Positions 1 to 38,138 of a stretch of DNA of 38,138 bases are shown here, in pieces; positions within the stretch are counted from its first letter, which is position 1; every line of letters starts with the position of its first letter. The stretch spans positions 1-38,138 of the IMG/VR virus record IMGVR_UViG_3300020378_000007. One strand, given 5' to 3'. Under the pieces are notes generated by a model that saw nothing but the letters and a program-made list of their open reading frames with translations, was not told the DNA's origin and searched no databases. The position numbers and the translations under genes are program-made. This stretch comes from a virus.

Positions 1-54
1 TAGATAGCTTGATAAGTACCTCCACCTATTCACAGCACGCTATGACGTACAGTT

Positions 55-70
55 CTTGATACCTATCAAG
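55..70. repeat. 16-bp inverted repeat at the left edge
   Basis: CTTGATA-CC-TATCAAG is a perfect 7-bp inverted repeat with a 2-nt centre. It lies in the 164 nt between the window edge and the last leftward gene, where I find no convincing gene on either strand. It could be a protein-binding site or part of an untranslated leader leading into the genes at the other end of the window if the genome is circular. The function is unknown. Confidence 0.5.
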
Positions 71-164
71 CTACCTACAACAGGGACATGCAATGTATTA
101 GCATGGCTAGCAATTATTGGGACTAGCATTGTAAGTAGCTTCGTTCATTACAGTGTGGCTGCAA

Positions 165-311
165 TTAACTAATCATGTATTCTATATTCTCTAGTGCTTC
201 TAGTTTAGCTACGATAGCTTTGTTAAATTCGCCTTGAGTTTCAATAGCAGACACTATTTTTTGTAGTGTTTCCATTATATCATTCAATGCTTGTATAGTA
301 TCTTTATCCAT
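165..311 (-). CDS. small hypothetical protein, 48 aa
   Basis: A 48-residue frame starts with ATG whose A overlaps the TAA of the gene upstream (TAATG), so it is probably translated by re-initiation. The protein begins MDKDTIQALNDIMETLQKIV and is acidic with a heptad-like spacing of hydrophobic residues over most of its length. It is probably a single amphipathic helix or short coiled coil. There is no Cys, no membrane segment and no family I recognise. It is the last gene of the leftward left-arm cluster inside this window. Reality is supported by the tight coupling; function is unknown. Confidence 0.6.
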   Translation of the reverse strand: MDKDTIQALNDIMETLQKIVSAIETQGEFNKAIVAKLEALENIEYMIS

Positions 312-571
312 TATTCTTCCTCCATATAATCGTCATCAGTTGGATTGTCTTTTAACCACTGATTCCAATTTCTATCTTCGTTAACAGTTTGTTTGAATGC
401 TTTATCTATCTGATATCTAACAGCTTCAGCTAACATAGCACACCAACCCTTGACTTTGTCGTCAAGCTTTTGGTAGTTGGTTGATGTAGCTGCATTATCT
501 AAATCGTTTAGAGTCCACACTATAACTTGTTTTAATTGGTCTTTGTTTAGTTCATCTAGTTTATTTATCAT
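311..571 (-). CDS. hypothetical protein, 86 aa
   Basis: An acidic, mostly helical 86-residue protein with a strongly acidic C-terminus (DDDYMEEE). The start is ATG at 571, preceded by AGAAAGA, a version of the Shine-Dalgarno sequence used by the other leftward genes here. Its ATG overlaps the TGA of a 27-codon gene upstream (ATGA) and its TAA overlaps the ATG of the 48-aa gene downstream, so three genes form a coupled chain. One Cys and no motif. I do not recognise the family. By position it is an early phage protein of unknown role. Confidence 0.7.
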   Translation of the reverse strand: MINKLDELNKDQLKQVIVWTLNDLDNAATSTNYQKLDDKVKGWCAMLAEAVRYQIDKAFKQTVNEDRNWNQWLKDNPTDDDYMEEE

Positions 572-651
572 ATTAATCTTTCTAGTAATTTAAATACTAC
601 GTAAAACATTACGCTGTATTTAAGTACATTAAATGTATTTATATATTCCAT
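568..651 (-). CDS. 27-aa hydrophobic micropeptide
   Basis: A 27-codon frame begins MEYINTFNVLKYSVMFYVVF and ends KLLERLI. It has a good ribosome binding site (AAAGGAAACT directly before ATG at 651), and its TGA overlaps the ATG of the next gene. The stretch from about residue 8 to 21 is hydrophobic and followed by basic residues, so it may be a single-pass membrane peptide or an amphipathic helix. No family is recognisable at this length. A real ribosome site plus ATGA coupling argue that it is translated. It could instead serve only as a leader that feeds ribosomes into the 86-aa gene. Confidence 0.55.
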   Translation of the reverse strand: MEYINTFNVLKYSVMFYVVFKLLERLI

Positions 652-665
652 AGTTTCCTTTCATA

Positions 666-707
666 TGTTGACTGTCGCTGGTGTAAAGGTAACAGCGACA
701 GACAACA
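666..707. other. intergenic hairpin (15-bp stem)
   Basis: TGTTGACTGTCGCTG pairs with CAGCGACAGACAACA, leaving one A-A mismatch after the outer five pairs and a 12-nt loop. It begins about 10 nt after the stop of the gene at 717-929 and ends just before the ribosome binding site of the next leftward gene. It shares the single outer-stem mismatch of the other left-arm hairpins but lacks the three-base bulge. There is no U-run on the leftward side, so it is not a standard terminator; processing, stability or protein binding are possible roles. Confidence 0.6.
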
Positions 708-716
708 GCTTGGATA

Positions 717-929
717 TTAGAAGGGCATATCCTCATAGTCAGCTTGGTCAACGTCAAGCTTCATATCAATATTCAAATAACTTAGGTCATTTGTATATCG
801 CTTTTCACCTTCGTGTTGACGATAGTCTATGATTGCACTTCCAACAGTCCTTTTGACTTGTTCAAAGTCCATAGGTTCTAGTATGTCCTTGAGTGTTTCA
901 AGTGCACACTTTACTTTATCTATGTCCAT
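717..929 (-). CDS. hypothetical protein with SSB-like C-terminal tip, 70 aa
   Basis: A 70-residue protein starting MDIDKVKCALETLKDILEPM with the ribosome site AAAGAAAGGAT before ATG at 929. The N-terminal half looks helical. The last residues, ADYEDMPF, resemble the acidic Asp-rich tip ending in Pro-Phe of bacterial single-stranded DNA binding proteins, the segment that recruits repair and replication partners. The protein is too short to hold a full OB fold, so I do not call it SSB. It may mimic or compete for SSB-tip binding sites. Hairpins lie on both sides. The family is unknown. Confidence 0.65.
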   Translation of the reverse strand: MDIDKVKCALETLKDILEPMDFEQVKRTVGSAIIDYRQHEGEKRYTNDLSYLNIDMKLDVDQADYEDMPF

Positions 930-959
930 TTGTTTATCCTTTCTTTAGACAATTTCATA

Positions 960-1017
960 CAGGCGTTAGCTAGTTCCAGGGATAAGCACTCCCCTGGGCT
1001 AATTCACTAACGCCCTG
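960..1017. other. long bipartite hairpin upstream of the 70-aa gene
   Basis: GGCGTTAG (962-969) pairs with CTAACGCC (1007-1014). Inside, TAG pairs with CTA and CCAGGG (976-981) with CCCTGG (992-997), with a 10-nt apical loop. The middle is interrupted by asymmetric internal loops. At about 58 nt it is the most elaborate structure in the left arm. It sits directly upstream of the ribosome binding site of the 717-929 gene, so it could control its translation or mark an RNA end. Confidence 0.6.
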
Positions 1018-1259
1018 AGTTTATAGTTTACATCAATTCATACTGGTACTATCACCTTTCTTGCTTCATTGATATCTCTTGCTACATCAGTCATTACCTA
1101 CTAACTTACTTCGTACTCCTGTGGCACGACTACTTGGGTGTTTGGTTCATGATGTAGCACTCTCTTTTTGTTTACGCAGTGTGCTATCTGCGAAAGCGAT
1201 ATGGTAGCACGCACAATTCGGTCGCCATTCTGGCTCACCTACTTTCGGCTACCATAAGC
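1018..1259. other. gene-poor stretch with a hairpin and micro-ORFs
   Basis: No gene of normal size is visible here. A hairpin at 1181-1210 pairs GTGCTA with TAGCAC around a CG-AAAG-CG tip. On the leftward strand there are three or four micro-frames: 18 codons at 1038-1094 (starts MTDVARDINEARKV), 19 codons at 1101-1160 with a GTG start, and a 14-codon frame starting near 1224. None has a convincing ribosome site at good spacing. The stretch, together with the hairpins on each side, may be an untranslated RNA or a chain of leader peptides. Confidence 0.4.
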
Positions 1260-1297
1260 TTTACTCTCCCTACATTATACAATATAGGGAGTGTAAA
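1260..1297. other. hairpin just after the 91-aa gene
   Basis: TTTACTCTCCCTA pairs with TAGGGAGTGTAAA, leaving a single T-T mismatch after five outer pairs and a 12-nt AT-rich loop. In the leftward direction it starts about 10 nt after the TAA of the gene at 1308-1583. A second small hairpin (AAACC-TATC-GGTTT) overlaps the stop codon region at 1296-1309. The placement after a stop and the outer-stem mismatch follow the pattern of the other left-arm hairpins. Confidence 0.55.
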
Positions 1298-1307
1298 ACC
1301 TATCGGT

Positions 1308-1583
1308 TTAATAGGCTGCTGTTCCTTCCAGCACTTCAGTGCTTTCAGTTTCAGCAGGTTCTGATACCTCAGTATCAGATGCAGCTTCAGCTGCCTTAGC
1401 CTCTTTCTTGGCTAAGTATGTTTCGCTTTGCTTATGCAATGCGATTACCTCGTTGATATCGAGATAAAGTGGAATGGTTTGCAAAGAACCATTAATGTAT
1501 CTTTGCACGAATGTGCGTTCACGCCATTCGGTAAGTGTTTTACCTGTAATTCCACAGACTACAGGTTGCATTGGTTTTGACAT
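1308..1583 (-). CDS. hypothetical protein, 91 aa
   Basis: Start ATG at 1583 with the ribosome site AGAAAGGATACT. Residues 1-50 look like a small folded domain (MSKPMQPVVCGITGKTLTEW, then an Arg-rich segment). From about residue 58 the chain becomes a low-complexity Ala/Glu/Ser/Thr tail that is strongly acidic. No catalytic motif is visible and I recognise no family. It lies between two hairpins in the leftward left-arm cluster. An acidic disordered tail is common in phage proteins that bind host factors or mimic DNA, but this is only a possibility here. Confidence 0.7.
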   Translation of the reverse strand: MSKPMQPVVCGITGKTLTEWRERTFVQRYINGSLQTIPLYLDINEVIALHKQSETYLAKKEAKAAEAASDTEVSEPAETESTEVLEGTAAY

Positions 1584-1640
1584 AGTATCCTTTCTATATT
1601 TGCTTATGCCTTATAATATATATTATTATCTTACATAATA

Positions 1641-1692
1641 TATATCAGTCATCTTTCTGACTCCAAGAGTCTGAAGAAAGATGAGTGATATA
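1641..1692. repeat. bulged hairpin element, family copy A
   Basis: Outer stem TATATCA/TGATATA, one G-G mismatch, middle stem TCATCTTTCT/AGAAAGATGA, a 3-nt bulge (TGA) on the right arm, apical stem GACTC/GAGTC and loop CAA. The apical half reads CTGACTCCAAGAGTCTGAAG, matching the copies at 1800, 2107 and 2530 in form while the stem bases differ. It begins 2 nt beyond the stop of the 27-codon gene at 1695-1778 in the leftward direction. Confidence 0.8.
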
Positions 1693-1694
1693 TA

Positions 1695-1778
1695 CTATCC
1701 AGTGTGATACACTAGATAGTAATAATCAGCAGTATGTTCTGTGTCACATTCGTGACAGTATATTGTGTCAACAATCAA
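1695..1778 (-). CDS. 27-aa Cys/His micropeptide
   Basis: A 27-codon frame with TTG start at 1778. The preceding bases AAAGGATATAAA are almost identical to the ribosome site of the gene at 2157-2399 (AAAGGATATAAT before ATG), which decides the start. The peptide contains YCHECDTEH: C8, C11 and nearby histidines could hold a metal as half of a zinc knuckle, followed by an aromatic tail. Its end overlaps a weak 13-bp hairpin (1693-1721). Neighbouring genes also encode Cys-pair proteins. I do not recognise a family; translation is supported by the ribosome site only. Confidence 0.5.
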   Translation of the reverse strand: MIVDTIYCHECDTEHTADYYYLVYHTG

Positions 1779-1799
1779 TTTATATCCTTTCAATATATA

Positions 1800-1840
1800 A
1801 TTACTGTCCTGACCTCAAAAGGTCGGAAGGACAGTAATTT
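1800..1840. repeat. bulged hairpin element, family copy B
   Basis: Stem AATTACTGTCCT/AGGACAGTAATT, 3-nt bulge GGA on the right arm, apical stem GACCT/AGGTC, loop CAAA. This copy has no outer mismatch. It starts about 7 nt after the stop of the gene at 1847-2071 (leftward) and ends just before the ribosome site of the 27-aa gene. The bases of both stems differ from the other copies but pair perfectly. Confidence 0.8.
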
Positions 1841-1846
1841 ATTTGA

Positions 1847-2071
1847 TTATTTAAATAGAGCCAGCTTTAGCTGGTCTATCTTGGTTAGTTCCTGTCTAGA
1901 AACTTCCCAAGCATTATCCCCATTTAAATACACTTTGGTGCTACACGCACCATAATGTATATTTAGGGGATATGTCATACCATTTTTAGCTGGTTTCCAG
2001 TATGCGTCTTTCTTAAAAACGATTTCGCTTTTACATACACGACATACTTTTTTATTTTTAAATTTATCCAT
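1847..2071 (-). CDS. small zinc-finger-like protein, 74 aa
   Basis: Start ATG at 2071 after AGAAAGGAATAATT. C10 and C13 (VCRVCKSE) with H39 and C43 (IHYGACS) form a likely C2HC zinc site. The N-terminus is lysine-rich. Such small zinc ribbons in phage early regions usually bind nucleic acid or host polymerase subunits, but no specific family is recognised. Flanked by bulged hairpin elements on both sides, which suggests that its mRNA is bounded or processed there. Confidence 0.7.
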   Translation of the reverse strand: MDKFKNKKVCRVCKSEIVFKKDAYWKPAKNGMTYPLNIHYGACSTKVYLNGDNAWEVSRQELTKIDQLKLALFK

Positions 2072-2106
2072 AATTATTCCTTTCTATATAGATAAAGATA
2101 CATAAG

Positions 2107-2155
2107 TATCAGTCAGTATTCTGACTCCAAGGAGTCGGAAGAATACTGAATGATA
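2107..2155. repeat. bulged hairpin element, family copy C
   Basis: Outer stem TATCA/TGATA with a G-A mismatch, middle stem TCAGTATTCT/AGAATACTGA, 3-nt bulge GGA, apical stem GACTCC/GGAGTC and loop AA (or a 4-nt loop if the last C-G pair opens). The right arm ends 1 nt before the stop codon of the gene at 2157-2399, so the hairpin is the immediate 3' end of that reading frame in the leftward direction. Confidence 0.8.
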
Positions 2156-2156
2156 A

Positions 2157-2399
2157 TTATCTAAGATAACGCATATCCTCGATAGCATCATCTATGCATG
2201 TTGTGCATATATTGGAGTGTCCTCCCCAGCTATCTCGGATATATCTTAGGTCATAACTCTCTGCACAGACACTGCAGATAGTTTCTATCCCTGTAAGATT
2301 AAATGCACATGGGCGACATTCGCCACCGAAGGTTGGCTCATTGTCCCATGCATTTAATACTGCATCATTATCACAGCGGTTCTTACACTTAATTGTCAT
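2157..2399 (-). CDS. double zinc-ribbon protein, 80 aa
   Basis: An in-frame ATG at 2414 would add five residues, but the sequence AAAGGATATAAT lies between it and the ATG at 2399, so I choose 2399. The 80-residue protein holds four Cys pairs: C5/C9, C28/C31, C42/C45 and C65/C68, enough for two zinc sites of treble-clef or ribbon type. It is the most upstream gene of the leftward left-arm cluster, nearest the promoter at 2615-2644. It likely acts early by binding nucleic acid or a host protein; the family is unknown. Confidence 0.7.
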   Translation of the reverse strand: MTIKCKNRCDNDAVLNAWDNEPTFGGECRPCAFNLTGIETICSVCAESYDLRYIRDSWGGHSNICTTCIDDAIEDMRYLR

Positions 2400-2412
2400 A
2401 TTATATCCTTTC

Positions 2413-2457
2413 ATGTCGGAAGGTTCGAACTCAGAAGTTCGAGAACCTTCTAGACAT
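2413..2457. repeat. bulged hairpin element, divergent copy D
   Basis: Outer stem ATGTC/GACAT, a small internal mismatch, middle stem GAAGGTTC/GAACCTTC, apical stem GAACT/AGTTC and loop CAGA, with a 2-nt bulge instead of three. It lies directly upstream of the start of the 80-aa gene, in the 5' leader of the leftward transcript. It keeps the two-stem, right-arm-bulge layout but not the conserved CTGAC/GTCNGAAG bases, so membership in the family is less sure. Confidence 0.6.
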
Positions 2458-2529
2458 AAAGATATATATTACATAAGACTGTATAGGTATCTTAAATAAC
2501 TATATATCTCTATATTTTAATGTACTAGG

Positions 2530-2574
2530 AAGTCATACTGTCTGACTTCAGGAAGTCAGAAGACAGTATGTCTT
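2530..2574. repeat. bulged hairpin element, family copy E
   Basis: Outer AAG/CTT, a T-T mismatch, middle stem CATACTGTCT/AGACAGTATG, 3-nt bulge AGA, apical stem GACTTC/GAAGTC, loop AG (or a 4-nt loop CAGG). It lies about 40 nt downstream of the predicted leftward transcription start, in the leader, with no gene next to it. This copy therefore cannot be explained as a gene-end structure alone. Confidence 0.8.
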
Positions 2575-2614
2575 ACTCTGTACAAAAATTAGAGATACAG
2601 TATCTACGATACTG

Positions 2615-2644
2615 GTCATACTACGTATGACTACCAGATGTCAA
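2615..2644 (-). promoter_or_regulatory. leftward sigma70-type promoter with palindromic operator
   Basis: On the leftward strand TTGACA (2639-2644, six of six consensus bases) is followed by an 18-bp spacer and TATGAC (2615-2620, four of six). Start of transcription would be near 2608, serving the left-arm cluster. The promoter contains GTCATACTACGTATGAC (2615-2631), a perfect 7-bp inverted repeat with a 3-nt centre. It covers the -10 and half of the spacer, an ideal place for a repressor or activator dimer. No repressor gene is recognised in the window, so the binding protein may be the HTH protein at 37812-38060 or a host factor. Confidence 0.6.
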
Positions 2645-2873
2645 TCTGTATGTTCTACATATAGTACGTAAGGTCTATAGAATATGCTGGTAATTCAGTA
2701 TGAAACCCAGTCAGAATGGGCGTTAGCGGGCATATGGTTTTTTGAAGCTAACTAAACCTTTTCTTAAGTCCTTGGGTACTGCCTTTGTCTTTCTAGTGTA
2801 CTGTCTTGCCAGTCAGCAGCTTTCTGCATCCCGATTGCACCTTCACCTGTAACATATTACTTGTGTTTAGTGT
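2645..2873. other. divergent intergenic region
   Basis: About 230 nt between the two promoters without a convincing gene. It holds GTTAGC/GCTAAC as a short hairpin (about 2725-2754) near a run of six T, and a leftward 21-codon frame at 2764-2829 (starts MQKAADWQDSTLER) with no good ribosome site. As the segment before the terminase in a phage, it is also a natural place for a packaging site (cos or pac), which I cannot identify by sequence. Confidence 0.4.
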
Positions 2874-2902
2874 TTGTAATTAACATGACTATAGCATATA
2901 AT
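2874..2902 (+). promoter_or_regulatory. rightward promoter for the late operon
   Basis: TTGTAA (2874-2879), a 17-bp spacer and a perfect TATAAT (2897-2902). Transcription would start near 2909, about 30 nt before the terminase ATG, with AAGGAAAG at 2922-2929 as the ribosome site. It is the only strong rightward promoter upstream of the structural genes. Confidence 0.65.
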
Positions 2903-2940
2903 TCTCACTATACAAACATCTAAGGAAAGATAGTGAAATA

Positions 2941-4863
2941 ATGGTAGATACTACCAATAATGTTATCTGTATAGCAGAGGGCTGTAGGAAGAAACTTAAG
3001 GGAAAACAACGTAAATTCTGTTCTCCTACATGCCAAAAACGTCAATTTGCAAGAGATAAGTACTATAACAAGAAAGTTGACACAAAACCTATTAATATAG
3101 AACGTAAGTCTGACGAGGGCGACTACGCTTCTGTTAGACGAGGACAGTATTACCGAGCTTTCGTAAGCGAAGGAATAGCTGAACAAGTGGCCACTGGCGA
3201 TATGGCAGTAGCTGACGCAGCTTCACTCCTTGGTTGCACTTCGGCTACTGTCAGTCGCATGTTAGCAGCATACAAAATAGACACTAGAAACGAAGTAGCT
3301 GCAGAAGATTGGGAACTATCCAAAGAAGCGAAGGCTGCATTAGAAAATTTTTCGAACTTCCGACAAAGATACTTTAGAACAGAACTAGGAGAAATATACG
3401 ACACCGCAGATTTTCATACTAACTGGATAAATAACATTATAGATAGTATTGATAACGGTAAAGAATTACTGATACTGTCACCCCCACGACATGGAAAGAC
3501 TGAATTATTAATACACTTTGCTGTATATCAAATATGCAAAAACCCTAACGTACGTATTATGTGGGTAGGTGGTAACGAAGACATTGCTAAGAATGCATTA
3601 TCTGCTGTACTTGATGTATTAGATACTAATGAAGAATTACAAGAAGACTTTTGTTTACCAGGTACATCTTTCAAGCCAGACAATAGGTCAGGAAAGAACT
3701 GGTCACAAAATCAATTTACTGTAGGTACTAGAACTGTTGCAGGTATTAAATCACCTACTATGGTTGCTGTAGGTAAAGGTGGAAAGATTCTATCTCGTGA
3801 CTGCGATATTATTATTGCTGACGACATTGAGGACCATCAAACAACTATGCAACCTGGTGCTAGAGAATCTACAAGACAATGGTGGACTACAACATTATCA
3901 AGTCGTAAAGAGGAACATACAGCTGTTATTGTTATAGGTTCTAGACAACATCCTGATGATTTATATAATCACTTACTTGACTCAGATAATTTTACAAGCA
4001 TAGTAGAAACAGCACATGCTATTGAATGTGATAAACCAGAACACTTAGAAGATGAGCATGTAGATTGTATGTTATGGCCTAAGAAAAGAACTTTTAAATG
4101 GTTACAATCTAGATTAAATTCTGCAGAGTCAACAGGTGGTAGACAAACTTTTGAAATGGTTTACTACAACCAAGCATATGTAGAAGGTACGCAAATATTT
4201 ACTATGAACATAATTGACCAATGTATGCGTAGTGATTTAGTATTAGGACAGGTATACAAAAATCTCTACCTTGTTGCTGGTTTAGACCCTGCATCAAGTG
4301 GTTACCAAGCAAGTGTATTGTGGGGAATAGACCAGTACAGGGGAGAGTTATATCTAGTAGATTTAGAAAATAGACGTGGAGGTGGAATTAGAGCTGCGTT
4401 AGACCAAATGGCTGATTGGTTACATAACTATGATTGTAGACATTGGATAGTTGAAGAAAATGGTTTTCAATCTGCTATTAGACAAGATGCAGGTATAAAA
4501 GAATTTACACTACGTACAGGTATAACAGTACAAGGTCACATGACAGGTAAAAACAAACATGACCCACTATATGGTGTAGGTGCTATGGCTGATTTGTTTG
4601 AAGATAGAAGAATACATTTACCTACTGGTGATGGAGAATCTAATGCTAAAGTACAGAAATACAGACAACAACTGTTATACTTTGATGGAAAACCTGTTTC
4701 TAAAAGAAACAAAGAGAAGACTGATATAGTTATGGCTAGTTGGTTTCCAATGAAAGTTTTTAGGCGTATGCAAAAAGAGCATGCTGCTGACATAGGGTTA
4801 GACTATAACCCAAGTTATGGAGATTATAAGATTACAGAAATGAATGAGGCACCGTGGGGATAG
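2941..4863 (+). CDS. terL: terminase large subunit with N-terminal zinc finger and HTH
   Basis: The packaging motor ATPase and nuclease that pumps phage DNA into the prohead through the portal. Walker A is SPPRHGKT (180-187), Walker B IIIADD (290-295) with E297 as likely catalytic Glu, and the coupling motif is VIGSRQ (331-336). The RNase H-like nuclease starts at GLDP (447-450, D449) and continues through VEENGFQ to the KTDIVMASW segment near 600. At 640 aa it is longer than many homologues because of an N-terminal extension: C10, C15, C27 and C31 form a zinc site and residues about 88-110 (VADAASLLGCTSATVSRML) a helix-turn-helix. I see no separate small terminase gene, so this extension may provide DNA recognition. 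First gene of the late operon; overlaps the portal gene by 10 nt. Confidence 0.96.
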   Translation: MVDTTNNVICIAEGCRKKLKGKQRKFCSPTCQKRQFARDKYYNKKVDTKPINIERKSDEGDYASVRRGQYYRAFVSEGIAEQVATGDMAVADAASLLGCTSATVSRMLAAYKIDTRNEVAAEDWELSKEAKAALENFSNFRQRYFRTELGEIYDTADFHTNWINNIIDSIDNGKELLILSPPRHGKTELLIHFAVYQICKNPNVRIMWVGGNEDIAKNALSAVLDVLDTNEELQEDFCLPGTSFKPDNRSGKNWSQNQFTVGTRTVAGIKSPTMVAVGKGGKILSRDCDIIIADDIEDHQTTMQPGARESTRQWWTTTLSSRKEEHTAVIVIGSRQHPDDLYNHLLDSDNFTSIVETAHAIECDKPEHLEDEHVDCMLWPKKRTFKWLQSRLNSAESTGGRQTFEMVYYNQAYVEGTQIFTMNIIDQCMRSDLVLGQVYKNLYLVAGLDPASSGYQASVLWGIDQYRGELYLVDLENRRGGGIRAALDQMADWLHNYDCRHWIVEENGFQSAIRQDAGIKEFTLRTGITVQGHMTGKNKHDPLYGVGAMADLFEDRRIHLPTGDGESNAKVQKYRQQLLYFDGKPVSKRNKEKTDIVMASWFPMKVFRRMQKEHAADIGLDYNPSYGDYKITEMNEAPWG

Positions 4864-6632
4864 AAAACCTAGACATTAAAAATTATCAAGAGATAGTTAG
4901 AAATGCAGCTGAACTTACATCAGGTAAGTTAGTTCAAGAAAGACAAGTACAAAAAGCTAGAATCAAAGCAATTCTTAATGGTGGTGCTGATGGTATAAAA
5001 GCATTACTAGGTAATACAATGGAAACAAGTGATGCTGATTTATTACCAGCTCCTAACATGTTGCAGTCTGGTATTGACCGACTTGCACAAAAAGTATCTG
5101 GAATACCTCAAGTTAGAGTAGATGTACCTAACGATAATGATTCAAGTAGAAGTAAACAACGTGCAGAAAAACTAGAACGTATTGTTACTAGCTATGATGA
5201 AAAACAAAACCTATTAGGTCAATTACAACAAGCAGCTAGATGGCTACCTGGTTATGGTTTTTGTGCATGGGTAATTACAACTAAGCAAGATAAGAATGGT
5301 CACTACTATCCTAGTGCTGAACTACGTGACCCTTATGATACATTCCCAGGTAACTTTGGTCCTGACCAACAACCTAGAGAAATGGCAGTACTAAGACGTG
5401 TACCTAGATATAAACTAGCTCAAATTTATCCTGAGTTTGCTAAAGAGATTTTAAAACAAGATGATGATGAAGATAATGCACCAGATACTGCAACTCCATT
5501 TATGTCTTATGAAAATAACAGAGAACAAGGTTGGGAAGACAATACATACTCTGGTGTAAGAATTATTGAATACTACGACATGGGTGGAACTTATGTAGTT
5601 TTTCCAGAAAAGAATATGATTCTTGACTTTATACCTAACGTATTATCTACACCACCTTTTGTATTTATGAAGAAAGTTTCTTTTGACCAACTAAAAGGTC
5701 AATACGACCATGTCATAGGACTAATGGCTATGATGGCAAAGATTAACATAATGTCTGCAATTGCAATGGAAGATTCTGTGTTTACAGAAACTAACATATC
5801 TGGAGAGATAGAATCAGGACAATATAGAAAAGGCAGATTTGCTGTTAATTATCTAGCTCCAGGTACACAAGTTTCTAAACCAATGAATAATATTCCATAT
5901 CAATTGTTCCAACAAATAGATAGGTTGGAAAGACAGTTGCGTATGGTAGGTGGTTACCCTGTAACTGATGATAGTCAATCACCAAACAGTTTTGTTACTG
6001 GTGCTGGATTATCAGAATTAAATAGCACAATGTCATTAATGATATCGGAATACAGAGATATTATAAAAACAGGCATGGTAGCTATGGATGAGAAGCGTTT
6101 AGAAATGGACGTTGTATTATCTTATTCAACAGGTGTAACTAAGAAACCTATTGTAGGTTACTATAACGGTTCTGCTTTTAGTGAGAACTATCAACCACTT
6201 AATGACATAGGTGGCGACTTTAGAACAAGGCGTATCTATGGTGTTATGGCTGGTTTTGATGAACCACAAAAAATTGTGACTGGGTTGCAATTGTTACAAG
6301 CAGGTGTTATAGACGTAGAAACCTTACAAGATAATATTGATGGTTTAGAAAATATAGCAAAAGTACAAGAACGCATTAGAAAAAATAAAGCAGAAGGTGT
6401 TTTATTTGATAGTATTTTAGCTAGGTCTGCACAAGGTGACCCTGCAGCTACAATGGCTGCTATAGCTATTTATGAGTATCCAGGAGCTGTAACTGAAATT
6501 ATGAAACAGTTCTATACTCCACAAGAGCCACAGATGTCACCACAAGAAGAAGCTATGATACAACAACAAATGATGCAACAACAGTTAGGTGGTAACAATG
6601 TTCCAACAATGGCACAAGCATTCGGATTATAG
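4854..6632 (+). CDS. portal protein
   Basis: The dodecameric ring at the capsid vertex through which DNA is packaged and ejected. Assigned from its position directly after terL, its length (592 aa, normal for podovirus-like portals) and its character: an N-terminal mixed region, a central segment with QTLR-like helices (residues 355-400, 'QQIDRLERQLRMVGG'), and a Gln/Met-rich C-terminus typical of the portal barrel. The start is GTG at 4854, within the end of terL, preceded by GAGG; an ATG start would lose conserved-looking sequence. No sequence motif proves the family, so the call is mainly by context. Confidence 0.85.
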   Translation: MGIENLDIKNYQEIVRNAAELTSGKLVQERQVQKARIKAILNGGADGIKALLGNTMETSDADLLPAPNMLQSGIDRLAQKVSGIPQVRVDVPNDNDSSRSKQRAEKLERIVTSYDEKQNLLGQLQQAARWLPGYGFCAWVITTKQDKNGHYYPSAELRDPYDTFPGNFGPDQQPREMAVLRRVPRYKLAQIYPEFAKEILKQDDDEDNAPDTATPFMSYENNREQGWEDNTYSGVRIIEYYDMGGTYVVFPEKNMILDFIPNVLSTPPFVFMKKVSFDQLKGQYDHVIGLMAMMAKINIMSAIAMEDSVFTETNISGEIESGQYRKGRFAVNYLAPGTQVSKPMNNIPYQLFQQIDRLERQLRMVGGYPVTDDSQSPNSFVTGAGLSELNSTMSLMISEYRDIIKTGMVAMDEKRLEMDVVLSYSTGVTKKPIVGYYNGSAFSENYQPLNDIGGDFRTRRIYGVMAGFDEPQKIVTGLQLLQAGVIDVETLQDNIDGLENIAKVQERIRKNKAEGVLFDSILARSAQGDPAATMAAIAIYEYPGAVTEIMKQFYTPQEPQMSPQEEAMIQQQMMQQQLGGNNVPTMAQAFGL

Positions 6633-6633
6633 T

Positions 6634-6795
6634 ATGCAAGATTATTTTGATTCAGAGTTCTGGGATTTAATGTACAGCGAATACGGTGTAACAGACGAGA
6701 TAGATATTTTATCTGAACAAGTAACAGAAATTATTACTCCTATGCCAGGAATAATAGTTTTGATTACTAGGGAGTTTTATGGCAAAGAATCGTAG
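6634..6795 (+). CDS. small acidic hypothetical protein, 53 aa
   Basis: The ATG at 6634 follows the portal stop by 1 nt, and I prefer it over an in-frame ATG 45 nt upstream inside the portal gene. The peptide starts MQDYFDSEFWDLMYSEYGV and is rich in aromatic and acidic residues. It then has a short hydrophobic stretch (MPGIIVLI). It overlaps the next gene by 17 nt. Possibly a head or packaging accessory; no family recognised. Confidence 0.55.
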   Translation: MQDYFDSEFWDLMYSEYGVTDEIDILSEQVTEIITPMPGIIVLITREFYGKES

Positions 6796-7165
6796 AGGTG
6801 GGTATAGACAACCAAAAAAACCTGCAGCTGTAGCTACACCACAAGGTGGACAAAGAACTGATGGTGGCCCAGGAAGTAGTAAACAACCTCTTAGAAGGCT
6901 ACCTGACGCTGATTACGGTGCAAATAAAGCATTTGTAGAACAACAACAGGCTGCTCCGTTACCAAAACAAAATCCAATGCCTGTAGCACCCAATGTGTTT
7001 GCACCAACAGAAAGACCAGGGGAACCTGTTACACAAGGACAACCTATAGGAGCTGGTGCTGGACCTACTGTTATAGCTGATAATACTGATGCTATACTGC
7101 AAGCTTTGTATCAAATTAATCCAACACCTACATTATTGGAGATTATTAACAATAGGAATATATAG
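6779..7165 (+). CDS. basic, disordered hypothetical protein, 128 aa
   Basis: Starts at ATG 6779 with GGGAG six bases upstream. Residues 1-100 are rich in Gly, Pro, Gln and Ala with a basic N-terminus (KNRRGGYRQPKKP) and look disordered. Residues 100-128 (DAILQALYQINPTPTLLEII) may form a helix. It lies between the portal and a giant virion protein, overlapping the latter by 1 nt (TAGTG). A structural or DNA-condensing accessory is plausible. No family recognised. Confidence 0.65.
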   Translation: MAKNRRGGYRQPKKPAAVATPQGGQRTDGGPGSSKQPLRRLPDADYGANKAFVEQQQAAPLPKQNPMPVAPNVFAPTERPGEPVTQGQPIGAGAGPTVIADNTDAILQALYQINPTPTLLEIINNRNI

Positions 7166-10100
7166 TGGCATTTATACTCAATGATAGAAATGAGTATTAT
7201 GACATACTTAATTCACGTAGACAATTAGAACAACAAGCAAGTCAATATAATGCTTTATTACAAACTAATCCAGAACAAGTATTAGAAAATCTAGAAAAGT
7301 ATCCTACTGAATTAGATACAGGTACTGCATTAGGTATGAGTATTTTAGGAATACCACCTGAATATCAAGCTGTTAAAGAAATAGCACAGTCTAGTAGAAC
7401 TAATAAACTTTATAACGAAGCTAAGTTATGGCAGGAATTACAACAAAGATATCAATATGACCATGTAGAAAACAATATGAAGATGACATGGGGTGACTTA
7501 TGGACAGGTGGATTAATGCCAGGAGGAGCTAAACCAGGAGATGTTCAATATGGTGTATGGGCATTTGCTGCTTTAGATGCTTTCTTTCAAACAGTTGGTC
7601 CATCAGGTAAATGGTCTGTCATAGGTTCTGCTGTAAATGCATTATCACCTGGACAACCTATGAAAGTAGGTAGGTCACAAGCATATCTAAGAGATTTAAG
7701 GTCATACGATAAATTACTTAAAAAAGGTTATACACCACAAAAAGCACAAGATATGTTGCAAATAGACCTTAGTGGTACTCAAGTGTCTGGATTAGGACAA
7801 GAACTTGGAACAATGGATGAACTTAGACAACAAATTGATATGATACAAGAAGCACATAAGATGGGTGGGGAACCTGTACTTGCTGCTATGTTTAGAGCTG
7901 TATCAGAAGGTAAGCCATTAAACTTTGATAGAAGTACAAAGATTACTTTAGAATCTGTAAAAGCAGAAAAAACACCTTATTATGTTGCATTAACTACAGA
8001 TTATGGAATGTCACCTGACCAAGCTAGAGATTTTATTTATAGCAATATAGGAGCTCCATTAAAGAATTTTGATGAAAATGGCGAAATACATTACACTTCT
8101 GCATTTAATCCTAATAAAATTAATTTTTTTGCAGGTAGAGCACAACAAAGATTCTTTTGGGCAGGACAATCAGAACAAGATTACTTTAGACCTGAGTGGG
8201 CAGATAGAGATATATTGCTTGAATACTCACCAGGTAGAGTAACTGCAGCTGAAGTCTTTGCACCTGGCTCTAAAGCTTTTAATGTTATGTCAGGTTTAAC
8301 TGATGCTGCATATCAAATTGCACCAGAATTATTAGCTGGTAAAGGTATTAAAGGAATTAAAAACGTTAGTAAAGGATTACGTAGAGTTAATCCTGCTATG
8401 GAATTATTAGATGAAGGTGCATTAGTTAAAGGCACTAAGTTTAGTAAAAAACGTGTACGAGTAAGTAGCAAAAACTTAGCAGATAATATTTTAGAAGAAG
8501 TAGGACCAGAGATTGATGGAGCTACTGGTACAGGTAATTTAAGTAAATTAGTTAATAATGCAGGTCAATTGATAACAAATCAAACAATTGGTAAAGATAT
8601 AAGCACTACTAAGAAAGCTCTTAGAAAAATTAAAAAAGAACATACTTTATTTGGTAGAGTACCTAAATTCTTTCAAACTACAAAAGATGAGATATTAAAC
8701 AACAATACTAATATTGAGTTCTTTAAAGCGTTAGCAGAAGAAGATAATCTGTATTTAATTAGTAATAATCCAATTACTAGACATTTACCTGCACAAGTTC
8801 AATCAGATATTGTAGCAGAAACTGATTGGAGAAAAGTACAAGGTATGTTTGATGATATGATTTCATCATCAGGTTATGCAATACGTAATGATGTAGGACA
8901 AGTAGTACCTTATACATTACCTGGACGTATGTTGCCTAAGACTGGTTCACTTGCAGTAAATAAATTTTTACAATCTACTGGTTTAAACCCTAATGCTAAC
9001 TACAGAACATTTGGTAGTTGGGCTGGTGAAAAAACAAGAAAACTACGTGAAGGTGTATTTCCTATAAGAAAATCTAGAAAAGAACCATCTAAATTAGTAG
9101 AGGTAGGTAATGAAGCTGTTATTGATACTATGGATGCAGTATCTGATAAAGCATCAGCTTTAGCTAAGTTAGAAAACGTTACACCATCATATGCATTAGA
9201 AAAGTTAGATTTAGCAGGTGCACCTAAGTTTGAAAGATATTTAGGTTTTAGTTCTAACTTTAATTCTACATACAATCCTTATTACAGAAAGTTATTAGGA
9301 GTTGTTCCTGACATGGGAATACCTCTTAATAATTTAAATGTTGGGTATAAACAATTGTCATCTCATTTGCAAATTAATGGTTATGACGCAGATACTGCTA
9401 ATAAAATTATGAAAGATTTTATGGCAATTAATCCATTAGATAAACCTGCATATAGAGATTTTGCTTTTCAACAAGCTTCTAGAGATTTAAAGATGGTAAG
9501 AGCTAGAGGTGGTAATCATGAGTATATAGCAGACCATGCAGCAAAAATGTTTGAAGGTCTTAATAAAATGAAAATATATGCAACTGATGCAGACAAAAAC
9601 ATACTTCCTAACATTGGTTCTAACTATAGAGGATTTGAAATAAATGAATTAGGTTACGCAACAGATGAACTAGGTAATGCTGTAACTACTATGAGTGGTT
9701 CTATGTTTAGTGAAATGCAAGACAATATTGCACCATTGTTAGATTATAGATTGTTAGAACGTGCATTAGGACCTTTATTTAAAGCATATCCAGATAATCA
9801 GTTTAAAGCTACAAGTATTCTTTCTGATAGTAAAAATTATCTCAAATATAAAACACAACACTTGTCATGGAACAAAGCAGATGATGCTATTCCTAATCCA
9901 TTTGATGATGGAATATTAAATGTTAAAAGATTAGAGAATAACTTTGTAAGCAATGTTATGTCTTTTTATACAAGAAATTTATTTAAACCTTTTGTATTAA
10001 TGAGAGCTGCTTTCTTTACTCGTGTATTTATGGAAGAACAAGCACGTATAGCAGTTAAAGGATTGTCTAGTATTTATAACAGACCATATGAATACTTTCA

Positions 10101-12942
10101 ATGGTTAGCTGCACATAATCCTAATTCACGTGTTGGTAAAATATTAGAATCTTTACCTTTCAGTAAATATAAAGGAGCACAATACAATCCAGATGCTGTT
10201 GATTTCTTAATGCAAGAAGAAGTAATGGAAGCTATGCAAAAAACTATGCGATATGAAGATATGGCAGGTGGTGCAAATAAACCTAAAAATAATAAATACG
10301 TAGAATACTTAGGTAGAAAAACATCAGAATTAACTGAACCACAAATAGTAGAATCTGTATATCACGAACTTAGATTATTAAGAGGTGACCCATTAGCAGC
10401 AGCAGTAGCTAGACATGGGTATGGTTCAGACGAATTAGCAGAATGGATTGCTAGTCCTGCAGGTAGAGAAGCAAGATTGCAATTTATAAGATACAAAGGT
10501 AAAAAAGCCGCAAACTTTATAGATGATAACCATAGAGATTTAGACCAACATTTACAATACTTAGAATCTAGAATAAGAATTATATCAGGTGGTACATTTG
10601 ATATTGCTAAAGATGCAGTTAAAAATAAAAAAGGTGCATTTACATATGCATTACGTAAAGGTGGTAATGGTGGTAACTCTGCTATAAGAACAATGGTAGC
10701 TGAAGGTAAACTTACAAAGTTTGGTACAACAGGTAGTAATAAAAAAGACATTGTAGAATTTTTTAGTACAGAAGATGTATTTCTTAAAAAGTTTAAAAAA
10801 TCAAAAATTACTGATGAATTAGCTAAATATTATAACAAAACAGATGGTATTGACCCAGGTACTCTTACACAAATTGTAGATAAAGCTGAAGACATGACAC
10901 CACAAAACTTCTTAGGACAAGTAGAAGATATGATGGATAATGCTTATCAAGCAATATTTGATAGATTAATGACAAAACCTATTGGTTATTTAAACCGTTC
11001 AACTACATTTAAACAATTTAGATGGATGTATATCCAAGATAGATTTAAAGATTTTGATAAAGGATTAAGAAGTAAATTTATAAAAGAAGCTAAAGAAGCT
11101 GGTGTACCAAAAGATATTATAGAAGAAATGGTTGGTCTTAATAAATTATATAAACCAGGAAAAATATCAAATTATGAAGTAATGAATACAGAATCTAAAG
11201 CTTATGCATTAGCTGGTGTTAAAGAATTATTATACGATACAAAACAAAGACATACACTATCTGACAAGCTTGTGAATATATTCCCATTTATTGAAGTATG
11301 GTTTGAGGTATTTCAAACATGGGGACAGCTATTTGGAGAAAACCCTTATGTATTAAGAAAAGCTCATTTAGGTGTACGTGGTGGTGGAGCAGCAGATGCT
11401 TTAGGTGCTAGCTCAGAAGATGGATTTATATCACCTGACCCTATGGACCCAACTAGAGATGTCTTTGTATATCCATTTGGTGGTTTTATGTCTAACTTAA
11501 TATTTGATGATGAGTTAACAGATGGAGAACAAAATGTACAAATATCACCTAGAGGACAATTACAAGGTGTTAACTTACTAGCACAAGGATTTGTACCTGG
11601 TCCTAACTCATTAGTTGCATTTGGTATAGACAAAGTATTACCAAAAATAGAAACAGCTTCAACAAAACTAGGTGCTAAATATGGTTGGGCTAATGAATTT
11701 GAGAAGTTCTTGTTTGGTGATTTCCCACCACCAGAAGAAGTATCTGATGTATTTGCTGTATCTCCTGTATATAAAAAAGGTAGAGCAATGTTATTAGAAC
11801 CAGAAGACTTTGAATATATTACAGAAAATAGTAGTGAAGTAGAAAAGATGCGTGCTAAGAAAACTATTGATGTATTTAGATGGGGTGTATCTGCAGGAGA
11901 ACCTAAGAGATTGTATGAATCTGGTAAGTTAGATAAATATTTAGATATAGTTGCACCTAATACATCTAAAGCTAATTTAAACCAAGGACAAATAGAACTT
12001 GCTTACTTAGAGTTTGCTAAAGAAAAATCAGGTACTTTGTTTGCATTTGAATTTATGGTGCAGTTCTTTGGTCCTACTGGATTTAAACCAGAGTTTTTTG
12101 TAGAAGATAAACAAGGACATTTGTGGGGACAAGCTGCTTTGTATGAAGAATATATAAGAATTAGAGAAAAAAATAATGGTAATGATATAGCTACATACAA
12201 TGAATATCTAGAACTATATGGATTAGAACATCCATACATGATGAGCCCTAGGTCACAATCAGAAGTAGGTAAACAACCTACAAGTGTTAGAGTACAAAAC
12301 TTTCAAAAAGATAATCCAGAAATATTTGATAGTTTAAAAATCAGTGGTTATTACTTAAACATAGATAATCCTTATGAAGAAAAAAGATATGACGATATTG
12401 TTGTAGAAAAAACACTGTTAAGTCCTGACCAATATCGTAGAGCTGTCAATGATACATTAGGTTTTTTTAGATATAAAACTTTTACAAAGAAAATAGATGC
12501 ACTAGAAACATTAACTGCACAACAAAAAACTATATTTAAACGTAGTTATAGAAACGAATTAAAACTTGCATTACCTGGTTTTCAATCAGAAGAATATGGT
12601 CAAATGAACCCACCTTCTACTGAAGATATATTTAATGAAATGAAACAACAATGGTTAGTTAATCCAGCAATATTAGAGCTTGACTCTGGTAAAGGTTTCG
12701 CTGCTATAATGCAACATTGGGATTATGCATCAGCACTATCTACTGAATACTCTAGTACTAAGAATCCTGATTGGTGGTTACAATCAGAGGACCCTAGAGC
12801 TAAAGCTTTGAGGATTTATGTTGCTAATGCAGCTAATGGAATAATTGAAGAATACCCTGAGTTCTGGGGTGTATGGACAGGAGTTCTGTTAAAGTTATAT
12901 AGAGATGACCAGGAAGTATTAGACTACTTCCCAGAAGGATAA
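7165..12942 (+). CDS. giant putative internal/ejection virion protein, 1925 aa
   Basis: By far the largest gene, 15 percent of the window. The start is GTG at 7165, overlapping the TAG of the previous gene. The protein is mainly helical with no signal peptide. Its central part (residues about 930-985) has hydrophobic patches such as FVLMRAAFFTRVFMEEQAR, and another lies near 1370-1390 (FPFIEVWFEVFQTWGQLFG). I see no polymerase, lysozyme or protease motif. In podoviruses such long proteins are usually carried inside the capsid and ejected with the DNA. Placement between portal and capsid, rather than after the tail, is unusual. The function is inferred from size and context only. Confidence 0.6.
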   Translation: MAFILNDRNEYYDILNSRRQLEQQASQYNALLQTNPEQVLENLEKYPTELDTGTALGMSILGIPPEYQAVKEIAQSSRTNKLYNEAKLWQELQQRYQYDHVENNMKMTWGDLWTGGLMPGGAKPGDVQYGVWAFAALDAFFQTVGPSGKWSVIGSAVNALSPGQPMKVGRSQAYLRDLRSYDKLLKKGYTPQKAQDMLQIDLSGTQVSGLGQELGTMDELRQQIDMIQEAHKMGGEPVLAAMFRAVSEGKPLNFDRSTKITLESVKAEKTPYYVALTTDYGMSPDQARDFIYSNIGAPLKNFDENGEIHYTSAFNPNKINFFAGRAQQRFFWAGQSEQDYFRPEWADRDILLEYSPGRVTAAEVFAPGSKAFNVMSGLTDAAYQIAPELLAGKGIKGIKNVSKGLRRVNPAMELLDEGALVKGTKFSKKRVRVSSKNLADNILEEVGPEIDGATGTGNLSKLVNNAGQLITNQTIGKDISTTKKALRKIKKEHTLFGRVPKFFQTTKDEILNNNTNIEFFKALAEEDNLYLISNNPITRHLPAQVQSDIVAETDWRKVQGMFDDMISSSGYAIRNDVGQVVPYTLPGRMLPKTGSLAVNKFLQSTGLNPNANYRTFGSWAGEKTRKLREGVFPIRKSRKEPSKLVEVGNEAVIDTMDAVSDKASALAKLENVTPSYALEKLDLAGAPKFERYLGFSSNFNSTYNPYYRKLLGVVPDMGIPLNNLNVGYKQLSSHLQINGYDADTANKIMKDFMAINPLDKPAYRDFAFQQASRDLKMVRARGGNHEYIADHAAKMFEGLNKMKIYATDADKNILPNIGSNYRGFEINELGYATDELGNAVTTMSGSMFSEMQDNIAPLLDYRLLERALGPLFKAYPDNQFKATSILSDSKNYLKYKTQHLSWNKADDAIPNPFDDGILNVKRLENNFVSNVMSFYTRNLFKPFVLMRAAFFTRVFMEEQARIAVKGLSSIYNRPYEYFQWLAAHNPNSRVGKILESLPFSKYKGAQYNPDAVDFLMQEEVMEAMQKTMRYEDMAGGANKPKNNKYVEYLGRKTSELTEPQIVESVYHELRLLRGDPLAAAVARHGYGSDELAEWIASPAGREARLQFIRYKGKKAANFIDDNHRDLDQHLQYLESRIRIISGGTFDIAKDAVKNKKGAFTYALRKGGNGGNSAIRTMVAEGKLTKFGTTGSNKKDIVEFFSTEDVFLKKFKKSKITDELAKYYNKTDGIDPGTLTQIVDKAEDMTPQNFLGQVEDMMDNAYQAIFDRLMTKPIGYLNRSTTFKQFRWMYIQDRFKDFDKGLRSKFIKEAKEAGVPKDIIEEMVGLNKLYKPGKISNYEVMNTESKAYALAGVKELLYDTKQRHTLSDKLVNIFPFIEVWFEVFQTWGQLFGENPYVLRKAHLGVRGGGAADALGASSEDGFISPDPMDPTRDVFVYPFGGFMSNLIFDDELTDGEQNVQISPRGQLQGVNLLAQGFVPGPNSLVAFGIDKVLPKIETASTKLGAKYGWANEFEKFLFGDFPPPEEVSDVFAVSPVYKKGRAMLLEPEDFEYITENSSEVEKMRAKKTIDVFRWGVSAGEPKRLYESGKLDKYLDIVAPNTSKANLNQGQIELAYLEFAKEKSGTLFAFEFMVQFFGPTGFKPEFFVEDKQGHLWGQAALYEEYIRIREKNNGNDIATYNEYLELYGLEHPYMMSPRSQSEVGKQPTSVRVQNFQKDNPEIFDSLKISGYYLNIDNPYEEKRYDDIVVEKTLLSPDQYRRAVNDTLGFFRYKTFTKKIDALETLTAQQKTIFKRSYRNELKLALPGFQSEEYGQMNPPSTEDIFNEMKQQWLVNPAILELDSGKGFAAIMQHWDYASALSTEYSSTKNPDWWLQSEDPRAKALRIYVANAANGIIEEYPEFWGVWTGVLLKLYRDDQEVLDYFPEG

Positions 12943-12943
12943 A

Positions 12944-14335
12944 ATGAATTTAGCATTATTTAAAAAACTTTGGAAAACAATGCAGATGGATAAAGCTGTT
13001 GGTGAAGGAGCTCCTATATCTTGGACTGAATTTTTATCAACTGCAGTAGAAGAAGGTTTGTTACCAAGCGTTGAAACAGAAGTTATATTCACAGATGAAC
13101 AAGCTGAAGATGTAGTAAGTTGGTGGAATAGTAAACCATTTACACAAAAAGCTAATGCTAAAGAAGTTGTTGCTACTGTAGAAGAAAGAGTAGAAGCAGC
13201 TAAAACTACAACACAACCAAGTAAACAAGAGTTTCAATCACAAGTTCCTGCAGCTGTATCTGGTAAAGATGCACAAACAAAAGACTTAGAAACATATGGT
13301 ATTGACCAAAGTATATATAACGAGTTAAATACAATATTTGGTTTTGCTCCTACAGAAGAAGATATATTTAATTGGGTTGCAAGTCAACCTGAAGAGGAAC
13401 AGTTAGAAGCTCAAATACAAGCACAAGCATACTTTAACTTAATGACAGGTGAAACAATACTTAGACCTGCATATAATGATGATGGTACTGCAGTTTTAAT
13501 TAATGGTAAGCAACCTCTTATGCCATTTGCTGGTCACTTTAAAGGTACAAAAGTAAGTGACATACTTGATAACTATGCTACAACTGACGAAATACTGCAA
13601 TTTCAAAACTTTTTAACTAACAATAATTTAGTACCAGATAATTATTTTGCTGAAAGTCAAGGCGAAATGTCAGAAAAATTACGTGCATCAATAATGTATG
13701 TAATGAACTGGGCAGATAAAAATATGCATGCTGTACCAGGCACTGAGTTATATGAATCAATATCTGCAAAAGACCCTGTGTATTTTAGTGAATCACAGAA
13801 CCTTTACGGTGAGTGGGATATACATAGAAATATATTTAACGAAGCATTAAAAGAACTTGCTAAAAAACAAGATACTTTAGATGAAGTACAAGAAGCAGAG
13901 ATAGCTAGGGAGTTAGCTGAAGAATTTATACCACCTAGTAAATCTGCATTAGAAGATATGGTTGATGCATACTTTGAAAATAAATTAGGTAGAAGTGCAA
14001 CTGAAGAAGAACTAGATGAATGGTCAACTAACTTTGCTGATAGTTACTCTATAGCATTTGCACAAGCTAGAAGTAAAGCACAACAGTTACAAGATTATAA
14101 CTTTATGCAATCACAACCAGAATATTTAGAATTAGATTCAGATAGACAGGCATTAGCTGACCAATATGGTGCAGAAAAAGTAATAGACTTATCTATGTTT
14201 AGTACAGATTCTCCACAAGAAATAATGGCCCAACAGGTAGAAGATGAATTTGGTAAGCAAATAGATGCTGTAGAACAGGGTAGAAAGGTTAGACAAATGC
14301 AAAATGATATGGTTGCATATATGTTTGGAGGATAA
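12944..14335 (+). CDS. putative internal virion protein, 463 aa
   Basis: Starts 1 nt after the giant gene with GAAGGATAAA as ribosome site. The protein is acidic and helical, with low-complexity Gln/Ala/Glu segments around residues 80-120 and a charged coiled-coil-like region at about 300-345 and 385-455. No enzymatic motif. It ends with a TAATG overlap to the next gene. Part of a five-gene block of long helical proteins before the scaffold, best explained as ejection or core proteins, though none has a recognised domain. Confidence 0.6.
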   Translation: MNLALFKKLWKTMQMDKAVGEGAPISWTEFLSTAVEEGLLPSVETEVIFTDEQAEDVVSWWNSKPFTQKANAKEVVATVEERVEAAKTTTQPSKQEFQSQVPAAVSGKDAQTKDLETYGIDQSIYNELNTIFGFAPTEEDIFNWVASQPEEEQLEAQIQAQAYFNLMTGETILRPAYNDDGTAVLINGKQPLMPFAGHFKGTKVSDILDNYATTDEILQFQNFLTNNNLVPDNYFAESQGEMSEKLRASIMYVMNWADKNMHAVPGTELYESISAKDPVYFSESQNLYGEWDIHRNIFNEALKELAKKQDTLDEVQEAEIARELAEEFIPPSKSALEDMVDAYFENKLGRSATEEELDEWSTNFADSYSIAFAQARSKAQQLQDYNFMQSQPEYLELDSDRQALADQYGAEKVIDLSMFSTDSPQEIMAQQVEDEFGKQIDAVEQGRKVRQMQNDMVAYMFGG

Positions 14336-15285
14336 TGGAAGAAGAAGCAATACATCCCTTAGACCAATTAATAGCAGCTGCACGTAAAGCTGACGCAGAT
14401 AAATCTGAACCAGTATTTACTGTAGATGAAAAAGGAAAGATGTCAGACTATCGTGGTAAACAAGAATCAACAGCTACAACACGTAAAAAAAATACTGATG
14501 TTGTTTTTAAAGCAACTTCTACTATGCCAAGTAAAGGATATAGAAAAGTACCTGGAGAACAAGTATTAAGATTACTTGATGATGGTGTTACTTCATTTAA
14601 TCCAAGAGTTGTTAATGAAAAGGGTAACTTTGTTAAATCAAAACAAACTTTAGAAATAGACCCAAATGTTTTGTATTGGTGGAAAGATGATAAAAGAATG
14701 GTACACAGTATGGTGGATACTGACTTACAAGCTACTTTGTTTGAAGCACAACGTTCTGATTTACAAGGAACTGGTAAAAATGTAAGTGCTACTGGTGCTG
14801 TAAGAGGTGAAGAAGGTATATTACCAAAAGGTGGTAATGATATAGCTGCTGTTAAAGTTGTAGCAGATAAATACAATGTGCCTGTTAAAAGTGCTGTAAA
14901 AACTATAGGTAATATGCTTGGTAAAATAATAGACCCTATAGAAACAGCTATAGTAGGAGTTTTAGCAGGTCTTGGTTTAGGTGGTTTAGGAGCAGCTTAT
15001 GCAAGATATGAAGCTGCAAACTTTGCTGGTAATATGATTATAGGTGCAGGTAGAGCAAGTTCAAGAGCACAGTTAGCACAATCAGCTATTTTTGGAGAAG
15101 CTCTTGGTCTTGATATAGATTCTAAAGATTATACAGAAGGTATGGAAATAGATATGTTAATAGATTTTGTAGACCAAATAGGAACTGCAACTACTATGTC
15201 ACCTGCTATGCAAATAGAACAAAAAGGCATGGATTTTTTAGGGCCTAAAATAAAAGCAGCAATGGGAGCATTTACAGATGGGTGA
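14335..15285 (+). CDS. putative internal virion protein with Gly-rich hydrophobic segment, 316 aa
   Basis: ATG at 14335 sits in GGAGGATAATG, so ribosome site and coupling are both good. The first 190 residues are soluble and charged. Residues about 203-222 (ETAIVGVLAGLGLGGLGAAY) and 229-239 form a Gly/Ala-rich hydrophobic stretch that could insert in a membrane. Such segments are found in ejection proteins that build a channel across the cell envelope. No family is recognised. Overlaps the next gene by 8 nt. Confidence 0.6.
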   Translation: MEEEAIHPLDQLIAAARKADADKSEPVFTVDEKGKMSDYRGKQESTATTRKKNTDVVFKATSTMPSKGYRKVPGEQVLRLLDDGVTSFNPRVVNEKGNFVKSKQTLEIDPNVLYWWKDDKRMVHSMVDTDLQATLFEAQRSDLQGTGKNVSATGAVRGEEGILPKGGNDIAAVKVVADKYNVPVKSAVKTIGNMLGKIIDPIETAIVGVLAGLGLGGLGAAYARYEAANFAGNMIIGAGRASSRAQLAQSAIFGEALGLDIDSKDYTEGMEIDMLIDFVDQIGTATTMSPAMQIEQKGMDFLGPKIKAAMGAFTDG

Positions 15286-16549
15286 GTTAACAGTAGATAC
15301 AGTAGAAGAAGCTAAAACTGGTTTTGATTATTCAAATTTTGCTGGTGATTATGAAGGTCAAGAAATAATTTATGTAACTGGAGAAGGTTACAAGTTAGCT
15401 ATGGATATGGGTAACTACACCTACATATTAGATTTACCAGATACATTTTTACTAGGAGATATATCTAACTCACCTAAAAGAGATAAAGGTAAACATGGTG
15501 ATGATGTAGAAGCTAAAGCAAGAGCTGATGCAGGTTTAAGACCTGATATATCACAAGAAGATTTTAATAAAGGTTTCTTAGATAGTGATGTATTAGTTAG
15601 TGTTCCTGTTGGTGCATTAGATTTACCTGAAGGTGCAGATGCAGTAGAAATAGCACAAAACTTTGCAGAGTCTGTTAAAAGAAATAGAAAAAGAATTACT
15701 TCTAGGTTGTTATCTAATGATGAGTATGTGTCATTATTAACTGCAGAGTTGATTGGTACTGGTGGAGATATGAAAGCTGCTATAGCAAATGTAGAAGAAA
15801 CAGATGCATACGGTGATATATTAAGTTCTTTAGGTGTAACACAGAATCAAATTACATCTGAAAGAATGGAATATACTGACCCAGTACAATATCAAAAGAA
15901 CTACAACAGTTACTACAATTTATTTACAAAGACAGCTGCTAAATCTTATGGCAGTGAACTACCTGAATCTGTTATAGATTATTTAGCAACACAAACAAAT
16001 AAAGGATATTTTTCACAAGCAGAAGCATTAGAACAAATGAATGGAATATTTGACCCATCTGCAAATATTGTGTTAGATAATGGTGTATTAAATGCATTAG
16101 AAGGTATATCAGTAGCTACTACTAAAGTAGGAGAATCTGATGTACAAGATTTATTAGACCAATATTTACCAGAACATTTACATGCTACATACAACGTATC
16201 AGAAGAAGCTGGTAAGATACGTAACAATGCTGGTGCTAGAGAAAGTTTAATTAATAAACTAAAGAAAACAAGATATCAATTTTATGATATGTATGATGAA
16301 GATATATCTTGGCAACAAATTGTTGCATCTAAACAACAAATGGCTAAATCTATATTAGGACAAGACTTAAAATCTAATGACCCATTACTTGATGAAATTA
16401 TAAAAATGAATGATAGTGGTAAAGAACTAGAACGTTTAAGAAATTATGGTTTAAAAACTGGTAATCAAAAAGTTAAAAATGATTTAGCAGGTGCAATGAT
16501 GGATACATTTGGTAAAGGTATAGTAGCTAGTAGGAGTTATGTAGGATAA
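15278..16549 (+). CDS. putative internal virion protein, 423 aa
   Basis: Starts within the end of the previous gene. The protein is mixed helical and acidic, with no membrane segment and no motif I know. The middle (about residues 190-330) has repeated Asp/Asn and aromatic residues and may be globular. Belongs by position and coupling to the block of putative core or ejection proteins. It ends in TAATG with the next gene. Confidence 0.58.
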   Translation: MGELTVDTVEEAKTGFDYSNFAGDYEGQEIIYVTGEGYKLAMDMGNYTYILDLPDTFLLGDISNSPKRDKGKHGDDVEAKARADAGLRPDISQEDFNKGFLDSDVLVSVPVGALDLPEGADAVEIAQNFAESVKRNRKRITSRLLSNDEYVSLLTAELIGTGGDMKAAIANVEETDAYGDILSSLGVTQNQITSERMEYTDPVQYQKNYNSYYNLFTKTAAKSYGSELPESVIDYLATQTNKGYFSQAEALEQMNGIFDPSANIVLDNGVLNALEGISVATTKVGESDVQDLLDQYLPEHLHATYNVSEEAGKIRNNAGARESLINKLKKTRYQFYDMYDEDISWQQIVASKQQMAKSILGQDLKSNDPLLDEIIKMNDSGKELERLRNYGLKTGNQKVKNDLAGAMMDTFGKGIVASRSYVG

Positions 16550-17571
16550 TGGCGTTTGATACATTAGGAAGACCAACAAATAAAGCAGTAGATAATGTTA
16601 ATGTTTTTAAATTTAGACCAGGACAGATAGTAGATAATGATGTTTATTTAGACCCTGGTGATTACATAAATCCAGGACAAGATGCTAATGGTAATCCAGG
16701 TATTGCTAAACAATATCAGGGAGAAACAACTAGCAGTCCTAAACCAAATGATAGTGGAAGGACAATATCAGAAGGAACTACTATTGCAAAAGCTTTATAT
16801 AATTTTTTACCTGATGAAGTTATAGATGAGTTTGCAAAAGCATGGGTTAAATCAGGTGACCCTGACGTTGCTATAGGTACTACTAGACAAACTAAAGCTT
16901 GGAAAGATAACTTTGGTAAATTAATGCGTGATGATGGAACATTAGTTATGGATGAAATGACATTTTTAAGTACTAAAGCTTCTTATAAACAAACATTAGC
17001 TGAAGTAGGTATAAAAGATTTTACAGATTTTGAAGATGAATTTGACGACATGGCTACGGGTTTTGAAACAGATGACCCTGTATCTGCTGAAGAGTTTCAA
17101 GCTAGAATAGATATGGTATACGGTGGTGTTAAAGACCAAATACCTGAAGTAGAAAAACTATTTAGAGAAAGATTTAATATTAACCTTGATGCACCTACTA
17201 TATTTGGTGCTTTAATTAATCCTAAGATACAAGATAAGGTATTAGCTGGAGAAATAGCAACATTACAATTACAAGCCGAAGCATCATCTAGAGGGTTTAC
17301 TACAACATTTGGTAGATTCCAAGAGCTAAGAAACCTTGGATTTACACAAGAACAAGCTAAAGGTGTTTACAGTACAGCTTCTGACTTTATATCCCAAGCT
17401 TCATCTGTTGGTAGAGATTTAGATATAAGTACTCTAGAAGACGCTGCATTAGGAGATACATCTGCACAACAAAGATTACAACGTATACAATCAGAAGTAC
17501 AATCTAGAGGTGGATTAACATTAGGTGCTGCTAAAAAAGGTGATGAAGTAATTGGACTTACAGCTGATTAG
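16549..17571 (+). CDS. putative internal virion protein, 340 aa
   Basis: Last gene of the upstream virion block. The N-terminal 75 residues look extended and hydrophilic. The rest is helical, with the segment 240-330 (ATLQLQAEASSRGFTTTF, then a Gln/Glu-rich helix) suggesting an oligomerising helical domain. The TAG at 17569-17571 lies within the spacer of a promoter-like sequence that leads into the structured leader before the scaffold gene, so the operon is probably re-initiated here. No known family. Confidence 0.58.
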   Translation: MAFDTLGRPTNKAVDNVNVFKFRPGQIVDNDVYLDPGDYINPGQDANGNPGIAKQYQGETTSSPKPNDSGRTISEGTTIAKALYNFLPDEVIDEFAKAWVKSGDPDVAIGTTRQTKAWKDNFGKLMRDDGTLVMDEMTFLSTKASYKQTLAEVGIKDFTDFEDEFDDMATGFETDDPVSAEEFQARIDMVYGGVKDQIPEVEKLFRERFNINLDAPTIFGALINPKIQDKVLAGEIATLQLQAEASSRGFTTTFGRFQELRNLGFTQEQAKGVYSTASDFISQASSVGRDLDISTLEDAALGDTSAQQRLQRIQSEVQSRGGLTLGAAKKGDEVIGLTAD

Positions 17572-17579
17572 TGTATAAT
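17552..17579 (+). promoter_or_regulatory. promoter before the capsid genes
   Basis: A perfect TATAAT at 17574-17579, with TTGGAC at 17552-17557 (three of six consensus bases) and a 16-bp spacer. It overlaps the end of the preceding gene. Transcription would start near 17586, at the 5' end of the structured leader, giving extra expression of scaffold and capsid, the most abundant virion proteins. Confidence 0.5.
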
Positions 17580-17585
17580 AAGTTT

Positions 17586-17768
17586 AAGCGTTGCGTGGTC
17601 CGCTAATAGACCTGCACTCAGCTTTCGAAGCCTACGTTGAAAGCTCGTATTAAAAACCGTAGAGTAATGGACTTATAGCTTGTAGCTACCAGAGTGATAA
17701 GTCAAGTGTTTAAGGTAGCACCACGGCAAGATGCCTATGGTCTTGTCTGATAGGTTAATACATAGTGG
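17586..17768 (+). ncRNA. structured leader or small RNA upstream of scaffold/capsid
   Basis: About 200 nt without an ORF but dense in inverted repeats. AGCTTTC (17620-17626) pairs with GAAAGCT (17639-17645), and its loop CTACG (17632-17636) can pair with CGTAG (17658-17662), a possible pseudoknot. GACTTAT (17670-17676) pairs with ATAAGTC (17697-17703) around an inner AGCT-TGT-AGCT hairpin. ACCA-GGCA-AGA-TGCC-TGGT forms a hairpin at 17720-17741. The same ACCACGGCAA can instead pair with TTGCGTGGT (17591-17599), so two exclusive folds exist. I recognise no known RNA family. It may regulate capsid expression or be a processed RNA. Confidence 0.45.
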
Positions 17769-17777
17769 AGGTACAAA

Positions 17778-18242
17778 ATGAATGAATTTGATGCACCAGA
17801 TAACGGTGTAAAACAAATGAGAGAAACAATTGATAGAAAAGATGATGCTATCAAAAAACTTGAGGCAGAACTAGCTTCTTATAAAGATAAGGAGATAGAT
17901 AATGTCTTTGGTAGTTTAGGATTATCTACTGACAAGGGTTTCGGTAAGGCGTTAAAACAAGTGTATGATGGGCCTGTTAATACAGAATCTATCTCACAGT
18001 TTGCTAAAGACGAGTATGGTTGGGAACCAACTGGTCAAGTACAGGAAGTAACACAACCTGAACCTGCACCACAAGTTCAAGATGATGCTAGGTCTAGAGT
18101 AGCTGCACTTGATGCAAATTCTAACTCAGATGTACCAATGGATATCAATGATGAATTAGTTGCTGCTTTAAAAGGAGCTTCAGTAAAAGATTCTCTTAGA
18201 GCTAAATTAACCATCATGGATAACGAAAAACAAAATAAGTAA
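17778..18242 (+). CDS. putative scaffolding protein, 154 aa
   Basis: Immediately before the major capsid gene, with GTGGAGGTACAAA as ribosome site. Residues about 10-45 form a charged coiled coil (DRKDDAIKKLEAELASYKDK). The middle is Pro/Gln/Glu-rich and disordered (90-110), and the end is a short helical, basic segment (150s), the layout of phage scaffolds whose C-terminus binds capsid protein. Scaffolds drive prohead assembly and leave before or during packaging. The call rests on position, size and composition. Confidence 0.7.
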   Translation: MNEFDAPDNGVKQMRETIDRKDDAIKKLEAELASYKDKEIDNVFGSLGLSTDKGFGKALKQVYDGPVNTESISQFAKDEYGWEPTGQVQEVTQPEPAPQVQDDARSRVAALDANSNSDVPMDINDELVAALKGASVKDSLRAKLTIMDNEKQNK

Positions 18243-18276
18243 AAGAATTTAATACGACAATACACGGAGGTAAACC

Positions 18277-19416
18277 ATGGCGACTATATCGCTCACAGGT
18301 GACACACTTTACTCCCAAAAGATTAATAACTTTGCGGGAGAGCTATTTCGTGTAGGTGGTCAAAGAACTCCTTTCTTATCTGCAACAGGTGGCTTGAACG
18401 GAGGTAAGGTTTTACAATCTACTTTCTGGCAAATCCAAGCTGCTGACGGACACACTGTATCAGCTAAACCAACAGCTGGTAAAGAAGGTGACGCACCAAC
18501 TGAATATCTTGGAAGAGATAGAGTTGCGTACACAGGTGTAACACAGATATTCCATAAAGGTGTCAAGATGACTTACACAGCTATGGCAACATATCAAAAT
18601 CAAAATCCATTTTCTGTTAATGCAGCTGGCGGTCCAATTAATACCGTTAACTCATCTGATGGTGATGGTACAACTACTGCAGGAACTTTATTAGCTTCTT
18701 TCGGTGGTAATCCAATAGTTGATGAATTTGCAGAGCAAATGTCTTTGGCTCTTGAAAAAGTAGCTAGAGAAGTAGAATGGTTCGCATTCAACGGTACTTA
18801 TGCAGATGGAGCTAACGCTACACCTGGACAAGGTACTAGAGAAATGCGTGGTATTTCTGAATACTGCTCACTAAATGCTAACGCTGATAATACTGTTGCT
18901 CCTGACTATGTAGGCGGAAACGTTTACTGGAACGGTACAACAGGTAACGGTGCTACAGGTTCAAACCAAGTATTATCTTGGGATGCTATCGCTAACTCTC
19001 TTAAGAGATTGTATGATGCACATGCTCCAATGGTACAGCCAGTACTTTGCTTAAGTCCAAAACATCTTTTAGACCTTAACAAAGAACTACTAGCTGGTAA
19101 TGTTGGAATTACAGGTGCTATCTTACCTAGAGATAGAAACCTTGCTGGTATTGATATTGACGTAATTGTTACTCCATTCGGACAGATTGGAATGATGGTT
19201 ATTGACCCTAATATCTTGCCTGACAACACTGCGTTTATCTTAGACTTTGCGTTTATACAACCAGCCTTTACAAATATCCCTGGATACGGAACAGTATTCG
19301 TAAGAGATATTGACCAAAATGCTGATGCAAAAGTCGCTAAAGGTATCTACATGGAGATGGGATACGACTTCGGTCCTCCTTCATACCATTTGAAGATAGC
19401 TAAAGTTAAAGACTAA
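18277..19416 (+). CDS. major capsid protein
   Basis: A 379-aa protein with the best ribosome site of the window (GGAGGTAAACC before ATG). It is rich in Gly, Ala, Thr and Asn, lies right after the scaffold and is followed by a terminator, all as expected for a major capsid protein of the HK97 fold. The N-terminal region has the 'FWQIQAADGH' segment followed by a glycine-rich loop. The C-terminal half includes PVLCLSPKHLLDL and FGQIGMMVID, consistent with the P- and A-domain strands. Codon use and GC are slightly higher than in neighbouring genes, as often seen in highly expressed phage genes. No cleaved delta domain is evident. Confidence 0.85.
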   Translation: MATISLTGDTLYSQKINNFAGELFRVGGQRTPFLSATGGLNGGKVLQSTFWQIQAADGHTVSAKPTAGKEGDAPTEYLGRDRVAYTGVTQIFHKGVKMTYTAMATYQNQNPFSVNAAGGPINTVNSSDGDGTTTAGTLLASFGGNPIVDEFAEQMSLALEKVAREVEWFAFNGTYADGANATPGQGTREMRGISEYCSLNANADNTVAPDYVGGNVYWNGTTGNGATGSNQVLSWDAIANSLKRLYDAHAPMVQPVLCLSPKHLLDLNKELLAGNVGITGAILPRDRNLAGIDIDVIVTPFGQIGMMVIDPNILPDNTAFILDFAFIQPAFTNIPGYGTVFVRDIDQNADAKVAKGIYMEMGYDFGPPSYHLKIAKVKD

Positions 19417-19430
19417 CAACTTTGAAGATT

Positions 19431-19463
19431 AGGGTGGGAATCCACCTCTCACCCTTTTCTTCT
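19431..19463 (+). terminator. Rho-independent terminator after the capsid gene
   Basis: AGGGTG (19431-19436) pairs with CACCCT (19450-19455), with an alternative GGTGG-GAAT-CCACC hairpin inside, followed by TTTTCTTCT. It starts 14 nt after the capsid stop. It should limit read-through from the capsid promoter into the tail genes, making capsid mRNA more abundant. It is the only clear intrinsic terminator in the rightward operon. Confidence 0.75.
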
Positions 19464-19480
19464 GTTATAGTAAGGAAGAT

Positions 19481-19813
19481 ATGCAATTACAAAAAGAAGT
19501 TTTAATAGACGTTTCAGCAGACGCTAATAACTCATCAGCTGCACAGTGTGATGGTTTATTACTATCTGGTATTGTATTTCCAGCAGCAATGACTGGAACT
19601 GCAGTAACATTTGATTTCGCATTTGATGGAAGTACTTGGGTAGACGTAGTAGAAACTGATGGTACTGAAGTATCATATACAGTTACTGCTGGAGATGTAG
19701 TAAGGGTAGACCCTAGTGGTTGGGCTTTTGCTACTGCTGGTTCTTTAAGAATTACATCTAACGCAACTGAAGCAGCTGATAGAACAATAAATTTAATATT
19801 TAAACAAAGTTAG
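19481..19813 (+). CDS. small beta-rich virion protein, 110 aa
   Basis: Starts at ATG 19481 after AAGGAAGAT. It is predicted to be beta-strand rich, with alternating hydrophobic and Thr/Ser/Asp residues and aromatic turns (FDFAFDGSTWVDVVETDG). There is no Cys and no membrane segment. Between capsid and head-tail adaptor, such small beta proteins are often capsid decoration or head completion proteins. The role is inferred from position. Confidence 0.65.
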   Translation: MQLQKEVLIDVSADANNSSAAQCDGLLLSGIVFPAAMTGTAVTFDFAFDGSTWVDVVETDGTEVSYTVTAGDVVRVDPSGWAFATAGSLRITSNATEAADRTINLIFKQS

Positions 19814-19821
19814 GAGGCCTC

Positions 19822-20829
19822 GTGAGTAGCACAGTAGGCGACCTAGTCGATAGGGTATATAGAGAATACCTAGAACCTGTAGATAAAGTAGAGTCTTATT
19901 CTTATATTACTGGTGGTATTAATGATTCTGTAACAACTATAGCTTATGATGATAATTTGTTTTCTGTTGAAGAAGAAGATGCTTTAGAAGCTGGTGCTAT
20001 TGTAGAAATAGGTCAAGAATTAATGTATACAACTGCTGTTAATACAGTAGAAAACAGTATTACAGTTAAAAGAGGACAACGTGGTACTTCTGCTGCTGCA
20101 CATAGTGCTGGAGATATGATTAAAATAGCACCTGCATTTCCTCGTAAAAATGTATATGAAGCTGTATGTGACCAAATTAAAAACTTATATCCTACATTAT
20201 TTGCTGTACAAACAATAGAACTTACTGCCAGTACTGGTTATAAATTACTAGGAACACATGGTAGTGATGTAGATAGTAATAATTATTTAGTAGCACCATT
20301 AAAAGCTATATCACAATATACAGATTGGCAATCAGGTTCTGACCAAACAGGACTTAAATACAATGGTGTAGCTATAGAAATGATTGATTTACCTAATCCA
20401 TTTGTATTTACAGATGATACACAAACAGAAAGAACTAAAACATATACAACAGGACCTGATGTTGTACACGCAGTACAATTTGTAGGTATATCAGCAGGTC
20501 ATACTGTATTTGTAACATTTAAAAAGAAATTTATAGCTCCTACTGCAGAAGCAAATACATTAGCTTCTATAGGATTAGAAGAAGAATATGAACCAATTGT
20601 TATGACTGGTGTAGCTGCACAGTTAGTTGCAGGTAAAGATATATCTAAACTTAACACTTCATACATAACAGAACAATTAGAAACTTCAGTAAATCCTGTA
20701 GGTAATTCAAATAGTATTGGACAATCTTTATTAAGATATCAACAGTTATTAATACAACAAGCTAGAAGTAATTTAAGGTCTAAATACCCAGAACCAGTAC
20801 AACTTAATAGCGTACTTTATCCAACATAA
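19822..20829 (+). CDS. putative head-tail adaptor / tail tubular protein, 335 aa
   Basis: GTG start at 19822 decided by AGGAGG placed six bases upstream. The N-terminus (TVGDLVDRVYREYLEPVD) resembles the first helix of phage adaptor proteins that dock below the portal. Residues 20-100 form a beta-rich inserted domain. The remainder has helical segments (NVYEAVCDQIKNLYP) seen in T7 gp11-like adaptors. At 335 aa it is larger than gp11 because of the insert. It precedes the propeller-like tail protein and overlaps its start, matching the gp11-gp12 order. Family not proven by motif. Confidence 0.65.
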   Translation: MSSTVGDLVDRVYREYLEPVDKVESYSYITGGINDSVTTIAYDDNLFSVEEEDALEAGAIVEIGQELMYTTAVNTVENSITVKRGQRGTSAAAHSAGDMIKIAPAFPRKNVYEAVCDQIKNLYPTLFAVQTIELTASTGYKLLGTHGSDVDSNNYLVAPLKAISQYTDWQSGSDQTGLKYNGVAIEMIDLPNPFVFTDDTQTERTKTYTTGPDVVHAVQFVGISAGHTVFVTFKKKFIAPTAEANTLASIGLEEEYEPIVMTGVAAQLVAGKDISKLNTSYITEQLETSVNPVGNSNSIGQSLLRYQQLLIQQARSNLRSKYPEPVQLNSVLYPT

Positions 20830-22793
20830 TGCCAAGAGTTGCAGATACTACGACAATATCTAATCCTAAAAGATACGGATATGATTTAAAAATAGATAAT
20901 TTATTATTACGTACAGCTGTATCACCTGAACGACAAATGACTATACAATCCTCTGATGTACAATCGGGACAACAAGTTAATGTTAAACAAAATCCTGAAG
21001 ACTTTACATCTAATTTAGGACGTATATATTCAAGAAATAATTTTAGTGCAGGACAAGGATTAGATACAGCACATAGAGCTGATGGTCAACCTGATGATGT
21101 AAATAGATTTTGGGATAGTAAAGGTGTAGATGTATTTCATGGTGATGATGAAACTTCTTATAATTTACATTTACTTTTTACAACTGCTGCACAGAGTTTA
21201 TCTTTTGCTGCAACAAATAACTACGTTACACAAACTACAAATGGTGATGTATATATAACAGATGGTACAACTATACACAAATATGATGGTACAAGTTGGA
21301 CTGCAATAGTTGCTGGAACATCAGGTGCAACACATAACTTTACAGGTATAGCTGCATTTGGTAATGGATTTTATGCTACTACTGCAAATGGTACATCTGG
21401 TTCACAATTAATTAAATATGATGGTAGTTCTTATACTGTATTAACTACTGCACAATCTAGTTCTGGTGGATTAACAGGTGTATGGTATGTAAAAAATAGA
21501 TTATGGATTACAGGTAATGATGGTACAGCTGAATACATTTGGGAAAAAAGTCCTTTTGATGCATGGGATGTAACTTGGTTAGCTGATGGAGATAGCATAG
21601 TAGAAGTAGAACCTACACATAGTTTTACAGGTATTGTTGATGGTGGTGCTGCAGTATTAGCTTCAAGTACAGATGGTACTGTATATTCTTTTAAATTAAG
21701 TTCTGCTGTATTTGTTAATCAAGGACAAACAAAAATACCTTTTGAAGAAGTACATTCAATAGCTGCTGCTGAGGGCATTGTTTTTATTGGTACTAAAGAA
21801 GTATCTAGAAATATAGGACGTTTATATAAATTAGAATTAGTTGCTGCAGATAATTTATATGTATTAGCTAATAGACAATTAATAAAAGAATGGAATACTG
21901 CTGTAGATAGCACACCTAAATCTATGTTTGTATCTAGAGATAGTGTCTATGTAGGAATAAAAGAAGCAACTAATGAAGTAAATTTGTGGCGATATTATCT
22001 ACCAACAGGTGGTATAGCTAGAGATTTACAAACTGCTGGTAATGGTTTTGTACAAGGAATAGTACAAAGAGATGGTAAGTTTATAATATCTGTTACAGGT
22101 AGTGACGCATATAAAGAAACATCTACATATGAATCAGAAGGTTATTTAGTATTATCTGCTGCAGATTTCTTTACAGCTGAATCTAAACAGTTTGTTGGTG
22201 CAGAAATATCTACAATTGCTTTAGATTCCAATACTTCTGTAGATTTAAAATATACAACAAAATTTGAAGATTTAGATAATCCTGAAACAGCTACATTTAC
22301 TGATGCTTTTACACAAGTATCTGGTACTGGTGATGAAGAAAAACAAATAGCAGAAGTAGCTAGATATATAATTGGTAAAGTTATTTTAAAATCAAGTGAT
22401 GGTGTTAGTACACCTAAAGTAAAATCTGTGCAGTTTCGTGCATTAGCTAGACCAGAACTTGTAGTTGCACAAATACCTATCAATATTAGTGATAGAGTAG
22501 AAAGACCTGGAAGAACTCCAATAACAGTTAAAGGTTTAGGTGACAAATTATATTCAGCATTACGTGATAAAGAAGGTGATTCTATTACATTAGAGTTATT
22601 TCAACCTAAAGAAATTATACGTGGTGTTGTAGAATCTATAACTTATCCTGTTATTTCTAATAATAATGCAGGAAGTGATACAACCTTTGCTATAATAACT
22701 GTGCGTGGTACTAGACAAACTACACTTACAGATGTAACGTCTGTACATGTACCAGGTATTGCAGCATTTGGTATAATGAGATACGGAGCATAA
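20829..22793 (+). CDS. putative tail nozzle / beta-propeller tail protein, 654 aa
   Basis: Begins in a TAATG overlap with the adaptor gene. The first 100 residues include NPEDFTSNLGRIYSRNNFSAG, a docking-arm-like segment common in such tail proteins. From about residue 110 to 420 there are repeated units of four short strands with Asp-Gly-Thr turns ('DGTTIHKYDGTSW', 'ANGTSGSQLIKYDGSSY', 'STDGTVYSFKLS'), the pattern of a beta-propeller. The C-terminal 200 residues form a separate beta domain. Nozzle proteins of podoviruses form the distal tail tube with a propeller. Function is inferred from the repeats and gene order. Confidence 0.65.
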   Translation: MPRVADTTTISNPKRYGYDLKIDNLLLRTAVSPERQMTIQSSDVQSGQQVNVKQNPEDFTSNLGRIYSRNNFSAGQGLDTAHRADGQPDDVNRFWDSKGVDVFHGDDETSYNLHLLFTTAAQSLSFAATNNYVTQTTNGDVYITDGTTIHKYDGTSWTAIVAGTSGATHNFTGIAAFGNGFYATTANGTSGSQLIKYDGSSYTVLTTAQSSSGGLTGVWYVKNRLWITGNDGTAEYIWEKSPFDAWDVTWLADGDSIVEVEPTHSFTGIVDGGAAVLASSTDGTVYSFKLSSAVFVNQGQTKIPFEEVHSIAAAEGIVFIGTKEVSRNIGRLYKLELVAADNLYVLANRQLIKEWNTAVDSTPKSMFVSRDSVYVGIKEATNEVNLWRYYLPTGGIARDLQTAGNGFVQGIVQRDGKFIISVTGSDAYKETSTYESEGYLVLSAADFFTAESKQFVGAEISTIALDSNTSVDLKYTTKFEDLDNPETATFTDAFTQVSGTGDEEKQIAEVARYIIGKVILKSSDGVSTPKVKSVQFRALARPELVVAQIPINISDRVERPGRTPITVKGLGDKLYSALRDKEGDSITLELFQPKEIIRGVVESITYPVISNNNAGSDTTFAIITVRGTRQTTLTDVTSVHVPGIAAFGIMRYGA

Positions 22794-23578
22794 TGGCAGT
22801 AAGACAAACAAAAATAGTCAACTTTTATGAAAGCACACTTGCAGGACTTTTAGCTAGTGGTAGTAAAACAACAACGTTAGCAGCTGCACCTACAACAGAT
22901 GGTTCAACTGCTATATCAGCTAGTCCAGGTACTAGCAGTACACATTATTTTTTAGTAATTGACCCAGATAATGCATCTAATCGTGAAGTTGTTTTAGTTG
23001 ATAACTCAAGTGGAACAACTATTACTAATTTAGAAAGAGATAGAGAAGGTAGATATACTTCTCCGCCTGACCATCAAATTGGAACAACTGTTCGAATGGC
23101 TGTATTAGCAGAACATTTTGTAGATGCTAATGATACAGCTGCTAATGCTAAAACTGTAGCTGATGCAGCATTACCTAAAGCAGGCGGAACTATGACAGGT
23201 ACTGTAGATTTTGATGGACAAGAATTAACACAACCTAAACTTGCAGGATACGAAGAAAAAGTATCTGACCTTGGTGCATTATCTTCTGGTACTACAGCTT
23301 GTGATTTAGAAGCTCATAATGTATTTGAAGCAGATATACAAGGAACTGTGACATTAAACTTGACAAATGTAGATAGTGCATTACTTGAAAGTGCAACATT
23401 TATTTTAAAAAATACAACAGGTACTGCTGCAGTATCTTGGCAAATAGGTGGAGTAAGTAAAACACCTAAGACTGCAGGAGCTACAGGCTATACACAAACA
23501 GCATCTGGAGTAGATATTGTAGGTGTATTATGTTACGAAGGTGATTTATATCTTAATCCTCTAAATGGTTTTGCATAA
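22793..23578 (+). CDS. tail fibre / tail collar protein, 261 aa
   Basis: TAATG overlap with the nozzle gene. The N-terminal ~105 residues form a beta-rich domain. Residues 130-145 contain LPKAGGTMTGTVDFDGQ, the repeat motif found before the shaft of many phage tail fibres. The C-terminal part is a Thr/Gly-rich beta domain. It likely attaches to the tail and holds the adhesin encoded downstream. Confidence 0.7.
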   Translation: MAVRQTKIVNFYESTLAGLLASGSKTTTLAAAPTTDGSTAISASPGTSSTHYFLVIDPDNASNREVVLVDNSSGTTITNLERDREGRYTSPPDHQIGTTVRMAVLAEHFVDANDTAANAKTVADAALPKAGGTMTGTVDFDGQELTQPKLAGYEEKVSDLGALSSGTTACDLEAHNVFEADIQGTVTLNLTNVDSALLESATFILKNTTGTAAVSWQIGGVSKTPKTAGATGYTQTASGVDIVGVLCYEGDLYLNPLNGFA

Positions 23579-23841
23579 TGAGTATGCTACTGCTTATGAA
23601 AGAAGGTGGTAGTCTAGGAATAGATACCATTGGTAATAAACCTATAGATGAAGATATAGATTTATTACCTGATACTGGTGGAGGTGTTGTACCTGGTATA
23701 TCTTTAATTTTATTAACAAGACATTTAGGTACTCAAGCTGACCAACAAGAAGTTAATAATGTTGTTAACTGGATACATGCAATAACATTTGCAGATTCTG
23801 ATTCTGAACAACAATTTGGTTTACTGCTTAAAGGCATATAA
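23578..23841 (+). CDS. small tail-region protein, 87 aa
   Basis: Coupled to the fibre gene by TAATG and to the next gene the same way. Its N-terminal 45 residues are Gly/Asp-rich. The C-terminal half (ISLILLTRHLGTQADQQEVN, then NWIHAITF and LLLKGI) resembles the C-terminal half of the next gene in spacing of aromatic and hydrophobic residues. Likely a small structural subunit; no family recognised. Confidence 0.55.
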   Translation: MSMLLLMKEGGSLGIDTIGNKPIDEDIDLLPDTGGGVVPGISLILLTRHLGTQADQQEVNNVVNWIHAITFADSDSEQQFGLLLKGI

Positions 23842-24029
23842 TGCCTTTAGGTGCAGCAAGATTTTCTTTTAGCGGAGGTACAGAACCTTTTGACCCTAAT
23901 CTTGCATTTCTTGTCACAAGATTTTTTGGTGCTAAGATAGGTATAGTAGAAGATGACCCAGGAAACAAAGCATCATGGGTTATTGCTTTAGCTTTTGAGC
24001 AAGAAGCACTTTTACTAACAGATATATAG
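23841..24029 (+). CDS. small tail-region protein, 62 aa
   Basis: Starts in TAATG. The pattern LAFLVTRFFG...ASWVIALAF...ALLLTDI parallels the preceding gene, so the two may be tandem paralogues with one having a longer N-terminus. No signal peptide, no known family. The gene ends close to AGGAG, the ribosome site of the next gene. Confidence 0.55.
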   Translation: MPLGAARFSFSGGTEPFDPNLAFLVTRFFGAKIGIVEDDPGNKASWVIALAFEQEALLLTDI

Positions 24030-24036
24030 GAGATAT

Positions 24037-24366
24037 ATGGCTAATACATATAAGATACTAGGACAAAGCAATCCTGCGGCTACTACTGATACGCCTGTTT
24101 ATACAGTTGGTTCAGGAAAACAAGCTATTGTGTCATCTATTACTTTAGCTAATCTATCAGGCTCAGCTATTACTTACAGAGTAAGAGTTGCAGCAGATGG
24201 TGCAGCAGTAGATGACAAACAATATCTTGCAAAAGACAGTTCGCTTCCAGCTAATGACTCAGTTATTTTAACTGTTGGAGTTACATTGGATGCAGATGAT
24301 GTTATTGCAGTTTACGCTTCAGATACAAATCTTGCTTGTTCAGTATTCGGTGTTGAAATAGAATAG
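24037..24366 (+). CDS. virion structural protein, 109 aa
   Basis: ATG at 24037 after AGGAGATAT. The sequence MANTYKILGQSNPAATTDT followed by YTVGSGKQAIVSSITLANLS is of a kind common in marine phage virions: a compact beta sandwich of about 110 residues with conserved 'ILGQS.PAATT' start and an Asp-Asp-Val-Ile-Ala-Val-Tyr-Ala near the end. I recall this type as tail- or fibre-associated structural protein; the exact place in the virion is not known to me. Confidence 0.65.
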   Translation: MANTYKILGQSNPAATTDTPVYTVGSGKQAIVSSITLANLSGSAITYRVRVAADGAAVDDKQYLAKDSSLPANDSVILTVGVTLDADDVIAVYASDTNLACSVFGVEIE

Positions 24367-24373
24367 AGTAACT

Positions 24374-25126
24374 ATGGGAGTATATAGAGTATCTTCTCAA
24401 TTGAACTCTGGGCGTAAAGCTAAACGTTCTATTGGGTTCAAAGATATAGTTGCAGAATTTAATAGTAGTGGTACTTATAATGGAGCTTTAGGCATCCAAG
24501 AACACACTGTACTTGTCGTAGGTGGAGGCGGTGCAGGTGGTAAATGGGGTGGCGGAGGCGGTGGCGGTGGAGGCCGTGTATTTGGTTCTTTTAAAATGAC
24601 TAGAAATGAAAGCCATAATGTCAATATAGGTAATGGTGCTAACAACAACTCAACAGGTGCTAATCCAAGAGGAGGTACAGGTGGTACTTCTGCTTTTGGT
24701 AACTCTAACGCAGGTGGTGGCGGTGGAGGAGGAGGCTGCTGTGGTTGGGGTGGTAACGGTGGTTCAGGCTCAAATGTTGGTTTAGTTACAACTACATCAG
24801 AAAATACTTACAATGGTCGTAGTGGTGGTAATCAAATAAACTACGATAGAAGTAACTCTGGAGGTAGTGTTAGCCCTAATGAAACTAATCAATTCGGTTC
24901 TACATATGGTTATGGTAGAGGCGGAGGTGGAGGTGCTTATAATGATTATCCAGGTGTAAACGCATCAGGTGGTGCTAATGCAGGTAATGGTAGTCAAAAT
25001 GGTAACGGTAACTCTGCTACAGATGGTAATGGTTCTGGTGGTGGTGGTTCTGCTAGACATCAAAGCTCACCAGGTTCAGGCGGCAATGGTCGTGTATATG
25101 TTAAATATCTTGGAGATAGTTTGTAA
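24374..25126 (+). CDS. glycine-rich tip adhesin, 250 aa
   Basis: Residues about 50-250 are dominated by Gly, Asn and Ser, with runs such as WGGGGGGGGGRV near 57-68 and GGGGGGGGCCGWGGNGG near 117-133, separated by variable loops. This resembles polyglycine-II sandwich adhesins at the tip of phage fibres (T-even gp38-like), where loops between Gly runs contact the receptor. The two adjacent Cys in the second run are unusual. The first 45 residues probably bind the fibre. It lies after fibre genes and before a small chaperone-like gene, which fits. The host receptor cannot be deduced. Confidence 0.65.
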   Translation: MGVYRVSSQLNSGRKAKRSIGFKDIVAEFNSSGTYNGALGIQEHTVLVVGGGGAGGKWGGGGGGGGGRVFGSFKMTRNESHNVNIGNGANNNSTGANPRGGTGGTSAFGNSNAGGGGGGGGCCGWGGNGGSGSNVGLVTTTSENTYNGRSGGNQINYDRSNSGGSVSPNETNQFGSTYGYGRGGGGGAYNDYPGVNASGGANAGNGSQNGNGNSATDGNGSGGGGSARHQSSPGSGGNGRVYVKYLGDSL

Positions 25127-25497
25127 TGAAAGTAGCTATTGTAGGTTCAGATAATATTGTAGATAATATTTTAGTATTTGATACTGTAGAAGCAGCAGAA
25201 GCTGCATTTCCTAGTATGACTTGTATTCAAGAAACAGAAGATACTAATGCTGCAAATGTTAATTACACATGGCATGCTGATGTACAAAAGTTTTCTCCTG
25301 TTAAACCTTTTCCTAGCTGGACATTAGCTGATGATTATATAACATGGAATGCACCACAAGAACACCCTTTAGGTTCTATTGAAGCAGCAGAAGAAAATGG
25401 AGAAATATATTATTGGGACGAAGCTGTATATGATAGTGGTGGACAAGGTTGGACTAGAGCAGGAGAAGGTGTAGAAATACCACAACCTGCAAGCTAG
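25126..25497 (+). CDS. putative tail fibre accessory/chaperone, 123 aa
   Basis: Starts in TAATG after the adhesin gene. It begins MKVAIVGSDNIVDNILVFDT and has VKPFPSWTLADDYITWNAP in the middle and a YYWDEAV segment later, a pattern I have seen in small proteins after fibre genes of cyanophages and other marine phages. These may assist fibre assembly or form a fibre cap. Acidic, no membrane segment. The functional call is tentative. Confidence 0.5.
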   Translation: MKVAIVGSDNIVDNILVFDTVEAAEAAFPSMTCIQETEDTNAANVNYTWHADVQKFSPVKPFPSWTLADDYITWNAPQEHPLGSIEAAEENGEIYYWDEAVYDSGGQGWTRAGEGVEIPQPAS

Positions 25498-25507
25498 GAG
25501 TAATTAG

Positions 25508-26089
25508 GTGGAAACAATTTATTGGTTTGTCTTAAATGCTAATGACTTACCTCCTTCAGAAACATACTTACCTGTACAAAGATACAATGAAGATACATTT
25601 GGTTGTCCTCAAATGGTTAAATATAATCAACATAGAGCATATATAGAAAGTCCTGTATCGTTTGAGCTACGTAATAATGAACTATATGTAGAAAAAGAAA
25701 TGCCTCGTATGTTTAACATAATGCATACAGGACATAAAGTAATGCAAATGCCTTATTGTTTTCTTACAAAAAATAAAAACATTAAATTATTTTTACAAAA
25801 TATATCTACATTAGAAATGACAGAAGGCATTATACCTATAGGTAAATATCCTAGAATTATAAATTATACATTTAAAGGCAACGGTAAAGTTAATCAAGGT
25901 GACCCTATTGTACAAGTGTTGTTTAACGAACCTGTAAAATTAGTACATATAGTACCTAATGAAAGTATTTTAAATTTTGTACAATCAACATATCAAATAT
26001 CCCATTACAAAAATAATATAACTAAAATATTTAATAGAACTTCTATTGCTTACCCAAGAAAAGAATTAGATAAATGTCAAAGAAGATAA
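25508..26089 (+). CDS. hypothetical protein upstream of halogenase, 193 aa
   Basis: GTG start at 25508 with AGGAG upstream. The protein has a CP-containing beta segment (GCPQMVKYNQHRAYIESPVSF), then a segment with T-K-N-I-K-L and later QGDPIVQVLFNEPVKLVHI. The same order of features occurs in the protein downstream of the halogenase at 27227, and the two look like distant paralogues. They resemble a beta-rich family I recall from marine phages near halogenase genes (possibly DUF6065), but I am not certain of the name. Its stop overlaps the halogenase start by 16 nt, so the two are likely co-expressed and act in one pathway. Confidence 0.6.
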   Translation: METIYWFVLNANDLPPSETYLPVQRYNEDTFGCPQMVKYNQHRAYIESPVSFELRNNELYVEKEMPRMFNIMHTGHKVMQMPYCFLTKNKNIKLFLQNISTLEMTEGIIPIGKYPRIINYTFKGNGKVNQGDPIVQVLFNEPVKLVHIVPNESILNFVQSTYQISHYKNNITKIFNRTSIAYPRKELDKCQRR

Positions 26090-27237
26090 CAATATTAGGT
26101 AAAGGAACTGCAGGTAGTATTACTGCTGCACATTTTTCACACTATACAGAAGATGAAATAGAAGTTATATACGATAGCAATATACCTGAGGCTGCAGTAG
26201 GAGAAGGTTCGCAATTATCTTTGCCTAAATTACTAACAAACATATTTAATTTATCTTGGCTTGAGTTATCTAAAATAAATTACAATGCTAAACAAGGTAT
26301 TATGTATCAAAACTGGGGTGCAAATAATTACTTTCATAACTTTCCTATACCTGAAAGTGCTTGGCATTTTAACGCATTAGGCTTACAAAATTTTATAAAA
26401 GAAAAAATTGAACATAAAGTTAATTACATAGATAAACATATAAAAAATGTAAATGAATTAGATACTGATTATGTAATTGATTGTAGAGGTAAACCTACTA
26501 TGGATGACAGGTTTGCAATACAACATGATATGGTTATTAACTCAGCTTATGTAGTTCAATGTCCATGGGATTATCCTAAGATACAATATACATTAGCTAT
26601 AGCTAGACCTTATGGTTGGGTATTTGGTGTTCCATTATCTAATAGATTGTCATTAGGTTATATGTATAATGATAAATTTAATACAGTTGATGAAATTAAA
26701 AAAGATATAGAAGAAGTTCTAAACCTATTAGAAGAAGAAGCAGACGGTAAAATAAATAATCTTTCATTTAATAATTATAAATTAAGACAAAACTATAGTG
26801 AGTATCAATCACATAATGGCAACGCATCATTCTTTTTAGAACCATTAGAAGCTACTTCTATAGAAACTATTGACTTTATTAATAGACAAACATATGACCT
26901 TATATACAATGGACATACTATTGATTATGAACAACAAAAATTAGACATGTGGTTTGATGAAACTAATGTAATAATTATGATGCATTATGCAGCAGGTAGT
27001 CAATTTGATACACCGTTTTGGAAACATGCTATAAAAAAAGGTTGGAATTGTTTAGACAATGCACCTATTACTTTTACAGAACAAGTACAAAATGTACAAA
27101 GATATCTTGATAAACAAATAGATAGTAATGAATTAGGTATATTTGGTGCAGGTTGGAACTTAAGAAGTCAAGCAGAAAACCTTATAGGATTAGGTATATA
27201 CGATAAACTTATAGAAAGGATTAAAGTTGCAAATTAG
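26074..27237 (+). CDS. flavin-dependent (tryptophan-type) halogenase
   Basis: Uses reduced FAD, oxygen and halide to make hypohalous acid, which is led through a tunnel to a catalytic lysine and then to an aromatic substrate. Seen here: the FAD-binding GKGTAG (residues 9-14), AVGEGS (41-46) as the second FAD-contacting loop, K73 in NAKQGIMYQNW at the place of the catalytic Lys, GWVFGVPL (181-188) at the place of the WxWxIP signature with the second Trp replaced by Phe and Ile by Val, and EPLEATS (256-262) supplying the catalytic Glu/Ser loop. At 387 aa it is shorter than PrnA/RebH (about 530 aa); the substrate-binding domain is reduced, so the substrate is probably not free tryptophan. A cyanophage halogenase (VirX1) is known. 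No flavin reductase gene is nearby. Confidence 0.9.
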   Translation: MSKKITILGKGTAGSITAAHFSHYTEDEIEVIYDSNIPEAAVGEGSQLSLPKLLTNIFNLSWLELSKINYNAKQGIMYQNWGANNYFHNFPIPESAWHFNALGLQNFIKEKIEHKVNYIDKHIKNVNELDTDYVIDCRGKPTMDDRFAIQHDMVINSAYVVQCPWDYPKIQYTLAIARPYGWVFGVPLSNRLSLGYMYNDKFNTVDEIKKDIEEVLNLLEEEADGKINNLSFNNYKLRQNYSEYQSHNGNASFFLEPLEATSIETIDFINRQTYDLIYNGHTIDYEQQKLDMWFDETNVIIMMHYAAGSQFDTPFWKHAIKKGWNCLDNAPITFTEQVQNVQRYLDKQIDSNELGIFGAGWNLRSQAENLIGLGIYDKLIERIKVAN

Positions 27238-27943
27238 TTTAAAACCATTAACACCAGAGTTTAATTATTTATTAGACACACATACACCAGTCAATGCAAA
27301 TAGAATGCTACCTGATTGGTGGAAGAAAATGAAAAGATTTCATGACCCTATGATGCCTGAAGAAGCAGGTAATATAAAGAATTGTCCTGCTGTTAGAGAT
27401 ATATTAACGCAAGGTATTGTAGTTCCTGCATGGACATGGATTAAATTTAATCAAACTAAAAATGGTTTAGTTGTAACAAGTGGACATGATGGTCAAATAG
27501 AAGGTTGGGAAGTTACAGGACATCATACACAAAATCAAATAGAAAACACAAGTGTAACTGAATTATTAATAGGAGGTGCAATTAAACTTAATTGTCCTTG
27601 GTTAATTAAAACTGAAGAAAATATACAAACAATGTTCTTTGACCCTTTTTACAACGAAAAAGATAGGCCTTTTAGATTATTACCTGGTGTTGTTAGAACA
27701 GATGTTTATCATAATATTAATTTTCCTATGGAAATATATCCAAGATTAGATATAGGAGATATGTTAATTATAGAAGAAGGAACTCCATTAATCACTTTGC
27801 TACCTGTAGCTGTAGATAAAGTTAAATTAAATTTAGAAGAACAAACAAGTAGAGATGATTGGCATATAGAAGGTAATAGGTTATTAAGCTATAGGTCAGA
27901 AAGATATGACCAAGTAGTGAAAAATCATGATGATATGATATAA
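27227..27943 (+). CDS. hypothetical protein downstream of halogenase, 238 aa
   Basis: TTG start at 27227, chosen because AGAAAGGA lies at good spacing and the frame overlaps the halogenase end by 11 nt. It begins with PLTPEFNYLLDTHTPVNANR then LPDWWKKMK, a beta-rich core with NCPAVRDILTQGIVVPAWTW, a WLIKTEENIQ segment, and GDMLIIEEGTPLITLLPV. It parallels the 193-aa protein before the halogenase and may belong to the DUF6065-like group (from memory). There are conserved His residues (GHHTQ) but no known catalytic set. It may be the protein substrate, a partner or an accessory of the halogenase. Confidence 0.62.
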   Translation: MQISLKPLTPEFNYLLDTHTPVNANRMLPDWWKKMKRFHDPMMPEEAGNIKNCPAVRDILTQGIVVPAWTWIKFNQTKNGLVVTSGHDGQIEGWEVTGHHTQNQIENTSVTELLIGGAIKLNCPWLIKTEENIQTMFFDPFYNEKDRPFRLLPGVVRTDVYHNINFPMEIYPRLDIGDMLIIEEGTPLITLLPVAVDKVKLNLEEQTSRDDWHIEGNRLLSYRSERYDQVVKNHDDMI

Positions 27944-27951
27944 TCCGATTT

Positions 27952-28092
27952 ATGGATTTTCTATTTATATTTGTTCTTGGTTATTGTAGTAGAGATATAG
28001 TAAATTATATTAAACATTTAGTTAATTACGAACAATATACCTATGAATGGGATACTGAGTTTGAAGAATGGACTGGTGATGACCTCCCATAA
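27952..28092 (+). CDS. 46-aa acidic protein with N-terminal hydrophobic helix
   Basis: An ATG at 27952 opens a 46-codon frame: MDFLFIFVLGYCSRDIVNYI, then an aromatic and acidic tail ending in EEWTGDDLP. The first 12 residues are hydrophobic, so it may be membrane attached. There is no strong ribosome site. It overlaps the next gene by 14 nt if that gene starts at 28079. It lies at the start of the lysis/envelope region. No family known. Confidence 0.45.
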   Translation: MDFLFIFVLGYCSRDIVNYIKHLVNYEQYTYEWDTEFEEWTGDDLP

Positions 28093-28270
28093 CGGCAACG
28101 GTTTTACTCAAAAAGAAATGTTACAACTTATATTAGAAGGACAACAAGACATTAATAAACGTATAGATGAGTTACACGAAAAAGTTAATCAAAAAATATC
28201 AAGACAAGAGTTATCGGGCTGGTTAGTTGCAATCTCAGCATTGGTGGTGTTAATCAATAACTTAATGTGA
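28079..28270 (+). CDS. XhlA-like small membrane protein (possible holin), 63 aa
   Basis: I prefer ATG 28079 (MTSHNGNGFTQKEML) over an in-frame ATG at 28043 that has no ribosome site and overlaps the previous gene more. The central part is a charged helix (ILEGQQDINKRIDELHEKVN) and the end a hydrophobic segment (WLVAISALVVLINNLM) at the very C-terminus. This layout of helix then tail anchor is like XhlA-type lysis proteins. The stop overlaps the GTG of the next gene (GTGA). It could contribute to membrane disruption, though the similarity is only in topology. Confidence 0.5.
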   Translation: MTSHNGNGFTQKEMLQLILEGQQDINKRIDELHEKVNQKISRQELSGWLVAISALVVLINNLM

Positions 28271-29973
28271 AAAAGTTATTAGCTGTTGTAGCTGCAGTAT
28301 TACTAATAGCTACTCCTGTATATGCGTATCATACTGAAACACAAACACCTTATGATAGTAGTATTTCTATTAACTCTAATGATGGAAGTATTACAGTAAG
28401 TTGGCAAGAAAGTGACGGCTACGAAGATAATCCACCAGAATATTACATAGTTTATATAGGACTTACTGAATCTGCTGATGATGTATCAATACAAACTACG
28501 TTTGGTTTTACAGAAGCATTAGCTTGGCGTAGTCATACGTTTACTGCAGAGTATTTATATACTAATTTGTCTGTAGATAATCAAAACATATACTCAAAAG
28601 TAAAAGCATTTCACGATACTAATGGTACAACTAGCGACTTTACACCAGTTAAAAGTGTATTATATGATTATGATTATATACCTCCTACAACGACATCTAG
28701 TACGACAACAACTACTACCACCACAACAACGACAACGCTACCTAAGGCGGAAGATGTGGTCGAAGATGGTATCACTACGTACTTGGCTTGGGATAAAAAT
28801 GGATGTGAACACCCAAATAATCCTTTATCGTATAAACAATATTTGGAAGCCGTAGAAAGTGGAGATTGGTTTGGTTATCAGCCCAGTGATTGCAGTAATG
28901 TACCTGATGATGTTGTTGATATTGTCGAAGAGGAAATAGATGATGAGCTGGACCAAGAGATACTTGAAGATGACACCATCACAGAGGAGATTATTGAAGA
29001 GGAAGTTATTGAGCTCACGGAAGAAGAGATAGCTGCTATTGAAGCAGAGATTGCTGCTGAAGAAGAGCGTTTAATTCAGGAACAGATAGATGCTGAAGAA
29101 GAATTACTTATATTAGAAGAGCTTGAGGATAGTGTTATTCCTCTTGAGGATTTATCTGAAGAAGAGTTAGAAGAATTTGTAGATATTATACAGGAAATCG
29201 AAGATACTATTGAAATTATAGAAATAGTAGAAGAAGTTATAGAGTTAGATATACCTGAAGAAGTTATAATTATTATTGAGGAAGAGGTTTTAGAAGATGA
29301 TGTTGTTGTTGTGGTGGAAGATGAAGAAGTTATCGAGGAAGTTTTGGATGAGCCAATACAGGAAGATGTTGAGGAGGAACCTGCAGAAGAACTTTCTGAG
29401 GAAGAAGTCGTTGAAGCAGTATCTGAAGTTGAAGAAATCGTTGAGGATATTGTCGTTGAAGAAGCTACCACCGAAGAAGTTGTAGAAGTTCTTGAAGAAG
29501 TTAATGATGTTGGCGTACAAAATTTAGATAAAGCTACTGAAGAGGTACAAGAAATAGTACAAGCTGTTGTCGAGGAGGCAATTGAAAATGTTGAAGAACT
29601 TACAGAGGAACAAGTTGAGGTTGTTGCTGAGGTATTATCAGTTGAAACTGAAGATGTTGAAATTATTGCAGAGGCTGTTAAATCAGATACTGTAGTAGCA
29701 GAAGCTGTAGAAGAATACGTGGAAAGAGCTGTAGAAAATGCAGACGTAGAAGATTATACCCTAGCTGATGTTGTTACAGAAATACAATACGAAGCATTTA
29801 TAGAAAATCCTATAGAAGTTTTTGTAGATATTGATGTAGAGGAAATAAACCTTACAACTATTGGGGATGATATGACTACAGACCAAAAGGAAAAAGCTCA
29901 AGAAGTTGTAGTCCCAGTTATTTTGACTAGAATAGCTACTATGGCGGCTTTCGTATTTAGGAAAACCTTATGA
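28267..29973 (+). CDS. secreted/envelope protein: FnIII-like domain, poly-Thr linker, long acidic region
   Basis: GTG start overlapping the previous stop. Residues 1-20 are a clear signal peptide (KKLLAVVAAVLLIATPVYA, cleavage after A20). Residues 30-130 look like a fibronectin III/beta-sandwich domain. Residues 139-160 are a Pro then almost pure Thr linker. Residues 165-212 form a small domain with two Cys (C180, C209). Then more than 300 residues of Glu/Val/Ile/Asp repeats follow with a strikingly high negative charge. Residues 546-563 are hydrophobic (VVPVILTRIATMAAFVF) followed by RK, a possible C-terminal membrane anchor. Placed among holin-like genes. No lipobox or LPXTG motif. An envelope-spanning lysis, exclusion or adhesion role is possible. 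Confidence 0.7.
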   Translation: MKKLLAVVAAVLLIATPVYAYHTETQTPYDSSISINSNDGSITVSWQESDGYEDNPPEYYIVYIGLTESADDVSIQTTFGFTEALAWRSHTFTAEYLYTNLSVDNQNIYSKVKAFHDTNGTTSDFTPVKSVLYDYDYIPPTTTSSTTTTTTTTTTTTLPKAEDVVEDGITTYLAWDKNGCEHPNNPLSYKQYLEAVESGDWFGYQPSDCSNVPDDVVDIVEEEIDDELDQEILEDDTITEEIIEEEVIELTEEEIAAIEAEIAAEEERLIQEQIDAEEELLILEELEDSVIPLEDLSEEELEEFVDIIQEIEDTIEIIEIVEEVIELDIPEEVIIIIEEEVLEDDVVVVVEDEEVIEEVLDEPIQEDVEEEPAEELSEEEVVEAVSEVEEIVEDIVVEEATTEEVVEVLEEVNDVGVQNLDKATEEVQEIVQAVVEEAIENVEELTEEQVEVVAEVLSVETEDVEIIAEAVKSDTVVAEAVEEYVERAVENADVEDYTLADVVTEIQYEAFIENPIEVFVDIDVEEINLTTIGDDMTTDQKEKAQEVVVPVILTRIATMAAFVFRKTL

Positions 29974-30200
29974 TTAAAAGAGTAATTAAAAAAGTATGGA
30001 ATTGGTTAATAGAAATAATCAAAGAAACACTTAATCTTAGCTGGACTTTAGTTGGTTTAGTTATAGCTACCCTTACGTTAACAGGTAGTGCTCAACAAAT
30101 TACTGGATTAGCTACTATAATTACATTAGTCATATGGTTATTAACTATAGGATTTAGAAAAGATAAACCACAAGGTGGTGCAAAGAAAGTCAGTAGGTAA
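29970..30200 (+). CDS. two-TM holin candidate, 76 aa
   Basis: ATGA overlap with the previous gene. The N-terminal 20 residues are basic and amphipathic (IKRVIKKVWNWLIEIIKET). Two hydrophobic segments follow at about 24-42 and 46-63 with a short turn (SAQQITG), and a basic tail (FRKDKPQGGAKKVSR). Two-helix topology and a basic C-terminus are typical of phage holins, which form membrane holes to release or activate endolysin. It could also be another small membrane protein. The lysozyme-like genes lie downstream and on the opposite strand. Confidence 0.6.
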   Translation: MIKRVIKKVWNWLIEIIKETLNLSWTLVGLVIATLTLTGSAQQITGLATIITLVIWLLTIGFRKDKPQGGAKKVSR

Positions 30201-30286
30201 TGTGTATGGTTACAACTAAACCAGATGGTTCATTTGTACAAGTATGCAATTGCAAACATGGCAGTTCTTTTTGTGAGGAGGAATAA
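30200..30286 (+). CDS. 28-aa Cys-rich micropeptide
   Basis: Starts in TAATG with the previous gene and ends in TAATG with the next, so it is tightly locked between two real genes. The peptide has C2, C16, C18 and C25 (VCNCKHGSSFC with a His between), enough for one metal site, and ends EEE. The AGGAGG that serves the next gene lies within its last codons. Translation is likely from coupling. Function unknown. Confidence 0.6.
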   Translation: MCMVTTKPDGSFVQVCNCKHGSSFCEEE

Positions 30287-30579
30287 TGGCAGTGCCAGAA
30301 CGTGTTAAAAACACAATGAAAAAACATGGACTTAAAGGTGTTAACAAACCAAAACGTACACCTAGTCATAAAACAAAATCACATGTTGTTATGGCTAAAG
30401 AAGGTGATACATATAAACTAATTAGATTTGGCCAACAAGGTGTTAAAGGTGCGGGTAAAAACCCTAAATCTAAAAAAGATAAAGCTCGTAAGAAATCTTA
30501 TTATGCTAGACATAATGCACAAGGTAAACCTAAATCTAAATTGTCTGCAAAATATTGGTCACATAAGGTAAAGTGGTAA
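30286..30579 (+). CDS. DUF6321-like conserved phage protein, 97 aa
   Basis: AGGAGGAATAATG gives an excellent start. A small basic protein with GLKGVNKPKRTPSHKTKSHV near the start, LIRFGQQGVKG in the middle and AKYWSHKVKW at the end. I recall this set of motifs from a conserved phage family (DUF6321) of unknown function, common in marine phages near structural or lysis genes. The high Lys content suggests nucleic acid contact or a head-internal protein. No enzyme motif. Confidence 0.7.
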   Translation: MAVPERVKNTMKKHGLKGVNKPKRTPSHKTKSHVVMAKEGDTYKLIRFGQQGVKGAGKNPKSKKDKARKKSYYARHNAQGKPKSKLSAKYWSHKVKW

Positions 30580-30580
30580 T

Positions 30581-30745
30581 ATGGCAAAAAAAGGTTTATA
30601 TCATAATATAAATAAAAGAAAAAAAGCAGGTACAAGTAGGTCTAAAAAAAATTCTACTATATCTAAAAAAGCTTATTCTGATATGCAGAAAGGTTTTCCT
30701 AATAGCAAAAAAAATAAAGCTAAAAAGAAATCTAAAAAGAAATAA
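30581..30745 (+). CDS. very basic 54-aa protein
   Basis: Starts 1 nt after the previous stop and ends in TAATG. About 20 of 54 residues are lysine, ending KKKSKKK; a short middle part (ISKKAYSDMQKGFPN) may fold. Probably binds nucleic acid or packaged DNA, or is a small virion protein similar to head-internal basic peptides. No family recognised at this length. Confidence 0.65.
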   Translation: MAKKGLYHNINKRKKAGTSRSKKNSTISKKAYSDMQKGFPNSKKNKAKKKSKKK

Positions 30746-30906
30746 TGCACAATCTACCTGGAGCATACGTTGTCAATAGCCCTAAACCTGGACAGTACTG
30801 CAGTAATTGTATGCACTACGTTAATAATTATTGTACTAAGTTTATTGAAGAAGTAGCACCATATGGTTGGTGCAAAGTATGGCAAGGAGTACAACTTGAA
30901 GTATGA
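30745..30906 (+). CDS. four-Cys mini protein (HiPIP- or zinc-knuckle-like), 53 aa
   Basis: TAATG start with the previous gene. C19, C22, C30 and C43 are arranged CxxC-x7-C-x12-C with aromatic neighbours (QYCSNCMHY, NNYC, GWCKVW). This pattern resembles the four-Cys ligand set of small high-potential iron-sulfur proteins and also small zinc knuckles. The choice cannot be made by eye. It overlaps the next gene by 11 nt. Similar Cys patterns occur in several marine phages. Role unknown. Confidence 0.6.
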   Translation: MHNLPGAYVVNSPKPGQYCSNCMHYVNNYCTKFIEEVAPYGWCKVWQGVQLEV

Positions 30907-31474
30907 AGTATTAAGAATTAGTAGTGGTAAAGATTCTACGTCTGGTTTGCTATTTGAAATTAACAATGGTAAACGTACGTTTCTTGCATATACACTAGAA
31001 GATGAACAACGTGACGTTAAAGTTTGGGGTGAAACAAGGATTCCTGCAGGTACATACAAGTTAAAACTACGTACTGAAGGTGGGTTTCATAGTAGATATG
31101 TAGGTAAGTATGGTGCCATGCATAAAGGTATGATATGGGTTCAAGATGTACCAGGCTTTGAATATATATTATGGCATACAGGTAATACTGATGAGCATAC
31201 AGCAGGGTGTTTAATCCTAGGTAACACACAAACTAACAATCGTATAGCTAAAGATGGGTTTATTGGTAGCAGTGTTGATGCATACAAGTTTGTGTATCCA
31301 CGTGTTGCAGCAGCTATTGAATCTGGACAAGATGTAGAAGTTACTTACATAGATTATGATGGTGATGTAACTAATACACCAGAAAATACATCTGATGTAA
31401 TGGAAAAATTACAAGAGATAAGTGGTGAAGTACAAACTTTGTCTGCTAAACTAGACGGCAGGAGAATAACATAA
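30896..31474 (+). CDS. DUF5675-like cell-wall/lysis protein, 192 aa
   Basis: I choose TTG at 30896, preceded by AAGGAG eight bases away; an in-frame ATG at 30863 lacks a ribosome site. Residues 1-110 match the pattern of DUF5675: LxR...STSGLLFEI, YTLEDEQRD (32-40), ETRIPAGTYKL, DVPGFEYILWHTGNT and TAGCLILG. H94, N97 and C105 in HTGN...TAGC resemble the His/Cys active site of L,D-transpeptidase folds, so a role in peptidoglycan cleavage or crosslinking is plausible but unproven. The C-terminal 50 residues form a charged helix (VMEKLQEISGEVQTLSAKL). No signal peptide, so it would need a holin for export. Confidence 0.7.
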   Translation: MKYEVLRISSGKDSTSGLLFEINNGKRTFLAYTLEDEQRDVKVWGETRIPAGTYKLKLRTEGGFHSRYVGKYGAMHKGMIWVQDVPGFEYILWHTGNTDEHTAGCLILGNTQTNNRIAKDGFIGSSVDAYKFVYPRVAAAIESGQDVEVTYIDYDGDVTNTPENTSDVMEKLQEISGEVQTLSAKLDGRRIT

Positions 31475-32730
31475 TGGTTAAAATACCTAAAAGTAAAAAA
31501 TTATATAGTGATGAAGGTGGTTTTGATTATATAGAATCTGACCCTGAGTATGACCCATCTGGTGGTGACCCTTTAAGAAAACAAAGAAAGATGGATTTTA
31601 TTGGTGGAGAAATGGATGAGCTTGCTAGCACTGGTTATCGTGGTGGTTCTACTGCAGGTGGTCCTTTATCAGACCCTACACAATTTGGACCTGTTGGTGA
31701 TAAACAATCTGTACCTTTCGAAGGACAACAACGTCAAATGTTATCACCACAACGTGGTGTAGAAGAAGCTATTGAATCTGCAATAGACCAAGAAATATCT
31801 AATTTAGAATCAGCAATTAAATCTGGTGATAGTGTTGGAGAAATGAAAGCTACTGGTGAAATAAGTAGATTACAAGGTGAACTTAAAAAAGAATTAAAAG
31901 TATCTAAAGCTGCACAAGAATCAATGGGTGATACATATGAAACTAAAGCATTGCGTCAAAGAGTTACACAAGCTCATGGAGGTAAAATAGACCCAGGTAA
32001 TGTAGAATATATGATTGAAGATGCTAAACCATTACCTACTACTTCTAAAGGTAAAGGTCCTGGTATTAAATCATCAGAAGCAATTATTAAAACAGGTTTA
32101 GAATCTAGAGAAATACCATACGATAAACTTAAAGATGGTGAATACTCACAATCTAGAAGTTCTAAATCACAAGCATCAGTAGAAAAAGCATTACGTGAAG
32201 GTGCTGGTGTTGGTAGTCCTGAAAGAGCTGGTGTATACACTGAAGCAATGGCACAAGCTAATGCATCTGGTGAGCCATATAAAGGTAGAATTAAACCTTA
32301 TGATTACCGTGACCCAATGTTTGGAGAAACAGGTGGTATATTAGGCAAAGCTAGTAAAGACCCAGGAGGTCCTACGTTTACAGGTCTAGATAAACAAGGT
32401 AACATACTACAACCTAAACCTGCTGTACAATTTAAAACACCAGGTGGTAGAGATGTTAAAAACTTTAGTGCTGGTGGTAAAGTATCAGGTAATAAAGTAG
32501 GTTCTGTTACACCTGATGCACCTAAAGCTGTTGTATCTAATGAAGGTTTTAGTATGAAAAAAGCATTTGATGATGGTGTTGCACAAGGTATGACATCAAG
32601 GCAAGCACAAAAGAATGCAGAACGTTTACAAAGATTATCTAAAATAAAAGGCAAAGGTAAGGGTAAAGGTAAGTTGTTTACTACTCTTGGTGCCGTAGGT
32701 ATAGGTGCTATACTTAACAAGGATAGATAA
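31474..32730 (+). CDS. hypothetical protein rich in Gly/Lys/Ser, 418 aa
   Basis: TAATG start with the previous gene and TAATG end with the next. The protein is hydrophilic, with long probably disordered stretches (SSGGDP..., KTGLESREIPYDKLKDG), a helical segment at about 90-150 (EAIESAIDQEISNLESAIKS), and a basic Gly/Lys tail (KIKGKGKGKGKLFTT) before a short hydrophobic end. No catalytic motif or signal peptide. It may be a late structural or head-internal protein; the lysis-region context gives no firm hint. Confidence 0.6.
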   Translation: MVKIPKSKKLYSDEGGFDYIESDPEYDPSGGDPLRKQRKMDFIGGEMDELASTGYRGGSTAGGPLSDPTQFGPVGDKQSVPFEGQQRQMLSPQRGVEEAIESAIDQEISNLESAIKSGDSVGEMKATGEISRLQGELKKELKVSKAAQESMGDTYETKALRQRVTQAHGGKIDPGNVEYMIEDAKPLPTTSKGKGPGIKSSEAIIKTGLESREIPYDKLKDGEYSQSRSSKSQASVEKALREGAGVGSPERAGVYTEAMAQANASGEPYKGRIKPYDYRDPMFGETGGILGKASKDPGGPTFTGLDKQGNILQPKPAVQFKTPGGRDVKNFSAGGKVSGNKVGSVTPDAPKAVVSNEGFSMKKAFDDGVAQGMTSRQAQKNAERLQRLSKIKGKGKGKGKLFTTLGAVGIGAILNKDR

Positions 32731-33011
32731 TGTTTGAGAAATTCAAACGAAAAAGAAATTCTGATGGGACGTTTAAGAATGACGTTGCGTGGACTCCTTG
32801 GAATGAAGCATGGAGTTATAAAATGAGTGAAGAATTAAAAGACATGGTAGAGAGAGCCGTATGGACTTTCATTGAAGCCTTTATAGGTGCGTTAACAGTT
32901 GCACCATTAGTCGGTGTAGAAGCAGAAACACTACAACTAGCAGCATTAGCTGGTGGTGGAGCTGCGTTAGCAGTTGTTAAAACATACGCTAAGAAACAAA
33001 TTTCTAAATAA
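32730..33011 (+). CDS. r1t-type holin, 93 aa
   Basis: Residues 40-62 (MVERAVWTFIEAFIGALTVA) match the R-A-v-x-T-f-x-x-a-x-x-g-x-L start of r1t-like holins, known especially from actinobacterial and lactococcal phages. Two membrane segments (about 44-62 and 68-88) are separated by VGVEAETLQ, and the tail is basic (KTYAKKQISK). The N-terminal 35 residues are charged and aromatic. Holins accumulate in the inner membrane and then open it to end the infection. TAATG overlaps on both sides. Confidence 0.7.
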   Translation: MFEKFKRKRNSDGTFKNDVAWTPWNEAWSYKMSEELKDMVERAVWTFIEAFIGALTVAPLVGVEAETLQLAALAGGGAALAVVKTYAKKQISK

Positions 33012-33094
33012 TGCCTGCACCAAAAACTAAAACTAATGTTCCTGCTTGGCAAGATAGAAATGTCAAAAATCGTGGGACTAAATTAAATAAATAA
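33011..33094 (+). CDS. 27-aa basic micropeptide
   Basis: A 27-codon frame with TAATG overlaps to both neighbours. Sequence starts MPAPKTKTNVPAWQDRNVK and ends KLNK; it is basic and probably unfolded. The exact spacing between two real genes is the main sign that it is translated. Function unknown. Confidence 0.5.
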   Translation: MPAPKTKTNVPAWQDRNVKNRGTKLNK

Positions 33095-33396
33095 TGCCTG
33101 GTCATTACGAAGGAGTAGGTGCTGGATATTCAGGTCTTGGTAAACAAGAACTAAATAAACGTATGAAGCAGCACAAAGCATTGCGTGATAAAGCTTTACG
33201 TAAAGGTGACCGTGCTGATGATATGTATGTAGAGATGGGTAAATTAATAGGTACACATGGACATGGTAAGACTGAAGGATTTCCTACTGACAAAGCATAT
33301 AGAACAATGGATAAAGCATTTGTTACTAGACGTTCAGCATACAAACAAGCAGTAGCTTTTAATAAAGGACTTAAAAAATTAGGATTAAGTAAGTAA
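33094..33396 (+). CDS. hypothetical protein, 100 aa, last late gene
   Basis: Last rightward gene, TAATG-coupled to the preceding frame. A basic, helical protein (LGKQELNKRMKQHKALRDKA; later RTMDKAFVTRRSAYKQAVAF) with a glycine/His loop in between (IGTHGHGKTEGF). It ends 16 nt from the stop of the converging HNH gene; no terminator separates the two operons. Unknown family, perhaps a small virion or DNA-binding protein. Confidence 0.65.
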   Translation: MPGHYEGVGAGYSGLGKQELNKRMKQHKALRDKALRKGDRADDMYVEMGKLIGTHGHGKTEGFPTDKAYRTMDKAFVTRRSAYKQAVAFNKGLKKLGLSK

Positions 33397-33412
33397 TACT
33401 AACGTCCAAAGT

Positions 33413-33685
33413 TTAGATAGTCTGTTCTCTTTTTAAAAAACCTTTAAGTAAATCACGATATGCTACGCTAGTTCCGACTCTTTGTCTTCCATCATATATA
33501 TCGTGATGATGCTTACATAATATAGCTACATTATTAATATCAAATTTACGTTTCTTATTACCGCCCATACCTATACCTTGTATATGTGCAAGTTCTAACC
33601 ATTTGTTATCATTACAGTATGCCCATTCACATTGATTATTAGCACGCTGCATAGCTTCTTCACGTATCTCTGATAACCCATTCAT
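33413..33685 (-). CDS. HNH endonuclease, 90 aa
   Basis: A small HNH nuclease: C19/C24 and C57 with nearby histidines hold the structural zinc, H34 (ELAHIQGIGMGG) is the catalytic His region, N52 the Asn and H59-H61 (LCKHHHDIYDG) the second His. Such proteins nick or cut DNA. In many phages an HNH protein lies beside the terminase and helps packaging at cos sites, but here it is far from terL and ends the leftward operon. Start overlaps the upstream gene by 1 nt. It could be a packaging helper or a homing-type nuclease. Confidence 0.8.
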   Translation of the reverse strand: MNGLSEIREEAMQRANNQCEWAYCNDNKWLELAHIQGIGMGGNKKRKFDINNVAILCKHHHDIYDGRQRVGTSVAYRDLLKGFLKREQTI

Positions 33686-34251
33686 TAATCTATTATAAAG
33701 TAACTTCCCTTAGGTAAGTTCCATGTTTTCATAACATCCTGTGCTCTAAATTTACCTTTATCAGGACTGCCGTTGTATATACAATGTGCAGCTTTTAAGA
33801 ACATTAAGCTATTACATTTACCTTTTGTGTAATGTATTTGACTTTCATTTAATGTTATAAGTTGTTCTATATAATCTAATGTACGTTGTGTTACTTCACC
33901 ATGGTCTGTCTTTGTAGCAGGACGCATAGCGTGTTCTATGTTAGGTATTCTTTCATTGTTACCTACTTCAATTTTTCTAGGACATAACTTAGATTTACGT
34001 ATTGTATCTAGTTCATGTGTAAGTGTGATAGTCATTTCTAATGTATCACGTTCTATAGTCATAGTAACCCACATAGGATTACCTTTATCTGTTACTCCTA
34101 GTAAACGTTTACCTCCAAATGTGCTTGCGTTATCTGCCTCTGTTGCCTTTTCGTTTAACCACTCGTACCATTTTATTCTGGTTGCGTCTGGCGTTATATG
34201 ATATAACTCTGTTGCACTAGCAAATCTAGTGTTTGATGTGTTATATACCAT
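33685..34251 (-). CDS. hypothetical protein, 188 aa
   Basis: ATG at 34251 overlaps the TAA of the gene upstream. Mixed alpha/beta protein with two Cys, one of them in KLCPRKIEVG, and a C-terminal part (HYTKGKCNSLMFLKAAHCIY, then KGKFRAQDVMKTWNLP). No motif I know. Placed between an HNH gene and a 69-aa gene in the leftward early operon, so a DNA-related role is possible. Family not recognised. Confidence 0.65.
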   Translation of the reverse strand: MVYNTSNTRFASATELYHITPDATRIKWYEWLNEKATEADNASTFGGKRLLGVTDKGNPMWVTMTIERDTLEMTITLTHELDTIRKSKLCPRKIEVGNNERIPNIEHAMRPATKTDHGEVTQRTLDYIEQLITLNESQIHYTKGKCNSLMFLKAAHCIYNGSPDKGKFRAQDVMKTWNLPKGSYFIID

Positions 34252-34460
34252 TACTCTTCTTCTCCTTCTAGTTGTTCTAAGTGATAGTTATAATCTGTTA
34301 CAAATTTATCCATTAAGAACCTAAGCTTTTGCATGTCAGGTTTTACTTTAAACGTATCACTACCGCATGCTTTATTAAACTGCTGTGCCCATACTTTCAT
34401 GTACTTAGGGTGTGTAAAAATGTTTACACGATTTACATCAAATGGTTTATTCCCACTCAA
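34251..34460 (-). CDS. hypothetical protein, 69 aa
   Basis: TTG start at 34460, supported by GGAG about 10 bases upstream inside the preceding gene, which it overlaps by 14 nt. A helical protein ending in an acidic tail (HLEQLEGEEE) with one Cys. Coupled to genes on both sides. No recognised family. Confidence 0.6.
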   Translation of the reverse strand: MSGNKPFDVNRVNIFTHPKYMKVWAQQFNKACGSDTFKVKPDMQKLRFLMDKFVTDYNYHLEQLEGEEE

Positions 34461-34617
34461 GATTATCCATCTCCATTTCTAATTTTTCTATACAATCATT
34501 ACAATACTTAACTAATGTAAAATCAGTCATATAACTTATACCGCATATTTCACATACAAGATTAAGTATTTTATTTATTTCTTTTCTAAACTGTTTGTTT
34601 ACGTTAGACCATGTCAT
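34447..34617 (-). CDS. four-Cys zinc ribbon protein, 56 aa
   Basis: ATG at 34617. C22/C25 (VCEICGI) and C39/C42 (YCNDC) form a standard zinc ribbon, preceded by a basic helix (VNKQFRKEINKIL) and followed by an acidic tail. It overlaps the frames on both sides (14 nt each), a sign of coupled translation. Probably binds nucleic acid or a protein partner; no named family. Confidence 0.6.
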   Translation of the reverse strand: MTWSNVNKQFRKEINKILNLVCEICGISYMTDFTLVKYCNDCIEKLEMEMDNLEWE

Positions 34618-34708
34618 CTACATGACCCCACACTTTCTCACAATAATCACAATATACTTGGTCAGTTACCACGCATACTCTGTCTAGTTTGTGTCCACAA
34701 CAAATCAT
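34604..34708 (-). CDS. 34-aa Cys-rich micropeptide
   Basis: ATG at 34708 preceded by GGAAAGGAACTGATA, a strong ribosome site. C3, C4, H6, C12, C20 and C23 (MICCGHKLDRVC; VYCDYCEKVWGH) would fold around one zinc as a minimal ribbon. It overlaps the end of the lysozyme gene by 47 nt in another frame and the next zinc gene by 14 nt. Despite the overlap, the ribosome site and Cys spacing argue for a real gene. Confidence 0.55.
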   Translation of the reverse strand: MICCGHKLDRVCVVTDQVYCDYCEKVWGHVDDMV

Positions 34709-35114
34709 TATCAGTTCCTTTCCAACAATGTTTACTACTGTTCCAATGATGCCAACCATCATTATACACTAACCATGCTGCGACTGCAGTTGATACCTCT
34801 GGGTTAGTACGTTTACTTATTATACCAAGCTTAGGTTTTAACCAAGCCCATGTATCATCATTAAACTGCCAGAGTCCAACATCCCTGGTACCGTTAGTAT
34901 TATTACCGATAGCTTGCGGGCGGCCGCTACTTTCACAGTATATAATACCTAATGCACGAGGGATGTCTTCCTCTTTAAAATACCTGGATAACATTTCAGT
35001 ATGTTCAGATACATGAAGTATATTTTCTTGTACTTGTATACATTCACGATACTCAGGTAAAGTGTCAGTTGTTAGAACCATAGGTAAAAAACAACTGACT
35101 AATATTTCTATCAT
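34662..35114 (-). CDS. lysozyme-like transglycosylase (endolysin), 150 aa
   Basis: A goose-lysozyme/SLT-type muramidase fold: E61 in IIYCESSGRP is the catalytic Glu, followed by DVGLWQFNDDTW (78-89) and AAWLVYNDGWHHW (112-124), all hallmarks of lytic transglycosylase domains. The first 17 residues (MIEILVSCFLPMVLTTD) are hydrophobic and may act as a signal or signal-arrest segment, so export may not need a holin. It cleaves the glycan chains of peptidoglycan at lysis. Unusually it lies in the leftward early operon, away from the holin genes. TAATG-like coupling with the gene upstream. Confidence 0.8.
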   Translation of the reverse strand: MIEILVSCFLPMVLTTDTLPEYRECIQVQENILHVSEHTEMLSRYFKEEDIPRALGIIYCESSGRPQAIGNNTNGTRDVGLWQFNDDTWAWLKPKLGIISKRTNPEVSTAVAAWLVYNDGWHHWNSSKHCWKGTDNDLLWTQTRQSMRGN

Positions 35115-35383
35115 TAGCTAATGGCAGAAGTTTTTGTTGGAACTTCTGTACAAAAATAATGTACAAGTCCACGTTTTTTACTAGGTAAAGTTGTTATCTT
35201 ATAACCTTCCTGCCTAAGGTTATGTATAATACCACCGAATCTATGGCAGTATAACTCAGCTACAAACTCCCAGTTACTTATAGGACTTTCTCCCATGTAT
35301 CTGGTCAATACATACGCTACTAACTGCGTCTTGCTTTTAATGTAAGCTGGTATTGCTTCACCTCTAAATGATTCTGGAATCAT
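35114..35383 (-). CDS. winged-helix DNA-binding protein, 89 aa
   Basis: A longer frame from 35425 exists, but AAAGGAGTG before ATG 35383 and the ATGA overlap with the upstream gene decide the start (MIPESFRG). Residues 20-75 fit a winged helix: KTQLVAYVLTRYM, ISNWEFVAELYCHRFGG, IIHNLRQEGYKITTL then a beta wing ending in VHYFC. Probably a transcription regulator or a DNA-binding replication accessory. Family name not certain. Confidence 0.65.
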   Translation of the reverse strand: MIPESFRGEAIPAYIKSKTQLVAYVLTRYMGESPISNWEFVAELYCHRFGGIIHNLRQEGYKITTLPSKKRGLVHYFCTEVPTKTSAIS

Positions 35384-35919
35384 ATGTTCCACTCCTTTGG
35401 TATATCGCTGTTGTCTAACCACCATGACTTACGCCACTTACCTGTATGACCTCCGCATTCTACAGGGTCATTAGTACTGCATGTAAAGTCTGGACTTTTA
35501 TCTGACTTTTTACTGTTACGATTGTCATATACCATTGCTTGACAATATGGACATTTTAAGTCATCACGATATTTGTTTTGTTTTTCCATGTCTTTTACGA
35601 CCTCTCCGATAAGACCACCAGGTTGTTGTAAACCATCTGTCTTGTCTGTTGCTTCAAGGCCTGCAGCCTTAAGTTTATCTTCTAATGATAACTCATCAAA
35701 CTGCTCTTGTGTATATTCAACTGGCATATCAACAAGTCGTTCTATCATAGCAAAGTACTTGCTTACTTGTTCATCTGTCCAATCTGTTTTAGACATAGGG
35801 TATTTCATTGTACGTGCATACTCGTTAGCAGTACCTATAATACGCTGCAATGTTTCCTTGTTCTGAATACCTTCAGTCATTGCATGTATAGTGCTAGCTA
35901 TAAAGTTTACATCTTGCAT
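35380..35919 (-). CDS. zinc-ribbon protein next to the annealing protein, 179 aa
   Basis: Residues 1-118 are helical and acidic. C123/C126 (CPYCQ) and C147/C155 (FTCS...ECGG) make a zinc ribbon ending in KWRKSWWL. The combination of helical domain plus 'CPxC...VYDNR...PDFxC' ribbon is one I have seen near recombination genes of other phages. It follows the Rad52-like gene with a 1-nt overlap, so it likely assists DNA recombination or single-strand binding. No enzyme motif. Confidence 0.65.
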   Translation of the reverse strand: MQDVNFIASTIHAMTEGIQNKETLQRIIGTANEYARTMKYPMSKTDWTDEQVSKYFAMIERLVDMPVEYTQEQFDELSLEDKLKAAGLEATDKTDGLQQPGGLIGEVVKDMEKQNKYRDDLKCPYCQAMVYDNRNSKKSDKSPDFTCSTNDPVECGGHTGKWRKSWWLDNSDIPKEWNI

Positions 35920-36500
35920 TAGAAAGGTGCTTCGTCTTTAGGATAAGGTTGTATCTCATCATCTACTGTTGTACCTTCACCTACGATACTATCCATTATG
36001 TCATTCATACGTTTAATATCTTCTGGTGTAGGTTTATGTTCTTTCTTACGCATGTCTACTTTACTTACTTCTACCCTATCTTCAGGTTCAGTAGCTGCTG
36101 TAGCCTCTTCTTCTGATTGTTTGCTGCCTGACCATAGCTCTACGCCAAGGCCAAACCTCATACATGCACGTTTAAATGCATCAGACTCTGCGTCTTTAAG
36201 GTTGCTGCCATCATTAAACTTAGCATTGCTTAGCTTAAATGTATCTATATCACCGAAGCCTTCATATGTTCCCATATGTTCTCCATCATGAATAGTTATA
36301 ATACCTTTAGCACCTACAATTCTTTTCTCTCCATTGTATGTACTGTATATAGGTTCGCAGAACCAACTGTATTTTACTCCACTGTCCCTTAGGCGTTCTA
36401 CATAATGTGCGTGTGGCACATAATCACCGAACTTTCCTGCGGGTGCTTTACGAACTAACTCCTGTGGAAATGGAGATAGCAAGTCAACGTTATTACTCAT
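35919..36500 (-). CDS. Rad52-like single-strand annealing protein, 193 aa
   Basis: The fold of Rad52/Sak-type annealing proteins is seen in GDYVPHAHYVERLRDSG (25-41), the beta hairpin VGAKGIITIHDG (62-73), GFGD (81-84) and the signature KDAESDAFKRACMRFGLG (102-119) followed by VELW. Such proteins form rings on ssDNA and anneal complementary strands, serving phage recombination and replication. The C-terminal 70 residues are disordered and acidic, ending PYPKDEAPF, similar to the Pro-Phe tip of SSB. Start ATG at 36500 after AAGGGAAGTT. A hairpin precedes it. Confidence 0.85.
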   Translation of the reverse strand: MSNNVDLLSPFPQELVRKAPAGKFGDYVPHAHYVERLRDSGVKYSWFCEPIYSTYNGEKRIVGAKGIITIHDGEHMGTYEGFGDIDTFKLSNAKFNDGSNLKDAESDAFKRACMRFGLGVELWSGSKQSEEEATAATEPEDRVEVSKVDMRKKEHKPTPEDIKRMNDIMDSIVGEGTTVDDEIQPYPKDEAPF

Positions 36501-36516
36501 AACTTCCCTTCTTATT

Positions 36517-36559
36517 TTATCTTTGTGTGAGAGTCAGGTAGTGACGAACACAAAGATAA
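36517..36559. other. intergenic hairpin before the annealing gene
   Basis: TTATCTTTGTGT pairs perfectly with ACACAAAGATAA (12 bp). An asymmetric internal loop (GAGA/GA) leads to an inner GTCA/TGAC stem with loop GGTAG. It starts 3 nt after the stop of the gene at 36562 (leftward) and ends before the ribosome site of the Rad52-like gene. Layout and placement match the left-arm hairpins, though the apical bases differ. Confidence 0.65.
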
Positions 36560-36561
36560 GA

Positions 36562-36762
36562 CTATTCTTCTTCTAAGCCTAACAGTTTCCTTAAATTATA
36601 TATACCTATTTCTACAGGTACTAATTTAAAGTCACCACTGTCATTCATTAATATAAAGTGTGGCTTATTGCCTAAACCACTGTACTCTATACTTTGTAAT
36701 TTCCAGTTAGACTTGACAATATTGTCTATCATATGTATATTATATGCCCTATATTTCCTCAT
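36562..36762 (-). CDS. hypothetical protein, about 66 aa
   Basis: The frame has possible starts TTG 36768, ATG 36762 and ATG 36732; none has a strong ribosome site, so I give the middle one with low certainty. The protein looks like a small alpha/beta domain (NWKLQSIEYSGLGNKPHFIL, then LVPVEIGIYNLRKLLG) with an acidic end. It overlaps the metallophosphoesterase gene and is followed by a strong hairpin. Unknown family. Confidence 0.55.
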   Translation of the reverse strand: MRKYRAYNIHMIDNIVKSNWKLQSIEYSGLGNKPHFILMNDSGDFKLVPVEIGIYNLRKLLGLEEE

Positions 36763-37819
36763 TTGCAAGCTTTACTAGGTATTCTGCAGTTACTCCTGCA
36801 CCTGGTTTAGCAAACAATAACCATTGACATGGCCTTCCCATACTAGCTAACTGTTCTAATGCATATGTATTGTATGATTCAGTAGAACCATTAACCCATA
36901 ACCGTACGTCATTCACGTACATAGTTGTAGGTGTATGGAAATGACCAGCAATAGCGTAGTCGAAGTCGGGCATGAGGCCTCGACTAGCTAATGCTTTCCA
37001 TCCTAACAGTTTCTTACCAAAGCCATACCAGGGAAAACCTGAATGACCACGTATGTTATCACCATGCCATACAAAAAACTTACATCCTTCGCCTACATTA
37101 GCTATATCAAACCAGTGATTATCACCTGTACTATCAGGTATAGTCCATGTCATACGCTTTTCATCTTTGTATATCATAGACATAATCTTTCCAAGCATTC
37201 TATCTGCATTGGAATCTGGATGATAATCTTTACGTGCTCTACCACCAAGGCTGCCATGATTACCTATAACCCAATGAACATCTACTTCATTGAAGTTTGC
37301 TAGCAATGTATCAAAAAATTTTGTTAATATTCTGGGACCGTCAATAGTTACCTGGTTATATAAGCTAGCATCTATGAGATGTGTTTGACCTGGAAATATA
37401 AGCTCACCTTCTACTATATCTCCAGCTGCTAGTACTACACATTTATTAACTGGATGTGCTGAACGTTGTACATTAGTAAGCTCTACTATTTTATTTGCGT
37501 ATTCAACTACACGTGCTTCTGCTACTTGTGTATTGTAATCTGGTGTTACCTTTGCTAATTGCACATCACTTAATACAGCTACTGCAACTTCTTCGTTCTT
37601 AGTTTTTTTATGTAGTTTAGGTTTAGGTATTTTAGGTTTGTCCCACGTCCGTAGGTTTGTAGAAACTGCCTGATATACAGCGTCAATCATATCAGCTTTT
37701 TTATTCTTAGCTTTTTCTAATTGTTTAAGTAAGCGTAGATTATCTTTTTTAAGTTCTTGAATTTTATGAGATTCAGCTTCCGCTATAAGTTTGTTAATCT
37801 CTTTATCTGATTTAGCCAT
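36749..37819 (-). CDS. calcineurin-like metallophosphoesterase, 356 aa
   Basis: Residues 1-60 form a charged coiled coil (ELKKDNLRLLKQLEKAKNKK). The phosphoesterase core has LSDVQL (83-88), AAGDIVEGE (131-139), VIGNHGS (184-190), WHGD (251-254) and AGHFHTP (291-297), the five metal-binding motifs. In the first motif the usual D-x-H is D85-x-Q87: the His ligand is replaced by Gln. Similar phage enzymes are thought to act on DNA ends or nucleotides, like SbcD/Mre11 nucleases. It lies in the recombination operon with the annealing protein, which fits DNA processing. Start overlaps the upstream gene by 8 nt. Confidence 0.85.
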   Translation of the reverse strand: MAKSDKEINKLIAEAESHKIQELKKDNLRLLKQLEKAKNKKADMIDAVYQAVSTNLRTWDKPKIPKPKLHKKTKNEEVAVAVLSDVQLAKVTPDYNTQVAEARVVEYANKIVELTNVQRSAHPVNKCVVLAAGDIVEGELIFPGQTHLIDASLYNQVTIDGPRILTKFFDTLLANFNEVDVHWVIGNHGSLGGRARKDYHPDSNADRMLGKIMSMIYKDEKRMTWTIPDSTGDNHWFDIANVGEGCKFFVWHGDNIRGHSGFPWYGFGKKLLGWKALASRGLMPDFDYAIAGHFHTPTTMYVNDVRLWVNGSTESYNTYALEQLASMGRPCQWLLFAKPGAGVTAEYLVKLANEEI

Positions 37820-38060
37820 GCGTTGCTATGTTCTCGAAGTGATGTCGTACTGCTGATTCACTTATCTTTATATTAAAATGTTCTTTGAGTAACCTAGATA
37901 CAACGTAAGGTTTAATTGGTGTACCATTCTTTACACGTTCTTCGCAGCCATCCCAGAAGGGTTGTGCTTCAGGTGTAATCCTGGTTAAGATAGCACTACG
38001 TTTACCATTTTCTGCTTCGTATAGTAATTCATCTATATCCATTGTTGTCATTATACTCAT
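37812..38060 (-). CDS. HTH DNA-binding protein, 82 aa
   Basis: Residues 45-77 (GTPIKPYVVSRLLKEHFNIK, then SESAVRHHFE) fit a helix-turn-helix with the recognition helix at SAVRHHFENI. The N-terminus is acidic with three possible Met starts (residues 1, 4, 7). First gene of the leftward operon at this edge of the window, with only 78 nt upstream that show no clear promoter. It may act as a small terminase-like or regulatory protein; the HTH resembles those before nuclease genes in other phages. Confidence 0.65.
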   Translation of the reverse strand: MSIMTTMDIDELLYEAENGKRSAILTRITPEAQPFWDGCEERVKNGTPIKPYVVSRLLKEHFNIKISESAVRHHFENIATHG

Positions 38061-38138
38061 GGTTATTTATATTACAAGGACCTAATCGTACAGTCTACGC
38101 CAACGTCTTTACTTGCCTGTTGGAGGGCGTACACATCT

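Follow-up and report, generated by a model that had tools for sequence, protein, structure and literature searches.

Uncultured phages of one group, most of them marine, have hairpins between their early genes; the stems vary freely from copy to copy with their pairing kept, and the bulge and tip are common to the copies of one phage. We read these hairpins, at close to even confidence, as an intercistronic RNA element that is recognised by a factor acting in trans and marks gene ends for early-mRNA processing or 3'-end protection. Structure, covariation, place, orientation and the common bulge type within a phage were observed directly; the mechanism discussed further below is correspondingly worded as a model.

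Hairpins in the window and their gene context

The window analysed here is the whole of an IMG/VR virus record (IMGVR_UViG_3300020378_000007, positions 1 to 38,138; 38,138 bases), the DNA of which has nothing similar among isolated phages. Small genes occupy the minus strand at 1–2399 and again at 33413–38060, and a terminase-to-tail module runs on the plus strand from 2941. The second minus-strand part encodes an exonuclease-family protein and a Rad52-family protein (Pfam, PHROG), the latter from gene 35919–36500. Because a close record, G002, has homologues of both minus-strand parts, we treat the two as a single operon, probably the early operon of the phage.

The four hairpins named in the original prediction (H1 to H4) are all present, with best limits as listed below. 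Their minus-strand folding z-scores relative to dinucleotide shuffles are -7.4 (H1), -7.0 (H2), -6.5 (H3) and -3.1 (H4), and when all 38 kb of the window were scanned mechanically for bulged and internal-loop hairpins, no others showed 3 bulged nt on the right arm and none on the left. Each contains 10–12 Watson-Crick pairs (10, usually followed by one mismatch and an outer stem) and a GAC...GUC tip of 5–6 pairs with a loop of 2–4 bases; H2 has 12 pairs without interruption and H1 has 19 paired bases below the bulge. Read on the gene strand, the 3-nt bulge lies in the 5' arm, the lower stem is continuous or mismatch-interrupted, and the apical motif is Y-C-Y [UCN] GAC...GUC R-G, which had originally been given for the plus strand. 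The outer stem with one mismatch, also described there, was seen again: the pairing level falls at position 11 below the bulge and is restored from position 12 onwards, so that an interruption roughly one helical turn away from the bulge is common. The fifth structure, at 2413–2457, had been proposed as a divergent copy; it is a real hairpin (z -3.8), but its bulge has 2 nt and a covariance model of the family (R1, built from 21 copies) misses it at E<=1, making it at best a divergent member. The features are given in minus-strand order down to the 91-aa gene, followed by hairpins outside the family.

2530–2574, minus strand: H4, leader hairpin ahead of the first early gene, the first of the family there; bulge UCU; model score 48.9 bits
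2413–2457, minus strand: H5, divergent leader hairpin with a 2-nt bulge (UC), just upstream of the Shine-Dalgarno site of the 80-aa gene
2157–2399, minus strand: 80-aa early gene, Cys-rich, zinc-type; ATG at 2399 after AAAGGA
2107–2155, minus strand: H3, begins 1 nt past the stop codon of the 80-aa gene; bulge UCC; model score 57.6 bits
1847–2071, minus strand: 74-aa early gene, CxxC...HxxxC zinc-type
1799–1839, minus strand: H2, 7 nt past the stop codon of the 74-aa gene; bulge UCC; model score 41.9 bits
1695–1778, minus strand: 27-aa mini-gene, TTG start, Shine-Dalgarno site AAAGGA, CHEC motif
1639–1694, minus strand: H1, directly adjoining the stop codon of the 27-aa gene (0 nt between them); bulge UCA; model score 59.4 bits
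1308–1583, minus strand: 91-aa early gene, MSKPMQPVVCGITGK..., present in most relatives; ends the series of R1 hairpins
1260–1297, minus strand: non-family intercistronic hairpin, family bulge absent; 10 nt past the stop codon of the 91-aa gene
666–707, minus strand: non-family intercistronic hairpin, 15-nt arms and 12-nt loop; 9 nt past the stop codon of the 70-aa gene 717–929
36515–36561, minus strand: non-family intercistronic hairpin containing an internal loop; immediately follows the stop codon of gene 36562–36768; z -2.3

The last of these sits, with gene 36562–36768, in the other part of the minus-strand operon. The 80-aa gene starts with the ATG at 2399, whereas the mechanical ORF list places its start at an ATG at 2414. 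Its product, one of the small zinc-type proteins that had been proposed as possible binders of the hairpins, is without a match in Pfam and PHROG and in 14 other records, several of them hairpin-bearing. The 74-aa protein shows a weak, below-cut-off similarity to the A2L zinc ribbon. The 27-aa mini-gene is missing from the mechanical list, which has a 40-aa ORF cut-off, and has a homologue of 71% identity in two related records. Similar Cys-rich mini-genes of 26–38 aa lie between hairpins in L011, L022, L032 and L060.

Pairing and covariation

The notion that pairing itself is kept found support in the related copies described below. Among 60 unique copies with 43 distinct 10-bp stems, 96.7% of the pairs are intact at the ten bulge-proximal positions, compared with 44% after exchange of the 3' arms (maximum of 53% in 1000 exchanges) and 18–29% after sliding the arms; three or four pair types occur at most stem positions. 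In the set of 21 aligned copies, 94.5% of cells pair, versus 72% when shuffled and 26–36% when slid, and 12 pairs are changed on both sides.

The stems contain no G-U pair at the ten bulge-proximal positions, and a G-U-tolerant scan added just two more true copies with one G-U pair each. Near-absence of G-U is unusual for RNA stems and is our main reason for keeping a DNA-level role under consideration, namely a cruciform or single-strand hairpin in replication or recombination, for example as gene-cassette exchange boundaries used by the Rad52-like annealing protein of the phage. The near-perfect Watson-Crick pairing, the Rad52-family match of gene 35919–36500 and the variation among phages in the gene content between hairpins would be in line with this possibility. 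Against it speak the tight coupling of the hairpins to stop codons, their fixed orientation to the genes and the lack of copies in the late operon, and the stem differences between copies disfavour recombination among them; we assign it a low probability. An attempt to call the active strand from G-U versus A-C mismatches was uninformative, as both are almost absent, in the relaxed scan as well; the pair changes thus do not tell the active strand and are compatible with a role at the DNA level.

Copies in related phages and their position at gene ends

Terminase relatives are encoded in at least 599 IMG/VR stretches, 80 of which were fetched. A scan of these relatives for the hairpin shape gave 103 matches on the gene strand (58 unique), compared with 3–4 in shuffled sequence and with 2 unique matches on the opposite strand; these copy counts rest on contigs of unequal length. 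The covariance-model search that had been proposed as a check recovered the same kind of copies in related phages. In whole records its matches fall only within the early operon, in the stretch adjoining the terminase, and the late operon is free of copies; all family copies are located in the early operon and have one orientation relative to its genes. Two exact-pattern scans of all IMG/VR likewise recovered true copies, the stems of which extend 6–15 pairs past the pattern. Lone exact-motif matches in large unrelated contigs were dismissed as chance, their stems extending by only 0–3 further pairs.

The gene context, worked out in detail for a subset of the contigs from the IMG/VR scans, ties the hairpins to gene ends. 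A stop codon lies within 12 nt before the hairpin start in 30 of 53 copies, against 6.7% for random positions, a statistic that counts genes with a Shine-Dalgarno site and leans on a simple gene finder. The distance from hairpin to next start codon has a median of 41 nt, and units of stop codon, hairpin, Shine-Dalgarno site and start codon recur on the maps of seven phages. This arrangement invites the alternative that the hairpins are translation insulators: a hairpin abutting the stop codon would limit read-through as well as drifting or reinitiating ribosomes and thereby make the mini-genes translationally independent, with neither cleavage nor a cognate factor required. Many hairpins indeed begin 0–8 nt past the stop codon, and the gene that follows is equipped with an AAAGGA site of its own. 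Insulation would, however, leave the shared bulge and tip and the phage-linked bulge type unexplained, and we consider it unlikely.

Bulge and tip shared within a phage

The bulges fall into the classes TCN (window, L032, L060/L105), UUCY (L024/L134, L125, L135, L140, L039, L057) and G-N-N (L011, L021, L022, L030). Among representative phages, 39 of 48 pairs of copies from the same phage have the same bulge class versus 14 expected (0 of 5000 shuffles reached this value, in a test that ignores kinship). Likeness of bulge plus tip amounts to 0.75 within and 0.65 between phages (0 of 2000), whereas the stems score 0.58 within versus 0.52 between. Bulge and tip thus follow the phage, not the gene position. 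The hairpin before the 74-aa gene illustrates this: its stem is CAGTATTCT in the window, L032 and L011, and its bulge is UCC, UCC and GCU, respectively. Shared ancestry contributes to the within-phage likeness, in that part of the bulge sharing could come from the common descent of close copies. Under gene conversion, one would not expect the stems to have stayed different.

The bulge had also been read as a kink-turn on the plus strand, which would make it a possible target of an L7Ae-like protein. On that strand, the order of C-stem, TCN, GA/GA and NC-stem is matched by the four window copies, but all adjacent genes are on the opposite one, and other copies keep the GA...TC pairs in Watson-Crick form while the bulge changes. 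A 3-nt bulge of the TCN type is needed, and only 22 of the 60 unique copies are compatible, on the antisense strand; the bulges of the others are UUCC, UUCU, UCCC, GCU, GUA, GUU, GCA or AAA. We regard the kink-turn as highly improbable.

Relatives devoid of the bulged form have other long hairpins at their early gene ends, with repeated tips of their own: AUCCUUACGG in L031, L071, L072 and L081, A-GUC-UUAU-GAC together with A-UUC-UUAU-GAA in L076, AGCCUAUGC in L078, and CUC-UUUAU-GAG in L012 and L037. We therefore take it as the general rule that each early gene end has one hairpin, its tip common within the phage, and regard the bulged form as one version. In L067 (3600–5300), several early gene ends carry hairpins that repeat the tip ATAAAAA (AUAAAAA as RNA) and whose stems end in CTTT/AAAG. 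In L031, L071, L072 and L081, one hairpin per phage is followed by 7–9 T on the sense strand, as in an intrinsic terminator; its siblings with similar tips are mostly without a U run.

The phage group and its possible host

The window terminase is only about 25% identical to those of isolated phages, mostly Streptomyces phages. Matches to it also occur in five contigs of metagenome-assembled genomes (MAGs) with conflicting taxa. Two of them, L142 (PBPX01000045) and L143 (PBPX01000048), are phage contigs, both binned in one marine Actinomycetota MAG, and their terminases share 52% and 77% identity with that of the window; the remaining matches are in Gammaproteobacteria, Rhodobacteraceae and Flavobacteriaceae MAGs. 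In view of these conflicting taxa the binning is unreliable, and an actinobacterial host is suggested by just two points, the likeness to Streptomyces-phage terminases and the two contigs of one Actinomycetota MAG.

Two further features of the window deserve mention. A plus-strand gene at 7165–12942, between portal-like and capsid genes, encodes a 1925-aa protein that is 55–60% identical in one set of relatives and only 24–33% in others, the terminase being 85–93% identical throughout the relatives compared; the gene is a swapped module. Its product is without a Pfam, PHROG or PDB match. At 26074–27237, also on the plus strand, lies a tryptophan-halogenase-like gene (Pfam Trp_halogenase, 1e-34) in a block that is 86–100% identical in G011 and G012; the other relatives mostly lack this block or have a far more divergent version.

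Comparison with known systems

The early region of phage T7 has RNase III sites, R0.3 to R1.3, that form a hairpin at each boundary of the polycistronic message, with a long stem interrupted by unpaired bases and no U-tract. The hairpins described here resemble them in all three respects, and their stems (10 plus outer plus apical pairs) provide about two turns of double-stranded RNA at early gene boundaries. Sites of the T7 type are cut in the 3' part of the internal loop, where the unpaired bases are located on the 3' arm; here, a short bulge on the sense-strand 5' arm is combined with a conserved tip, and sequence and phage family differ. A cut in the 5'-arm bulge would strip the upstream message of its hairpin, which argues against T7-like cutting. 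We did not file the hairpins as T7-type RNase III sites, since cleavage is only predicted and the bulge is on the other arm.

The put RNA of phage HK022 also consists of early-operon hairpins with a bulge and no U-tract. It suggests that the hairpins might control transcription by acting on RNA polymerase, through put-like antitermination, pausing or termination independent of a U-tract; terminators of the latter kind have reportedly been proposed for some actinobacteria. The location of bulge-bearing hairpins in the early operon, the U run after one copy per phage in L031, L071, L072 and L081, and the distant terminase relatives, mostly from Streptomyces phages, would fit. Yet put is a single two-hairpin site near the promoter, and antitermination usually needs one site, while lone hairpins here recur at each junction; the presence of 3–6 copies, one per gene boundary, renders antitermination, a role originally considered, less likely. 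No U-tract follows any window copy and none of these copies is listed as a terminator on either strand, in agreement with the initial view that these are not standard terminators, and successive terminators would block the operon. Transcription control as a whole thus appears quite unlikely to us.

REP/BIME palindromes are intergenic elements near stop codons that form a hairpin with a small bulge; REP copies have a common sequence, unlike the unrelated stems of the present copies. Searches of the window and of nine relatives against Rfam yielded no match, the sub-threshold hits being unrelated models, mostly of miRNA and snoRNA, and literature searches on intergenic hairpins of phage early regions produced little of use. 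Among described elements, the closest parallel comes from cluster K mycobacteriophages: their extended start-associated sequences (ESAS) are imperfect 17-bp inverted repeats of unknown function with conserved arm sequence and a subcluster-specific consensus, tied to the 13-bp SAS at the start codon (PMC3203893). Both are repeated inverted structures before genes, in one orientation and with a consensus that varies by phage group (PMC3203893). The hairpins differ from ESAS in that their arms vary freely with pairing kept (43 distinct stems), a bulge is present, and they are tied to stop codons, the mapped early gene starts being preceded by an AAAGGA-type site only.

A model for the function of the hairpins

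An RNA element acting cistron by cistron is our favoured reading, since the hairpins sit at gene ends in a fixed orientation, are confined to the early operon and have recognition features in common. The original prediction had named processing sites among the possible roles, and on gene-end place, orientation and early-operon restriction we, too, put processing or 3'-end protection first, followed by translation insulation, transcription control and a DNA role. Three elements of this reading are inferred: activity as RNA, the existence of a trans factor and cutting of the message. According to this model, the hairpins would be read on the minus strand together with the genes, in early mRNA, each marking the end of one early gene some tens of bases ahead of the next ribosome-binding site. 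One trans-acting factor would recognise the top feature in all copies of a phage, that is, the pyrimidine-rich 5' arm, the bulge of 3–4 nt, the GA...UC pairs and the small loop; such a factor is proposed because the recognised part shifts genome-wide in step while the stems stay in place. The long, perfectly paired stem would offer a double-stranded platform, and the differences between stems may keep the copies from recombining or pairing with each other. A double-strand-specific endonuclease might act at the hairpin, be it host RNase III or a phage nuclease, or else a phage binding protein, and each mini-gene would end up on its own stable message, as achieved by the RNase III sites of the T7 early operon.

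A more specific version, possible though doubtful in our estimation, is a natural cassette system in which a phage-specific endonuclease or binding protein cuts or caps the gene-separating hairpins. Its specificity for bulge and tip would shift between phage groups in step with all copies of a genome, and the system would span the whole phage group, including the tips AUCCUUACGG, AUAAAAA, A-GUC-UUAU-GAC and AGCCUAUGC. Csy4 hairpins placed between genes by engineers are a similar arrangement. A search for the cognate phage protein by presence and absence gave no clean split between hairpin-bearing and other records for any of the window proteins. An N4-like virion RNA polymerase with hairpin promoters was considered as well, as the variant of the 1925-aa protein partly tracks the hairpin type. 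We rejected this idea: the protein lacks matches of any kind in the three databases named above, a promoter would need conserved stems, and G021 breaks the correlation between variant and hairpin.

Implications

The hairpins are a conserved element found in no RNA library. They make up an RNA family not described before, which covaries strongly and follows a simple rule: a free stem, a common bulge and tip, and one copy per gene end. As the part that is recognised varies from one phage group to another and the stems persist, comparing the groups offers a way to look for the cognate factor, and cutting or binding can be addressed with synthetic RNA, with no need for phage culture. If a phage protein were responsible, the group would offer distinct hairpin-specific RNA processing or binding proteins.
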